The notes beneath the pieces were generated by a model. It searched no databases. It saw nothing but the letters and a program-made list of their open reading frames with translations, and was not told the origin of the DNA. Positions 1 to 64,000 of a stretch of 64,000 nucleotides of DNA are shown in pieces. The stretch spans positions 1 through 64,000 of the forward strand of contig JAUPUU010000203.1 in NCBI GenBank assembly GCA_030917395.1. Reading direction: 5' to 3'. The position numbers and the translations under genes are program-made. Numbering within the stretch: the first letter of the stretch is position 1; every line of letters begins with the position of its first letter. Source of the stretch: Cyanobacteriota bacterium erpe_2018_sw_21hr_WHONDRS-SW48-000092_B_bin.40 (GTDB lineage: Bacteria > Cyanobacteriota > Vampirovibrionia > Obscuribacterales > Obscuribacteraceae).

Positions 1-1
1 C

Positions 2-217
2 GAGTTCGCCATGCACGACTACAACAAGGCCAGTCGCGATTTCGAAAACGCCGTCAAAGAACTCAAGAAGAGACCAGGCGACAAGCTATTCCATCAATCA
101 GTAGTGACTATGTACCAACAAACTGCCATATTGCAAAAACAATCAGACCGGCTTTTCGCCTCCATCGGATCGTCTCTACAAGCTGGTATCAGCAAATACT
201 TTCACGAATACAAATAG
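2..217 (+). CDS. C-terminal fragment of a protein truncated by the left window edge, helical/TPR-like
   Basis: Frame is open to the window edge (E-F-A-M-H-D-Y-N-K-A...) and ends at TAG at 217. Confidence 0.5.
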   Translation, partial: EFAMHDYNKASRDFENAVKELKKRPGDKLFHQSVVTMYQQTAILQKQSDRLFASIGSSLQAGISKYFHEYK

Positions 218-242
218 CACCAACCGGTCAGCTAACAGTCGG

Positions 243-1043
243 CTAGATATGACTTGCTTCCATATCGCTCGAAAGTAAATCCATTTCAGACTGTGAAGGC
301 TTGAGCCCTTTGGGTAAAGCAAACTCAGTATCGGGAATAGGCCTGGCCTTAGCAAAATGCACTTCAGATAGAGTAACACTCTGCGTTGTGCGGCTTTCTC
401 GGCCTTGAATATAACCAGAGCGCACCATTTTAAATGGCAGACCATAGCTATAAACGGAATAGAGAACTGATTCGAGTACAGTATTTATTTCTGGCTCAAA
501 GTGAATCTCAGAACTGACAATTAAGTCATCGCGAAACTCTACGTTTTTTGGAGTTCGCTCATTGGAGATACGCTTACCAATGCGTACTAACATAGTAGCA
601 GGATGCCCCAAATATTCTGTTTTACCAACGGTTTTAGGAGAGGCAAAAATATATTGTTGCTTGGCGCGATAGATGCCAATGCGCTTGGCGCAATCTCTTA
701 GTGTATAGGTGCGATAGCGCCGACTCTTAAGAGAATAAAGAGTAATTTTATTGGTCTTGCGATTGATGATCATGCAGAGAAAAGAGCCGCTCATCTTGAT
801 CTGTTGATCAGTTATATACCAAACGCAACCGCCCACCTGATAGCCACGCTGACGCACAATCCAGCCACTACGGCTGCCGTTGGGATTATTTATCGGCGGC
901 AAAAAAGGATCAGGAGCACTGGCCAAGGCCGCCGTGCCCGGTGCCAAGGTAGAGACATTTAGGAAGTCTGAGACATTTAGGAAGGCTGAGGCCGTTAGCA
1001 AAGTCGCTAGAAAAAGAGCGCGAAACTTGAATGTGCTAGTCAT
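243..1043 (-). CDS. Secreted protein of unknown function, possibly DUF4412/LolA-like
   Basis: Within ORF 243..1154; likely start is the Met of MTSTFKFRALFLATLLTASA (signal peptide) at 1043, overlapping the RND gene end by a few bp. Confidence 0.6.
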   Translation of the reverse strand: MTSTFKFRALFLATLLTASAFLNVSDFLNVSTLAPGTAALASAPDPFLPPINNPNGSRSGWIVRQRGYQVGGCVWYITDQQIKMSGSFLCMIINRKTNKITLYSLKSRRYRTYTLRDCAKRIGIYRAKQQYIFASPKTVGKTEYLGHPATMLVRIGKRISNERTPKNVEFRDDLIVSSEIHFEPEINTVLESVLYSVYSYGLPFKMVRSGYIQGRESRTTQSVTLSEVHFAKARPIPDTEFALPKGLKPSQSEMDLLSSDMEASHI

Positions 1044-4000
1044 TTTTAGATGCAACAAACTGACTCTCAATTTGAGCGCGCAAGTTATCGGCATTCTCGA
1101 CATTTGGAGCGCCAAAACGGGAAACCAGACGCTTAAGCCATTTTTGAAAATCATCTACGTAGGTGAAAACCACAGGAATCACTATCAATGTAAACACAGT
1201 CGAGGTGACAAGTCCACCAATCACCGATATGGCCATGGGCGCCCGAGCCTCAGAGCCAGCACCGATACCAAGAGCGATTGGCATCATACCCGCAATCATG
1301 GCAATTGTTGTCATCAGAATAGGCTGCATGCGAGTCTCGCCCGCCAACATTATGGCCTGGCGCTGATCAATGCCGTGTTTCATTGACATCAGGCCATACT
1401 CTACTAAAAGAATGGCATTTTTGGTGACCAGGCCCATCAGCATGGTGATACCAATAAGAGCATAAAGACCAATAGACTGATGGAAGAAAACAAGCCCAAG
1501 AAGAGCACCACAAAGAGAAAGGGGAAGAGAGACCATAATCGTCAGGGGATGAAGGAAGCCACCAAAGAGCACCACTAGTACGGCATAAATGAGCAGCACC
1601 GCTGAGCCTATGGCAGTGGCAAAGCCGCCAAAGATATCCCTCTGAATTTCAGCATCACCTAAAGGCAATTCGTTTATTGACTTAGGCATGGTCTTGAAGG
1701 CCGGCAAAGCATGAACACTCTTGATTGCTTCACCAAGGGTGGTGCTGCTGTCTAAGCCTGACTCTAAAGTAACCTGTCTTTGACGATCAAAGCGGTCGAT
1801 TTGAAAAGGTCCGCTGCCAAACTTCACCGAGGCCACACTGCTTAGCGGCACCAAACGGCCGCCATTGGCTGAAACTTTCATATCTTCAATGATACGCAGG
1901 TCATTGCGATACTGTGGGTCTAACTCCACTCTTATATTGACCTGGCGATCGTCAAGATTGAACTTGGCTAGATTGGCCTCACTATCGCCAAGAGTACCAA
2001 TCAAAGCTGTCCGCGCAATCGACTGCACTGAAACCCCTTGCCTGGCGGCCTTATCAAAGTCAGGGGTGACGAGAATTTCCGGACGCAATATGCCAGCAGA
2101 CGAGCTAACATCGTACAAGCCTTTGACCGAGCGCATCTGGTCTTTGATCTCTTCGGCCACACGATCCAATTGTGCCGCATCAGATGAAGTCAGAACCATA
2201 CGCATGGGCTTGCCGCCCATACCGCCAGAGCGAGAGAAGCTCAAACGAGCACCAGCAACACTATCGAGCTCGGCCCTAACTGATTCTTCAAACTGCTGCT
2301 GAGTTATTGAGCGCTCTGTACGGGGCTTCAATGAAATATAGATAGTAGCCTTAGTGACATCACCTTGATTGCCACCAGACGTGCGCTTAGCCGAAGTGGG
2401 AGTACCAATGAAAGCCACCACATTGACCGCTTCTTTGTGCTTAGCAATGATATCGGTGCATTTTTCCGAAACGGCCTTTGTATCTTCTAGGTCAGAGCCC
2501 GGTGGCATTTCCACATTGAGCAAAACTTCGCCCCGGTCAACGTTGGCCATCAATGACGTGGGCATTGATTTGAACAAAACAATAGAAGCAGCGAAGAGCA
2601 AACAAGCACAAATGACAGTAATAAGTCTGTGCTTCATGGCTAAACCAAGCACCGGCGCATAGACCTTCATAAACTTCTGATTGACGGCTTGCTCTTCTTC
2701 TTGCCCACCAACGCTACGCATGCCATAAGCGGCAATCATAGGCGTAATCATGCGGGCCACGAGGAGAGAAAAGAGCACAGCGACCGTAACTGTCAGACCA
2801 AACTGCTTAAAGAATTGCCCGGGAATTCCGCCCATACTCGCCACGGGCACAAAGACCACAACAATAGTCAAAGTAGTGGCAATCACAGCCAAGCCAATTT
2901 CTTCAGCGGCCTCGATAGAGGCTTGATAGGCTGGTTTACCCATGCGGATGTGTCGAACGATATTCTCAATTTCAACAATGGCATCATCCACCAAAATGCC
3001 TATTACTAAAGCCAAGCCAAGCAACGACATGCTGTTTAGAGTAAAGCCTGCCCACTGCATCACAGCAAAGGTAGGAATTACCGATAGAGGAATAGCAATG
3101 GCCGTGATTGCTGTGGCTCGCCAATCTTTTAAGAAAACCCAAACCACAAAAACGGCCAGCAGAGCGCCAAGAATCAATGATTCGAGAGAAGCATCATACG
3201 ACTCTTTGATATAGCGGCCATTGCTGCGCAGCTTAACAATCTTCAGTGAACCAGGAAGATTTTCTGCCAGCTCTTTAATTTTGGCATCGACGCCTTTCTC
3301 GACATCGACTAAATTTGAACCCGTGCTGCGCACCACTGAAAATGCCACCACCGGCTGATTATTCAAAAGAGCCATCTGCCGCACTTCGGAAGTGCTATCT
3401 TCAACTTTACCTAAAGTGTCTAAGCGGGCGCGCTTGCCACTGGGCAAGACAATATCGGTCTTTGCCAACTGCGGCACGGTCAGAGCACTACCAAGAAGGC
3501 GAATAGACTGTTCGCCCTCACCCACCTGACCGCGACCACCAGGCAAGTTGATATTTAGTTGCCGAATCTGGCTGCTGACCATATCAGCTGTTATGCCGAG
3601 AGCCTCAAGGCGAGTGGGGTCAAGGTTGACACGAATCTCCCGATCAACTCCCCCGGCTCTCTGAATCTGACCAACCCCAGGAATCGACAGTAAAGCACGA
3701 GCGACGTCATTATCGACCACCCAAGACAACTCGGCTGGGGGCAATACTTTCGAATCAATTGTATAAGTAACAAACGGTCCGCCGACAAAATCAAGGCGCT
3801 GAATAATCGGCTCTTCAATGCCCTGGGGCATATCCTGGCGAATCTTAGAAATAGCATCGCGCACATCATTGACGGCTCTATCAGTATTTGTGCCAAGATT
3901 GAATTCAATTGAAGTAGACGAAGCACCATCAGTAACACTAGAGGCAATATGCTTGATATTGCCAATTCCAGCAATGGCGTCTTCAATTTTTCTGGTTACC

Positions 4001-4191
4001 TGGGTCTCAAGTTCAGCTGGCGCAGCGCCAAGTTGGCTCACCGCCACAGTGACTACGGGCACATCGATATTAGGGCTTTCATCAATACCAAGCTTGATAA
4101 AAGAAGTAATACCCATCAAACTCAAAACTAGAAATAGCACCACTACCGGTACTGGATTTTTAATCGACCAGGTAGAGAGATTGAAGTTCAT
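1036..4191 (-). CDS. RND-family efflux transporter permease (AcrB/MdtB-like)
   Basis: 1051 aa; N-term WSIKNPVPVVVLFLVLSLMGI, GIDESPNIDVPVVTV, LVIGILVDDAIVEIENI and GLVTKNAILLVEY are typical of RND permeases. Confidence 0.97.
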   Translation of the reverse strand: MNFNLSTWSIKNPVPVVVLFLVLSLMGITSFIKLGIDESPNIDVPVVTVAVSQLGAAPAELETQVTRKIEDAIAGIGNIKHIASSVTDGASSTSIEFNLGTNTDRAVNDVRDAISKIRQDMPQGIEEPIIQRLDFVGGPFVTYTIDSKVLPPAELSWVVDNDVARALLSIPGVGQIQRAGGVDREIRVNLDPTRLEALGITADMVSSQIRQLNINLPGGRGQVGEGEQSIRLLGSALTVPQLAKTDIVLPSGKRARLDTLGKVEDSTSEVRQMALLNNQPVVAFSVVRSTGSNLVDVEKGVDAKIKELAENLPGSLKIVKLRSNGRYIKESYDASLESLILGALLAVFVVWVFLKDWRATAITAIAIPLSVIPTFAVMQWAGFTLNSMSLLGLALVIGILVDDAIVEIENIVRHIRMGKPAYQASIEAAEEIGLAVIATTLTIVVVFVPVASMGGIPGQFFKQFGLTVTVAVLFSLLVARMITPMIAAYGMRSVGGQEEEQAVNQKFMKVYAPVLGLAMKHRLITVICACLLFAASIVLFKSMPTSLMANVDRGEVLLNVEMPPGSDLEDTKAVSEKCTDIIAKHKEAVNVVAFIGTPTSAKRTSGGNQGDVTKATIYISLKPRTERSITQQQFEESVRAELDSVAGARLSFSRSGGMGGKPMRMVLTSSDAAQLDRVAEEIKDQMRSVKGLYDVSSSAGILRPEILVTPDFDKAARQGVSVQSIARTALIGTLGDSEANLAKFNLDDRQVNIRVELDPQYRNDLRIIEDMKVSANGGRLVPLSSVASVKFGSGPFQIDRFDRQRQVTLESGLDSSTTLGEAIKSVHALPAFKTMPKSINELPLGDAEIQRDIFGGFATAIGSAVLLIYAVLVVLFGGFLHPLTIMVSLPLSLCGALLGLVFFHQSIGLYALIGITMLMGLVTKNAILLVEYGLMSMKHGIDQRQAIMLAGETRMQPILMTTIAMIAGMMPIALGIGAGSEARAPMAISVIGGLVTSTVFTLIVIPVVFTYVDDFQKWLKRLVSRFGAPNVENADNLRAQIESQFVASKND

Positions 4192-4197
4192 GGCAGT

Positions 4198-5598
4198 CTA
4201 CTTAGCCTTAAGGACGTTAACAACGTCACCATCTTTGATAAAACCAGCGCCTTTAGCGACCACTTGATCGCCAGCCTTCAAGCCACTCAAGACCTCGATG
4301 TAATCACCGTCTCGTCCACCCACTTCGATAAAATGCATCTGCACTTTCTTGCCGCTGCTATCGAGGGTATAGGCAATAGCGCGGTTGTCTTTATAAACCA
4401 CAGAAGAAGAGCCTACTGAATTGACCTTGGTCTTGCCTAGACCAATTTCACCTTTGACGAAATTACCCGGCCGCAACTGAGTATTGAGAGGCAAATCAAT
4501 ACGCACCATCCCCAGACGAGTATCTTGATCAATCATCGGACTAATTTCACGTACATGGGCATCGATGTTACCAATACGCACAACCTGACCAGGCTTGACT
4601 AGACCAATATCAGCTTCAGGAAGATTAGCCCGAAGCTCAAGGCGACCGTCGCGAACCAGGTCAAACATTACTTTGCTAGTGCTAGAAATGTCGCCAATGT
4701 GCACGCTGCGCTTTAGCACAAGACCGTCACAAGGGGCCTCAATAGCAGTTTGAGCTAATTGTGAATTGAGCTCCGAGATATTGGCCGAAATCTCAGCCAA
4801 CTGCGACTTTGAAATTTCAATATCTTCGCGGCGGCCACCCGATACACCCATGGTCAAACGATCATTAGCTTGCTGCGCGGCAAACTTAATCGCCTTCACT
4901 TTTTGCTCGCAGTTATGTACTTCAGCTAGAAAAACTTTGGCCTGAGTATTGCGGTTATCAGCGTCTTCAGCGCTAACCGCCCCCTGGCTAACGAGCCAGG
5001 TATAACGCTTAGCATTCTCAGCAGCTTCTGAATAATTGGCTTGAGCTCTAGCTAAATTAGCTTCTTCTTGGGCAATATTGGCCTGGGCTTGATGATAGGC
5101 ATAACGAAGAGAAGTGAGGTCTTCGGCTCGATAGGGCTGTATGGCCTTCACTAATGAAGCTTCTGCACCAAGCAAATTAGCTTTTTTCTTGGCCAGCTGA
5201 GCCTCAATTATGCTGCTGTTCAGCTTGGCTAAAAGCTGACCGCGCTTAACATGGTCGCCATCGTCAACCAGAACCGACTGAACCTTAAGACCGTTAACTT
5301 CAGAGCCGACTTGAACTGGATCCCATGCCCAAACAGTTCCGCTTACCAGCAGTTTGCGCTCAAAATCGCGGGGCTCGACAGTTGTTAACTCGACAGTTAA
5401 TACCGCTTGACTGTTCGCTCTCTCAACTTTGGTAACTGCTTCGCGAGCGCCAGGATTCAAAGGCAACTTGTCTTTCAAGACATAGGCAGCCAAGCCAAGA
5501 ACCAATAAAGCCCCAACAATTAACTGCTTGCGGTTACTGCTTTTGGGCAAAGCGGGGCGCGGCTGAAGGGTAGTTTGGTTTTCGAGCTTGGTATCCAT
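4198..5598 (-). CDS. RND efflux periplasmic adaptor (membrane fusion protein, HlyD/AcrA-like)
   Basis: N-terminal TM, GTVWAWDPVQVGSEVNGLKVQSVLVDDGDHVKRGQLLAKL, coiled-coil hairpin, IEAPCDGLVLKR; directly upstream of the permease. Confidence 0.95.
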   Translation of the reverse strand: MDTKLENQTTLQPRPALPKSSNRKQLIVGALLVLGLAAYVLKDKLPLNPGAREAVTKVERANSQAVLTVELTTVEPRDFERKLLVSGTVWAWDPVQVGSEVNGLKVQSVLVDDGDHVKRGQLLAKLNSSIIEAQLAKKKANLLGAEASLVKAIQPYRAEDLTSLRYAYHQAQANIAQEEANLARAQANYSEAAENAKRYTWLVSQGAVSAEDADNRNTQAKVFLAEVHNCEQKVKAIKFAAQQANDRLTMGVSGGRREDIEISKSQLAEISANISELNSQLAQTAIEAPCDGLVLKRSVHIGDISSTSKVMFDLVRDGRLELRANLPEADIGLVKPGQVVRIGNIDAHVREISPMIDQDTRLGMVRIDLPLNTQLRPGNFVKGEIGLGKTKVNSVGSSSVVYKDNRAIAYTLDSSGKKVQMHFIEVGGRDGDYIEVLSGLKAGDQVVAKGAGFIKDGDVVNVLKAK

Positions 5599-5635
5599 AT
5601 TAAAAGAGCCTAAGTAGTCAAGAAATTATAGCAGC

Positions 5636-6790
5636 CTACAGCCTGTTCTTGACTTCTAAAACACCACCATCAGCCCGTTCGATTAAGTACGATGAAGTTT
5701 CGCCAGTAAGCAGACCTGCTATCAGTTTATATGGAATCAGGTGCCGCAGGCGCAGGTGGCTGATATCGTAGACCGCTAAACGGTCAGCTACACCGCTGGC
5801 TACACTGGCCTGACCCAACCGCAGATAGTTGTCGTGCACAGGCCTCGGGTCGTCAACAAAGTTATAACCAGCCCGACGAATAAACGATGAAAGCTTGAGA
5901 TTGATATCGTTTCTAGCACAAAGCAGCATTAACTTGCCAGAAAAATTCTTCAAGGCGGCTTCTGAAGTTTTAAAGGAACTGAAGTCAACATCAGGGCGAC
6001 TCAGTATCACAGCAGAAAAGACTTGGGTAGCTTCCGGCTCAGTCTTCAGCGCCTGCAAACAATAATTTTGCACAGCGTGAATCCCTAGACTGTGGGCCAC
6101 AATTACTATTTTGTCCCGACCAAGCTTAGCGACCAGGCGTTCAAGAAAGGCCGTAAAGTTCGTACGGCAACCAGGCAGTTTAGCCAGAGAACCAGCATAG
6201 TTATAACAAGGAGTGGCCCAATCGTAGGCCAATAATGGGCCATTCAAACCAGCAGCTTGCAAGGCTTCTTGAATATCGCTAGCCTGAATCAAATCTTCAG
6301 AGAAGCTTACACAACAGCCGTGAACAAAAAGAGTAAGGGGCCGGCCACTACTTTTGATGTCGGCAGCTAGGCGCTCAAACAACTGCTCTTCAGAATAAAG
6401 GGAGTCGCAATCGACAGCCCTGTCACCGTACGAAAGAGCTTTACTAGTTTTCCCCAACCAGTCAGAAGCCTTTATTCGCTTTCCTTTGAGCGCAAGCTTG
6501 CGTTCACAAACAAAATATAGGCCACCGTTCTTTTTAGCAACACTATTCTTAGAAACACTATCTTTAGAAACACTATCTTTAGAAACACTATTCATGGCGG
6601 AACCATCTTTTGAGATAGAAGACTGTGCGGCTAAGGCGACAAAGCCGGGGTCGACAACGGCAAGTAATATAGTTAAGGATAGGAAAAAGCATCGGAAGAT
6701 ATTGCATCGTTTCAGTATGGCAAAGCTGGCCCCGGGCGGAGGAGCAGCAGAAACACTTGCAAAACTGATTGATGGTTTAGGCGAAGACAT
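5636..6790 (-). CDS. Alpha/beta hydrolase, DUF900-like, secreted or membrane-anchored
   Basis: N-terminal hydrophobic segment; RPLTLFVHGCCVSF and nucleophile-elbow IVIVAHSLGIHAVQNY (GxSxG-like AHSLG). Confidence 0.75.
   Translation of the reverse strand: MSSPKPSISFASVSAAPPPGASFAILKRCNIFRCFFLSLTILLAVVDPGFVALAAQSSISKDGSAMNSVSKDSVSKDSVSKNSVAKKNGGLYFVCERKLALKGKRIKASDWLGKTSKALSYGDRAVDCDSLYSEEQLFERLAADIKSSGRPLTLFVHGCCVSFSEDLIQASDIQEALQAAGLNGPLLAYDWATPCYNYAGSLAKLPGCRTNFTAFLERLVAKLGRDKIVIVAHSLGIHAVQNYCLQALKTEPEATQVFSAVILSRPDVDFSSFKTSEAALKNFSGKLMLLCARNDINLKLSSFIRRAGYNFVDDPRPVHDNYLRLGQASVASGVADRLAVYDISHLRLRHLIPYKLIAGLLTGETSSYLIERADGGVLEVKNRL
6537..6596. repeat. 15-bp tandem repeat, 4 copies, coding S-V-[SA]-K-[DN]
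   Basis: gcaacactattctta / gaaacactatcttta / gaaacactatcttta / gaaacactattcatg. Confidence 0.9.
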
Positions 6791-6800
6791 AGCTACATAC

Positions 6801-6890
6801 TAATGCAGAAGCGTATTCTAATGCACGAGCTTATTTTAATGCATAACCTAATTCTATTGCAGCGCCAAATTGCAATGCATAGACACAATT
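6801..6890. repeat. 18-bp degenerate tandem (iteron-like) repeat, 5 copies, intergenic
   Basis: taatgcagaagcgtattc / taatgcacgagcttattt / taatgcataacctaattc / tattgcagcgccaaattg / caatgcatagacacaatt, starting at 6801, 6819, 6837, 6855 and 6873. Confidence 0.75.
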
Positions 6891-6907
6891 AAATAGAGCG
6901 ACGCTCC

Positions 6908-8245
6908 CTAGTGAATGTGAATATTGGCAGTCTTGCGATAGGCTTCCATCTTGTCCCACTCAAGTACTTCAGGTTTGGCCTTGACCAGTTCATTCCAGGT
7001 GGTATGAGGTCTACCAGTGTCGATTTCAACCATGGTGATGCAGTCATCCACGGGGCAAACCCGTGAACAGAGATCACAGCCTACACAATCTTCTTCCCTA
7101 ACAACTGGCCACAAACGCTCTTTAGCTTCGTCAGTAATTTTCAACTCTTTCAAGTCAATACATTGGTGTGCCGCATCATTACAGGCAATGTAGCAGAGGT
7201 TGCATTGAATACATTTATCATGATTGATGCGCGCCACTGACTGGAAGCCAAGATCGAAGTCTCCGAAGCTTGAAACTCGCGGCAGCGACTTGCCAATAAA
7301 GTCATTACAAGTCTCAAAACCTTTATCTTCCATCCAATTAGACATACCTTCAATCATGTCTTCGACGATGCGGAAGCCCCAGTGCATAACGGCAGTACAA
7401 ACTTGAACCGAGGTGGCACCAAGCAGCATAAATTCAACAGCATCGCGCCAGGTCTCAACACCACCCATACCAGAAATAGGTAACCGTGACTTGAGAATTT
7501 CAGGATCGCCAGCTACCGCGCTCAACAAATGCAAAGCAATCGGCTTCACCGCCGGGCCAGCATAGCCACCATGGCCACCTTTACCGCCAACGTTTGGCTG
7601 TAATTCAAAAGTATCAAGATCAACTCCCATGACGCTATTGATAGTGTTAATCAGGGAAAGAGCAGAAGCACCGCCCTTCAAAGCCGCTCTAGCAGGCAAT
7701 ACGATATCAGTGACGTTCGGTGTTAACTTCACAATCACCGGCTTGGTGGCAACAGCCATAACCCATTCTGTAACCATCTCTGTATATTCTGGAACCTGGC
7801 CCATGGCAGACCCCATGCCGCGCTCAGACATACCGTGGGGGCAACCAAAGTTCAGCTCAAAGCCATCGATGCCAGTCTCTTCAGTGCGCTTGATGATTTC
7901 TTGCCAGGCTTCTTTTTTTGATTCAACCATAATTGAAGCAATCACAGCATGGTGAGGAAAATTGCGTTTGACCTCGGCCATCTCACGAAGATTGAGTTCT
8001 ATAGGTCGATCGCTGATAAGCTCAACGTTATTGAGACCAATAATTTTGCTGCCTTTATAGTCGATGGTGCCATAACGGTTGCACACATTCAGCACTGGTG
8101 CACCGATTGTCTTCCATACAGCACCACCCCAACCTTGCTCAAATGCCTTCTGAATCTGATAAGCAGAATTGGCTGGTGGAGCGGAAGCTAGCCAGAAAGG
8201 ATTTGGTGACTTGATACCGCAAAAATCAATCGATAAATCTGGCAT
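6908..8245 (-). CDS. preA: NAD-dependent dihydropyrimidine dehydrogenase subunit PreA
   Basis: DHOD-like barrel (FELNFGCPHGMSERGMGSAMGQ) plus C-terminal 2x[4Fe-4S] ferredoxin motifs CIQCNLCYIAC and CVGCDLCSRVCPV. Confidence 0.95.
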   Translation of the reverse strand: MPDLSIDFCGIKSPNPFWLASAPPANSAYQIQKAFEQGWGGAVWKTIGAPVLNVCNRYGTIDYKGSKIIGLNNVELISDRPIELNLREMAEVKRNFPHHAVIASIMVESKKEAWQEIIKRTEETGIDGFELNFGCPHGMSERGMGSAMGQVPEYTEMVTEWVMAVATKPVIVKLTPNVTDIVLPARAALKGGASALSLINTINSVMGVDLDTFELQPNVGGKGGHGGYAGPAVKPIALHLLSAVAGDPEILKSRLPISGMGGVETWRDAVEFMLLGATSVQVCTAVMHWGFRIVEDMIEGMSNWMEDKGFETCNDFIGKSLPRVSSFGDFDLGFQSVARINHDKCIQCNLCYIACNDAAHQCIDLKELKITDEAKERLWPVVREEDCVGCDLCSRVCPVDDCITMVEIDTGRPHTTWNELVKAKPEVLEWDKMEAYRKTANIHIH

Positions 8246-8295
8246 TTAATTTCTTCCTAAAATTTTAGACAGAGGGAGAGACAAGAAACAAGTTT

Positions 8296-9696
8296 TTATC
8301 TCTTAGAAACAGCTTCAGCTAACGGTTTAGCTGCACCCAAAAGTTGCTTAGCAATACTGGCAGCAGCAATTTTGCCGTCTTGAACAGCCATCACAGTTGA
8401 TGCCTCGCCATGGCTGCGAACACAGTCGCCTCCGGCGAATATCTTCTCGTGAGAAGTGCGGTTGCCCTCATCGACCTTAAGATAGCCTTTCACTTGCTCA
8501 ACACCAAATGGTGCCAACATAGCCAGAACACCAGTCGGCTTGTTTTGACCGATGGCCTTAATTACCATGTCACAAGGTACGACAAATTCGGAATCAGGCA
8601 CTGGCACAGGGCTGCGGCGACCAGAGGCGTCCGGTTTACCCAAATCCATTCTTATGCATTTGAGACCATCAACTTCACCTTTGGCATTGCTTAAAATCTC
8701 AACCGGCTGAGTCAAGAACATAAAGCTCACGCCTTCTTTCAAGGCAAACTCATACTCGAAGTGATAGGCCGGCATCTCCGCTTCGGAGCGGCGATAAATC
8801 ATGGTCACGCGCTCAGCACCTAGGCGGCGAGCAATAGTGGCACAGTCAATTGCCGTGTTACCAGCGCCGATGACACAGATGCGCTGCCCGTGCTTGATTG
8901 AATCCAGACTTTCGGTCTTAGTTTCTTCAACAAATTCAAGACCATCGAGCACACCAGTAAGCTGCTCACCAGGAACTTCCATTTCCGGTACGTTGCCTAA
9001 ACCAATGGCAAGAAAAACAGCATCGTGCTCTTTTATTAATTGCTCAAAGCTCAAATCTTTGCCAATCTCAATGTTGTTCTTAAAAGTGACACCGAGCTCT
9101 TCGATCATCTTTACTTCGGCCAAGCTAACTTCAACTGGCTCACGGAACACCACAATGCCATAGGTAGAAAGACCACCCGACCACTTTTTCTTTTCATAGA
9201 CTGTCACTTCAAAGCCAGCCTTGGCCAGCTCCCCGGCGCAAGAAAGGCCAGCAGGACCAGCTCCGACCACAGCAACTTTCTTGCCGTTCGGCTCTCCAGC
9301 CTTAAAGAAACGAATGCCTTTTTCGCTAGCATAGTCAGTGGCGTAGCGCTGCAATCTGCCGATGGCAATTGGCTTATGATCGGCAGTAAGCACACAGTCG
9401 CCTTCGCAAAGTACATCAACAGGACAGACCCGAGCACAGGTAGCGCCCATCAAGTTCGATTCTAGAATTGTTCTAGCAGAACCCTTGGTGTTACCCGTGG
9501 CAATCTTGCGAATAAAAGTAGGAATATCGATGCTGGTAGGACAGGCCACCATGCACGGTGCGTCGTGACAATAAAGGCAGCGATTAGCCTCTAAAACGGC
9601 CTCCCGCTCTGAAAACGGTGGGTAAACTTCCTGAAAGCGCTCTTCCAGTGTAAGTTCCCAGGCCTTGTATTTATTTGGCTTGTAATGCTCTGCCAT
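8296..9696 (-). CDS. preT: NAD-dependent dihydropyrimidine dehydrogenase subunit PreT (GltD-like flavoprotein)
   Basis: CLYCHDAPCMVACPTSIDIPTFI, CARVCPVDVLCEGDCV, two GxGxxG motifs; adjacent to preA. Confidence 0.94.
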   Translation of the reverse strand: MAEHYKPNKYKAWELTLEERFQEVYPPFSEREAVLEANRCLYCHDAPCMVACPTSIDIPTFIRKIATGNTKGSARTILESNLMGATCARVCPVDVLCEGDCVLTADHKPIAIGRLQRYATDYASEKGIRFFKAGEPNGKKVAVVGAGPAGLSCAGELAKAGFEVTVYEKKKWSGGLSTYGIVVFREPVEVSLAEVKMIEELGVTFKNNIEIGKDLSFEQLIKEHDAVFLAIGLGNVPEMEVPGEQLTGVLDGLEFVEETKTESLDSIKHGQRICVIGAGNTAIDCATIARRLGAERVTMIYRRSEAEMPAYHFEYEFALKEGVSFMFLTQPVEILSNAKGEVDGLKCIRMDLGKPDASGRRSPVPVPDSEFVVPCDMVIKAIGQNKPTGVLAMLAPFGVEQVKGYLKVDEGNRTSHEKIFAGGDCVRSHGEASTVMAVQDGKIAAASIAKQLLGAAKPLAEAVSKR

Positions 9697-9742
9697 GGTT
9701 CAGCCTCAGATTTCAAGTTTCTTGTATTTGACTCTGGTCTAT

Positions 9743-9782
9743 AAATTGGAAAATACTTGAGTACTCAAGTATTTTCCAATTT
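9743..9782. promoter_or_regulatory. 40-bp perfect palindrome in the preT upstream region
   Basis: AAATTGGAAAATACTTGAGT|ACTCAAGTATTTTCCAATTT; every position is self-complementary. Confidence 0.85.
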
Positions 9783-9854
9783 GGATCAATGTATCTCTAA
9801 ATCATGTTTTCAAGTCACGCTTCTAGGTCACGCTTCTAGGCTGTAAGAAACAGC

Positions 9855-10760
9855 TTAAAGCTTGACGAGAGTGTCATAAGTCTCAGGTCTTCTATCACGG
9901 AAGAACTGCCAGGTATTGCGCACTTGTCTGATTTGATCGAGATCAAGATCAGCCACTAAAAGCTCTTCTTGATCTCGACTGGCGCAAGCGACAATTTGGC
10001 CACGCGGATCGCAGAAGTAACTAGAACCATAGAACTCACCGATGTTCCATGGTGCTTCTGTACCAACGCGGTTGATAGCGCCCACAAAATAACCATTAGC
10101 AGCCGCATGAGCTGGTTGCTCGAGCTTCCACAAGTATTCAGACAAACCAGCCACAGTAGCCGATGGATTGAAGACAATTTCAGCACCGTTCAGGCCAAGG
10201 GCGCGAGCACCTTCAGGGAAGTGCCTGTCATAACAGATATAGACACCAATGGTGGCATAAGCTGTTTTGAAAACTGGATAGCCAAGGTTACCTGGCTTGA
10301 AGTAGAACTTCTCCCAGAAACCTGGTGCTACGTGAGGAATATGATTCTTACGATACTTACCTAGATACTCGCCGTTAGCATCGATAACAGCAGCAGTGTT
10401 GTAATAGACTCCCGCTTGCTCTTTCTCATAAATTGGCACTACCAAAACCATCTGGTATTTCTTGGCCAACTCTTGCATCTTCTTGATGGTTGGACCGTTA
10501 GGAATTTCTTCAGCGGTGTCGTACCAACAAGTTTGTTGCTCAGCGCAGAAATATGGTCCGTTGAAAATTTCTTGATAGCAAAGAATTTTCACGCCTTTAT
10601 CATGAGCTTGCTTGGTGTATTCAATATGCTTCTTCAACATATTGTCTTTGATTTCTTCAAGCAATTTTTTGTCAGTGCCACCAGCCGGTGAAATCACTTC
10701 GTTTTTTGTTTGAATCAAGCCGCAGCGAACTACTCTTGAGTTGCCGTTATTGCTGGACAT
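9855..10760 (-). CDS. Beta-ureidopropionase-like nitrilase-superfamily amidohydrolase
   Basis: Glu-Lys-Cys triad contexts: YQEIFNGPYF, KYRKNHIPHV, GVYICYDRHFPEGAR; UPB1-like NAINRVGTEAPWNIGEFYGSSYFCDPRG region. Confidence 0.93.
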   Translation of the reverse strand: MSSNNGNSRVVRCGLIQTKNEVISPAGGTDKKLLEEIKDNMLKKHIEYTKQAHDKGVKILCYQEIFNGPYFCAEQQTCWYDTAEEIPNGPTIKKMQELAKKYQMVLVVPIYEKEQAGVYYNTAAVIDANGEYLGKYRKNHIPHVAPGFWEKFYFKPGNLGYPVFKTAYATIGVYICYDRHFPEGARALGLNGAEIVFNPSATVAGLSEYLWKLEQPAHAAANGYFVGAINRVGTEAPWNIGEFYGSSYFCDPRGQIVACASRDQEELLVADLDLDQIRQVRNTWQFFRDRRPETYDTLVKL

Positions 10761-10795
10761 TCTTTTACACTCCTAAGTATTCAGTAAGGCTCTAG

Positions 10796-12109
10796 TTAGG
10801 CTTTAGCGTGAACTTTGACCACGGCTTCCATGCACTTCTTCAGTACTTTAAGCATGGTATCAACGTTGTCTTTAGTGATTGAAAGTGGTGGCTTGATGCG
10901 AATGACGTTGCCCCACATTCCACCTTTACCAATTACCACACCTTCGTCTTTAGACATTTCGACGACACGCATGGTCTCTTGAGTCAATGGCACTTTGTTC
11001 TTGTCGGCCAGCTCCATGCCTACCATCAAGCCCTTACCGCGCACATCACCAATCATGTCAGGGAATTGCTTCTGCAAATCTTTCAGACCAGCCATCAGAT
11101 ACTCGCCGACGACCCGGGCATTCTCCATCAACTTCTCTTCTTCGATGGTTTCAAGCACAGCCAGAGCAGTTGCTGCTGAGATTGGATTGCCACCAAAAGT
11201 ATTGATAGTTTGCTTTTGCAAAGCCTTAGCTACAGCTTCAGTGGTCACAACCGCGCCAATTGGCAGGCCGTTAGCCAGACCTTTGGCCATGGTGATAATG
11301 TCTGGTTGCACGCCATAGCTGCTGATACCAAACCAATGCTTGCCTGTGCGACCAACACCAGTTTGCACTTCATCAGCAATAAAGAGAGCACCGTATTTCT
11401 CTAGAATCTTCTTCACTTCAATGAAGTAATCATCTGGTGGCGTAATAGCGCCGCCCACGCCTTGAATGGGCTCAGCAATCATCACCGCAGGCTTACCGCT
11501 AGTTTGTGATTGAATAACCCGCTCAACATCTTGGGCACATTCAAGACCGCAGCTATCAGGCGACTTTTTGAATGGGCAACGGTAGCAATAAGCATTAGCG
11601 GCATAAGCCACGCCAGCTGCTGGCATAGTATCTGGGCGCCAGTTGTGGTTAGCAGTCAAAGTCGAGGCCAGGTGCGACTCACCGTGATAGGAATGCTCAA
11701 GGGCAATTACTTCGTGACGGCCAGTAGCCAAACGGGCAAAACGAATAGCGGCTTCGTTAGCTTCAGTACCAGAATTGGTGATAAACGACTTACCCATGTC
11801 TCCCGGGGTAATTTCGGCTAGCTTCTCGCCGAGATCGACCATAGGTTGGGTCATAAATATAGTTGAGGTGTGTTGCAGGGTATTAACCTGGTTAACCGTA
11901 GCCTGCACAACCTTTGGATGGCAGTGCCCGACTGATACGGTGACGATGCCAGCGAACATATCTAGATATTCGCGACCGGTTTCATCAAAGAGGTATTGGC
12001 CCTTCCCTTTAACGAAGTGAGGTGGGTCAGCGTACATTTGCTTAACACCAGGGATGATGAATTTCTCACGCTTCTTCTTAAGCTCTTCGCGATTCAAGGG
12101 AACTGACAT
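10796..12109 (-). CDS. Class III PLP aminotransferase (AGXT2/beta-alanine--pyruvate type)
   Basis: LFIADEVQTGVGRTGKHW, ITMAKGLANGLPIGAV (PLP lysine), NTFGGNPISAATALAVL. Confidence 0.93.
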   Translation of the reverse strand: MSVPLNREELKKKREKFIIPGVKQMYADPPHFVKGKGQYLFDETGREYLDMFAGIVTVSVGHCHPKVVQATVNQVNTLQHTSTIFMTQPMVDLGEKLAEITPGDMGKSFITNSGTEANEAAIRFARLATGRHEVIALEHSYHGESHLASTLTANHNWRPDTMPAAGVAYAANAYCYRCPFKKSPDSCGLECAQDVERVIQSQTSGKPAVMIAEPIQGVGGAITPPDDYFIEVKKILEKYGALFIADEVQTGVGRTGKHWFGISSYGVQPDIITMAKGLANGLPIGAVVTTEAVAKALQKQTINTFGGNPISAATALAVLETIEEEKLMENARVVGEYLMAGLKDLQKQFPDMIGDVRGKGLMVGMELADKNKVPLTQETMRVVEMSKDEGVVIGKGGMWGNVIRIKPPLSITKDNVDTMLKVLKKCMEAVVKVHAKA

Positions 12110-12323
12110 TTATTTCTCCTTGGAAAAAACCAGGCCGATAAAAATTTGGAATATATCCGGCAACAAATAAACTGAGCTAACCGCCAGCCCGCGGGAAGCC
12201 CTTGATGAACAGGGGTGCCATAACTCAATTACTGAATATATCAAATGGTACTAATGTATCTTTTGTATAGTCAACATCTCGTAATTAATGCTAGTTAATG
12301 GAAGGCGATTGAAAAGAGATTAT

Positions 12324-12339
12324 TTACAGGCACCTGTAA
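12324..12339. promoter_or_regulatory. Inverted repeat TTACAGG-CA-CCTGTAA in a divergent intergenic region
   Basis: 7-bp perfect arms, 2-nt spacer, between the class III aminotransferase and MBOAT genes. Confidence 0.4.
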
Positions 12340-12412
12340 GCCTGGGCCATCCTCTTGTATACTCACAGGTTCTTGCTGTTACTTGTCTGGCATGCCAGCA
12401 AATAGGAACCGA

Positions 12413-14032
12413 ATGATCTTCAGCAGCGTTCAATACCTGATCTTCCTGCCCATAGTGGTCTTCCTCTACTGGCGCCTGAATGGGCTACCTCGTCTGATTT
12501 TGACTGTGGTGGCAAGCTACGTCTTCTACATGAGCTGGCTACCTATTTATGGCGTCTTACTTGCTTTGATGACAGCCATCAACTGGGCCCTATCTATAGG
12601 TATAGAAAACTGCCGCACTGCAGAGCCAGCCGTAGCAGAGAAAACTGCAACAGATTCAGCGAATTCAACGAATGCGACAGACTCAACAGCAGAAACAAGC
12701 AAACCGAAGTCTAAGGCGAAACTGGTTGCCAAATACGACCATCCTAGACTTGCCAAAGCAATGCTTCTTTTCGGCTTGCTCTTAAATGTCGGCGCCCTTT
12801 GCTACTACAAGTACATCAACTTCGTCATCGAGAACGTCAGCGCGATCATTCACGCCGCAGCCCCAATCATTCCTCAATATAAAGCTCAGCTCTCCGGCCT
12901 GCAATTACCTCTGGTAGAAGCGCTCTTACCCCTGGGCATCAGCTTCTTTGTCTTTGAATTCGTGCACTATTTGAGCGATGTCTACAAAGGCGACAAGGCC
13001 GTGCGCTCATTCTTTGAATTTGCTGCCTTCGCAGTCTTCTTCCCGTCGCAGATTGCTGGACCAATCAAACGCTACCAAGATTTCATTCCAAAACTGCGCA
13101 ATCCGCTGCCCCTAACCAATCCACTTATGATTGAAGGCACCAGCTTATTTATGCAGGGGCTCTTTAAAAAAGCAGCCCTGGCCGACCCCATTGCCGCGAT
13201 CATCGCTAAACCCTATGCCACTCTCGACCCTCTATCGTGCCCAGACGCGTGGATAGCCGCCTTCGGCTTTGTCATTCAGGTCTACTGCGATTTCTCGGGC
13301 TACACCGACATGGGACGAGGCTCAGCACTATTGCTTGGTATCAGACTACCAATAAACTTCGACCTACCTTTGCTCTCCACCGATATCTCGGTATTCTGGC
13401 GCAAATGGCACATGTCACTGGGCAGCTGGCTAAGAGACTATGTCTACATTCCTTTAGGTGGCTCACGGGCCGGCATCTGGAACCAGCACCGCAACCTCTT
13501 TATCACCATGGTGGTCTGCGGCATCTGGCACGGCGCCACCTGGCACTATATGTTATTTGGTGCCACTCAAGGTATTGGCCTGATTGTGCACCGCGAATGG
13601 TGCAGAGTCTTAGAAGGCGCTCCTAAACTGAAGCAAGCCTGCGCCAGCCAAATTGGCACTGTCCTGGCCATCATGTTCAATACAATATTTGTAGTTCTGA
13701 CCTACTCGATTTTCCGCTCACCAGACATTCCTCACGGCCTTAACCTCTGGGCTGGAGCTTTCAGCTTCCAGGGCGCAGCCACTCTTATTGAACCGCTCTG
13801 CAAATCTGGAGTGCTCGTGATTGGCGCAGCCTACTTTATATTCTGGCAACTAACTGAGTATCTGCGGCACCATCAAACTGCCATCGATAAGTTCATCAAG
13901 TCTCCAGATCAGGCCCCCGGTCAGGTGACTTTCTTGAACCCGCTCAGGCTGGCTACCTACACCGCAGCAGCCATACTAATGGTAGCCTCGAAACCGCTTG
14001 AAGCTGTTCCTTTTGTTTACTTCCAATTCTAG
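12413..14032 (+). CDS. MBOAT-family membrane O-acyltransferase (AlgI-like)
   Basis: MIFSSVQYLIFLPIVVFLYWRL start; FFPSQIAGPIKRYQDFIP, DFSGYTDMGRGSALLLG, FWRKWHMSLGSWLRDYVYIPLGGSR, GIWHGATWHYMLFG (catalytic His). Confidence 0.95.
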   Translation: MIFSSVQYLIFLPIVVFLYWRLNGLPRLILTVVASYVFYMSWLPIYGVLLALMTAINWALSIGIENCRTAEPAVAEKTATDSANSTNATDSTAETSKPKSKAKLVAKYDHPRLAKAMLLFGLLLNVGALCYYKYINFVIENVSAIIHAAAPIIPQYKAQLSGLQLPLVEALLPLGISFFVFEFVHYLSDVYKGDKAVRSFFEFAAFAVFFPSQIAGPIKRYQDFIPKLRNPLPLTNPLMIEGTSLFMQGLFKKAALADPIAAIIAKPYATLDPLSCPDAWIAAFGFVIQVYCDFSGYTDMGRGSALLLGIRLPINFDLPLLSTDISVFWRKWHMSLGSWLRDYVYIPLGGSRAGIWNQHRNLFITMVVCGIWHGATWHYMLFGATQGIGLIVHREWCRVLEGAPKLKQACASQIGTVLAIMFNTIFVVLTYSIFRSPDIPHGLNLWAGAFSFQGAATLIEPLCKSGVLVIGAAYFIFWQLTEYLRHHQTAIDKFIKSPDQAPGQVTFLNPLRLATYTAAAILMVASKPLEAVPFVYFQF

Positions 14033-14040
14033 AGTAGCCA

Positions 14041-15483
14041 ATGACCACCAATCTAGCAGCAACAAAAGTAGAAAAAGAAGTGGAACTGAAGGTTCCACAA
14101 GAATACAAGCAGCCTCTGTTTAAGAGACTACTTCCCTACGTTGCCTGGCAATTGGTGGCACTATTAGCGGTAGAAGCGACATTGGCATTTGCCGGTCTGG
14201 GCGAAGAAGAGCTCTTCAAGCTCGACCCCGAAATTGGCACCGTACACATGACCAACAAGAGCATTACCTGGCGCAAAGAAGGCTATGCCCGCTCATATTT
14301 GCACGCCAACGGCTTGCGTGAAAGCGGCGTAACCGTAGCCAAACCAGCTGGCGTATATCGCATAGTTTTACTGGGTGACTCGCAAGTAGAAGGCATTCAA
14401 GTAGCTCTTGAAGACACAGCCGGACAGCTATTAGAGAAGCGCCTGACCAAGATGCTTGGCCGCCCCGTACAAGTGCTCAACTTTGGTGTATCAGGCTATT
14501 CAACAGTACAAGAATTTCTGCTGATGAAGCGTGAAGTATTTAAATACTCACCAGATATGGTGCTAATGGGCTACGATAGCCGCGACATGTTTGAAAACTG
14601 GTCAGCACCCGATACAGCAATCGCTAACCTCCGCCCCTATGCTCTCAAGCTGCCCAAGCAACCAGTGCTAGTAGATTCTGGACCAGTCAAAGCTTTTATG
14701 AAATCGCCGCGGGGTAAATTTCTCAACAGCATCGCCTGGCTTAGAGCGAATTCGCGTATCTGGGGCCTAATCTCGGCCTACGAAGCTGAAGCAAGCAGCC
14801 ACAACGAAGTGTACAAGGCTGTAATTGGTTTCTTCATCTCACCTGTCAAAGTGACTAAACAATTCCGCGAAGATTCCGCCAAGAAAGATTACTGGCCCAA
14901 TGTCGGCGCCCAAATTTACAAGGCCACAATTGGTTCAATTCAAATGCCAAACTGGCAATCGACTAAACCTGTTGCGGCTGTAAAAGTGGCAGTCAAACAA
15001 GATCTTTCAAAAGCAGCAGAAGAAGCCCAAGAGCAACAAGAACTGGCTGAAAAGAAAGCAGCATTTGCTAAGCGCAAGGCGGCCTTAGAAGAACAAGCCA
15101 AAGTGGAAGCTAGCAACAAAACCTTCATTGGTGTAATTACAAACACCATGGAAGCACTGCTGCAAGAATTCAAAAAAGAGACAGCCAGCCACAATTGTCA
15201 ATTTGTTGTTTACGCTCTGCCATCGAGAGCTACACTGGCACCAATAGCCGGTATGGACCAACCAATGCTGGGAGTCAACCACGGCTCAGAAGTAGTAATT
15301 GTGAAAAAGCAATGCCAAGAAAACGACATTCCTTTCATTGACTCACAACAAGTAGCCACTACCTACAGTGACGACAAACTGAACTCACTCTTCTACACGG
15401 CTCACCTCACACCAAGCGGTCAAAGGTATGTGGCTGACCAGCTAGACGTGCCGCTGGCCGAGCTAATTCGCCAGTCGAAGTAG
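14041..15483 (+). CDS. SGNH-hydrolase-like (AlgJ/AlgX-type) single-TM protein
   Basis: TM near N-term; YRIVLLGDSQVEG, VLNFGVSGYSTVQE, TAHLTPSGQRYVAD; start 8 bp after the MBOAT stop. Confidence 0.8.
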   Translation: MTTNLAATKVEKEVELKVPQEYKQPLFKRLLPYVAWQLVALLAVEATLAFAGLGEEELFKLDPEIGTVHMTNKSITWRKEGYARSYLHANGLRESGVTVAKPAGVYRIVLLGDSQVEGIQVALEDTAGQLLEKRLTKMLGRPVQVLNFGVSGYSTVQEFLLMKREVFKYSPDMVLMGYDSRDMFENWSAPDTAIANLRPYALKLPKQPVLVDSGPVKAFMKSPRGKFLNSIAWLRANSRIWGLISAYEAEASSHNEVYKAVIGFFISPVKVTKQFREDSAKKDYWPNVGAQIYKATIGSIQMPNWQSTKPVAAVKVAVKQDLSKAAEEAQEQQELAEKKAAFAKRKAALEEQAKVEASNKTFIGVITNTMEALLQEFKKETASHNCQFVVYALPSRATLAPIAGMDQPMLGVNHGSEVVIVKKQCQENDIPFIDSQQVATTYSDDKLNSLFYTAHLTPSGQRYVADQLDVPLAELIRQSK

Positions 15484-15487
15484 CGCT

Positions 15488-16285
15488 TTGATAGCGCCGC
15501 AAGACATTAGCAATCTCGAAATAGCGCGCCGAATGGAGCGCAACTATATAAGTGGCTTTCGCCTGCTAAGCGGCATCAACGGCACCATATTTAGTGAAGA
15601 TGAAGACACTGCAGAATTCTGGTCTGGCTACAGTGCTGCCTGGATCAATGGTGTATTCAGAACCAATGGCAGTGCCAAGAACCTGGACGAAATCATCGCT
15701 CGCACCCTAAGGAAGAACCCCGCAGTGCCCATGCTCTGGCGGGTGGGCGTGCTCACCAATGAACCAGAGCGCGTTGGTGAAGCATTGCTAGCTCGCGGCC
15801 TGAGAGACGCAGGCAAAGTACCAGCATTAGCACTCATGCCGGGGCAGCTCGTTGCCTCGCAGCAGTGCTCCGAATTGACAGTTAGAGTAGTAAGCTCACC
15901 CGCCGAAGTAATAGACTGGCTAGAGCCATATTGCACCGGTTTTTCACTCAACGACACCATCCGAGAGCACTTCAAGCAATTCATAACTGGCAGACTAAAC
16001 TCAACGCATACGGAAGCCTGGTTTGTGGGCTACGTTGAGAACCAGCCAGTTTGCTGTGCTTATTACCTCACGACCAGTGAAATAACTGTGATCTACAACG
16101 TTTCCACCCTCGCAGACTTCCGCAACCGTGGATTTGGTCGTCTTCTGGTAGAAGCAGCCATAAACCACGCCTGGCAGTACTCTTCCTATCCAATAGCTCT
16201 ATATTCTTCCGAGATGGGGCTCTCTGTTTATCGTCGAATCGGTTTTACCGATGTGTACGAGCTAGGAGAATACGTGCGTGAGTAG
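15488..16285 (+). CDS. GNAT-family N-acetyltransferase
   Basis: Acetyl-CoA binding motif VSTLADFRNRGFGRLLVEAAINHA; start TTG, 5 bp after upstream stop. Confidence 0.85.
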   Translation: MIAPQDISNLEIARRMERNYISGFRLLSGINGTIFSEDEDTAEFWSGYSAAWINGVFRTNGSAKNLDEIIARTLRKNPAVPMLWRVGVLTNEPERVGEALLARGLRDAGKVPALALMPGQLVASQQCSELTVRVVSSPAEVIDWLEPYCTGFSLNDTIREHFKQFITGRLNSTHTEAWFVGYVENQPVCCAYYLTTSEITVIYNVSTLADFRNRGFGRLLVEAAINHAWQYSSYPIALYSSEMGLSVYRRIGFTDVYELGEYVRE

Positions 16286-16391
16286 ATTGTTCGAGATCGC
16301 TGGCTAAGTCTAACAATTAGCATCCCTCAAACGCAGATGGCGAAGTTCCTAAAACCTTATAGAATAAGGGAAAAGGAATCCCTAAGCTCTC

Positions 16392-17318
16392 ATGCCACTA
16401 TCTACTTTCCTCAAATTGAGCACCTCGGTGCTTACTATCGTTGCAGTATCCACTCTGCTGCTACCGGTTTTCGCTGCTCCAGCAATTACAGGCACGAAGA
16501 AACCCATAGCCAAAACGGTGCCATTCCACAGCCCGAAGAAAGACAGATACGGCCTTCCCATCGCTCAAATTGAACAGCTACTTGAGGCAAGAAATACCAA
16601 AGGAGCCAACGCTGCACTGGCGAAAGTGCCACGCTACAAGGGCGATGAAGACAGAAGAAATATGATACTTGGCGCGATACTGGCAACAGATAGCAATTTT
16701 GACGCGGCGTTGCCACTATTTTCGAAAGTCAAACACCCGGAAGAAGCCGTCGACTGCGAACTTTACCTGGCCGCCAAAGCATTCGCCTTAGCGCAAAACT
16801 ATCCCAAGGCCATCGAAATTGCCACCATCGCAATTGAGCGCAACAATGACCAAAAGTGCCTTGAAATCAGGGCTAGTTGTTATTCGACCCTAGCTCGTTT
16901 CAGCGAAGCCATGCAAGACTATGAGACTCTAGCGAGAACAAAACCTCTCTGGGCATCTGATTATCTGGCGAAAGAAGCCAATCTACTTAGCCGGATGAAC
17001 AAGCCCAATGAAGCCTTAGTGGTCGCTGAACGTGCCGTCAAAGCAGATCCTACTGATAGCGGCGCGCAGATTGTTAAAGGTGCATGCCTGGAGACACTGG
17101 GACGCTACGGCGAGGCAGTAGAAACGCTGACCATTACTCGAAACCTTGCCAAGAAAACTCTTTCAACAAAAGCCGAGTCAACATTTTTTCTCATTCGCAG
17201 TTTGGAAAAGAGAGCAAACTGCTACAAGAAAATGGGAAAAATAAGCGAATCAGAGCGAGACAAACTTGAATTGAAAAGCTATTCAGACAAGCTGATGGAC
17301 GATCTCGTCGGGAAGTAA
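16392..17318 (+). CDS. Secreted TPR-repeat protein
   Basis: Signal peptide STLLLPVFAAPA then helical TPR repeats (NYPKAIEIATIAIERNNDQKCLEIRASCYSTLARFSEAMQDYE). Confidence 0.85.
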   Translation: MPLSTFLKLSTSVLTIVAVSTLLLPVFAAPAITGTKKPIAKTVPFHSPKKDRYGLPIAQIEQLLEARNTKGANAALAKVPRYKGDEDRRNMILGAILATDSNFDAALPLFSKVKHPEEAVDCELYLAAKAFALAQNYPKAIEIATIAIERNNDQKCLEIRASCYSTLARFSEAMQDYETLARTKPLWASDYLAKEANLLSRMNKPNEALVVAERAVKADPTDSGAQIVKGACLETLGRYGEAVETLTITRNLAKKTLSTKAESTFFLIRSLEKRANCYKKMGKISESERDKLELKSYSDKLMDDLVGK

Positions 17319-17376
17319 CACATCTACAAAGTCGAATCAGACACCGCCCTAATTCAATATAGACCCTAACAATAGA

Positions 17377-20313
17377 CTAATGCATTGCCCACCGAATCTC
17401 GCCTGAAGGAAGGCCACTGGGGCTCACCTCCACACTCAAATCCCGCACAGTCATTTCGGCACGCTGTGCTTCTTTGGGATGCAGATACAATTGATCAGCA
17501 ATAAATGGCGACATTGAAACAGTACAAGTGATGTCGCGCCACTGATTGAAGTCCGCTGGCAACAAATTCGAATATTTATAGTTCCGCCACTCAGGGCCGG
17601 CCTCAATACTGGCTGGCTGCCACTGAGACCGCCAGGTAACTGGCTGACCAGCCTTAGTGCCCGAAAAGGCAAGTTCAACTTCTACAGGCCGGGTGGTCTT
17701 ACTCTTACCAACTTCAAAAGAAAAATCAAAGCGCATATTGGAGGCTAGGTGATTACCAGAAACTGGCTCACTCAATTTGAATGTGCGTGGATCAGCTCCA
17801 GTAACGACTTGCTCTCTAGTGTGAGCGAAGACTAAATTTGTAGTATTTTCCGGGGCAGTCTCTTGTGTCTTCAAACAGGGGCAAGCCAACTGAACGCGAT
17901 ATAGCTTCTCAATCTTGCGACTCGCAAATGGCTTAGGTTCGGGACTAATTAAAGTGGTACAAGGCTCCGCCTCATACGGCCGCGAATCTCTATGATCAAA
18001 AGTAAGGAAGCCCTTTGTCCACGAGAACTTGGTAAGAGATGGAATCAGCAGAGTAGAGTTGGACGGCGTAGACTCCAGATCAGCAAAAATTCGCACCGAT
18101 GCAAAACCAGCCGGAACAGATAATGTCACTTCATTCTCGTCATTCTCTTTTAAGCATTTAGTCGGAATACGAATTGCCCACCATTGCCTTAAGAGTCGCT
18201 TGTCCAAAGACATTGCCCGGCTCTGCAAATCAAGAATGACAGGCACATCTTTCTCAGCAGGAAGTAGTTCATTCCACATCAAAGCAGATTGTGGCGGCAG
18301 AGAAGTGCCATTGATAGCAACAGCAAGCACCGGTGGCGGTGCAGAACTTTCGCAATCAATCAAAACAAAACTATAAGGAGAGGCTAACCCTTCTTTCTGC
18401 AATTCAGCAGCGGGATATGGCACAAGCTTGGTCACTTGTGCAGCTAAACCTAAGTTATCATCTACTGCAGCACCACCTGGTATTAGCAGCGTCGAGCACT
18501 CGCGCAATGCTGGATCTTGCAAGAAGAAAGCTGCGGTGCAAGAAACTGTAAGCAGTCCAGCAACCATCAAAGAAGAAAGCGAGGCTTTCGACAAGGCCCC
18601 AGACAACTTCAAACACTGCCCCAGCAGCCCAAGTATCAAAGCGAAATAAACACACCACAACAATGCTGCAAAGATCCGTATCTGCTCAAAAGAGCAAGCA
18701 GGAAAGAGCCAGACTAGCTGTGGAACGAAACTAACGAAGCGATAGAGACAACTAAATCCGCATAGAACCAGAGCAACAAGCAGCAACACCGAAGCTCGTT
18801 GAAACAGAGTTTTACTCTGAGCTATAGCACCACAAACAGTCAGCAATCCCTGAGCTGCGAAGGCCATGAGTAGCGGCATAGCAGTAATGGCGTAGCGCGG
18901 CACGGGCTCGAAGCAGGCGTATATAAGATGGAAGAGAATAACAGCAGCAAGCGAAAGTGCCAGAGCCTTTGCCGAATTGTTGTCTTCTCCAACAGCGTCA
19001 GCGCCAGCTGCATCCACAGAAGCTGACGCATCCTTCCTCCCTAATATGGCAGCCAATCCCAAGCAGCCAAGAAGTAGCAACACCCCTTGCCAGATATTCT
19101 GCTCGACGATAGTGAACATACCCAGAGGATATTGAAATTCATTCCAGACACCGGCTGTCAGCCTCGCTATCTTGCGCAAGAACAAACCAATCAAGGCTAG
19201 TGGAGAAGATTTAAACTCGTCCAAAACAAAGGCTTTAGCATCAGCCATGGTGTTGGGAATATTGGCTTGAGTGGGCCAGGTCTTCCAACCATCGGTGCCA
19301 AGATAATTGCCTATATATAGGTTGTATTGTGGGGCACGGTTCACCACCAGCATCATCTGACCACTGACACTACGAGTGAAGCCTAGCCAAGGTGCCAGCG
19401 CTAGAGCCAGCCCCAGAGCGAATGTCAAAAGCGCTAGTAACAACTTACTTTTATTGATGCCAGCAAGGCGCTTACTTCCACCTTTATATATAGCTAGAGC
19501 CACTAGATAAACGGCCATACCCAGCCAGGGTAGAAAAACAAAGGCCGGTTTAGCCAGCATAAGCAAACCACTGAACAGAGCCAGCAAAAAGCAGTTCAAC
19601 AGGTAGAGCTTGCTCTCACTACTATTAGTACTGGACTTTAATCCAAGGCTGCGGCTCAGCGCTACAAGAAGCAAGGCCCAGCAGCAGAGCAAGAAATAAG
19701 CAAAGGGTTCGCCGTAGCACTGCTGTGTATTGATTATCGAAGGCGCATAAAGAGCCAGACCAATGCCAGCAAGCAAGCCAGTCTTGCGACCGAAGGCCAA
19801 ACTCGCAAAAGCGCAGACCAAAGCGCAACTAAAAGAATCAACCACACTGTTAGCAATGGCATAGAACTGAGAATGGGCATTAAGAGCCAAATTTGCGGCG
19901 GCACCAGCCTGAGCACCAATTAACAAAAACAAGCCAGCCAAATATGAAGGAAAGATTGGCCCGTCGAGAAGCAGACGATCACTTAAATTTGTAGATGAGA
20001 AGGATTGAAAGCTACCAGGTATGACACTGGTGGGCTGACAAAGACGCACCAGAAAATCACTCAGATGAGTTTCATTCCAACTTGCTCTAATCAAGTCAGC
20101 AAGCGCTTTTCCTGCAGTCAAATAGTAAGAAGAGTCACCGATATCACAGATGCGATGCTGAAAGAAGAAGAGGTTGTAAACAACTCTGATAGTTAAGGCG
20201 AGTAACAGCACAAGAATAGGCTGCCAGCCTGTTATTTGAAAAAGTGCAGTGCGAGCGTTAGTAAAGCGATTCATAAACTTAGGAATATCGTCACTTGTTC
20301 TTGACGGAGGCAT
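17377..20313 (-). CDS. Polytopic membrane glycosyltransferase, GT39/ArnT-like
   Basis: N-terminal multi-TM domain with DIGDSSYYLTAGKALA and YGEPFAYFLLCCWALLLV; large C-terminal extramembrane beta domain. Confidence 0.75.
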   Translation of the reverse strand: MPPSRTSDDIPKFMNRFTNARTALFQITGWQPILVLLLALTIRVVYNLFFFQHRICDIGDSSYYLTAGKALADLIRASWNETHLSDFLVRLCQPTSVIPGSFQSFSSTNLSDRLLLDGPIFPSYLAGLFLLIGAQAGAAANLALNAHSQFYAIANSVVDSFSCALVCAFASLAFGRKTGLLAGIGLALYAPSIINTQQCYGEPFAYFLLCCWALLLVALSRSLGLKSSTNSSESKLYLLNCFLLALFSGLLMLAKPAFVFLPWLGMAVYLVALAIYKGGSKRLAGINKSKLLLALLTFALGLALALAPWLGFTRSVSGQMMLVVNRAPQYNLYIGNYLGTDGWKTWPTQANIPNTMADAKAFVLDEFKSSPLALIGLFLRKIARLTAGVWNEFQYPLGMFTIVEQNIWQGVLLLLGCLGLAAILGRKDASASVDAAGADAVGEDNNSAKALALSLAAVILFHLIYACFEPVPRYAITAMPLLMAFAAQGLLTVCGAIAQSKTLFQRASVLLLVALVLCGFSCLYRFVSFVPQLVWLFPACSFEQIRIFAALLWCVYFALILGLLGQCLKLSGALSKASLSSLMVAGLLTVSCTAAFFLQDPALRECSTLLIPGGAAVDDNLGLAAQVTKLVPYPAAELQKEGLASPYSFVLIDCESSAPPPVLAVAINGTSLPPQSALMWNELLPAEKDVPVILDLQSRAMSLDKRLLRQWWAIRIPTKCLKENDENEVTLSVPAGFASVRIFADLESTPSNSTLLIPSLTKFSWTKGFLTFDHRDSRPYEAEPCTTLISPEPKPFASRKIEKLYRVQLACPCLKTQETAPENTTNLVFAHTREQVVTGADPRTFKLSEPVSGNHLASNMRFDFSFEVGKSKTTRPVEVELAFSGTKAGQPVTWRSQWQPASIEAGPEWRNYKYSNLLPADFNQWRDITCTVSMSPFIADQLYLHPKEAQRAEMTVRDLSVEVSPSGLPSGEIRWAMH

Positions 20314-20375
20314 AAGAGCGCTGATAGGATGAGTCCTTGTTGCAAGGTACTAACTTGTTGGTACCAGTTGCATGT

Positions 20376-20448
20376 GGGTCCGTAGCTCAGTTGGTAGAGC
20401 ACTCGGCTTTTAACTGATTGGTCGTGCGTTCGAGTCGCACCGGACCCA
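20376..20448 (+). tRNA. tRNA-Lys(TTT)
   Basis: Acceptor GGGTCCG/CGGACCC, D-arm GCTC..GAGC, anticodon loop CTTTTAA, T-arm GTGCG TTCGAGT CGCAC, discriminator A; CCA not encoded. Confidence 0.96.
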
Positions 20449-20503
20449 AATTTTCCGATTAGAAATATCTCAGCAGATATTTTACGGACGAAAAATAAGA
20501 ACT

Positions 20504-20531
20504 GCCCCGGCTCACACCGGGGCTTTTTTTT
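20504..20531 (+). terminator. Rho-independent terminator downstream of tRNA-Lys
   Basis: GCCCCGG-CTCACA-CCGGGGC followed by TTTTTTTT. Confidence 0.92.
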
Positions 20532-20535
20532 GCTC

Positions 20536-20997
20536 TTACCAGGGGAAGTTGAAGCGGGCAAACATGGGCACGCTGCCAGCAGTCAGACCTTGGCGGAAGT
20601 CGAGAACTCCAATTTGTACGCCTCTATCATCGAACGATTCAGGATAGAGATAAAGCGAAACCGAGAACTGCTCTACTTTGCCACGAGCGGTGGCACCAGC
20701 GGCGAGCTCAAAGACAACTTCGAGGCCACGGGGAGTTCTCACCGGCTCGGCTAGCTCGAAATATTTTTCAAGCATAAGGTCTTCACCGTAGGGTGGCGGC
20801 TCTTCAAAATCAACAGGCAAAGAATGGGTAGTCCACTGCCAAAGGGTGTGGTCTGACCCTGATTTTTTCAGGCTGACATTAAGCCTTGGGAACCAGTCGT
20901 CATTACCATCTGACTCACGATAGACAGAGAGCCGTCCTCTGGTCAACAAGGGCCTATCAATAAGGAGTTGGCGCCCCTGGGCGTCGATCTCTTCCAT
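20536..20997 (-). CDS. Hypothetical protein, 153 aa
   Basis: Uninterrupted ORF, balanced composition, preceded by an AGGAGT-like RBS on the minus strand. Confidence 0.7.
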   Translation of the reverse strand: MEEIDAQGRQLLIDRPLLTRGRLSVYRESDGNDDWFPRLNVSLKKSGSDHTLWQWTTHSLPVDFEEPPPYGEDLMLEKYFELAEPVRTPRGLEVVFELAAGATARGKVEQFSVSLYLYPESFDDRGVQIGVLDFRQGLTAGSVPMFARFNFPW

Positions 20998-21068
20998 TTA
21001 AATTACTCCTTTCAATACAGAGGAAAAGAATAACACCTGAAGACAGATTGACCTTAATCGGATAATGT

Positions 21069-22409
21069 TTGATTGTTATGAACGGCATGACTGAAAGACT
21101 ACTGCGATTCCCCCAACGCTTTTCAATGGGCGGGCTCTACACAGCTCCACTCTCCCAACCGGAGACGTGGGACCTGTTTGCGACCCCACTTGGCCTGATT
21201 GTTAATCCTGAAAACCAGCCAATTAATTGGCAGTGGCTCGACGAAGCTCGGGGTGATGTAATTGTGCCCAGCCCAGAGAGCTGCAAAATTCAGTTGAAGG
21301 TGTCGGCCAGCGCGGCCAACCTGCTTTCCCCCCTAGAAAATTTACCGTCCGAATCTTTGCATGTGCTCGACATGAGCAGAAGCCAGATAAACGACCTCAG
21401 CCTTACCCATTTTTCGCACTTGAGTTCTCTAAGAGTACTTGAGCTGGCCTATACGCCAATTGGCGATGCCGGACTGGCATTTGTGGCGAGACTGGAAAAC
21501 TTGGAGTCTTTAGGCTTAACGGCCACCAGTGTCACGTCTGATGGCCTGATTCACCTTACCGCTCTGCCGCACTTAAAAGAGCTTTGGCTCAATGGCACGC
21601 AAGTTGATGACTCGGCAGTGGAGCACATTAGCCAACTGAGCGAACTGCGCTTACTCGGGCTTTCTGGCACGGCTTTTACCGATGCCGGGCTGGCTGGCCT
21701 TGTTGGTCTTAAAGACTTAGTCAGACTCTATCTCTTTAATACCAGCGTCACCGAAGAAGGTATTGCCAAGTTGCGCGCCCAAATGCCGCAGTTGAGAGTT
21801 AAGTGGAAGCGAGCAGCGCCAACGAGGCCCGAATATACCTTGGCCGACTTAGTTGACCTCTCTATTAAAGCGGCACCGCCAGAGGATGGCAAAGCAGCGA
21901 AGCCAGCGGCCAAGCCCAAGCAAGACTCTGTATCTAAGCCAGAAAACGTGCTCAGCCAGGACGATTTTTGGGACATTATTGACTTACTTAACTGGGACGA
22001 AGAAGGCAACGATGATGCCGTGGTAGCACCAGCGGTGCAGCAACTTTCACAATTGTCGAAAGAAGAGATATTAGCCTTCCAGGAAATATTGAGCGAAAAA
22101 CTCTGGCAACTCGATGGCGAAAAGTATGCAAGAGAAATCGGTCGCGATAGCTTCAATGGCAACATCAAGCAATTTTCAAAAGATTGGTTCTTGGCCGTAC
22201 GCTGCTGCGCCGTAGCAAACGGTCAGCTCTTCTACAATGATGTTTTACTCGATGCTACCAATATGCCAAAAGACTTGGGCTTTGCCGCCCTCGTAACGTT
22301 GGCACCAAGTGCCTACTGCCGCAAAACTGGCGAAAATTTCAACTATAAGACAAAATATTCAATCGATTCGTGTACTAACGAAAAAGGTTGGCCCGCACTT
22401 CATGGCTGA
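21069..22409 (+). CDS. Leucine-rich-repeat protein with C-terminal DUF4240-like domain
   Basis: Repeats LSSLRVLELAYTPIGDAGLAFVARLENLESLGLTATSVTSDGL; C-term DDFWDIIDLLNWDEEGN...LSKEEILAFQEILSEKLWQLDGE...FSKDWFLAVRCCAVANGQ. Confidence 0.8.
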   Translation: MIVMNGMTERLLRFPQRFSMGGLYTAPLSQPETWDLFATPLGLIVNPENQPINWQWLDEARGDVIVPSPESCKIQLKVSASAANLLSPLENLPSESLHVLDMSRSQINDLSLTHFSHLSSLRVLELAYTPIGDAGLAFVARLENLESLGLTATSVTSDGLIHLTALPHLKELWLNGTQVDDSAVEHISQLSELRLLGLSGTAFTDAGLAGLVGLKDLVRLYLFNTSVTEEGIAKLRAQMPQLRVKWKRAAPTRPEYTLADLVDLSIKAAPPEDGKAAKPAAKPKQDSVSKPENVLSQDDFWDIIDLLNWDEEGNDDAVVAPAVQQLSQLSKEEILAFQEILSEKLWQLDGEKYAREIGRDSFNGNIKQFSKDWFLAVRCCAVANGQLFYNDVLLDATNMPKDLGFAALVTLAPSAYCRKTGENFNYKTKYSIDSCTNEKGWPALHG

Positions 22410-24621
22410 TAGCAAGACAAAAGTCAGCTCCGGCAAAAGAAGCGCCCGCACAGCCGGAAAAGCACCTGACAAGAATCAGGCCGAAGCCATACGAGACCAT
22501 TTATGCCAGGCTGATCGCAAGTTAGCTAAGGTGATTGAGCGGGTTGGGCCCTTCACTCTTACAATTGACGAGATGCAATCTAGCTACGGCGCCCTGGCTG
22601 AATCGATTGTCTATCAGCAAATTACAGGCAAGGCCGCTCAATCGATTTGCAACAAGATAATGAGTAACTTTGAAAGTACGACTTTTCCTGGCCCCAAACT
22701 AATATTGGCCGCCGATATAGAAGCTCTACGCGCTTGTGGTCTATCGCGGGGCAAGGCCATGGCACTACAAGACCTGGCACTGAAAACTCTAGAAGGAGTA
22801 GTGCCAGAAATTGACGAGATGCACAATCTGTCAGATGAAGAATTGCTTGCACGCCTTACGGCTGTTCGTGGCATTGGGCCGTGGACAGTACAGATGCTTT
22901 TGATGTTTCGCCTCGGCCGATTAGATGTACTGCCATCGACCGATTATGGTGTGCGCAAAGGTTATGCTCTAACTTATTACGGCAAAAATAGAGCGCAGTC
23001 AGAAGACTTACCAAAGCCAGCTGAAATTGCCGAACGAGCAGAGCGCTGGCGGCCATTTAGATCGGCAGCCAGTTGGTATCTATGGCGCTCTCTCGAATTA
23101 GACAAAGTCACTGTCGTGAAAACAACAAAAGAGCTGAAGGCAGCTAAGAATCCAAACGCCAAGGCCAAAGCTGCCACTAGAAGCAAAAAGGCTCTGGCAG
23201 CTGGACTCGCGTCACTGATGTCACTCGCCAGTTTTTTCTCAGTACTAACAGCAGCCTCAATGTCACTTGGTTTAGCCGCACCAGCCCAGGCCCAAAACCG
23301 TCAAGCTCGTGACTACAACCAAGACCCCGATGATGAAGATGATGACGCCCCAAGAAGACCGGTCAAGGCGCCACCAAAGCTGACCGTGCCCGCTTATGTC
23401 ACCTACTGGTCTCATGACGCTCTGGGCTACCATCCTTCTATGGCCCTAACCATTGAAAATGTCAGCGACGTTAGTTTGCTAGGAGAAGTGATTCAACTGC
23501 AGGCGCACTTTCGCTTAGTATCAGAAGGAATTTTGACGGTTTATCGCTGGCAGACTCGCCTTGATACCATTAGCGGCAAGCAGCAGATCAACACCATTGC
23601 CCACAGCAAGCGCCCCTTCGAACTGCCAATAGATCCCGCTGAATGGCCGATGATTGAGTGCAAAGTGATTTGCAAAATTGGCGATGCCAGCAGTGACGAA
23701 ACCCAAAATTTGGTTGTCGCTCGTATTGAGCCTGTGGCAATGAGTGATGAAGATGCCCATACTCAGCTCAATTCGCAGCTTGGCCGCAACCGCCTTGCCA
23801 AAGCAAAAATGGAACAGGGCAAGAAAAAATTCGAAGCCGAACATGCTGCAGGACGCAAGCACAACGACACCACACCAGCTCCCGTAAAGCCGCTCAAGGC
23901 ACCGGTAGCAAAAACCCTGCAGTCGACTACACCTGCTGGCAGCGCCAACAAGGGGGCGACGGCCACAGCGGGCTCGCTTTCGGGCCAATCTAGCCAATCT
24001 AGTCAGGCCCAACCAATTCAACCGCCCCAGCCCCTCAAGCCATTGACCGCAGTGGCGAACACTCTGGGCGGCAGCTTCTATGTTGGCAGCAACAACGTTG
24101 AACAATTTTTGACCAAGAGCAATTTACCCGGCCTAGGCGATGACTTCTATCTCTTTGAAAAAGCCATGGGCATGCCTACAGCCACCGATGCCAAAGACAA
24201 GAATTGGATCTGGGCTAATTACAAAAAGCATCCCCAGGTGCGCATTATTGCTGGCTCTAAAGGGCGAACAGGCAAAGCCGATGTGGTTGTATGCGCCATT
24301 AGCCAAGATACTGGTTTGAGCGACTCTCAATTTTCCACCTTCGCCAAAGCTCTGGCCGGCAAATTCAAGGCGGAGAAAACTTCGGCCACCGAGCACTCGG
24401 TGCGCTATACCGGGGACGGTCGCATCGAGCTAGTTAACCTCACCAGCCAAAGCCTTCGCGCTGTTTATTTCACCAGCAATGATGCCGGACAGAAAGTGGC
24501 AGTAATTGCGGTCAGCCGCCTGCCTGGTTCAGTCAGCGAACTGCTTAAAGAGGAAGGTCAACGCTCTGAACTCTTACGCTTTGCTCTCAGCGGCTTGGGC
24601 GAAACACCCCCAAGCGAATGA
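22402..24621 (+). CDS. AlkA-like HhH DNA-3-methyladenine glycosylase fused in frame to a secreted-type protein
   Basis: HhH/catalytic motif LTAVRGIGPWTVQMLLMFRLGRLDVLPSTDYGVRKG; then internal signal-peptide-like MSLASFFSVLTAASMSLGLAAPAQAQ and a ~460 aa unrelated region in the same ORF. Confidence 0.8.
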   Translation: MADSKTKVSSGKRSARTAGKAPDKNQAEAIRDHLCQADRKLAKVIERVGPFTLTIDEMQSSYGALAESIVYQQITGKAAQSICNKIMSNFESTTFPGPKLILAADIEALRACGLSRGKAMALQDLALKTLEGVVPEIDEMHNLSDEELLARLTAVRGIGPWTVQMLLMFRLGRLDVLPSTDYGVRKGYALTYYGKNRAQSEDLPKPAEIAERAERWRPFRSAASWYLWRSLELDKVTVVKTTKELKAAKNPNAKAKAATRSKKALAAGLASLMSLASFFSVLTAASMSLGLAAPAQAQNRQARDYNQDPDDEDDDAPRRPVKAPPKLTVPAYVTYWSHDALGYHPSMALTIENVSDVSLLGEVIQLQAHFRLVSEGILTVYRWQTRLDTISGKQQINTIAHSKRPFELPIDPAEWPMIECKVICKIGDASSDETQNLVVARIEPVAMSDEDAHTQLNSQLGRNRLAKAKMEQGKKKFEAEHAAGRKHNDTTPAPVKPLKAPVAKTLQSTTPAGSANKGATATAGSLSGQSSQSSQAQPIQPPQPLKPLTAVANTLGGSFYVGSNNVEQFLTKSNLPGLGDDFYLFEKAMGMPTATDAKDKNWIWANYKKHPQVRIIAGSKGRTGKADVVVCAISQDTGLSDSQFSTFAKALAGKFKAEKTSATEHSVRYTGDGRIELVNLTSQSLRAVYFTSNDAGQKVAVIAVSRLPGSVSELLKEEGQRSELLRFALSGLGETPPSE

Positions 24622-24724
24622 TAAACATTTTAGAGAGCCTAAATTGTGCGATAAATATATAGTTGAGATCTATAATTCGGCTTGAAAACTCGTTCACAGT
24701 TTTGGTAAGACCAACAGGACTTAT

Positions 24725-25813
24725 ATGCCGATACAAACTCCGGTTAAGAATAAGATGCTTCAGGGCGACCAATCTACAGCAGCAAACACAGCAGTGGCCG
24801 CAGCCCCTCCTTCGATCTTCGACAAAATACCAGTGTCACTGGTTTTGATGTTGGCCAAACCTTATCTGGCCGGAGAGACAGCCAAAGAAGCTTTAGAGCT
24901 AGCCGAACAGCTCTATAAAGAGAACAAATTTAGTTCAACCCTCGACATTCTTGGCGAAGATGCAGTATCTGACGCTGACTGCGATCAATCTGTCGAGCAC
25001 TATAAGCAGTTGATTGATCAAATTGCCGCGCACAAGCTCCCCGGTGATGCAAGACAACAACCTACGGCATCGTTCAAGCCCTCTATGTTCTCCACAGCGG
25101 CGCCTAAAGTGGGTCAGACCCGCTCTAGTGAGCTAGACCGAGCCTACAACCGCATTGAAGCAGTAGTAGAGTATGCCAGCGTGCGCAACGTCAATGTCAC
25201 CCTTGAAGCAGAAGACCACCGCTGGACAGATTTTCAACTCGAGACTTATTTTTCATTGATCGAATCGGGTTACCGCAATCTTGGTACGGTTTTGCAAACC
25301 AGATTGTTCAGAACCGCGCAAGACATCAAACGTTTTGATAGCCGCATGCGCACCAGACTTGTTGTTGGTATCTACAACGAACCAGCCACAGTTGCCCACA
25401 CACAAAAACCAGTAATGAAAGATCTCTTGGTCAAGTATGCACGGGAACTGTTAGCGCGTGGAACTTATGTTGAAGTAGCCACTCACGACACCAAATGCAT
25501 CGAGAACTTCTTCAACACAGTAGTGATACCAGATAAGGTGCCAACCAATCGTTTTGAAACGCAATACTTGCATGGTGTTCCGCGCAAACGCTTCCAAAAA
25601 ACCCTAGTTTCAGGCGAAATTTTCCAAAATCTTGAAGCCAAAGGCAAGAGCGATGCTGTATTCCAAAAGCTTGCCGCGGAAGGAATACTAGTGCGCATGT
25701 ACCTGCCTTTCGGCGAAGGTAAAGTAGCAGGCGCATATTGTCGCAGGCGCTTGAAAGAAAATCCAAACATGGCAGTCTACGGCATCAAGAATCTACTTAA
25801 GTTAGATTCCTAA
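24725..25813 (+). CDS. Proline dehydrogenase
   Basis: VNVTLEAEDHRWTDFQLETY, VRGTYVEVATHD-type strand (ARGTYVEVATHDTKCIE), MYLPFGEGKVAGAYCRRRLKENPNM. Confidence 0.88.
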   Translation: MPIQTPVKNKMLQGDQSTAANTAVAAAPPSIFDKIPVSLVLMLAKPYLAGETAKEALELAEQLYKENKFSSTLDILGEDAVSDADCDQSVEHYKQLIDQIAAHKLPGDARQQPTASFKPSMFSTAAPKVGQTRSSELDRAYNRIEAVVEYASVRNVNVTLEAEDHRWTDFQLETYFSLIESGYRNLGTVLQTRLFRTAQDIKRFDSRMRTRLVVGIYNEPATVAHTQKPVMKDLLVKYARELLARGTYVEVATHDTKCIENFFNTVVIPDKVPTNRFETQYLHGVPRKRFQKTLVSGEIFQNLEAKGKSDAVFQKLAAEGILVRMYLPFGEGKVAGAYCRRRLKENPNMAVYGIKNLLKLDS

Positions 25814-25825
25814 ATTTAGCGCAAA

Positions 25826-26416
25826 GTGGATTCTGCTAGCCTAATCAATCAATTCTTGCTGGTGCTCCGCAATGGCGGCGGCATGCAAGCCATGCTGGAA
25901 TTTGCCTGTAAAAGTTTGACTGAGACTTTTAAGGCATCACGTACCATCGTCTGGTTAGTTGTCGGTGACGGACTGCGAGCGGTTGAATGCTTTTCCATTG
26001 ACAAGGAAGAACAGCTAAGTGGTCTAACTCTCAGCAGTATCGAATCGATGACTATTGTCATGGCATTTCTCTCGCGCTTCCCCAACGAAAATGGAACGGG
26101 CGTATTCGCACTACCTGAAGAATCGTCAGAGAAGACGATCTACAGCAACAGCGAAGTTGTCGACAAAATGGCATTTCAGTCGCAAATTTTGGCACAGTTA
26201 CGCTGGCGCGGAATATTTGCCGGATTCATCGACATTCAAAGCGATCAAGCAAGAGTATGGAGCGACGTAGAGCTAAAGTGCTTGCAAGAAGTTTCAGTCG
26301 CCCTTTCAGTTTTAGTTGGACAAATCCGCGATGCATCGCAGTTAGCCGCTGATCTTTGCGAGCTAAAAGCAGCCCAAGTGGCGGGCTCGGTTATAACTTC
26401 TGCCGACTTGACTTAG
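25826..26416 (+). CDS. GAF-domain-like protein
   Basis: GTG start; LEFACKSLTETFKASRTIVWLV ... WRGIFAGFIDIQSDQARVWSDVELKCLQEVSVALSVLVGQ. Confidence 0.65.
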   Translation: MDSASLINQFLLVLRNGGGMQAMLEFACKSLTETFKASRTIVWLVVGDGLRAVECFSIDKEEQLSGLTLSSIESMTIVMAFLSRFPNENGTGVFALPEESSEKTIYSNSEVVDKMAFQSQILAQLRWRGIFAGFIDIQSDQARVWSDVELKCLQEVSVALSVLVGQIRDASQLAADLCELKAAQVAGSVITSADLT

Positions 26417-26428
26417 ACCACTAGACCG

Positions 26429-27313
26429 TTAGACCAAGGCCATGCTGGCCTGCTCATCAGCGTGGTAGGAACTGCGCACCAGCGGACCAGCAAAAACGTT
26501 GGTGAAGCCCATGGCCATGCCTTGCTCTTGCAAGAAAGCAAAGGTCTCAGGCTCGACGTAGCGCTTGACTGCAAGATGATTTTCTGTGGGTTGCATGTAT
26601 TGGCCCAGAGTAATCAAATCGACACCAGCCTTGCGCCAGTCTTTCATCACTTCCAAGACTTCTTCGTCGCGCTCACCTAAACCCATCATCAAGCCACTCT
26701 TGGTTGTCAAACCAGTTTTTTTAGAGCGGGCCAAAACTTCAAGGGAGCGATCGTAGCGGCCCTGAGGTCGCACTTCTAAATAAAGACGGGGGACAGTTTC
26801 AATATTGTGATTGAGCACATCAGGGCGAGCATCGAGCACAACATCTAGCGCTTGCCAATTAGAACAGAAGTCAGGAATGAGAACCTCAATTGCCGTGCCA
26901 GGGTTGAGGGCACGCACGGCCCGAATGGTCTCAGCCCAAACGGCAGCACCACCGTCTTTCAATTCGTCGCGATTGACCGAGGTAATAACAGCATATTTGA
27001 GCGAAAGCTTGCGTACGGCTTCGGCTACACGAGCTGGTTCTTCTAAATCTAGTTCGGTTGGCTTGCCAGTAATGACATTACAAAATCCACAGCTTCGCGT
27101 ACAAACATTACCCAAAATCATAAAGGTAGCAGTGCCGCGAGCCCAGCACTCACCACGATTTGGACAAGCTGCCGACTCGCAAACGGTATGCAAATCGTGC
27201 TGGTCAAGCAGCTCCTTGACGCGCCAGTAAGGCTCTCCTGTGGGTAGGCGAACCTTGAGCCAGGGCGGCTTGGGTAGCGATTCTTCTTTCTCAACAAAGA
27301 CTTTATGATTCAT
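26429..27313 (-). CDS. lipA: Lipoyl synthase
   Basis: CESAACPNRGECW and radical-SAM CTRSCGFCNV; GLMMGLGERDEEV. Confidence 0.97.
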   Translation of the reverse strand: MNHKVFVEKEESLPKPPWLKVRLPTGEPYWRVKELLDQHDLHTVCESAACPNRGECWARGTATFMILGNVCTRSCGFCNVITGKPTELDLEEPARVAEAVRKLSLKYAVITSVNRDELKDGGAAVWAETIRAVRALNPGTAIEVLIPDFCSNWQALDVVLDARPDVLNHNIETVPRLYLEVRPQGRYDRSLEVLARSKKTGLTTKSGLMMGLGERDEEVLEVMKDWRKAGVDLITLGQYMQPTENHLAVKRYVEPETFAFLQEQGMAMGFTNVFAGPLVRSSYHADEQASMALV

Positions 27314-27373
27314 ATTTGCTTCAACGAATTTTTCTGTAAGACTGCGCCATTAAGCGAATTTTCCACAAACCTT

Positions 27374-27394
27374 TATAGACCCCTGCGGTCTATA
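27374..27394. promoter_or_regulatory. Dyad TATAGACC-cctgc-GGTCTATA in the lipA/pdh divergent promoter region
   Basis: 8-bp perfect inverted arms with 5-nt spacer. Confidence 0.5.
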
Positions 27395-27463
27395 TATGAC
27401 ATACTTTGCCTGGTCTGTAACGGATCGTCAAGTAGAAGAAGTTAACGCGCAGAGCCAATCGCT

Positions 27464-28681
27464 ATGCCAGTTGACACTACAAAAGACGACCAAACAGCTG
27501 ATTTCCCTAGTTTCACCCCAGTTTTACACAATAGAGTGGATTCTATGCCAAGAACAAAAATCGAGCTTCCAAATATTGAGTATCTCTCCATTCTGGATGA
27601 AGACGCCAAACTCGATAAAGCTCTCGAGCCCAAAATTGCTCCTGAAACATTGAAGACCATGTACAAGTACATGTTGCTTGCTCGGCGCACCGATGAGCGT
27701 ATGCTCTTGATGCAAAGACAAGGACGCATGGGTACCTTCCCCCAGTCTTCTGGCCACGAAGCAATTTCGATGGGTTCAGCCATTCACCTTGGCAAAACCG
27801 ACTGGCATGTGCCAGCCTACCGCGAGCTAGCTGGTTTGCTCTATCGCGGCTGGTCGATTGAAACAACCTTACTCTATTGGAACGGTTTTGAAGAAGGCGC
27901 CATGCCACCAGAAGGCGTCAACGATTTGCCTGTATGCGTGCCAATCGCCAGCCAATTGCTACACGCAGCTGGCCTGGGAATGGCGATGAAGTTGCGCAAT
28001 GACAACAGCATAGTGATGACCTACTTTGGCGACGGTGCCTCATCAGAAGGCGATACGCACGAAGCCATGAACTTTGCTTCTGTCTATCAAGCACCTGTAG
28101 TTTTTGTCTGCCTCAACAATCAATATGCCATCTCAGTACCGATTGCCAAGCAAATGCGCAATGAAACAATTGCCCAAAGAGCAATTGCTTACGGCATGCC
28201 TGGAATCAGAGTAGACGGCAATGATGTTCTAGCCGTTTATGTTGCCACCATGGAAGCCGTTGAAAGAGCTAAGCGCGGCGAAGGCCCAACCTTGATTGAA
28301 GGACTAACCTATCGCTTCACACCACACACCACTGCTGATGATCCAAAACGCTATCGCAGTGATGAAGAATGTGCCCTCTGGACAAAGCGCGAGCCTCTTG
28401 CGCGCTTCAAAAAATATCTAGTAGCTAAGGGTGTCTACACTGAAAAGCAACTAGAAGAACTAGAGCAAGAGCTCGACACCATGATCAAAGCTTCTATCGT
28501 CAAAGTTGAAGAGATGGCACAAAGCGAAGAACTAGCCAACCCTCTCAGCATGTTCGACTATCTCTACAGCGATATTCCTCCTTACTTGAACGAGCAAAGA
28601 GAGGAGCTGAAGAAGCATTTAGAGCAAGTAAAAAATTCCACCAATTCTGGTGTCAGCCCGCAAAAAGCAAGCGCTCACTAA
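27464..28681 (+). CDS. pdhA: Pyruvate (2-oxoacid) dehydrogenase E1 alpha subunit
   Basis: TPP motif GDGASSEGDTHEAMNFASVYQAPVVFVCLNN; RFTPHTTADDPKRYR; first gene of E1a-E1b-E2-E3 order. Confidence 0.93.
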   Translation: MPVDTTKDDQTADFPSFTPVLHNRVDSMPRTKIELPNIEYLSILDEDAKLDKALEPKIAPETLKTMYKYMLLARRTDERMLLMQRQGRMGTFPQSSGHEAISMGSAIHLGKTDWHVPAYRELAGLLYRGWSIETTLLYWNGFEEGAMPPEGVNDLPVCVPIASQLLHAAGLGMAMKLRNDNSIVMTYFGDGASSEGDTHEAMNFASVYQAPVVFVCLNNQYAISVPIAKQMRNETIAQRAIAYGMPGIRVDGNDVLAVYVATMEAVERAKRGEGPTLIEGLTYRFTPHTTADDPKRYRSDEECALWTKREPLARFKKYLVAKGVYTEKQLEELEQELDTMIKASIVKVEEMAQSEELANPLSMFDYLYSDIPPYLNEQREELKKHLEQVKNSTNSGVSPQKASAH

Positions 28682-28741
28682 AGCAATCTATTTGAGATGC
28701 TGATTTGCTTATTTTGCTTACAATTTTCAGGAGAATGACCA

Positions 28742-29722
28742 ATGGCGCAAATGAATATGGCAAAGGCGATTAACCTAGCCCTTTTCGAAGCAATGGAAAG
28801 AGATGACAAAGTAATCGTCATGGGCGAAGACGTTGGGCCCGATGAAGGCGTATTTCGCATCACCGAAGGTTTGTACCACAAGTTTGGCGACAAACGTGTA
28901 CTCGATACTCCACTAGCTGAATCTGGCATCATGGGTACAGCAATTGGTATGGCCATTTATGGCCTCAGACCAGTTTGCGAAATGCAATTTTCTGGTTTCG
29001 ACTACTACGCTTTCCACCAACTTGAGTGTCACGCCTCCCGCTTCCGCAACCGCACCAGAGGCCGTGTTACCGTGCCAGTAGTAATGCGCGCACCATACGG
29101 TGGTGGCATTCGCGCCCTAGAGCACCACTCTGAAAGTCGCGAAGCAATCTACGCTCATACTCCTGGTTTGAAAGTAGTAATTCCTTCAGGCCCAAGAAAT
29201 GCTCGCGCCCTACTTCATAGTGCTATTCAAGATCCAGACCCAGTGATCTACTATGAGCCCAAAGCAATCTATAGATTGTTCAAAGAAGATGTACCAGAAG
29301 CAATGGAAACTCTTCCTATTGGTCAAGCTCAAGTTGTCCGCAAAGGCAAAGACATCACTCTTATTTCATACGGTGCTAGCCTGCGACCAACTCTTGAAGC
29401 GGCTGAACTGTTAGAAGAAGAAGATGGCGTGCAAGCTGAAGTAATCGACTTGCTGACAATTTCTCCAATGGATGCCACCCTCATTATCGAATCGGTGAAG
29501 AAAACTGGTCGCGCTGTAGTGGTGCACGAAGGCCCTAGAACTTGTGGTCTTGGCGCTGAAGTTGTGGCTCGCATTAACGAAGCCGCTCTACTTTATTTAG
29601 AAGCACCAATTAAACGAGTAACCGGCTTCGATGTACCAATTCCTTACTTCTCGAAAGAACGCTTCTTCTTGCCCGATCCAGAAAGAGTACTGGCTGCAAG
29701 TCGCGAAACACTCTCATTCTAA
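28742..29722 (+). CDS. pdhB: Pyruvate (2-oxoacid) dehydrogenase E1 beta subunit
   Basis: MGEDVGPDEGVFRITEGLYHKFG, DTPLAESGIMGTAIGMA, VTGFDVPIPYF. Confidence 0.95.
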   Translation: MAQMNMAKAINLALFEAMERDDKVIVMGEDVGPDEGVFRITEGLYHKFGDKRVLDTPLAESGIMGTAIGMAIYGLRPVCEMQFSGFDYYAFHQLECHASRFRNRTRGRVTVPVVMRAPYGGGIRALEHHSESREAIYAHTPGLKVVIPSGPRNARALLHSAIQDPDPVIYYEPKAIYRLFKEDVPEAMETLPIGQAQVVRKGKDITLISYGASLRPTLEAAELLEEEDGVQAEVIDLLTISPMDATLIIESVKKTGRAVVVHEGPRTCGLGAEVVARINEAALLYLEAPIKRVTGFDVPIPYFSKERFFLPDPERVLAASRETLSF

Positions 29723-29751
29723 ATTCTAGTTTTGATATTTGAAGGTGGAAA

Positions 29752-31188
29752 ATGACGGTTGAATTTAAATTGCCTGACCTTGGCGAAGGCATTCACGAAG
29801 CAGAAATAATCGCAGTCAAAGTCAAAGAAGGCGAAATGGTCAAGGAAGACCAGATCATCTTTGAAGTTGAAACCGATAAAGCCGTGGTGGAAATTCCATC
29901 ACCTTATGCCGGTGCAGTGGCAAAAATTCACGTGGCTCAAGGTCAGACTGTAAAAGTTGGCTGCGTCATGATTGGTTATGACATTGCTGGCAAAGGCCAA
30001 GCTCAAGCTCCCGCTGCAGCGGCTGCCGCTCCAGCAGTGGCTCCAGCGAAGCAAGCAGTGGCCGCCGGTAACAACGGGGCAGCAACTCAAGCATCAGCTC
30101 ACCCTGCTGCTCAAGTAGCGACAAAGGTAGCGACAAAGGTATTGACTGGACCAGTTCCGGCCACACCAGCGACACGTAGGCTAGCTCGTGAGTTAGGTGT
30201 TGATCTGCATCAAGTGAACGCCTCTGGACCAGCAGGAAGAGTCTTAAAAGAAGACGTCATGGCCTACGCCGCCGGCTCACTTGAATCAAGAATTCAACCT
30301 GCTGCTACATCTGCTCCAACAGCAAACTCAACACCTAGCAGTAGTTATAGCAAACCAGCTGCCCCAACCAGTATGAAAGACAAGTACGGCGGCTCCAGTG
30401 CCGATGCTTCTCCTCTTACAGGGATGGGCGGCATGAATGCAGGGCCAGTAGAATATCCTGACTTTGCAAAATTCGGCGATGTCGAGCGTTTGCCACTTAA
30501 GTCTATTCGCCGCAAAATTGCCATGAATATGACTCAAGCCTGGACTCATATCCCGCACGTCACCCACTTCGACGAAGCTAACGTTACTGAACTCTCTAGC
30601 TTGGTGACTAAATACGAGAAAGAATTTGCGGCTCGCTCGGGCGACAACAAAGTGCGTCCAACTCTAACTGTATTCACTATCAAGGCTCTAGCTAGCGCTC
30701 TTAAGCTCTATCCTCAATTCAATTCAAGCCTGGATGAAAACACTGGCGAGATAGTAATTAAGCACTACTACAATATCGGCGTGGCTGTGGCAACTGACCG
30801 CGGCTTGATCGTTCCTGTCATTAAGAACGTCGATCAAAAGAGCTTCTACGATATTGCCGTAGAACTAGCCGATATTGCCGCCAAAACCAGAGCTGGCAAA
30901 ATTGAACTAGAGCGCCTCCAGGGTGGCACCTTCACACTGACCAATATTGGTGCGATTGGTGGCACTAGCATGTCGCCCATGGTCAACTTCCCTGAAGCCG
31001 CCATACTCGGAATGGCTAGAGCCAGCCAAAAACCAATTGTCAAAGATGGTCAAATTGCCATTGGAACAATTTTGCCATTAGCAATGTCATTCGACCATCG
31101 CTTAGCCGATGGTGCTGAAGCTGCTTACTTTGTGCAGCACGTAGTGAAATTACTGGAAGACCCCTTCAAATTTGTTTTAGAAGCCTAG
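29752..31188 (+). CDS. pdhC: Dihydrolipoamide acyltransferase E2
   Basis: Lipoyl motif FEVETDKAVVEIPSP, peripheral-subunit-binding domain TPATRRLARELGVDLHQVNASGPAGRVLKEDV, catalytic SFDHRLADGAEAA. Confidence 0.95.
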   Translation: MTVEFKLPDLGEGIHEAEIIAVKVKEGEMVKEDQIIFEVETDKAVVEIPSPYAGAVAKIHVAQGQTVKVGCVMIGYDIAGKGQAQAPAAAAAAPAVAPAKQAVAAGNNGAATQASAHPAAQVATKVATKVLTGPVPATPATRRLARELGVDLHQVNASGPAGRVLKEDVMAYAAGSLESRIQPAATSAPTANSTPSSSYSKPAAPTSMKDKYGGSSADASPLTGMGGMNAGPVEYPDFAKFGDVERLPLKSIRRKIAMNMTQAWTHIPHVTHFDEANVTELSSLVTKYEKEFAARSGDNKVRPTLTVFTIKALASALKLYPQFNSSLDENTGEIVIKHYYNIGVAVATDRGLIVPVIKNVDQKSFYDIAVELADIAAKTRAGKIELERLQGGTFTLTNIGAIGGTSMSPMVNFPEAAILGMARASQKPIVKDGQIAIGTILPLAMSFDHRLADGAEAAYFVQHVVKLLEDPFKFVLEA

Positions 31189-31196
31189 GAGGCAAT

Positions 31197-32660
31197 ATGG
31201 TCGTAGGAGAGATGGTTCAGGAAGTTGAACTTGCTGTTATTGGTGGTGGCCCCGGTGGTTACACTGCAGCATTGAGAGCAGCAGAACTTGGTATCAAAAC
31301 TCTTTTGATCGATGCTGCACCAAAGCCCGGTGGTGTCTGTTTACACATGGGTTGTATTCCTTCTAAAGCCTTACTCCACGCTGCTGAAGTAATTCATTCG
31401 TCCAAGAGTGCCGAGAAAATCGGTATTAGTTTTGGCCCAGCAAAAATTGATATCGATGCCCTGAGAACCTGGAAAACCGGAGTGATCGACAAACTTTCCC
31501 AAGGCATTGTGGGAATGTGCAAAAGTGCCGGTGTAGAAATATTGCATGGCAAGGCTACATTTCAAGATTCGCGCAGTGTGAGAGTTGATTGCCCTGGCGA
31601 AAGTGCTATGCGCATCAAATTTAAGCACTGCATTCTCGCCACTGGCTCTAGACCAGTAAAGCTGCCCAAACTCTTTAAAAACGAAGAAGACATCAATAGC
31701 GACAAAGTACTAGATAGTACTTCTGCTCTCAATTTGGCCGACATTCCTAAAAAGCTAATTGTTATTGGTGGCGGCTATATCGGTTTAGAACTCGGCACAG
31801 TCTACGCAGCACTAGGAAGCGAAGTGACCGTAGTAGAAATGACCGACGGTCTACTACCTGGCGCTGACCGTGACCTCGTCAGACCACTGGCGAATAAATT
31901 AGGTGAGCAATTTAAAGCCATCCACTTGAACACAAAAGTAAACAATATATCAGTCACCAAAAGTGGTGTCGAAATAGAAGTGACCGGCAAAGATGTTCCT
32001 GAAAAACTTACCGCCGATAAAGTATTGATCTCAGTTGGCCGAAGACCAAACTCTGATGGCATTGGCTTAGAAGCAACCCAAGTTGAAATTGACCAATTTG
32101 GCTTTGTATTATCAGACGAAACCTGCCGCACAAAAGACAAGCGCATCTTCTCAATTGGTGACATTTCTGGTCAGCCTATGCTGGCCCACCGGGCAATTAG
32201 ACAGGCTTACGTGGCAGCAGAAGTGCTGGCTGGCAAACCATCAGCGTACGACAATCGCTGCGTGCCAGCTGTGGTCTTTACTGAGCCAGAAGTGGCCTGG
32301 TGCGGTTTAACCGAAACCGAAGCCAAGGCTAAAAACATCAGTTTCTCCACAGCCAAATTCCCCTGGTCAGCTTCCGGTCGAGCCATGACTATCGCCGACA
32401 CCAATGGAACCACTAAAGTGCTCTTCGACCCCAATACCACCCTAGTTTTGGGTGTTGGTATTGTCGGGCCACGGGCCGGTGATTTGATTTCAGAGGCGGT
32501 TGTAGCCATAGAAATGGGCGCTGTCTTAGAAGATTTGGCTGTAGCCATTCACCCACATCCGACACTTTCTGAAACAGTTAATGAAGCTGCCATGTCTGCC
32601 TTATCTAGACTGGATCGCCAGGCTAAAAAGGACAGCGAAAAACAAATCAGCTCAACTTAA
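31197..32660 (+). CDS. lpdA: Dihydrolipoamide dehydrogenase E3
   Basis: VIGGGPGGYTAALRAAELG, redox GGVCLHMGCIPSKALL, GGGYIGLELG, HPHPTLSE. Confidence 0.97.
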   Translation: MVVGEMVQEVELAVIGGGPGGYTAALRAAELGIKTLLIDAAPKPGGVCLHMGCIPSKALLHAAEVIHSSKSAEKIGISFGPAKIDIDALRTWKTGVIDKLSQGIVGMCKSAGVEILHGKATFQDSRSVRVDCPGESAMRIKFKHCILATGSRPVKLPKLFKNEEDINSDKVLDSTSALNLADIPKKLIVIGGGYIGLELGTVYAALGSEVTVVEMTDGLLPGADRDLVRPLANKLGEQFKAIHLNTKVNNISVTKSGVEIEVTGKDVPEKLTADKVLISVGRRPNSDGIGLEATQVEIDQFGFVLSDETCRTKDKRIFSIGDISGQPMLAHRAIRQAYVAAEVLAGKPSAYDNRCVPAVVFTEPEVAWCGLTETEAKAKNISFSTAKFPWSASGRAMTIADTNGTTKVLFDPNTTLVLGVGIVGPRAGDLISEAVVAIEMGAVLEDLAVAIHPHPTLSETVNEAAMSALSRLDRQAKKDSEKQISST

Positions 32661-32749
32661 ATCAGAGTGTTGCTTAGTGCCCTGAAAAAGGGGGCATAAT
32701 TGGCTAGACTGATACTAAGTAGTACTGAAAACAGGAAGTAGAGGAATAG

Positions 32750-34171
32750 ATGGCTGAGGAGAGTTCTCAAGCGAATCGGTCTGAAAGTTTTGGATCAGCT
32801 GCAAATTTGATGATTGAAGCCTTAGAAAAGGCTAGCGCCGAATTAGAGCGCACTGTCACTCTATGTCTAGACCAACTTCATGCCTTCAGCGAAGGTATCG
32901 ATAGTAGCTTAGCTCTCCAGCTTGACAAAGTTATTCAGCAAAGCGAGCACCTTGTTGATTCACATGGCAATGACCTCGAAGCCAAGCGAGACGAAACTCT
33001 CGATACTATCAGTGCACTCGAAACAGCTGAAGTTGACCGCTTGATGCAAGGGGCAGCAGCCATACGCAGACGTTTTGCTGACAAAGTTCTAGAAGCAACC
33101 GACATCCTTACAGAGATTATGGAAGAGCAGTTGCATGACTTGGCCTCAGTCATTGATGCCCCCAGTGCCAACCTCTATGAAATCAGCCGTGAGCGCATTG
33201 CCCGGGTCACTGAGTTGGCTAGCTCAGGAAAAGATCGGGTCGAAACCGTAAGCCAGAGCTATGAAAACGGCATGTCCGATAAAGCAAAGACCATCGACGA
33301 CTCAGCTCAATCGGTTATCGAGTCATCAAAAGCCGAAGTCGACAGCCATCTCGCTCTATATAGCAGTCAGTTTGACGAAAAAATCGACGGCGTACAGAAA
33401 GAGCTAGGCGAAATAGTTGAGGCTGCCAGTAAAGACATTCGAGCACTAGCCCTGCGCGGCATTAAGACAATTGATGAAACAAGAATGACCAATAGCCAGG
33501 TCTTGGACGAACATATCAGTCACTGGCAAACACAGTTGTTGGCCATGAAAGACCGCTTCAAGCAAGGCAGCTTTGAGTCACAATCGCGTTTTATAAAAGA
33601 TTACAGCAACGAAGTAGAGAAAAAACTGCTCGCTGCTCAGGACGATATTAATAGAATAGCTTTTTCTGCCAAATCAAGAATGGTGGTCAACCAGAAGCTT
33701 GTACACAACTCACTAAGGCGAGTGGAAGGCAAACTTTCAGACGAAATCGATAGACTGTTTATCAAGTTCGAAGCCGCCCTAGCGCAAGAGTCGAAAATCA
33801 ATCTCATGGTCTCAGGTAATCGGCTATCAGCCAACCCTGAAGTGATAGACAAGCTCAATAGCAGATTAAGGGCCCATGGTGCTGAAGTAATCAAAACCTT
33901 CCGTCGTCAGGTAGAACAAACCGAGACAGAATTTGCGCGTTCATCAGCAGGTAGCAATGAGCGCATTGAGAGTATTAGACTCTCTTCAGTAGAATCTCTA
34001 GAAAAACAAGTACGCATAATGCGTTCAGACCTAGAGAGAATCACGAGAAACTTCCACAATGAACTTTCAGAATTGAACTTAAAGACTCCGGTCATAGAAG
34101 AATCAGGGCGGGCAGCAGCACTAGCTGTGATGGCATACAAGAGTGCCATGTTGTCTCTAGAAAACGATTAA
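32750..34171 (+). CDS. Long coiled-coil protein, apolipoprotein-like, unknown function
   Basis: Almost entirely heptad-compatible E/K/S/L-rich sequence; no signal peptide or TM; RBS-like ggaatag upstream. Confidence 0.8.
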   Translation: MAEESSQANRSESFGSAANLMIEALEKASAELERTVTLCLDQLHAFSEGIDSSLALQLDKVIQQSEHLVDSHGNDLEAKRDETLDTISALETAEVDRLMQGAAAIRRRFADKVLEATDILTEIMEEQLHDLASVIDAPSANLYEISRERIARVTELASSGKDRVETVSQSYENGMSDKAKTIDDSAQSVIESSKAEVDSHLALYSSQFDEKIDGVQKELGEIVEAASKDIRALALRGIKTIDETRMTNSQVLDEHISHWQTQLLAMKDRFKQGSFESQSRFIKDYSNEVEKKLLAAQDDINRIAFSAKSRMVVNQKLVHNSLRRVEGKLSDEIDRLFIKFEAALAQESKINLMVSGNRLSANPEVIDKLNSRLRAHGAEVIKTFRRQVEQTETEFARSSAGSNERIESIRLSSVESLEKQVRIMRSDLERITRNFHNELSELNLKTPVIEESGRAAALAVMAYKSAMLSLEND

Positions 34172-34190
34172 CAAATCGAGGAAGACGTTA

Positions 34191-35528
34191 ATGACTTTTG
34201 CAGGTAAGAAGCTTCAAGACATCTACGACTCTGGTTCAGCTCGGCTGAATGAGCTAGAAGAAGCATCAACAGCGAAGCTAGCAAATAAAGCATCAGCCCA
34301 TGTCAATGAGCGGCAAGAATCAGAACAGCAATCAAAAATGGAAGTGGCCGCAAAAGCTGCCGCTGTTGAAGAAGAGATCAAAAGACAGGCAAAAGAAGCG
34401 GTTGAACGCATGCGCAATGCCGCGGAAAAAGAACGCCAGAGTACAGAGAACCATCTGCAACAGTTAACTGAGCGCTTGGCTCTCTTTAATGATGATCTAC
34501 GACGAGCAATCACCGAACTCAAAATTAGTCATGAAAGCACCTTAGATGACAACTTCATGCGTGCCGCTGACCACTATTCTAGTGTCGTTGAAGGTGCGGC
34601 AGTGGAGCTGGAAACTCAACACTATTTGAGTGGCCAAAGGCTAAGATCTCAATCTAGTTTCTTTTCTAATTCACTACAACAAAAATTAGATCACAGTTTG
34701 TGGGAATCACGCGGTAGCGAGAAGCAATCGAACAGCGCTCTATTTCGCAACTACATGCAGAAAGCAAATAGCATCGAAAGCCATTTCTCGACTTTGATGC
34801 AGCGCTTTAATGCTGATTTCCAAGCAGAGTTCAGTAATCTCGAATCTCATTCTAAGTCTTCCGAAAGTGGATTAGAAGGCGATTCCGAGGCTCTACATCT
34901 TAAAATTGACGACATCTTGAGAGCTATTGAGCAAGATGTAAACAACGTTTTTAGTGCCGCCAGTGACTCTAACGTCAGTGCCCTAAAAGCCAAGTTTGAA
35001 GGCGTCTGTGAGCAGATCGAAGACCTGGCACAAGATACATCAAAAAAACTTACTGATGATACCACCACCGCTACCAGTCGATTGACCCAAGCATCTCAAA
35101 GCAGCAACGAAGCACTGAAGAAAAAATGCGATGACGTCAAAGAGCGAGTGCAGATGGATATGCAAGCCTTTGTTGCCCGCATGAATGGCAAAGTGAGCGA
35201 GACCGAATTAGTAAGGGCTCAGCTGGAAGAGGCTAAGTCGCGAGTAATTAACGAGATTCGTTCTGAACTCATTGCTATTCGCAATGGCTTCGAGACCAAG
35301 CTGGGCGAACTAATGAAAGACGCAGTGGCATCGCTAACCAATGTTGGTGCCGAAGTTGATAGTGAAATGAAAGGTGCCTATGAGCGCTCATTGTCGAAAA
35401 TCGTTGCCGATACCCAGAGTGCAAAAAATGAAATAGAAGAATCGACCACTAAACTGGTTCGACAAATTAACGACCAAAAGGCTGCCGCACTCAAAGAGAT
35501 AGCGCATGCAGCAGGAGCTCCCGATTAA
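34191..35528 (+). CDS. Long coiled-coil protein, unknown function
   Basis: Heptad-rich throughout; 19 bp after the preceding gene. Confidence 0.8.
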   Translation: MTFAGKKLQDIYDSGSARLNELEEASTAKLANKASAHVNERQESEQQSKMEVAAKAAAVEEEIKRQAKEAVERMRNAAEKERQSTENHLQQLTERLALFNDDLRRAITELKISHESTLDDNFMRAADHYSSVVEGAAVELETQHYLSGQRLRSQSSFFSNSLQQKLDHSLWESRGSEKQSNSALFRNYMQKANSIESHFSTLMQRFNADFQAEFSNLESHSKSSESGLEGDSEALHLKIDDILRAIEQDVNNVFSAASDSNVSALKAKFEGVCEQIEDLAQDTSKKLTDDTTTATSRLTQASQSSNEALKKKCDDVKERVQMDMQAFVARMNGKVSETELVRAQLEEAKSRVINEIRSELIAIRNGFETKLGELMKDAVASLTNVGAEVDSEMKGAYERSLSKIVADTQSAKNEIEESTTKLVRQINDQKAAALKEIAHAAGAPD

Positions 35529-35593
35529 ATCAACCTCACCAGTACAGATAGAGAAATCACACTCCCAACCAGGACTCTTCACAAGATAACGCC

Positions 35594-38500
35594 ATGAACT
35601 CAATGCTCCGCCAACACCACTTGCGAATACCCGATGTCAAAGCCTACCTGCGGGTTTTTGACAAGAATAAGCCGAGCTCACCGACAGAATGGGCCGCTCA
35701 AGAGAGCATGCTCTATGAACCAGGCTATTTGATCTTTTGCCTTGAGCAAGTGGCAGCACCAGCGGGTCTCTCATCCTTCTCTAAAAAAGCAGAAGACCAA
35801 GGAGAGACGTTCAGAGTAAAAGACCTGTGTGTTGTGATTAGCAAAGACGAAGGCCAATGCATGGTCGTCAATGTCACGGCCTCAGCTTATGAATTCAGAG
35901 TACTCGACGCCCTAATGCAAGAGAAGGCAACTAAAGCCATTCTCGACGGCAAAGACTTCAACTATTTAGCTTGCCGACCAGTGACAAGATTAGGGGCAAA
36001 CCAAGTCAAAGCCCTTTATCAAGTTGGATCGAACTATGCCCAAGGCGGCAGCAGACGGAGTTTGACTGTAGAAGGTTCAACTCTTGAAGAGCCAGTAATT
36101 GCGTTATTGGGTCAACTCGGAGCCAAAATTACGCCTCAAGTAGGCAAGCCCGTGATCGACATTGGTTCGGTTTGCCATATGGTCTTTACTCCAGAAGGCC
36201 GTCAAGACGATAGAAATAAAACCATCTTGAAGTCTTGCTTTGCGCCTCTTAACGCTGAAGAGCTTGCCTTAGGCGAGCTAGCCGTGCAACATGGCATCAT
36301 GACGCAGCAAGCAATCAATGCAGAACAAGCTGCTTCTCCTGCGGCTTTCGAAAGCAATCCTTTTAGGCCAACTCCTGCAAATGAAGCTGCTCAAGCTCCG
36401 GCAGTAGAACCACAAATCGCTGAGTACACACCTCAAGTGGTGGCGCCACCGCCAGTCCCTGAGCAACCAGCCTTCGATATGGCACCAGCTCTGCAACAGC
36501 TCTCATATTCAAACCTGCAGTTACCGCCGCAGGCTGAAATGGTGGCACCAGAATATCCACAACAGCCAACTTCATTAACCAGCGATGCTTCTGAATTTGC
36601 TTTTGAAGCTAACACGGCTTTTGTACCTTCAAGCCCCGAGCCTGCACCTGAACCGCCGGCGACTCCGACGCGGACGGCCAGCCGCTATGATGACACACCG
36701 CCTTGGGCTACAGCATCAGCAGATGCCCTAACTGCAATCCTCATGACTGGCGATCATATTCGTATCGACCAGCAATTGACCACAGTTACTATGGCTGCGC
36801 CCTGGTATGAAATGTCGCACGACACTCACGATGCCCCGGCCGAATCTGCCACAGCTGTACTCGACAATAACCTGCCCAAAGAAGACTTTTCAGCACAGTT
36901 CTTTAACGACTACCAACAAGGTTTCGCTGGTGAAGCAGCGATAAACTACGCTGAGAATGAATTTGAAAAAGAAAAGCGTATAAGAGCAGAACAAGAAGCA
37001 GGAAAACAAAAACGCCTAAAAGAATATTTTGGCGATGAGCACTACGACAAATTTGTCAAAGGCGAAGCGCAGGCCCCTGCTGTGCCCGAGGCTAAATTTG
37101 ATAGCTGGGATCTCGATCCAAATGCTTTTGCTATGCCAGTTGAACCAAGCGTCAACAACTCTGATTTCAATGCCGATATATTCTCCAACGCCGCCCGCGG
37201 CACAATAGAAACAAATCCAGATGCTATTCCACCGGCTGTGATCGAAGCACCTGTTGTTGCCGATCCAGACTCTTGGATGGATTACAAGCCGGATGCTGAG
37301 CCTGCTGTCGAAGCAGAAGGCCTGGCACAAGTCGAGACACCAGCACCGCCAGTGGCACCACTCGAAGCAGTAGCACCTGAGGCAGCTGAAGTATCGGCTC
37401 AACTGTCGAGCGCAGCCCCAACCACATTTGTGCAAGAAACATTTATTCCAACCCCTGTGGAACTGCCATTGCCAGAGGCTCTGGCCGAGCACTCACAAGG
37501 ATGGGGCGCTAGTTCACCGAGCGATTGGCATGGAGAAAAATCTCCGCTGCCTGAACTAATAGAACCAAGCTTGATGGCAGCCGAGCCTTTTGCGACAGAG
37601 AACCAGGCTACAAGTGAAGCCGAGTGGTCAACAGCTGTTGAATCGTCCTTTGCTCAACCAGCCGAGCCGACAGCAGACTCAAACAGCCTCTTCGAAAGAT
37701 TAACTCAGCAGCTTTCAAAAGACAGTCCCGCGCAAGAGTTGCAAATGGGCGCAGCACCAAGTGCTGAAGAACAGGCCAGCGAGCAACAGATTTGGCACCA
37801 AGGCACTCCATTGAGCGAAATTGCCACTCCTGAAGCAGCCAGCAGTTCTACGCCTTTGACCCAAGATGTTGGAGCGCTCAACAGTGCCACCGACAGCGCA
37901 GGGTTCTGGTCTACCATGGACCCCACCACCTCATTATTCACAGCAGCGGATGAAACCACTACAGAAGTAAGTTCGCAAGTAGTTGAGCAACAGGTAGAGA
38001 TACCAGCTCCAGCGGTAAGCCAAGCACCAGAGCCAGTGGCAGAAGCTCCCGTTGCGCCAGCAGAACCAGAAGCTCTGCCAGAGTCTATGCCAACGTCTAT
38101 GACAGATTCGCAAGTAATGCAGACCCGCGTCAGACCACGCGATTACAGCAGCCCACTGCGTCGCAGCAGTGAACTTGCTGGCGGTTCTGAAGCTACAGCA
38201 TTGCCACTCCACGCACCAGTGCCTCAGCCCTCACCGCTGAGACCACAAATTGAGATTGCAGCACCAGCAGCTCAAGATTATAACCATCCGCCAGAGCAGC
38301 CAGCAGTAGTGGAAGTAGCTGAGGTAGCCGCTCCACCAATGGTAGAAGCACCAGCACAAGTAGCTCAGCCTATTGAAGTAGCCCCCGCTATTGAAGCTCC
38401 GGCTGTTCAAACCGCAGCCTTTGAGGCCGCGATTACACCTGTGCCAGAAGTAGTTCCAACACCGGAACCTTTTGTCGCGCCTGTGTCAGAAGTAACTGCA

Positions 38501-40072
38501 ACACCGGAACCTTTTGTCGCGCCTGTGTCAGAAGCAACTGCAACACCGGAACCTTTTGTCGCTCCTACACCCGCTCCTACACCCGCACCTGAACCTACAC
38601 TTGCACCAGCTCCATTTGTCGCCCCAGCGCCAACACCAGCTCCATTTAGAAGCGCCCCCGCCCTGGGCGAATTTGATTCAGGCGTAAGACCGGCTCCAGC
38701 TCAAGACGCTCGCTTAATGATGAACGAGATGGCGACCTTGATGAGCAAGCTTGAGCAACAAGTTGCTAAAGCTGCTAACAAGATGAGTTCGCGTGCCGAA
38801 GAGCTAAAAATACGCTTAAACAGGCAAGTTGAAGAACTACTGCGCGAGGGTCAAGACCTTGAAAAACACGCAGAGGTAAATCTGACAAATCTTTCTAGCG
38901 AACTGAGAAGTCGCCTAGAAAATCTAGCAGTAGATGTGCAGAATAACATTTCAAAAGAATCCGAAGGCGCCAGAAGCTTACTTAGTGACCTAGACGCAAG
39001 TGGCTTAGAGCGCTTAGAGTCAGAACAGAATCAACTTTCGTCCGCCATTGTCGATCAGTGTGAGCAATTCAAAGGCGAACTGGAGAAACTCACTGGCTCT
39101 GTTCAGGGTCGTCTCAACAGCTTGATTGCCAGCCGCAATGATGAATTGGCCAGATTGAGCGAATCTATCCTAGATCAGCTGAAAGAAAGCCACGATAGCT
39201 ACAGCGAGAAAGTAACCCAACGATTTGAGCGCTTCCGCGAGCGCATGGGCGAAGAAAATGCATCAATCACTCAATCTCTAGAGCGGAACATGCGCTCCAT
39301 GATTGAAGAAATTGACAGCTCCCTGGAAAGAGCCTGCGAGAAGCTGCGCTCTACCAAACTTGATCTAGAGCAGACAATTTCGCATACGGTGGCCGTATGT
39401 GAGATGGCCGTAGCACAGAAGACTAAAGAACTTCTTGCCGAGTCAATCTTGCCTAAACTGAACGAGCAGAAAGAAATCCTTCGCACCATGATTCACGACA
39501 TGGGCAAGCAGGTTGCTACAGAATCAAATACAGCAATGCTGTCGCAACTGGCAAAACTAGAGGAAAGCATCAATCTCTCTTCTGAAAAGCTGAAGCGCAC
39601 AGTAGAAGATTGCCTGACCGAGCTAGAGAGCTCTGGTCGCGGGCTTAAGAGTGGTCTTGAAGAGACATTTAGACGCTCAAGCCAAGATTTAGTTCTACGC
39701 ACTCAAGAAGTGAATGCTTACCTCAAAGATACAGAAAAGCGCATGCTTGAGAGCGATCTTACTCTCAAGAGCTTAGCTGAATCTTCTACAGTAGATGCTG
39801 AGCCGGAACTGAATGAAGAGCGCAACCATGCTCTAAACAAGCTGGGAAGCTTAAAACAACAAGCGAACAAAGATCTTGCCAGCGCCATCGAACACAACAT
39901 CGACAGCATGGAAGATCAAAGTGAGAAGCTCTTTGCTGAATTAACCAACAAACGCTCTGAGCTAACAACCACTATCCGCGACAGTGCCGAACTAAACCTA
40001 GACCGGGTCCGCCAGGCATTGGCCGCTGCCACTGCCGCCATCCAAGCGGCTCGCGAAAAACATATGGAATAA
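35594..40072 (+). CDS. Giant three-part protein: globular N-domain, Pro/Ala/Glu-rich linker, long C-terminal coiled coil
   Basis: 1492 aa; ~240 aa globular N-term, ~780 aa P/A/E/V-rich disordered region, then ~470 aa coiled coil (LEQQVAKAANKMSSRAEELKIRLNRQVEELL...). Confidence 0.85.
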   Translation: MNSMLRQHHLRIPDVKAYLRVFDKNKPSSPTEWAAQESMLYEPGYLIFCLEQVAAPAGLSSFSKKAEDQGETFRVKDLCVVISKDEGQCMVVNVTASAYEFRVLDALMQEKATKAILDGKDFNYLACRPVTRLGANQVKALYQVGSNYAQGGSRRSLTVEGSTLEEPVIALLGQLGAKITPQVGKPVIDIGSVCHMVFTPEGRQDDRNKTILKSCFAPLNAEELALGELAVQHGIMTQQAINAEQAASPAAFESNPFRPTPANEAAQAPAVEPQIAEYTPQVVAPPPVPEQPAFDMAPALQQLSYSNLQLPPQAEMVAPEYPQQPTSLTSDASEFAFEANTAFVPSSPEPAPEPPATPTRTASRYDDTPPWATASADALTAILMTGDHIRIDQQLTTVTMAAPWYEMSHDTHDAPAESATAVLDNNLPKEDFSAQFFNDYQQGFAGEAAINYAENEFEKEKRIRAEQEAGKQKRLKEYFGDEHYDKFVKGEAQAPAVPEAKFDSWDLDPNAFAMPVEPSVNNSDFNADIFSNAARGTIETNPDAIPPAVIEAPVVADPDSWMDYKPDAEPAVEAEGLAQVETPAPPVAPLEAVAPEAAEVSAQLSSAAPTTFVQETFIPTPVELPLPEALAEHSQGWGASSPSDWHGEKSPLPELIEPSLMAAEPFATENQATSEAEWSTAVESSFAQPAEPTADSNSLFERLTQQLSKDSPAQELQMGAAPSAEEQASEQQIWHQGTPLSEIATPEAASSSTPLTQDVGALNSATDSAGFWSTMDPTTSLFTAADETTTEVSSQVVEQQVEIPAPAVSQAPEPVAEAPVAPAEPEALPESMPTSMTDSQVMQTRVRPRDYSSPLRRSSELAGGSEATALPLHAPVPQPSPLRPQIEIAAPAAQDYNHPPEQPAVVEVAEVAAPPMVEAPAQVAQPIEVAPAIEAPAVQTAAFEAAITPVPEVVPTPEPFVAPVSEVTATPEPFVAPVSEATATPEPFVAPTPAPTPAPEPTLAPAPFVAPAPTPAPFRSAPALGEFDSGVRPAPAQDARLMMNEMATLMSKLEQQVAKAANKMSSRAEELKIRLNRQVEELLREGQDLEKHAEVNLTNLSSELRSRLENLAVDVQNNISKESEGARSLLSDLDASGLERLESEQNQLSSAIVDQCEQFKGELEKLTGSVQGRLNSLIASRNDELARLSESILDQLKESHDSYSEKVTQRFERFRERMGEENASITQSLERNMRSMIEEIDSSLERACEKLRSTKLDLEQTISHTVAVCEMAVAQKTKELLAESILPKLNEQKEILRTMIHDMGKQVATESNTAMLSQLAKLEESINLSSEKLKRTVEDCLTELESSGRGLKSGLEETFRRSSQDLVLRTQEVNAYLKDTEKRMLESDLTLKSLAESSTVDAEPELNEERNHALNKLGSLKQQANKDLASAIEHNIDSMEDQSEKLFAELTNKRSELTTTIRDSAELNLDRVRQALAAATAAIQAAREKHME
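38459..38566 (+). repeat. 42-bp in-frame tandem repeat (TPEPFVAPVSE[VA]TA), ~2.6 copies
   Basis: acaccggaaccttttgtcgcgcctgtgtcagaagtaactgca at 38459 and 38501, third partial copy from 38543. Confidence 0.92.
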
Positions 40073-40157
40073 CCGTAGCAGGGCTCCGAGCACTCCTCCG
40101 AAGCAAAACAATAGCAAGGTTAGACACCTCCAAAACAAGGGAATAACACAATGAAAG

Positions 40158-40883
40158 GTGCTTTCCCCGATGGGGCTAGTAAAACTAGGGCTTGAGTATG
40201 AGAGGAAGCGGGTGGACAGCCTACGTTACCATGAAGTTCCCCCACCGCTTGCGGAGTTCGCCGCTGGCCATGGAAATTTGGACTATAACCAGCCAGAAAA
40301 CGAGATTTTCCTCTATCACGGCACCAACTGCTATCGACGCTGGGAAATAAACAAAACCGGCTTCCTTGAGCCCGGCCGCAATAGCTACAGCTTTTTCACA
40401 ACTAGAGCGCAAGATGCCTACGCTTATGCCAGAGCGGCGTGTATCCGCGATATTAAGCCAGACAGCTTCAATTCATTAATATGCGAACCTGTGGTTCTGC
40501 GCGTTCGTTTCACAGCAAGGACCTGGCTACAGGTAGATTTCTTGCAAAACGAAGGTGAAGTGCGCGATGGCCAAAGCCAGGCCTTCACGGCGGCAGTACT
40601 TGGCCCTGTGCAAGTTAACAATATAGTAGAGGTTCTTCATTGTAATCATGGCTCCAAACGCCTCATGGGCGGGTTTGAGCGCATGAGAACATTCGAAGAT
40701 GGCGAATTTCTCTCAAATATCAAACATTTACGAGAAACTTTGCAGAAAAAACGCGTAGACATGTGGTTTCTACGAAAGCTGGGTCTTGTGGCCGACAAAG
40801 TCGGTGTTACACTGAAAGGTGGAGAGGTTCCGACTCTCACCCATGACGATCAGCTTAGAAAACTCAGGCAATCTAAGGCTTGA
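40158..40883 (+). CDS. Putative ADP-ribosyltransferase/PARP-like fold protein
   Basis: GTG start (or ATG at 40170); FLYHGTNCYRRWEINKTGFLEPGRNSYSFFTTRAQDAYAYARAA resembles the ART H..GT / G..FFT...A..YA core. Confidence 0.5.
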   Translation: MLSPMGLVKLGLEYERKRVDSLRYHEVPPPLAEFAAGHGNLDYNQPENEIFLYHGTNCYRRWEINKTGFLEPGRNSYSFFTTRAQDAYAYARAACIRDIKPDSFNSLICEPVVLRVRFTARTWLQVDFLQNEGEVRDGQSQAFTAAVLGPVQVNNIVEVLHCNHGSKRLMGGFERMRTFEDGEFLSNIKHLRETLQKKRVDMWFLRKLGLVADKVGVTLKGGEVPTLTHDDQLRKLRQSKA

Positions 40884-40912
40884 GGCGCTGATCTTGTACA
40901 ACAGGATCAAAA

Positions 40913-42076
40913 ATGAGTCAGCAAAATAGAGCAATATTCAGCATAAAGAAACTTACTGCATCTATATCAGTAATTTCTCTGTTTATTCTGCAAGCCATAA
41001 GCTGCCCCGTGCAAGCTCAAAACTTCAACTCAATTTTCGAAAATCCTGGTTCTGGCAACACCAACTCTGGTTCCTATAACGGCGGCAATTATCCCGGCGG
41101 CTATAGCACTCCTCCCGAATCTGATTTTGGAAACTACGGCAGCGGCGGCAACACGAATACCGGTGGATACGGAAACAATTACGGAAACACTGGAAACACC
41201 GGGGCCAACCCTAGCTATACCCCCGTCAACACTCCCAGCATGTGGGACACCATATTAGAGAAGCTGATGGGCAAATCTAAAAGCCCTGGCGAATTTATTG
41301 TTTTCCCTAAAGACACACCTTTAAATCCGGGAGCCGGTGGTCAGAACGACACGACTAACAGAACCAGCAATAATGGCACGACAAACAATAAAACTTACAA
41401 GCAAAGCTTGATGGAATCGCAAAATCAAAATCGCGCTGGCAACAATGCCAACAATTTCTCTACTGGCCAACAGTGGGGCAATGTTCGGTCAACTTCAGCT
41501 AATGGTGGCGGCGGCGGCGGCAATTTTGGCTCTGGCGGCTCTAGCTTTAGCGGCGGTGGCAACAATGGCTTCAATGGCAGCTCTGGCCAGAATAACGGCT
41601 CTGGAATCAGCACTGGTTCTGGAATCAGAACAGGAGCTGGTAACAATATGAACCAGACCAATTTCAACCAGATTTTCGAAAACGGCGGGAGCAATCAAGG
41701 CCTCAGTGCAAAAAGAACCACTCCAACATCGACACCTACATCTACATATGACCCCAAATCTGTGCAAGCCAACTTTGCTGGTATTAATTCGCAAGTGCAA
41801 GGTCAACTAACCCAAACTCAAAACTATGCCGCTTCGGCCCGCAATTCGCTAAACCAGGCCCTTAGCTCAAACAACAGCAATGCCATACAACAAGCGGCCA
41901 GCGAAGCTCGTTCTTACGCCAACAGCGCTCAAGCGGCAGCCGAGAGCGCTAGCTCCCTGGCCAGCACCACAAGCTCACCAGTGGCAAAGACCTTGGCCAA
42001 TCAAGCTCGCGAACAGGCAAACCAGGCCATGAACTATGCCGACCAAGCCATGGCTAAAGCTTCAGCCAGCTATTAA
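40913..42076 (+). CDS. Secreted Gly/Asn-rich low-complexity protein with Ala-rich helical C-terminus
   Basis: Signal peptide SVISLFILQAISCPVQAQ; repeats such as GGYGNNYGNTGNTGANP; C-term SYANSAQAAAESASSLAST...QANQAMNYADQAMAKASASY. Confidence 0.75.
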   Translation: MSQQNRAIFSIKKLTASISVISLFILQAISCPVQAQNFNSIFENPGSGNTNSGSYNGGNYPGGYSTPPESDFGNYGSGGNTNTGGYGNNYGNTGNTGANPSYTPVNTPSMWDTILEKLMGKSKSPGEFIVFPKDTPLNPGAGGQNDTTNRTSNNGTTNNKTYKQSLMESQNQNRAGNNANNFSTGQQWGNVRSTSANGGGGGGNFGSGGSSFSGGGNNGFNGSSGQNNGSGISTGSGIRTGAGNNMNQTNFNQIFENGGSNQGLSAKRTTPTSTPTSTYDPKSVQANFAGINSQVQGQLTQTQNYAASARNSLNQALSSNNSNAIQQAASEARSYANSAQAAAESASSLASTTSSPVAKTLANQAREQANQAMNYADQAMAKASASY

Positions 42077-42238
42077 ATACGCTCCACCTATTAGAAGATT
42101 CTCAAAGAGCCATTGTTTGAGGGTTTACAGCCCTCTTCATATTGCTTAAAGTAGGCCAAACCGATATTCTTTTGCAGATTATTTAAAGTGCAAATTATGT
42201 GAAGCTTCACCAGCTTTTGCAAAAAATCGGAGGGTGGA

Positions 42239-43768
42239 ATGGTTGCAACAAAAACCGGCACTGCAACAGTGTGCAAGCTCTTGATCAATGGTGACTGGGT
42301 AGATTCAACGGCCACCGAATTTCAAGACATCTACAATCCTTCGACTGGTGAAATCATTGGCCGCACGCCACTCGGCGGCAATGCCGATGTAGATAGAGCC
42401 GTACAAGCAGCTCACAAAGCCTTCCTCGAATGGAAGGAAGTGCCAATCATCGAACGGGCCCGGGTGATGTTCCGCTTCAAAAACTTGATGGAACAACACT
42501 ATGAAGCAATTGCCGAATGTGTCACTCGTGAGCACGGCAAGACCCTTCCTGAGTCAAGGGCTTCAGTACAAAGAGCTATAGAAGTAGTTGAATTTGCCTG
42601 CGGTATCCCCAGCTTGATGATGGGCGAAAGCATGGAAAACATTGCTCGCAACGTCGATTGCGAGACCATTCGCCACCCAATTGGCGTCTGCGCGGGCATT
42701 GCGCCCTTTAATTTCCCAGCCATGGTTCCCCTGTGGATGTATCCGATTGCCCTGACCTGCGGCAATTCATTCGTGCTCAAACCTTCCGAAAAAGTGCCGT
42801 TGACCAGCATGATGATTGCCAATCTGCTGGCCGAAGCTGGACTACCCAATGGTGTATTCAATATCGTTCACGGCGGCAAAGATTGCGTTGACGCCTTACT
42901 GACCCACCCACTGATAAAGGCAATCTCCTTTGTCGGTTCGACCCACATTGCCAAATACATTTACACCACAGGCACAGCCAACGGCAAGAGAGTACAAGCT
43001 GCCGGTGGCGCCAAGAATCACATCATCATTATGCCTGATGCCGACATGGAGCAAACAGTGCAAGCCCTTCAGGCATCAGCCTTTGGCTGTGCTGGTGAGA
43101 GATGCATGGCGGGTAGTTTAGCCCTGCCGGTGGGTGCTGCTGCTGAAGCTTTGATACCACATTTAGTGGAAGCATCGGCCAAGATGAAAGTTGGTCCAAC
43201 CGACGGAAAAGGCAGTGCCCATCCAGACATGGGGCCGTTGGTGTCAAAAGAGCATTTAGAAAAAGTGCGCGGCATGATCAATAAAGGCGAAAGCGAAGGA
43301 GCTAAAGTGGCTCTGGACGGTCGCAACATAGAAGCAGCAAAATCGAGCGGATTTTTCTTAGGACCAACTATTCTTGACCATGCTAAGCCAGAAATGTCTG
43401 TGGTCAAAGACGAAATATTTGGGCCAGTATTATCGGTGGTGCGTGTCGATTCACTAGAAGACGCCCTTGCCATTGGTCGCGACTGCCCTTACGGCAACGG
43501 CGCAGTGATATACACTAACTCCGGTCGCTCAGCCCGCGAATTCAAACATCACTTCAATGCTGGCATGATTGGCATTAACGTTGGCGTCCCCGCTCCCATG
43601 GCCTGGTTCCCCTTCACGGGTTGGAATGCTTCGTTCTATGGCGACTTGCACATTCAAGGTTCAGAAGGTATTCAGTTCTACACCCAACAGAAAATGACAA
43701 TGACCCGTTGGTTTGAACCAAGTAAATCGAGCAAGTTCCAAGATCCAATATGGAAGCCAAAAAACTAG
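42239..43768 (+). CDS. mmsA: Methylmalonate/malonate-semialdehyde dehydrogenase (CoA-acylating)
   Basis: APFNFPAMVPLWMYPIALTCGNSFVLKPSEKVPLTS and FGCAGERCMAGS catalytic Cys region, characteristic of MmsA. Confidence 0.93.
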   Translation: MVATKTGTATVCKLLINGDWVDSTATEFQDIYNPSTGEIIGRTPLGGNADVDRAVQAAHKAFLEWKEVPIIERARVMFRFKNLMEQHYEAIAECVTREHGKTLPESRASVQRAIEVVEFACGIPSLMMGESMENIARNVDCETIRHPIGVCAGIAPFNFPAMVPLWMYPIALTCGNSFVLKPSEKVPLTSMMIANLLAEAGLPNGVFNIVHGGKDCVDALLTHPLIKAISFVGSTHIAKYIYTTGTANGKRVQAAGGAKNHIIIMPDADMEQTVQALQASAFGCAGERCMAGSLALPVGAAAEALIPHLVEASAKMKVGPTDGKGSAHPDMGPLVSKEHLEKVRGMINKGESEGAKVALDGRNIEAAKSSGFFLGPTILDHAKPEMSVVKDEIFGPVLSVVRVDSLEDALAIGRDCPYGNGAVIYTNSGRSAREFKHHFNAGMIGINVGVPAPMAWFPFTGWNASFYGDLHIQGSEGIQFYTQQKMTMTRWFEPSKSSKFQDPIWKPKN

Positions 43769-43788
43769 ATTAGGGTTATGATGGAGGC

Positions 43789-44175
43789 ATGAAAGCCTAC
43801 CTAATCAGACTAGTTTTAATTGCCGCTGCCTTTCACTGGGTATTCCCCATGATTAAAGGCATAGATACGCACGGCAGCTTTGTCAGCGCTCTTGCAGCTG
43901 GCTTTGTTTTTGCCTTGATCGGCTGGATCGTTGAGGCTCTAGCCATAGTGCTAACAACTTTCCTCACGATCACAACCTTCGGCCTGGCGCTGCTTGTGCT
44001 CATACCGGCATGGATTTTAGGATTCTGGCTCATCCCGGCCATAACCTTAAAAGTGCTTGCAGACCTCATGCCTGGCTATCTAACCATTCATGGCTGGGTA
44101 CCAGCTCTCTGGGGTGGTCTAATGATGCTATTCATTGGTGTCATAACTAGCCCTAAGAGTCATCAATACGAATAG
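43789..44175 (+). CDS. Small membrane protein, phage-holin-4/YvlD-like
   Basis: ~4 TM segments, 128 aa (LAAGFVFALIGWIVEALAIVLTTFLTITTFGLALLVLIPAWILGFW). Confidence 0.65.
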   Translation: MKAYLIRLVLIAAAFHWVFPMIKGIDTHGSFVSALAAGFVFALIGWIVEALAIVLTTFLTITTFGLALLVLIPAWILGFWLIPAITLKVLADLMPGYLTIHGWVPALWGGLMMLFIGVITSPKSHQYE

Positions 44176-44204
44176 GCGAATCTAACTCTTCTTGAAACAA
44201 AAAA

Positions 44205-44228
44205 GGGGCACCATTATTGGTGCCCCTT
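44205..44228. terminator. Bidirectional rho-independent terminator between convergent genes
   Basis: aaaaaa GGGGCACC-ATTATT-GGTGCCCC tt; A-tract on the left, short T-tract on the right. Confidence 0.75.
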
Positions 44229-44259
44229 CAATTTCTTGCAAACAATAATTGGGATAGCC

Positions 44260-44601
44260 TTACTTTTGCACACGCTTCTCTAACTTGAGCTTTTGAATTT
44301 CAACACTGATCTTATTGAGATCACCTTCTAGCTCAATCTGATTTTCTTTGGTCAAAGTATTCTTTTTGTCAGCCTTAGCTTTCATATTGGCTTTTTTCTT
44401 AGCAAGATTGGCCAAGTCCTTGCGCAGGCTCTTAGCCTCTTTTACGGTCAACTCACTTGCTTTCTGCCCTTCATTGATTTGCTGCATCAGGGCTTGTTGA
44501 CGATCGTCAATTGACCACTCTTTTGCTTCCGCGGACAAAAATGTGCTGAAGAAAGAACTCAGCGCCAGAGCAAGGGCACAAACTACCGATAAGAATCTCA
44601 T
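44260..44601 (-). CDS. Small secreted coiled-coil protein
   Basis: Signal peptide MRFLSVVCALALALSSFFSTFLSAEA then Lys/Glu-rich helix. Confidence 0.65.
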   Translation of the reverse strand: MRFLSVVCALALALSSFFSTFLSAEAKEWSIDDRQQALMQQINEGQKASELTVKEAKSLRKDLANLAKKKANMKAKADKKNTLTKENQIELEGDLNKISVEIQKLKLEKRVQK

Positions 44602-44652
44602 TTAGACCAGCACCTCTTCAATCCAAAACTACAGTTCAATTCTAGTCTATTC

Positions 44653-44689
44653 AAAAAAGAAGCGCTCCATTTTGGATGAAGCGCTTCTC
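44653..44689 (-). terminator. Rho-independent terminator downstream of the desaturase
   Basis: Minus strand: AGAAGCGCT...AGCGCTTCT stem followed by TTTTTT. Confidence 0.75.
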
Positions 44690-44721
44690 AGATTTTGGTG
44701 ATTAGAGCGAAATTGCTCTCA

Positions 44722-45660
44722 CTAGATTTCTACTAGCTCTTTCTCTTTAACAGCTTCAACAGTCTCGGTTGGCACGTTGACGAGCTCAGCGCTATCAGCA
44801 GTAGCTGCCGATACAGGAGCAGCAACGGTCTCTTTGACTGAACGCGCAGCTTTTGCTGCTTTGGCAGCGGCAATTTCCTCCGGAGAAAGCGTTGGAGTAG
44901 GTCTGATTACATCAGTAGCCAAGCCAATTTTCTCGAAGAATGAAATCATCATCCAGGTAGCGTCTAACTCAAACCATCTAATGCCATGCCGAGCAGATTT
45001 AGGGAAAGCATGGTGATTGTTGTGCCAGCCTTCACCCATGGCCATAAGGCCAACCCATGGCACGTTGCGGCTATCATCGCGCACTTCATAGTTGCGGTAG
45101 CCCCAGCTTGGCAAATGGCAGAAAGTGTTGACGAATTGTGGGCTCCAGAAGACGAGCACCGAAGCAATCAAATTAGCAGTGAAGGCCACAGGTCCGAAAG
45201 CCAAAAGTATGATTACGCGGGCAACAATATTGACCCAGAGGCAAAGCTGAGCTTGTTTAGCCGAGTGATCAGTACCGAGCATGCAAAGTACTTTGTCTTC
45301 GAGCAAGTCTGGAACTTGCTTTCTGATTTCTTCAACCGACTGGCGCTTTTCCATATCGAACATCCATTTATATAGAGCGTGTTCGAAACCATCGCGCGGG
45401 GAGTGGGGATCTCCTGGTTGGTCAGACTTCTGGTGGTGCAGTCTATGAACGGCCACCCATGAAATCGGAGCTCCCATCAAGGCGAAATATCCACCAGAGA
45501 CGATGAAGTATCTCAACCAGTTAGGCACTTTGTATGACTTGTGGGTGAGAAGCCTATGGTAGCCACCGGTAATGCCGATTGCCAGGTATACGTATGAAAC
45601 GCAGAACCAAGCAGCGAATGTCACCCAAGTAGTCGGAGTGTTCCAGGCTGAAAAATCCAA
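44722..45660 (-). CDS. Membrane acyl-CoA/acyl-lipid fatty acid desaturase
   Basis: Three His boxes: GGYHRLLTHKSY, HRLHHQKSD, HNNHHAFP; charged C-terminal extension. Confidence 0.95.
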   Translation of the reverse strand: MDFSAWNTPTTWVTFAAWFCVSYVYLAIGITGGYHRLLTHKSYKVPNWLRYFIVSGGYFALMGAPISWVAVHRLHHQKSDQPGDPHSPRDGFEHALYKWMFDMEKRQSVEEIRKQVPDLLEDKVLCMLGTDHSAKQAQLCLWVNIVARVIILLAFGPVAFTANLIASVLVFWSPQFVNTFCHLPSWGYRNYEVRDDSRNVPWVGLMAMGEGWHNNHHAFPKSARHGIRWFELDATWMMISFFEKIGLATDVIRPTPTLSPEEIAAAKAAKAARSVKETVAAPVSAATADSAELVNVPTETVEAVKEKELVEI

Positions 45661-46025
45661 GTTGCGAGCCCCCTAATATTCTTTGCCTTTAATGCCCTTG
45701 CCCTAAAAATCCTGGCACTAGTTTCGAACGCTAGTTGCCGGTTGGCGCCAACAAAGATGAAGCGCCGGTAAGCTTTAAACCGAAATTTCAGTGATCCTGA
45801 AAGCCCGCTTTAAGACCTTGCAAAGTCCTTTATTTATAGCATGATAAGCGGTTGTCAATCTCTCATACTTAAGATTGATTCTAACCGAGATTGCGGCGCG
45901 GGGCCAGTAATTGGCCAATTCTTGAAGTTCGTTAATATTAGAAGACTAGACAATCGCGTAATAAAACCGGTTACAAAAGTAAAACTTGGACTGTTGCTTT
46001 AGCAAATTCTGTCAATTTGGAGACT

Positions 46026-47069
46026 ATGACATACCGACTTACTCGCAGCATCTTACTGGCCTGTATTAGCTATCTTGCATCACTATCACCATTACAGGCA
46101 AAAGAAGCCCATCAAACCGATGTAGCAATTTGGCAACAGAAGAAATTAGTACTCGCTCTCGGCGGTGGTGGCACCCGTGGTGCCGCTCATGTGGGTGTAT
46201 TGAGGGTACTGGAAAAGAATGGCGTAAAAGTTGACGCCATTGTTGGCACCAGTATTGGTGCTATTGTTGGTGGCTTTTACTGCTCGGGCCTGAGTGCCGA
46301 TGACATAGAAAAGATACTGCTAAAGAAGTCCTTCCTGCGCTCCTACCTAACCGTGCCTATTCCTGTGCGCATCATGGCTGTTCCCATATTCTTCATTCCT
46401 CACCTTTTCGGCTACCATCCTTATGACGGCCTCTACCGCGGCAATCGCTTTAGAAACTACGTTAATGCCCAGGTGCCTCTCGAAAGCAAAGCAATCGAAA
46501 GCCTGCCCTTGAAGTACGGCGCCGTTTGCTCTGACCTGCTTACGGCCAAGCCCTATGTCATCAGAGGTGGCGACTTAGGCAGAGCCATCCAGGCCAGCTC
46601 TGCTATCCCAGCCCTGCGCCAGCCGGTACCGTTCGATCTAAGTAACCCAGAAAATACAAAGATAAAAGATGGCGAGCCCTCCATGGCTCTGCTAGTAGAC
46701 GGCGGCATACAATCCAATTTACCGGTAGAGCAAGCCCGCGCCATGGCGCAGGAACTGGGAAGTGAAAAGGAAGTTGCCATAATTGCCATCAATATAGATG
46801 AACCTTTCGAGAGCGAGAACGGCAAGACTTTTCGCAAAATTGGCAGCGTTAGCAAGCGCGTCATCAATATTTTGCTGGCCAGCGTCGACAGATCCCAGGT
46901 GGGCTTGGCCCAGCTAATCATCCAGCCACGCACAAATGGCATTGCCGTCCTCTCAACCAAAACTAGCGATGTCAAACTGGCCATAAAAGCAGGGGAAACG
47001 GCGGCAGAATTAGCCATGCCCTCAGTGAAGGAGCTACTGAAAGCGACCCCGTCTGACAAAGATCATTAG
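46026..47069 (+). CDS. Patatin-like phospholipase (RssA-like)
   Basis: [38 protein letters not shown] (oxyanion hole and GxSxG) and DGG at [15 protein letters not shown] at 46026 inside ORF 46017..47069. Confidence 0.94.
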
Positions 47070-47165
47070 AGCTAAGGGGGAGCCTTCCCACGAATATGAG
47101 AAATCTCACCTTGTATAGTGCCTAAAAAAAACATACAGTCCTGATAGCACCTGAAAACCCCTACA

Positions 47166-47783
47166 GTGAGTGTTGGCAACATGAAAGCAGTGATCACAGG
47201 CGGACCGTCGGTCGGTAAAACCACAATCGTCAATGGCCTGGGTCAACTGGGATATCGAATAGTCAACGAAATTGCCACCCAAATCATCAAAGAAGGTCGC
47301 ATTCTACCCTGGGTAGACAGACAAAAATTTCAGGCTGAAGTCTTAAAACGCCAGCAATCAGCCGAGGCCTCGATTCTCGATTTTGATCAGACTGTCATTC
47401 TCGACCGGGGCTTATTCGACGGTGAAGCCTATTATTTGCACGACAAACTGCCAGTACCATCAGCCTTCAGTAATTTAGACGCCTCACAGTATGACGTTGC
47501 CTTTTTAATCGAGCCCTTGTCATTCTTCGAAGCCAATGAAATTCGTCAGAACGAGAGTCTCAAGTTCACCAAAGAAATCAGCGTGATATTAGAGCACTGC
47601 TATACGTCAAGAAACGTCAGAGTAATTAGAGTGCCAGCCATGCCAGCGGTGGAAAGAATTGAATTTGTCAAAAACCAAGTCGACACCCTAAAAAAAGGCA
47701 AAGCCACGACTGTCGAACAAGCCGCCCACCAGGCCGCCTATATGTTCAGAGGCTATGCGCCGGTAGCAATGGGCAGCTTTTAG
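47166..47783 (+). CDS. P-loop NTPase, AAA_28-like
   Basis: Walker A ITGGPSVGKTTIV; DFDQTVILDRGLFDGEAY. Confidence 0.8.
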   Translation: MSVGNMKAVITGGPSVGKTTIVNGLGQLGYRIVNEIATQIIKEGRILPWVDRQKFQAEVLKRQQSAEASILDFDQTVILDRGLFDGEAYYLHDKLPVPSAFSNLDASQYDVAFLIEPLSFFEANEIRQNESLKFTKEISVILEHCYTSRNVRVIRVPAMPAVERIEFVKNQVDTLKKGKATTVEQAAHQAAYMFRGYAPVAMGSF

Positions 47784-47873
47784 AGCCAAATCTAAAAATC
47801 GAAACCAGCAGATTTCTTGCATTAAGTCTTGAGCTGAGCAAGAAACCAAGGTGCTAACCTATTAGAAACCTAA

Positions 47874-49154
<1,281 letters not shown>

Positions 49155-49160
49155 AATGGC

Positions 49161-51086
49161 TTGAGAAAAATAAAAGAACAAGAAAAGCAAAACAAAAGTA
49201 GAAAAAACAAGATGGAAGAAAAGTCGTCGCCCCTAGATCACGGCAGTATCACCCTCGAACCTGAAATTCCTGGCGAGAGCACTGACCAGCTCTGGCTCAG
49301 AACTGTCTATCAAGGTGACACTGTGCCGCAGTTTACTTTGCGTGCAGTGCTCATGGGCGGCGCACTCGGCATGCTCATGTCGATTTCAAATTTGTATACC
49401 ATGCTCAAAGTCGGTTGGGCCTTTGGTGTAGCAATCACAGCTTGCGTACTCTCTTTTGTTATTTGGCGCGGCATCAGAATAGCTTTCCCAAAAGTATCTG
49501 ATATGACCATCCTAGAAAATAACTGCATGCAGTCAACGGCTTCGGCTGCAGGCTACTCTACTGGTGCCACCGTCGGCATTGCTTTTGGTGCGTTGCTATT
49601 AATCACTGGAGAACACCAACCATGGACAACTCTACTACCATGGACATTTGTCTCAGCCATGATGGGTGTGTTTCTTGCTGTACCAATGAAACGACAGATG
49701 ATCAACGTCGAACAACTGCCATTTCCCTCTGGCATCGCCGCGGCAGAAACATTGAAGAGCCTGCATGGTCAGTGCAAAGAAGCAGTGACCCAAGCCTATT
49801 CGCTAGTGGCTGCCCTGGTGGCTGGAGCCGCCGTGGGTTTTCTTGGTAAAGGTGATTTTGCCTGGCAGATCAAAGCAAATCTAAAGATCCCGGAGCTAAT
49901 TCCTTTTGGTGGTCGCAGCCTCGGGGTCAATCTCAAAGATACACCAGGCTTTGGTTGGGAACCCAGCTTACTCTTGCTTGGAGCAGGAATGCTCGTTGGC
50001 ATGCGTGTATCACTTTCTATGTTGGTTGGCTCCTTAGTACTCTATTTGTTCTTCGGCCCTCAAGCACTCAACGCCCACGAAATCAGCGCCCCAAAGGCCA
50101 TCATCAAAGAATGGGCTCTGTGGAGCGGCACAGCCATCATGGTGACCAGTGGTCTTACTGCTTTCGCCCTTGAATGGAAAACAATTCTGCGCTCACTAAA
50201 TATAGTGCAGGTGAAGAAAGGGGCAAGCACCGTAAATATAGACCCTCTAGCCGACATCGAAGTGCCGCTAAAATGGCTTGTTTGGGGCATCGTCCCCCTT
50301 GCTATCGCCAGCATAGCGCTGCAATATTTAGCTTTTTCCATCTCTCCTCTGGTCGGAATAATGACCATTGTGATGAGTTTCTTTTTGGGTTTAGTCGCCT
50401 GCCGTGCCACTGGTGAAACTGACGTAACACCAATGAGTGCCATGTGCAAAATTACTCAGTTAACCGTGGCAGTAATGGCACCAAAGAATATTGTCACCAA
50501 CCTTATGGCCGCCTCGGTCACTGCCAATATTGCCTCAAGCTCAGCCGATTTGCTCACCGACCTCAAGAGCGGATACCTGCTTGGCGCCAATGCCAGAAAA
50601 CAATTTCAAGCGCAGCTTGCTGGGGTCTTCTTTGGCGTAGCAGCCGTTGTGCCGGCCTGGTACTTAATGGTGCCAAACAAAGCCGCACTCGAAGCCTTTG
50701 AACCGCCATCAGTGAACATCTGGAAATCAGTTGCTCTGGCTCTCAGTCAAGGCATTGAGACAGTTCCGGTGACTGCGCGCTGGGGCATGCTCATTGCTGG
50801 TCTAATCGGTATCGCTTTGGCCCTGCTCGATAAGTATGCTAGCAAAAAATGGAAACCATACGTACCATCAGCCATGGGCCTGGGACTTTCGTGGGTAATG
50901 CCATTTAGCAATGCCTTTGCCTTCTTTTTAGGTGCTCTAATTGCCATGATCTGGCGCTGGGCCTCAAAGAAAGGCGCTGACTTGTACGTAGTACCTGTAG
51001 CCTCTGGGGCGGTAGCTGGCGAGTCATTAATGTGCGCTGTGATCGCCATCATTCAAGCCTTGGGAGCCCTTACCGCCAGTCACTAA
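49161..51086 (+). CDS. OPT-family oligopeptide transporter
   Basis: ~15 hydrophobic segments; LRAVLMGGALGMLMSISNLYTMLKVGW and NNCMQSTASAAGYSTG; likely start ATG at 49212. Confidence 0.88.
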   Translation: MRKIKEQEKQNKSRKNKMEEKSSPLDHGSITLEPEIPGESTDQLWLRTVYQGDTVPQFTLRAVLMGGALGMLMSISNLYTMLKVGWAFGVAITACVLSFVIWRGIRIAFPKVSDMTILENNCMQSTASAAGYSTGATVGIAFGALLLITGEHQPWTTLLPWTFVSAMMGVFLAVPMKRQMINVEQLPFPSGIAAAETLKSLHGQCKEAVTQAYSLVAALVAGAAVGFLGKGDFAWQIKANLKIPELIPFGGRSLGVNLKDTPGFGWEPSLLLLGAGMLVGMRVSLSMLVGSLVLYLFFGPQALNAHEISAPKAIIKEWALWSGTAIMVTSGLTAFALEWKTILRSLNIVQVKKGASTVNIDPLADIEVPLKWLVWGIVPLAIASIALQYLAFSISPLVGIMTIVMSFFLGLVACRATGETDVTPMSAMCKITQLTVAVMAPKNIVTNLMAASVTANIASSSADLLTDLKSGYLLGANARKQFQAQLAGVFFGVAAVVPAWYLMVPNKAALEAFEPPSVNIWKSVALALSQGIETVPVTARWGMLIAGLIGIALALLDKYASKKWKPYVPSAMGLGLSWVMPFSNAFAFFLGALIAMIWRWASKKGADLYVVPVASGAVAGESLMCAVIAIIQALGALTASH

Positions 51087-51096
51087 GAGCCAAAAC

Positions 51097-52359
51097 TTGA
51101 GCAAGCCTGCTGACGATAAGCAAATAGTAATTCGCGCCATCAACCAGCTTGGCCGCAGAGTAAGCGCTGCTGATGTAGCAACTAAGACCGGGCTTTCACT
51201 CAACGACAGCAACCGTTTGCTCAACGAAGTTGCCTCAGACGTAGGCGGCCACCTCGAAGTATCAAAGCTTGGCTTTGTTGCCTATCAATTTAGCCCGGGC
51301 TTTCAAAACAACTACCTGGCCACTGGTTTGCGGGCATTTGCCGAAAAAGCAGGCAGACTGTTGTTCGAAATTTGTTTTTTCATAGTCAAAATTTCTTTCG
51401 GTTTAATACTACTGGCCTCTCTGGCAGTTGTGATTTTTGCAGTGATGCTGACAATTTTCGTTACTACTTTTGGCACAGAAAAGAAAAACAAAAAGCAACC
51501 GTTTCTAGATTTACTGATTTTGCGCGACCTTATCTTGTGGCAACCAAACAGAGCAAAACGCCTGCCAGGTCAACCCCTAAGCACCACCGTTGAGCAAATC
51601 AAAAACGACAATTTTTTGATCAATTGCTTCTCGTTTCTATTTGGTGACAAGAGCCCCAATACTGACATTGAAGAAAAACAATGGCGTCTCATCGCCCAAC
51701 TGATTCATGACAATAAAGGTGCCGTCACAGCAGAACAGCTAGCACCATTTATGCTCAGGGAAATTTCCACAAAAGACAACAACGAAGATTTTGTTTTACC
51801 AGTACTCTGCCGCTTTGATGGCCGACCAGAAGTAAGTGAAACGGGCTCAATCATCTATCTTTTTCCTTCGCTGCAAGTTAGCGCGGGGCCCACCGCAGTG
51901 CCAGATATAGCGCTACCAAACTTTCTCCCGCAAGCCTTAATAGAGTATGAAATACCTTTCTCGGAGCTTTCAAAAGAACAGATCAGACCGGTTCTGGCCA
52001 TCGCTACACTCAACCTAGCTGGCACCTGGTGGCTAGCTTTCACAGCCAATCGCCTGGTACATATCTACAGTTGGCAAGCAGACATACTCGCCACCTACGG
52101 CACTCTCTTTGTACTCATCCCTCTGCTACGCTGGGCCTATCTTCATTGGGTCAATGCTGGCATAACTATGCGCAACGCTGAGAGATACAAGCTAGCCGAA
52201 AAGCTAAGAAAACCAGATCAAGCTTTAGAAGCAAAGCTCTCAGAGCGCGAAATAATGACTCATAATCAGGCGATCGGCCCTACAATAGATGCAGCCTCAG
52301 TGATATACACCAGCGAAAAAGATTATTTAGAACAAGCAATTGAGGAAACGCAGCCATGA
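51097..52359 (+). CDS. Protein with N-terminal winged-helix-like domain and TM segments
   Basis: VIRAINQLGRRVSAADVATKTGLSLNDSNRLLNEVASDVGGHLEVSKLGFVAYQF (wHTH-like), then LLFEICFFIVKISFGLILLASLAVVIFAVML; TTG start. Confidence 0.65.
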   Translation: MSKPADDKQIVIRAINQLGRRVSAADVATKTGLSLNDSNRLLNEVASDVGGHLEVSKLGFVAYQFSPGFQNNYLATGLRAFAEKAGRLLFEICFFIVKISFGLILLASLAVVIFAVMLTIFVTTFGTEKKNKKQPFLDLLILRDLILWQPNRAKRLPGQPLSTTVEQIKNDNFLINCFSFLFGDKSPNTDIEEKQWRLIAQLIHDNKGAVTAEQLAPFMLREISTKDNNEDFVLPVLCRFDGRPEVSETGSIIYLFPSLQVSAGPTAVPDIALPNFLPQALIEYEIPFSELSKEQIRPVLAIATLNLAGTWWLAFTANRLVHIYSWQADILATYGTLFVLIPLLRWAYLHWVNAGITMRNAERYKLAEKLRKPDQALEAKLSEREIMTHNQAIGPTIDAASVIYTSEKDYLEQAIEETQP

Positions 52360-53180
52360 GCAGCACTGCACTGACAATAACTTCTCTAACAATTTATCCT
52401 GTCAAAAGTTTGGCTGGAATATCTTTGAACAGCGCAAAACTAGAAAATCGCGGCTTCAAGTATGACCGAGAATGGATGGTAGTAACCGAAGGTGGTCAGT
52501 TTCTTACCCAGCGGGAACTAGCACCCATGGCTCTGATCCAAACAGCCATATTAGAGCATACCCTGCGCCTGACCATGCCCCTGGGAGACAGCGTAGAAGT
52601 TCCACTGAGCATAGACCAAGCTCAAGTCGATGCAAAAGTAATGACTGTAAAAGTATGGAATGACACATGCCAGGCCATAGACCAGGGCGACGAAGCAGCG
52701 GACCTGCTCTCCCGCAACCTAGAAAAGAAAGTGCGCTTAGTGCGTATGGAACCATCATGCATGCGCATAGTTGATCAAAAATATGCAAACTCACCTGACA
52801 ATGTTGTCAGCTTTGCCGACGGCTTTCCTGTATTGGTCATAAGCGACGAATCACTCGCCGAATTAAACAGAAGACTGGAATACCCACTGCCCATGAATCG
52901 CTTTAGACCCAATATCACCATTGGTGGCAGTGTACCTTTTGCCGAAGATAGCTGGTCCGAAATTACTATCGACAATGTCAAACTCAGCCTGGTCAAACCC
53001 TGCGCCCGCTGCCAGATTACAACTATTGATCAAGACACGGCTGAAGCCTCACAAGAGCCTCTAAAAACACTTTCTTTCTTCCGCAAAGAAAATGGCAAAA
53101 TCATGTTTGGCCAAAATGCTATACCGCAAAACAATGGTGAAATAAGATTGGGTGATGCAGTCTTGGTCACAGCAAAGTAA
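52356..53180 (+). CDS. MOSC-domain protein with N-terminal beta-barrel
   Basis: ITSLTIYPVKSLAGISLNSAKLENRGFKYDREWMVV; CARCQITTIDQDT; overlaps upstream gene by 4 bp (ATGA). Confidence 0.93.
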   Translation: MSSTALTITSLTIYPVKSLAGISLNSAKLENRGFKYDREWMVVTEGGQFLTQRELAPMALIQTAILEHTLRLTMPLGDSVEVPLSIDQAQVDAKVMTVKVWNDTCQAIDQGDEAADLLSRNLEKKVRLVRMEPSCMRIVDQKYANSPDNVVSFADGFPVLVISDESLAELNRRLEYPLPMNRFRPNITIGGSVPFAEDSWSEITIDNVKLSLVKPCARCQITTIDQDTAEASQEPLKTLSFFRKENGKIMFGQNAIPQNNGEIRLGDAVLVTAK

Positions 53181-53182
53181 TA

Positions 53183-53884
53183 GTGAAACGATTGAGGAAA
53201 CCCTACTCGAATATAGCAATTGCAGTCAGCGCCATAGCGCTGATGCTTTGCGCTGAACCGGCCCAGGCCGCCGCAGATCATGACCTCCAGCTCTGGACTC
53301 CAATCATGCTAGACCGCACCGTCTACAAGCGAGTACACGGCTACCTGGAAGTAATTCCGCGCATTGGTGACAATGTCTCAGGTCTAAACCAACTTTTGCT
53401 CAGACCGGCCCTCGAATATAAAGTAAAAGACAATTTCTCTCTGTTTGCTGGATATTTATGGCTCTCGAACTATACAGATGCAGGAGTGCAGAACGAGCAC
53501 CGCATCTGGCAACAAGTGCTGATGAATAAAAGCTTCAAGCGCTGCCTGCTTATCAATCGCACCCGCATCGAAGAGAGGCTATTTGAACCACTTGCAGGAA
53601 CCGGTGTGCGTCTAAGACATCTGGTCAAGGTCAACTATCCACTACATAAACGCATATATGCAACAGCGCAAGACGAGTTATTTGTCAATTTGAATAGCGT
53701 ACAAGGAGGACCACAGGCCGGTATTGACCAGAACCGTTTCTTCGCTGGCCTTGGTATAAAGGCAATGAAGAAAGCACGAGTAGAAGTGGGCTACCAATAC
53801 CAGTACATTAATAGGTCTGATCAATTTGATGATCAAGCTAATCACGCCATCGTGATACAGTCTTTCGTCGGCTTAAAAGATTAG
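53183..53884 (+). CDS. DUF2490-like secreted/outer-membrane beta-barrel protein
   Basis: Signal peptide; LRPALEYKVKDNFSLFAGYLWL, NEHRIWQQVL, RTRIEERLFE; terminal strand-rich region. Confidence 0.8.
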   Translation: MKRLRKPYSNIAIAVSAIALMLCAEPAQAAADHDLQLWTPIMLDRTVYKRVHGYLEVIPRIGDNVSGLNQLLLRPALEYKVKDNFSLFAGYLWLSNYTDAGVQNEHRIWQQVLMNKSFKRCLLINRTRIEERLFEPLAGTGVRLRHLVKVNYPLHKRIYATAQDELFVNLNSVQGGPQAGIDQNRFFAGLGIKAMKKARVEVGYQYQYINRSDQFDDQANHAIVIQSFVGLKD

Positions 53885-53899
53885 CAAAGGAAATTTTTC

Positions 53900-54607
53900 G
53901 TGGACAATAAAGAATGCACCGAGCAATTTAGCCAGCTATCGACGCCTATGATTGCCGATGCCTGTGTGCGCTTGAAGCTTGCCGTTCGCTCAATGCCTGC
54001 AGGGCTCACTGCGCTTATACCGGGCAGCAAAGTAGCTGGCCAAGCTTTGCCGGTAAGACACTACGGTAGCGTTGATATATTTCTGGAAGCTATGCTACAA
54101 GCAAAGCCGGGTGACATATTGTGCATAGACGACCGCGGTCGCAATGACCAGGCCTGCATTGGCGATTTAACGGCCCTTGAGGCCGAGTGCTATGGCATAG
54201 CAGCTATGCTTATTTGGGGCTGCCACAGAGACACAGATGAATTAGTGCGCATTGGTTTGCCAATATTTAGCTATGGTAGACATCCTTCGGGCCCCCTGAA
54301 GCTAGAAACAGCAGAACCGAAATCAATTGGCCTAGCAGAGCTTGGCAGCACGACCGTTGAGAGCAATGACTTTGTCTTCATCGATTCGGATGGAGCAGTT
54401 TTTGTGCATAAGGATCATATGAGCGATGTTTTCACCACAGCCAAACAAATTTATGCAGCCGAATCGAAACAAGCGCAGCTAGTGAGAGATGGTCAAAACT
54501 TGCACAGTCAGCTTATGTTTGACGACTATTTGAAGAAGCGAGCAGTAGAACCAGCCCTTACTTTCCGCGAGCATCTGCGCGCCCTGGCCAAATCGATAGA
54601 AGAATAG
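53900..54607 (+). CDS. RraA-like/4-hydroxy-4-methyl-2-oxoglutarate aldolase-family protein
   Basis: STPMIADACVRL, GDILCIDDRGRNDQACIGDLTALEAECYGIAAMLIWGCHRD. Confidence 0.88.
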   Translation: MDNKECTEQFSQLSTPMIADACVRLKLAVRSMPAGLTALIPGSKVAGQALPVRHYGSVDIFLEAMLQAKPGDILCIDDRGRNDQACIGDLTALEAECYGIAAMLIWGCHRDTDELVRIGLPIFSYGRHPSGPLKLETAEPKSIGLAELGSTTVESNDFVFIDSDGAVFVHKDHMSDVFTTAKQIYAAESKQAQLVRDGQNLHSQLMFDDYLKKRAVEPALTFREHLRALAKSIEE

Positions 54608-54683
54608 GTCGGTAGAAGAATAGGTCGATAGAATGTCTCTAACCGAATATGTTCAAAAGAAAGAACCCAGTGCCAGGTAACAA

Positions 54684-55430
54684 ATGCAAAATAGCCTCAA
54701 AGTAATTCTCACTGGCCTGATATCAATCTCTAGCTTGATGGCCCTCACCGGCTCGCAGGTAGCAGCGGCCCCAGCCAAAGCCCCAGCAAAAGAGTTAGTG
54801 GTCACCCAACTAGACAACACCATCTATCTCACCGATGAAGCTGTAAGAATCAAAAACAATACTGGCAATTTTATTCTGGTAGCAAAAGCGCCAGATTGGA
54901 AAGTTACATGTTTTCGCACTGACAGAAAAGTCTACTGGCAGAGTGATTTGAATCGCTTCAGCGGCGTTATGCTATTGCATCCCTGCGTCAGCGCCAAAGA
55001 TCCAAACCAAGCCAAACTACTCGGTGAAAAGAAGTACAAAGGCTACGACTGTGTCTACTATCAATCGAAAAAGGGCATGCTCGTCTACGGTGCCAAGAAC
55101 ATCAAGATTCCCAGCAAGGTGGCTGAGTTATTGTGCCGCTATCTCTTCTTGCCAAGCATCAAAGAAATACCACTATTTGAAGGCACGGCTAGCGAAGAGA
55201 AGTATCAGCACAAAGAATGGTTCGACGCTCACCGCTACAAAGATTTCCTCCAACGCACTCCGGTGTCGACTAAATCAATCACGACAAAAGCCTACGACCC
55301 TCAAGACTTTGCCATTCCCCCTGGTCTGAAGAAAATGAAATTGCCCACAGAAGTGAGCTTCTCTGAGGCCAACAGAAACGATCTTGAAGGCATGATAGAA
55401 GGTGTTGGCTTCATGGGCAAAGACAAATGA
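54684..55430 (+). CDS. Secreted protein of unknown function, possibly DUF4412/LolA-like
   Basis: Signal peptide; YLTDEAVRIKNNTGNFILVAKAPDWKVTCFRTDRKVYWQ ... YDPQDFAIPPGLKKM. Confidence 0.65.
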   Translation: MQNSLKVILTGLISISSLMALTGSQVAAAPAKAPAKELVVTQLDNTIYLTDEAVRIKNNTGNFILVAKAPDWKVTCFRTDRKVYWQSDLNRFSGVMLLHPCVSAKDPNQAKLLGEKKYKGYDCVYYQSKKGMLVYGAKNIKIPSKVAELLCRYLFLPSIKEIPLFEGTASEEKYQHKEWFDAHRYKDFLQRTPVSTKSITTKAYDPQDFAIPPGLKKMKLPTEVSFSEANRNDLEGMIEGVGFMGKDK

Positions 55431-55452
55431 AGACAGTTAGCACAACGATTAA

Positions 55453-56355
55453 CTAACGCAAAAACTCAATGCGCTTAGTATCCATGCCGAATCGTCTAGA
55501 AACATCCACACTCCACTGCCACATCTTAGTGCTGAGCTTGGTGTCATACGAAGCTTTCGACGAAAGTACTTCGCGGCCATTGACGAAATATTTTCCCGTC
55601 ACCTGGTAAAGCTCAGGAGCACTAGCAAGCTGAATAACAGTGCGGGCGCCTTCTTCTGGCTTGACACCAAAGACTTTGGCATTTAGCTGAATTGCTTTAC
55701 CAATGAAGCCATTGTTAGAGCCAAAGTCAGTAGCGACAATGCCTGGGTGCATGGCATTGACAGTGACTCCTGTCGACTTAATGCTATAGGCCAAATGATA
55801 TGAGAAAAGTATGTTAGCCAGTTTGGTATCGGCATAGTTGAGAAAACCAATAGGCATTTTATCGCGCATATTTGGTGGCCCACTCAATGATGAGCGCTTA
55901 TGAGCATCGGAGGAGACATTGATAATACGAGACGGGGTGCTGGCTTTGAGCACATCAATGAGATAACCAGTCAACCAGAAGTAGCCAAAGTGATTGAGCG
56001 CCCAAGTCATCTCTAGACCATCTTTGGTATCAGCGCGACGCATGAACACGCCACCAGCATTGTTTACAAGCACATTGAGCTTGCTGTATTTGTTGGTGAA
56101 ATTCTTAGCTAAGCTCTTCACTGATTGAAAGTCAGAAAGATCCGCAGTCAGGAAGTCGAGATTGGTATTGCCTGTCTGAGCTTCAATTTCAGCCAGGGTG
56201 CTTTCGCACTTATCAGCGTTGCGACCAACAATAATTATATTGGCACCACGACCGGCCAATTCCATAGCTGTGACCTTACCAATACCAGCAGTGGCACCAG
56301 TGATTAAGCAATTCTTGCCTCGCATCGACAAATCGGGCAAAGCGTTAGATTCCAT
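55453..56355 (-). CDS. Short-chain dehydrogenase/reductase
   Basis: CLITGATAGIGKVTAMELAGRGANIIIVGRN, NVLVNNAGG, FLNYADTKLANILFSYHLA (YxxxK). Confidence 0.95.
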   Translation of the reverse strand: MESNALPDLSMRGKNCLITGATAGIGKVTAMELAGRGANIIIVGRNADKCESTLAEIEAQTGNTNLDFLTADLSDFQSVKSLAKNFTNKYSKLNVLVNNAGGVFMRRADTKDGLEMTWALNHFGYFWLTGYLIDVLKASTPSRIINVSSDAHKRSSLSGPPNMRDKMPIGFLNYADTKLANILFSYHLAYSIKSTGVTVNAMHPGIVATDFGSNNGFIGKAIQLNAKVFGVKPEEGARTVIQLASAPELYQVTGKYFVNGREVLSSKASYDTKLSTKMWQWSVDVSRRFGMDTKRIEFLR

Positions 56356-59300
56356 GGATTCCTTCCTCTTTCACAAACTTGCTCAATCTCTCCATGGTTT
56401 CACGGAAAGCAGCATCATCGATACAAAAACACATGCGCACCATTTCTGGTGTGCGGCCCCAAGCAGCGGGGTTAGTCAAAAGCTTGTACTGCTTAGCCAA
56501 CTGCTCGTGCTTACTATCAAGCTTGGCTAGCAAGAATAGACCACCACGATAGGGAGTATCGTAGCCGTCATCAAGACCCTTTGATTTGAGCAGACCTATC
56601 AGTTCTTCTCTTCGACTTGAGAGAATCTTTCGTTGACTGGTCAGGTAGGTCTCGACCTCGGAGAAGGCCTGAGAAACGTCCATCATTTGGTGCGGCGCCT
56701 TTTCTAAGAAAGCCGAATAGAGGGCATCCCAAGCTCGCAAAATGGCAGCAGGAGGTGGGTCGACATGGGCAGCAATTTCTTGGGCCCAATCTTCATCAGG
56801 AGTGACCATAAAGCCACAGCGCATGCCGCCAGCAGCAAAGCTTTTAGCAATACCGTCAACCATAAATATGTTGCTACCACTTGGCCCCGAAGCAAATGAC
56901 CCGGCAGATAGTGATGATGGTGTCCACTTGCCAAGGCGATGATCGGAGAGCAAGAAGAAGATTTCATCAGAGAACACATAAATGCCTTGCTTGTGGCAGT
57001 TCTCTATGATTGTGCGCAAGCGCTCTGGGTCTAAGAATATGCCACTGGGATTATTTGGTTGAGTAAGCCAGAGCAGATCTGGTTTCTCAGGCAAAGCAGC
57101 AATATCTTTTGGTGAGATCAAGAAAGCCCGCTCAGGGGCGGTTTTCACCTCAACTAAGCGAGCACCATAATAGGTGAGCATCGGGTAGAGCGGGCCATAG
57201 CTGCCGTCAGGAACAGCCACCAGGCAGGGTCGACCTAAGCGCTTAGATAAGGCCTTGATCATGGCGCCAAAGAGAGGGAAAACGCCCTGGCCCAGAACAA
57301 TACGCTTACCTGAAATAGCGACCTTGCGGGTCCATTTCATGTAAGCAGCAACACGCTCGCTGACAATCTGCGGCAGAATAGTAGTCTCTTCGTCTAAGAA
57401 ACCCTTGAGCAAACCTTTAACCAGAATGTCTGGCACTGGTGATTCGAATTCACCGTAGTCGAGCCTGATTAGACTAGGGGTTTCGAGATCAATTGGTTTG
57501 GCAGCGAAGCAAGGATCTTTGCTTAGCTCGGTAATTAGAGGTGTGACTGAAAGCTTGGAACTAACCAAATGACCGGCTTCGCTGTGATTTGATTCACCGT
57601 GCACGTTGTTAGCATTCAACTTGCGCTCTAATACTTGATCAGGGAATGGGAAAGTCATCAAATCATCGAAGAGCCATTCATACAAAAGTTGAGTAGGATA
57701 GGCAATACGTGAGTAGCTCAACTCTGAACCAATCTCCAGCCCTTCCATCCAGGCAGCCGGTGCGTTAATTAAGAAGCTCAATTCAAGGTCACGGCTGATT
57801 GTATTTTTGATCAGACCATATAGCAGTATCAGATTTTCTGGCAACGGCTCTTGGCCAGCAAAGCGCAAGGTCATGTTAGAGCCAAGCTGCGAGCTAATTG
57901 TGAAGCTCTCCGAATCATCAATCAAATACCAGCGGTCAGGATGCTGCCTTGCTTGCTGGCAAATTGCTTTGAAATTAATCGGTGATGGGTTGAGCAACTG
58001 TCGCGGAGAGATTAGCACCACCTTCGGTGCCACAAGATCGTCTAATTCATTTAGCTCAGAGAGGTCATCATTGCCGACTGTAAGATCTAAATCGTTATCG
58101 CGGGCCACTCTCTCGTAGACGGAGGCCACCGAAGAAGATAAGAGTATGCGGTCACCCGAGCTGGCGACCATGCGCAAGACCATATCGACTAATTCAGCGC
58201 GCGAAGGCGCAATGAACAATTCAGACGCATCGATGGGGTAATAGCAGAAACCATTAAGGTAGCGCGCCACAATAGCGCGAATACTTAAATCGCCCCGTTC
58301 ATGGGGGTAGGGAATGGTTTTCACATCAAGCAAAGAACGCGATAGGCGGCTCAAGAAACTAATCTTCTCGTGACCAAGACGAGAAAAATCGAGTTCTTTG
58401 CGCAAGCTCTCAAGCTTCATATGATTCAAGTTGCGAACGAAGGCAAAGACCTCAGGCTCGAACCTGGTATCGGCTTGATAAACAAGCAGATCGTGAAAGA
58501 CCTGCCGACCTGCGGCTAGTAATTTCACGGCCGTGGCGGCAGAAACCGACAGTTCCGAATCGCGGGACATAAAGAAGTGAAAGCGAATGCCGTGCTCAGC
58601 TTCTAAATCAACTAGAGATGCTAAGTCGGTGTCATCGGCTTGTTGAATGCGACGCATCCAAACCAGTTTGCTCTCATAGCCGCGGCGATCAAACATACTT
58701 TCGATGGCATGGCGCCCAGGTCTGCCACCTAACACCAAAGTAACCCTTCCACCGGGATTGAGACAAAGCTGGGCCTGCTCTAAGGCCCGGGCAATCAAAG
58801 GCAAACCAAATCGGTCCTCTAAAATTCCTTGTTCGAAGCAATAGTTACTCAGGTCATAAAGATCTTTTTCGGAAAGCGCTTCGGCATTTTCGCTGTCACC
58901 AGTTCCAAAGTTCATCTCACCTTTGACTGGGTTTGGATGCAAAACTTGAGGGATGCAGCCAATCACATGGTCAAAGTGTTGGCCAGTCGCCAGAGGCGTC
59001 GAGAGCAAGTCTGAAACTTCAGCTTGAAAGGCTTTGACAATTGGTTCACCGGCCATGCTGAGCACATAGCCACCGTCAGCAGTGGTGCCGTTGAGCCAGG
59101 TATTGAGCTTGGCCATGGTAACGGCCACCGGATTCAAATCGAGTCCTAAAACCTCTTTCACATTTGTGACGAAAAGCAAAAGCAAACTAATCCAGCCAGA
59201 ACCGGTTCCCACTTCGACAATGCGCTTACCGTGAAACTGCTCTTTGCTTTTCAGCAAACCTTCAGCAAAGGTTCTGCCCCATAACTCAGGCGAGAATACT

Positions 59301-59635
59301 GCCGGAGTAAGAAGCAGTCTGATTGGATCGGGCAAGGAAGGCAAACCAACACTCTTTAGAACCAGCTGCTGCTGCTCGGGCTCGCCGTCAAGATCTGATT
59401 TATGCGAAGTAGAGGTAGAAGTAGTTAAGCTCTGCTTGGCCAGGTCATCGGCTAGCTCATGCAAAATTTTGATAGCTGCTTTTTCGGTGGCTTCGTCTTC
59501 AAGAGCAGCCAGCAAAACGTTGAGTTTGCTCTGCACAATATCAGCCCGGTCTAGCTTGCCGAACTCGGCATTAGGCACCTGACTACAAGCAGCAAGTATT
59601 TCTTGCCTTGACGGAACGCTGAGAAGCTTGCTCAC
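56345..59635 (-). CDS. Methionine S-methyltransferase-like fusion: N-terminal SAM methyltransferase plus C-terminal fold-type I PLP aminotransferase
   Basis: 1096 aa; KRIVEVGTGSGWISLLLLFVTNVKEVLGLDLNPVAVTMAKLN, DHVIGCIPQVLHPNP, YDLSNYCFEQGILEDRFGLPLIARALE; C-term LLWLTQPNNPSGIFLDP, YVFSDEIFFLL, DGIAKSFAAGGMRCGFMV. Confidence 0.88.
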   Translation of the reverse strand: MSKLLSVPSRQEILAACSQVPNAEFGKLDRADIVQSKLNVLLAALEDEATEKAAIKILHELADDLAKQSLTTSTSTSHKSDLDGEPEQQQLVLKSVGLPSLPDPIRLLLTPAVFSPELWGRTFAEGLLKSKEQFHGKRIVEVGTGSGWISLLLLFVTNVKEVLGLDLNPVAVTMAKLNTWLNGTTADGGYVLSMAGEPIVKAFQAEVSDLLSTPLATGQHFDHVIGCIPQVLHPNPVKGEMNFGTGDSENAEALSEKDLYDLSNYCFEQGILEDRFGLPLIARALEQAQLCLNPGGRVTLVLGGRPGRHAIESMFDRRGYESKLVWMRRIQQADDTDLASLVDLEAEHGIRFHFFMSRDSELSVSAATAVKLLAAGRQVFHDLLVYQADTRFEPEVFAFVRNLNHMKLESLRKELDFSRLGHEKISFLSRLSRSLLDVKTIPYPHERGDLSIRAIVARYLNGFCYYPIDASELFIAPSRAELVDMVLRMVASSGDRILLSSSVASVYERVARDNDLDLTVGNDDLSELNELDDLVAPKVVLISPRQLLNPSPINFKAICQQARQHPDRWYLIDDSESFTISSQLGSNMTLRFAGQEPLPENLILLYGLIKNTISRDLELSFLINAPAAWMEGLEIGSELSYSRIAYPTQLLYEWLFDDLMTFPFPDQVLERKLNANNVHGESNHSEAGHLVSSKLSVTPLITELSKDPCFAAKPIDLETPSLIRLDYGEFESPVPDILVKGLLKGFLDEETTILPQIVSERVAAYMKWTRKVAISGKRIVLGQGVFPLFGAMIKALSKRLGRPCLVAVPDGSYGPLYPMLTYYGARLVEVKTAPERAFLISPKDIAALPEKPDLLWLTQPNNPSGIFLDPERLRTIIENCHKQGIYVFSDEIFFLLSDHRLGKWTPSSLSAGSFASGPSGSNIFMVDGIAKSFAAGGMRCGFMVTPDEDWAQEIAAHVDPPPAAILRAWDALYSAFLEKAPHQMMDVSQAFSEVETYLTSQRKILSSRREELIGLLKSKGLDDGYDTPYRGGLFLLAKLDSKHEQLAKQYKLLTNPAAWGRTPEMVRMCFCIDDAAFRETMERLSKFVKEEGIHGI

Positions 59636-59732
59636 TGCACTTCACACTTAGGTATAGATATAAGTAAATGACTACACCATTGTACTAGCATTGCCAATAT
59701 AGAAGAGAAGGTTTACACCTACTGACAACAAG

Positions 59733-61544
59733 CTATGGGTTTTCGGCCAATCCAGGGCGAGGAGTGACAGGTGGTGCAGCAAGGCGCAAATCATTGCCTT
59801 TCCAGCGCGACTTCAATACCGGTGTTTGCAAGACACCCCGCTCAGTCAAGACTTCTTGCTGTACTTTGTCTTTCATATTGCTGAAAGCTTCACCAAGGGT
59901 AGTGGCATCACCTTTGCTCTTCAGTGATTCAATTAAACAACGTGTGAAGACAGAGTTCTGATAATGCTTCGACTCCCACGATACTTGTGAAGGCTGGCTC
60001 GAAGAAATAACTAGTTGACCAGTACCTTGAGCAACTTCAGAGATGTCGACATTGCCCTGGCGGAAAAGCCCCTTAGCGCCAGGATCGGCAGCACCACTGT
60101 GGCAGGCATCGAGAACAAGAACGACTCGATCAGAATGAACGCGGCCTTTAATAATTCTCGTCAAATCTTGCATAGGCAGACCAGAAGCGTAGAGACTGTC
60201 GACCTGGCTGTCGTATGCCAGCAGGTAGTTGACACCACCTATATCCATGTCTGAGGCACTACCGTGGCTAGAAATATAAATGACGACCAGGTCATCAGGG
60301 TTAGCCACCCGAGGAAGCCACTTATCACCCAATTCAGAAAGGATATTGGCCCGAGTGGCCTGTTCATTAGTGAGTAATTTGACGTGGTCAGCAGCGAAAT
60401 GGCCTTCCTTCAACAAATAATCGTTGAAGTCTTTAGCATCTTTGGCAGGATATTTGAGATTGAGCTTACTGTCTTGAAAATTGCTGATGCCTACAATTAG
60501 TGCCCATTTATCTCTCACTGGACGATTGGTAACATCGAGAGCGGATTCTTCGGCAGGTGTCTCGGCATCGGCCTTAACGGTTGTCTTAGCAGGGCCTTTC
60601 ACTTTGCCGTTGTTGGCCATGGCCAGGCGACGAGCCTCTTCCACTTCATGTTTGTTGCGCTGCCGCTCGATTCGCTCTTCGGCTTCTTTTTCTTTCAAAG
60701 CCAATTCGCGGGCCTTCAATTCATTGCGTGAACGCTCCGCTGCAGCCAATTCTGCTTCTTTTTTCTCGTGCGCGACCTTAGCCTCTAGCTCTTTTTGCAA
60801 AGCTAACCACTTAGGGTCATTGATACCAGCAGCGGTAGCAATGACAGTTTGATTGGTGACGGCTGGGGTGGTGCTAACAGAAGAACCAGCATGCCCAGTC
60901 GAGACACCATAAGTTGGCTTGCCTTTAGCATCATAGCCACTGGTCGTGCGCGCCACATGGGGCCGCACAGAACTGCCAGTTTGACTCGATGCTACCTGAT
61001 TGCTGGCAACAGTAGCAACAGCAAGATCAGTATTTGCGGGCTCGACGGGCTTAGCCTTGGCAATTTTCTGTTTTTCTAGTTCTTTGGCCGCAAAGTCACG
61101 ATTAGTCTTGGCATCAATTAAATTGGGGTCAATCGCCAGAGCCTTATCAAAATCGGCAACAGCCTTGTCAAGCTGACCCAGGTTTGAATAAAGCAAACCA
61201 CGGCTGAGAAAACAGCTGGTGCTGTCTGGCGCTAAGCGAATGGCGTCATTAAGATCGGCCAGAGCGCGGTCATTTTGCTTGATGGCCAGCAGCGCTAAGC
61301 CGCGCCAATAATAGGAATCAGCCCGGTCGCCGTTCAATTTGATTGACTCGGTTAATGCCTGAATGGCCTGGTCAAACTGACCTTGGTTATAGGCCTGCTT
61401 ACCTCGATCAAGAAAAGTATTCTCGTTGTCATACCACGCAGCTTCAGTCGGTTGGCTCAGTTCATGGCCACAGGGCAAGAACATGGGGCACAGAAGCGGC
61501 GTTAGAGAGAGTATGAGTGATGCTGCAATCTGTTGTTTTTTCAT
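59733..61544 (-). CDS. Secreted TPR protein with C-terminal caspase-like (peptidase C14) domain
   Basis: Signal peptide, TPR (DQAIQALTESIKLNGDRADSYYWRGLALLAIKQNDRALADLNDAIRLAP), charged coiled coil, caspase His VVIYISSHGSASD and Cys VVLVLDACHSGAA. Confidence 0.93.
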   Translation of the reverse strand: MKKQQIAASLILSLTPLLCPMFLPCGHELSQPTEAAWYDNENTFLDRGKQAYNQGQFDQAIQALTESIKLNGDRADSYYWRGLALLAIKQNDRALADLNDAIRLAPDSTSCFLSRGLLYSNLGQLDKAVADFDKALAIDPNLIDAKTNRDFAAKELEKQKIAKAKPVEPANTDLAVATVASNQVASSQTGSSVRPHVARTTSGYDAKGKPTYGVSTGHAGSSVSTTPAVTNQTVIATAAGINDPKWLALQKELEAKVAHEKKEAELAAAERSRNELKARELALKEKEAEERIERQRNKHEVEEARRLAMANNGKVKGPAKTTVKADAETPAEESALDVTNRPVRDKWALIVGISNFQDSKLNLKYPAKDAKDFNDYLLKEGHFAADHVKLLTNEQATRANILSELGDKWLPRVANPDDLVVIYISSHGSASDMDIGGVNYLLAYDSQVDSLYASGLPMQDLTRIIKGRVHSDRVVLVLDACHSGAADPGAKGLFRQGNVDISEVAQGTGQLVISSSQPSQVSWESKHYQNSVFTRCLIESLKSKGDATTLGEAFSNMKDKVQQEVLTERGVLQTPVLKSRWKGNDLRLAAPPVTPRPGLAENP

Positions 61545-61587
61545 AATTCAGCTACTTTTTCGACGTGGACTTAATCACTTACAATTT

Positions 61588-63288
61588 TCAGTTCTGAGAA
61601 GCGGGACTTTTGAGTCGCCTTAACATTTCGAATTTTGACTGATCTACGCCGGTAATAGATGAATTAGGAGAAGAATCTTTCATTGTTTTCTTTACAGACT
61701 CGTTAGAGCGCTGGCTCGAAGAAGCTGAAACATGCCGTGTGGCAGCTTTCGAGCGCCCTTGCCTGGACTGACCGCGCTTTTCTAAATCTTCAGCCCCAGA
61801 CCCGGAGACTGAAGCACCTGAGGACGCCTGAGGGCTGTTGCCACCCGAATTAGAACTATTTTTGCTGTAGCCGGCAAAAGTTGCCGAAGTCGTGACCGAA
61901 CCGGGCACATATCGCCTTACCTTAGTGTGCTCAAGATTACGACCTGCATTAACGGCAAATAATACACAGGCAGCTAACATCAAAACAGTCAGAGTGTAGG
62001 TAAGCATATGAGTGGCCGTTGCTGAATTGTCCGCTGAACCCTGGCCAGCATGGGATTGGTTAGATTGGTTAGCAGTGGGCGGCGCAAAGGGGCTGGCAAA
62101 TGAAGTGGTAGGAACCGTTTGGAGATTGCCATTGCTTGCTTTCTGTTGCTCGGCAAAACTCCAGGAGCGCCCAGGATCTGCCGACCTGGCAAAATTCTTA
62201 ATGGAATGGTCTGGATGCAAACAGGCTTGCTCTAAGGCGTCTTTAAAATCAATCATGCTGGCAAATCTCTCCACCGGATTCTTGGCCATTGCCCTGGCGA
62301 TGACATTTTCTAGCTGCACAGGAAATTGCCCATCAGGACAAGCGCAGGCTAGCGTTGGCGGTTGATTGTGCATATGGCAATGCAGCAACTCATAGACATT
62401 GGCTCCCCAAAAAGGGTCTTTTCCTGTGAGCATTTCGTAGATAACACAGCCAAGAGAATAGATATCAGAGCGACTGTCACACTCTCGACCGGAGATTTGC
62501 TCTGGGCTCATATAAGGAGGAGAGCCCCAAAGCTCTCCAGAATGGGTCAGTTTGCGTGAGTCTTCGCCCAGTTTTGCTAGACCAAAATCCACTACTTTTA
62601 CTTGCCTATGAGCTGCTTGCTCTAGCCTATAACTACCATTCGAGGCACCAATATTGCCACCACTAGCAGTATCATCCAACAACATTATATTGGCTGGCTT
62701 AATATCGCGGTGAATAACCTCATGACGATGAGCGTGGCCCACACCAAGACAAATCTGCGCTGCCACACCATAGGTTTGCTCTAGTGAGAGGCGGCCTTCA
62801 AGGAGAACTTGGTCGAGGGAAGAACCTTTCAAATAATCCATCACAACATAAGGCTGACTATCGGTGCCGATTACGCAATCATAGACAGTGACGACATTAG
62901 GATGAGAGAGCTTACTCAAGGTTTTCACCTCGCGCTCAAATCGCCGCCAAATGTCTGGTCTCTCATCCACTCTAAATTTCACAGTCTTAACTGCAACCAG
63001 CCGCTCAACCGGTTCTTGCATAGCCTTGTAGACCACAGACATGCCACCGAAGCCGAGGACTTCGAGAATATGATATTTATCGTCGAGTACGGTGCCGATT
63101 AATGGGTCTTTGCGAATTTGTTCTTGAAAGCGCTTCTCTTCTTCAAGCAAGGCCTCGGTCATATTGTCTTCGGCCAAATTGCGAGTGCGATAGCCGGCCC
63201 CAAAGTCTGTCACCGTAGGCAAATCAGTTGATTTGCCAAACTCTTGTTTGCCAAGCTCATGGTCAACGGAATCTTGATCTTGACTCAT
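61588..63288 (-). CDS. Membrane-anchored Ser/Thr protein kinase (PknB-like)
   Basis: GFGGMSVVYKAM, VAVKTVKF, VIHRDIKPANIMLL, VVDFGLAKLG, GSPPYMSPEQ; TM THMLTYTLTVLMLAACVLFAV. Confidence 0.96.
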   Translation of the reverse strand: MSQDQDSVDHELGKQEFGKSTDLPTVTDFGAGYRTRNLAEDNMTEALLEEEKRFQEQIRKDPLIGTVLDDKYHILEVLGFGGMSVVYKAMQEPVERLVAVKTVKFRVDERPDIWRRFEREVKTLSKLSHPNVVTVYDCVIGTDSQPYVVMDYLKGSSLDQVLLEGRLSLEQTYGVAAQICLGVGHAHRHEVIHRDIKPANIMLLDDTASGGNIGASNGSYRLEQAAHRQVKVVDFGLAKLGEDSRKLTHSGELWGSPPYMSPEQISGRECDSRSDIYSLGCVIYEMLTGKDPFWGANVYELLHCHMHNQPPTLACACPDGQFPVQLENVIARAMAKNPVERFASMIDFKDALEQACLHPDHSIKNFARSADPGRSWSFAEQQKASNGNLQTVPTTSFASPFAPPTANQSNQSHAGQGSADNSATATHMLTYTLTVLMLAACVLFAVNAGRNLEHTKVRRYVPGSVTTSATFAGYSKNSSNSGGNSPQASSGASVSGSGAEDLEKRGQSRQGRSKAATRHVSASSSQRSNESVKKTMKDSSPNSSITGVDQSKFEMLRRLKSPASQN

Positions 63289-63330
63289 TTGCTGACATAC
63301 CCGAAGTAATTGTCACAGGCGCACCAAAAA

Positions 63331-63987
63331 CTAATTTGGTCCTCCACCGGGTGTAAAACCCTGATTGGGCCCCTGAGGCCCTTGCAGATTTGGCCCTGGA
63401 CCGCGACCACCACCACCCCTGAAGGTGGGCCGATCATCCGGCTGATGCTCCATTTCGTCTGCCAAGCTAGAAAGCAAAGAATTGATTCGGCCAGGGCTTC
63501 CACCCTTCGCTTTTTCAGCGACGATATCACCTAACTTGCGCAGATAATAGACTCCAAAGGACGGGTCACCGCGATGCTGCATCAGCTCGCTTTTAATCTT
63601 GGTCATAAGAGCCTGATTTTGCGCTTCCATCGGATCAGAACCTGCCGAATTGGCAACGGACTGTGGCCGGTCAGAGTTCTGACTAGAGGCCTGACTGAAA
63701 GTCTTGCTGGAAGAAACAACAGTAATGCCACGGCCGGAACCAGTGCGACTAGCCTGCCGAACTAAGTCTTCTTGCACAGCCAGTTTCTCGCCTAATTTTT
63801 GCAATGACTCCTTGACTGCTGCGGTCTGACCACTTTTTGCCTGTGCCTCTAGTTGAGCGAACATTGACTCAAAAGGTGCCACACCAGTTCCCTTACGCCT
63901 TAGAGAGTTGATTCTATCCATCAAGAGCAAGCGCTCATCTTCGCATGGGCCAGCTGAAACAGATAACTTTCGCTCTTCTGCCGACAA
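63331..63987 (-). CDS. Hypothetical protein, may extend past the right window edge
   Basis: 218 aa open frame reaching the window edge; helical N-term and Gly/Pro-rich C-term; just upstream of the kinase. Confidence 0.55.
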   Translation of the reverse strand: MSAEERKLSVSAGPCEDERLLLMDRINSLRRKGTGVAPFESMFAQLEAQAKSGQTAAVKESLQKLGEKLAVQEDLVRQASRTGSGRGITVVSSSKTFSQASSQNSDRPQSVANSAGSDPMEAQNQALMTKIKSELMQHRGDPSFGVYYLRKLGDIVAEKAKGGSPGRINSLLSSLADEMEHQPDDRPTFRGGGGRGPGPNLQGPQGPNQGFTPGGGPN

Positions 63988-64000
63988 CTTACTCTTTGCT

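Follow-up and report, generated by a model that had tools for sequence, protein, structure and literature searches.

Can a bacterium possess a full-length, plant-type methionine S-methyltransferase (MMT) in which the aminotransferase-like half still holds PLP, and if so what might that half do? The question arises from a single gene in a window of 64,000 nucleotides, the whole stretch of Obscuribacteraceae DNA analyzed here. A full-length bacterial MMT is not itself the novelty implied by the original prediction, since plant-like examples are published for Deltaproteobacteria and Oligoflexia, their function unknown (PMC9135737). The purpose of S-methylmethionine (SMM) in bacteria with such Group III enzymes is considered difficult to predict, and the same paper assigns no role to the aminotransferase-like half (PMC9135737). 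New here are the distribution in Obscuribacterales, an invariant PLP site and the aminotransferase-like fold of a middle segment, module 2. With a family whose PLP site is intact and invariant, the role of the aminotransferase half can be tested directly. We judge the chances about even that the protein is a three-module MMT of the plant-like, Group III kind, which makes SMM and then carries out PLP chemistry in module 3.

A conserved gene with variable neighbours

The single 1096-residue open reading frame predicted at 56345-59635 is an intact frame on the minus strand (Table 1). All the motifs quoted for it are present, namely GCIPQVLHPNP (residues 226-236), LSNYCFEQGILEDRFGLPLIARA (residues 262-284), PNNPSG, SDEIF and AKSFAAGGMRCGF, the last including Lys931. 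Among 53 Obscuribacterales genomes the MMT-like protein is conserved in 37; none of the 385 other Cyanobacteriota sampled has it. Orthologues share approximately 40-98% identity, nearly all along the full length, and the complete ones comprise about 1030-1170 residues. Values of dN/dS, where computable, are about 0.005-0.11 in all three modules, and the calculations place each module under purifying selection. The occurrence of full-length orthologues in many genomes, together with the low dN/dS, indicates that the reading frame is not a chance one.

Table 1. Positions of the gene, its modules and selected residues in the window. Counts for residues of the PLP site cover members having the domain (35; 34 for Arg1067).
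Feature	Position	Strand	Remarks
MMT-like gene, 1096 aa	56345..59635	minus (59635 to 56345)	complete; GTG start, TAA stop
SDR oxidoreductase gene	55453..56355	minus	start overlaps MMT stop by 11 nt
Module 1 (aa 90-390), SAM-dependent methyltransferase, MmtN/MMT type	58466..59368	minus	MmtN profile match
Module 2 (aa 430-668), degenerate aminotransferase-like fold restricted to the large-domain core	57632..58348	minus	TIGR01265, AF2/Foldseek
Tyr443, near-invariant P-Y-P	58307..58309	minus	Y in 36/37
Lys610, Schiff-base lysine position of degenerate copy	57806..57808	minus	K in 34/36, R in 2
Module 3 (aa 700-1090), fold-type I PLP domain (Aminotran_1_2)	56366..57538	minus	Pfam, PDB, Foldseek
Asn862 (AspAT Asn194 position)	57050..57052	minus	35/35
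Asp890 (AspAT Asp222 position)	56966..56968	minus	35/35
Phe893 (aspartate aminotransferase Tyr225 position)	56957..56959	minus	F in 35/35
Lys931, predicted PLP Schiff-base lysine	56843..56845	minus	35/35
Arg939 (AspAT Arg266, phosphate contact), 8 residues past lysine	56819..56821	minus	35/35
Arg1067 (AspAT Arg386, alpha-carboxylate contact)	56435..56437	minus	34/34

The SDR gene downstream of MMT is probably a co-transcribed neighbour. It occupies a same-strand neighbouring position in 14 of the 36 relatives' loci, in one of these at a distance of 1.5 kb, and is not an obligatory partner. As the gene adjoins MMT in only part of the family, the idea that the SDR generally serves as reductase of a sulfonium oxo acid was given up. 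The other neighbours within the window encode TPR-caspase, kinase, MOSC, OPT and RraA-like proteins, and the relatives' loci, where neighbours are mostly without annotation, display no shared partner gene. A scan for promoters and terminators gave nothing of use, with promoter-like sites not above the level in shuffled sequence.

Three modules in one chain

The N-terminal methyltransferase proposed from the sequence is identified computationally as a relative of MmtN (Group I; PDB code 7VVV, Roseovarius indicus), the nearest solved structure over the whole length (E 1.5e-11). The two methyltransferases are homologous and alignment covers nearly the whole MmtN chain, residues 22-293 of 305; MmtN differs in being a single-domain protein, found in DMSP clusters. 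The alignment places the GxGxG-type SAM motif at VGTGSG. With MmtN numbering taken from PMC9135737, Asp69, Ser101 and Cys121 of the SAM site correspond to Asp166, Ser208 and Cys227. Asp166 and Cys227 occur in 36 of 36 sequences covering the region, and Ser208 does not vary in the alignments of 14 and 15 rows. Module 1 would move a methyl group from SAM onto the sulfur of methionine to form SMM. Methionine is not proven as the substrate because the residues that bind it in MmtN are not conserved as such; Glu127 is replaced by His233, again in 36 of 36, and Arg132 and Glu250 fall at gaps in the alignment. A PADLOC match to mad2 (E 1e-9) covers only the generic methyltransferase region, residues 113-306, and a defence system was rejected.

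The C-terminal domain is, as predicted, of aminotransferase fold-type I (Pfam Aminotran_1_2, PF00155; residues 759-1084, E 4e-25), and module 3 matches PDB aminotransferases with E 2e-16. The full-length AF2 model is moderate, with a pLDDT of 71 that falls below 50 around residues 227-301 and 930-936, and Foldseek relates it to PDB aminotransferases with probability 1.00 and TMt of about 0.74. Module 3 shares its fold and PLP-binding residues with Thermus AspAT, Pyrococcus AroAT and the PLP cyclase GntC. It differs from these in sharing its chain with a methyltransferase and a degenerate copy of the fold, and in scoring far below all family cut-offs. The lysine motif, which had appeared intact, aligns as such; Lys931, the putative Schiff-base residue, is placed on the catalytic lysine in VNGAAKAFAMTGWRIGY of Thermus AspAT. 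The alignments, which span two families and some 18 genera, establish that the PLP residues do not vary. Thermus AspAT reads SDEIY where module 3 has SDEIF, the final residue being Phe893. In aminotransferases this tyrosine, Tyr225, hydrogen-bonds O3' of PLP. Since it is replaced throughout the family, we class module 3 as a predicted PLP-competent domain of aminotransferase fold, short of calling it a proven aminotransferase.

The original prediction described two domains. The methyltransferase and aminotransferase parts stand, but a second aminotransferase-like fold between them (residues 430-668) had been overlooked. A Pfam search of this module found nothing and the match to TIGR01265 is slight (E 7e-4). 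Profile-profile comparison of modules 2 and 3 is too weak alone (hhalign probability 3%, E 0.015), so structure was used. The AF2 model of module 2 has a pLDDT of 83, and Foldseek matches to PDB aminotransferases and C-S lyases (E 3e-10, probability 1.00) establish the fold. Lys610, which hhalign aligns with Lys931, is kept together with an invariant Asp573; equivalents of Asn194 and Arg266 are missing. Because the inter-domain stretch is a degenerate aminotransferase fold, the C-terminal half looks, on these models, like a fused aminotransferase pair. The fold occurs twice in the chain, worn in module 2 and with its PLP site residues kept in module 3. Aminotransferase active sites sit at dimer interfaces, and module 2 is therefore probably the built-in partner of module 3, possibly giving Tyr443 to the cofactor pocket. 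Tyr443 is a candidate equivalent, by alignment, of the aminotransferase Tyr70* that is given across the dimer interface.

Possible chemistry of the aminotransferase half

Plant MMT, also in Group III, has a common layout with the window protein, an MmtN-like N-terminus followed by an aminotransferase-like C-terminal half, about 115-120 kDa in all (PMC9135737). Bacterial Group III enzymes, for example from Pseudobacteriovorax, have the same dual-domain layout according to the published description, without a link to genes for DMSP, NRPS or Met cycling (PMC9135737). They belong to Deltaproteobacteria and Oligoflexia, a different lineage from Obscuribacterales. In the literature on plant MMT we found no statement about the PLP lysine. 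What we take to be the Arabidopsis MMT sequence aligns end to end with the window protein at 26-28% identity (E about 1e-100). The plant protein presumably has leucine in place of Lys931, lysine in place of Arg939 and phenylalanine in place of Tyr443, with Lys610 kept, which would agree with the original view that plant MMT lacks the PLP lysine. In contrast, the PLP lysine and other cofactor residues are intact in the Obscuribacterales protein, a comparison in which the plant state is that of the presumed Arabidopsis sequence only.

Since the aminotransferase half keeps the residues that hold the cofactor, one protein may both make and further process SMM. The substrate of PLP chemistry in module 3 would most likely be SMM or a closely related amino acid. 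The single likeliest reaction would be transamination to the sulfonium oxo acid, and transamination of SMM in particular is a guess. We propose, tentatively and at somewhat less than even chances, a self-contained bifunctional enzyme in which SMM is made and then converted by PLP chemistry in a built-in aminotransferase pseudo-dimer; the inert half of plant MMT would be its relic. The phenylalanine at the Tyr225 position, a departure from typical aminotransferases, counts against the three-module reading that we favour.

Might only the methyltransferase work, as in plants? The aminotransferase half would then be a structural or regulatory platform that serves oligomerisation or senses PLP or amino acids allosterically, and its PLP residues would be kept to bind ligand, not for catalysis. 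Plant MMT, an SMM-forming enzyme, shares the extra domain (PMC9135737), module 2 has already degenerated yet is strongly constrained, and in one relative (L024) the methyltransferase persists although module 3 is gone and so is the lysine of module 2. Every domain-bearing member, however, has the whole catalytic set unchanged, Schiff-base lysine and substrate-carboxylate arginine included, and we regard a platform as unlikely, although it deserves serious consideration. Less probable again is that module 3 cleaves the sulfonium, by gamma-elimination or cyclisation of SMM to dimethyl sulfide and either ACC or a 2-oxo acid. ACC synthase acts likewise on SAM, and SMM was reportedly described by Ko, Eliot and Kirsch in 2004 as substrate and inactivator of that enzyme. 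The best NCBIfam match of module 3 is to the gamma-elimination cyclase GntC (NF041364; E 4e-21, scoring 75 bits where the cut-off is 415), PDB matches include ACC synthases (E 3e-12) and the C-S lyase PatB (E 1e-11), and Phe893 is off the aminotransferase norm. Against cleavage, these matches are unspecific and all far under family cut-offs, plain aminotransferases score equally well, and GntC, which has Asp186 and Tyr189, itself carries that tyrosine at the Phe893 position (PMC10367076).

A further alternative is a plant-type SMM cycle, in which methyl groups would be stored as SMM and later returned to homocysteine by a homocysteine methyltransferase. For plant MMT such a role is the accepted one (PMC9135737), and the genome encodes a 643-residue homocysteine methyltransferase/MTHF reductase fusion as well as MetH. 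Both also occur, however, in members of the order without MMT. Matches to PF02574 in the order consist of MetH, the fusion and a few shorter frames (224-417 residues) on small contigs, with no clear stand-alone MmuM-type enzyme seen, and three carriers of the second family (G386-G388) are without any PF02574 protein though 76-94% complete. A homocysteine methyltransferase is thus not a general sink for SMM, and the cycle is poorly supported and, in our estimate, improbable. It is, in our view, very improbable indeed that module 3 performs the second step of the DMSP methylation route, in which SMM is decarboxylated to the DMSP amine. In both plants and bacteria, DMSP synthesis does place an SMM decarboxylase after the methyltransferase (PMC11464771, PMC9135737), and module 3 weakly matches the decarboxylase CobD (E 3e-14). 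The known SMM decarboxylases, though, are of the ornithine/DAP decarboxylase type, with a different fold (PMC11464771), no gene for a DMSP-amine oxidase or aldehyde dehydrogenase was recognised nearby, and DMSP was produced by a single one of the four Group III bacteria tested (PMC9135737).

DMSP and the wider setting

The proposed link to DMSP is not supported, because none of the nearby genes was recognised as a sulfur or DMSP gene, and the SDR gene adjoins MMT in part of the family only. Neither an SMM decarboxylase, an amine oxidase or aminotransferase, nor an aldehyde dehydrogenase is among the neighbours of MMT in the window, and DMSP production by the host is unsupported. A precedent for the bifunctional enzyme we favour is DsyGD of Gynuella and some cyanobacteria, likened here by its description, which combines sulfur methylation and the next step in one polypeptide (PMC11306096). 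It differs in serving the transamination pathway, with an MTHB methyltransferase joined to a DMSHB decarboxylase (PMC11306096). If the bifunctional proposal is true, the plant MMT domain is suggested to be a decayed enzyme, and an uncultured order could be a further source of sulfonium compounds or dimethyl sulfide.

No relative of the MMT-like protein was detected in the viral contigs searched. The plasmid search gave only two matches, both of MmtN type, in Rhizobium and Rhodovulum. The former is a class I SAM methyltransferase gene adjoining a DAP-decarboxylase gene, as expected of mmtN in a DMSP cluster. The Obscuribacterales are known here from MAGs, groundwater ones included, and the host lineage consists of non-photosynthetic relatives of cyanobacteria.

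The MMT protein and its methyltransferase module

The plant-like methionine S-methyltransferase (MMT) of the window is a genuine, conserved protein with a known layout in variant form; what is new is the lineage in which it occurs, its invariant pyridoxal phosphate (PLP) site and a hidden second aminotransferase fold. Every sequence motif quoted in the original prediction is present in the ORF, in which Pfam places a methyltransferase core (residues 135-186) and Aminotran_1_2 (759-1084).

Location of the MMT gene and nearby features in the window
Feature	Position	Strand	Remarks
MMT ORF	56345-59635	minus	Intact, 1096 aa
TPR protein with caspase (Peptidase_C14) domain, Ser/Thr kinase and short uncharacterised protein	59733-63987	minus	Upstream of MMT, same strand
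RraA-like/aldolase family protein	53900-54607	plus	Adjoins DUF2490 gene and MOSC-domain gene

A profile of 15 orthologues identifies Roseovarius MmtN (7vvv), a bacterial single-domain methionine S-methyltransferase, as the best solved relative of the methyltransferase half (E 1.5e-11, nearly the entire MmtN chain covered), in keeping with the original reading of this half. The SAM-binding aspartate and cysteine of MmtN are invariant in the family. His occupies the position of the MmtN methionine-binding Glu127 in all 36 members covering the region, so methionine is no more than the likely substrate of this module. Plasmid records hold just two matches to the methyltransferase half, both alphaproteobacterial: a Rhizobium lusitanum class I SAM methyltransferase gene adjoining that of a diaminopimelate decarboxylase, and a Rhodovulum locus with an aminotransferase gene nearby. 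Both settings resemble published mmtN clusters (PMC9135737).

Two aminotransferase-like modules

Module 3 (residues 700-1090) is an aminotransferase-fold domain by profile and predicted structure. When Thermus aspartate aminotransferase is aligned with it, Lys931 falls on the Schiff-base lysine, and both proteins have an arginine eight residues further on. The family has 37 members, and the PLP lysine, originally described as part of an apparently intact motif, is kept in all 35 that possess module 3, as are Asn862, Asp890 and Arg939; Arg1067 is conserved in 34 of 34. The sole constant departure is Phe893, at the position of an aminotransferase tyrosine. GntC carries Tyr189 there (PMC10367076), as aminotransferases do, whereas the MMT family differs with phenylalanine, and we therefore go no further than to term module 3 PLP-competent, as judged from sequence. 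A bifunctional chain, methyltransferase and PLP enzyme together, is plausible. In module 3 of one orthologue (L066, 7277-10780), the SDEIFFLLSD block is followed directly by a unique insert of about 47 residues.

Pfam gives no match in residues 390-668, yet this region matches a tyrosine/nicotianamine aminotransferase model (E 7e-4). Modelled alone from 17 sequences, this stretch, which holds module 2 (430-668), reached a pLDDT of 83, and the best 50 of hundreds of Foldseek matches are PLP enzymes of fold type I (best E 2.9e-10, probability 1.00; normalised to query length, the TM-score is near 0.6). Module 2 retains a lysine (Lys610, 34 of 36 members) but has lost the active-site Asn and Arg. 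A Pro-Tyr-Pro (36 of 37 members) makes Tyr443 the candidate counterpart of aminotransferase Tyr70, a residue that extends into the site of the neighbouring subunit. Modules 2 and 3 thus probably pair within the chain as a pseudo-dimer that has a single complete site; confidence in the full-length model is moderate (pLDDT 71). A natural truncation (L024, 7066-9021, 651 aa) comprises the methyltransferase and a worn module 2 missing the lysine, with no module 3 remnant found on the contig.

What we take to be the Arabidopsis MMT sequence aligns end to end (26-28%, E ~1e-100), presumably with Leu at Lys931, Lys at Arg939, Phe at Tyr443 and Lys at Lys610. This would agree with the statement in the original prediction that the plant C-terminal domain lacks the PLP lysine, and is a lead only.

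Distribution, fate of S-methylmethionine and gene neighbourhood

MMT occurs in 37 of 53 whole genomes of the window's order, Obscuribacterales (two families, 18 of 25 genera) and, in a phylum-wide sample of 386 genomes, in the window's own genome only. Sixteen loci came from a single genome contig scan, and each carries the label Obscuribacterales, Melainabacteria or unclassified bacterial/cyanobacterial MAG. Where computable, dN/dS is 0.005-0.11 for all modules. The same layout is reported from some Deltaproteobacteria and Oligoflexia, where the role of S-methylmethionine (SMM) is hard to predict (PMC9135737).

Proteins with the homocysteine methyltransferase (HMT) domain, PF02574, are in this order mostly MetH (~1180 aa) or HMT-MTHFR fusions (~650 aa), and a small number are shorter reading frames from small contigs. 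Since they are found in members with and without MMT, and three genomes of the second family (G386-G388) have MMT and no PF02574 protein, MetH included, a plant-style SMM cycle is not the general explanation in the order. The fused PLP domain therefore remains as the natural consumer of SMM, we infer.

In the window and close relatives, kinase and TPR-caspase genes are followed by MMT and then an SDR. The order of the TPR-caspase, kinase and short-protein genes is kept in several close relatives, and PADLOC reports a 'caspase' match in this group (E 3e-15). An SDR is nearby on the same strand in 13 of 36 relatives' loci, with one further locus at 1.5 kb; the remainder have other neighbours. 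No DMSP or sulfur genes were recognised around MMT. In one subclade (L060, L061, L065, L075, L076) a protein of 283-284 residues takes the SDR's place downstream; in L060 and L065 it begins MPY(Q/T)AEISRTNPSCFLFLIDQSGSM, a start reminiscent of the von Willebrand A domain.
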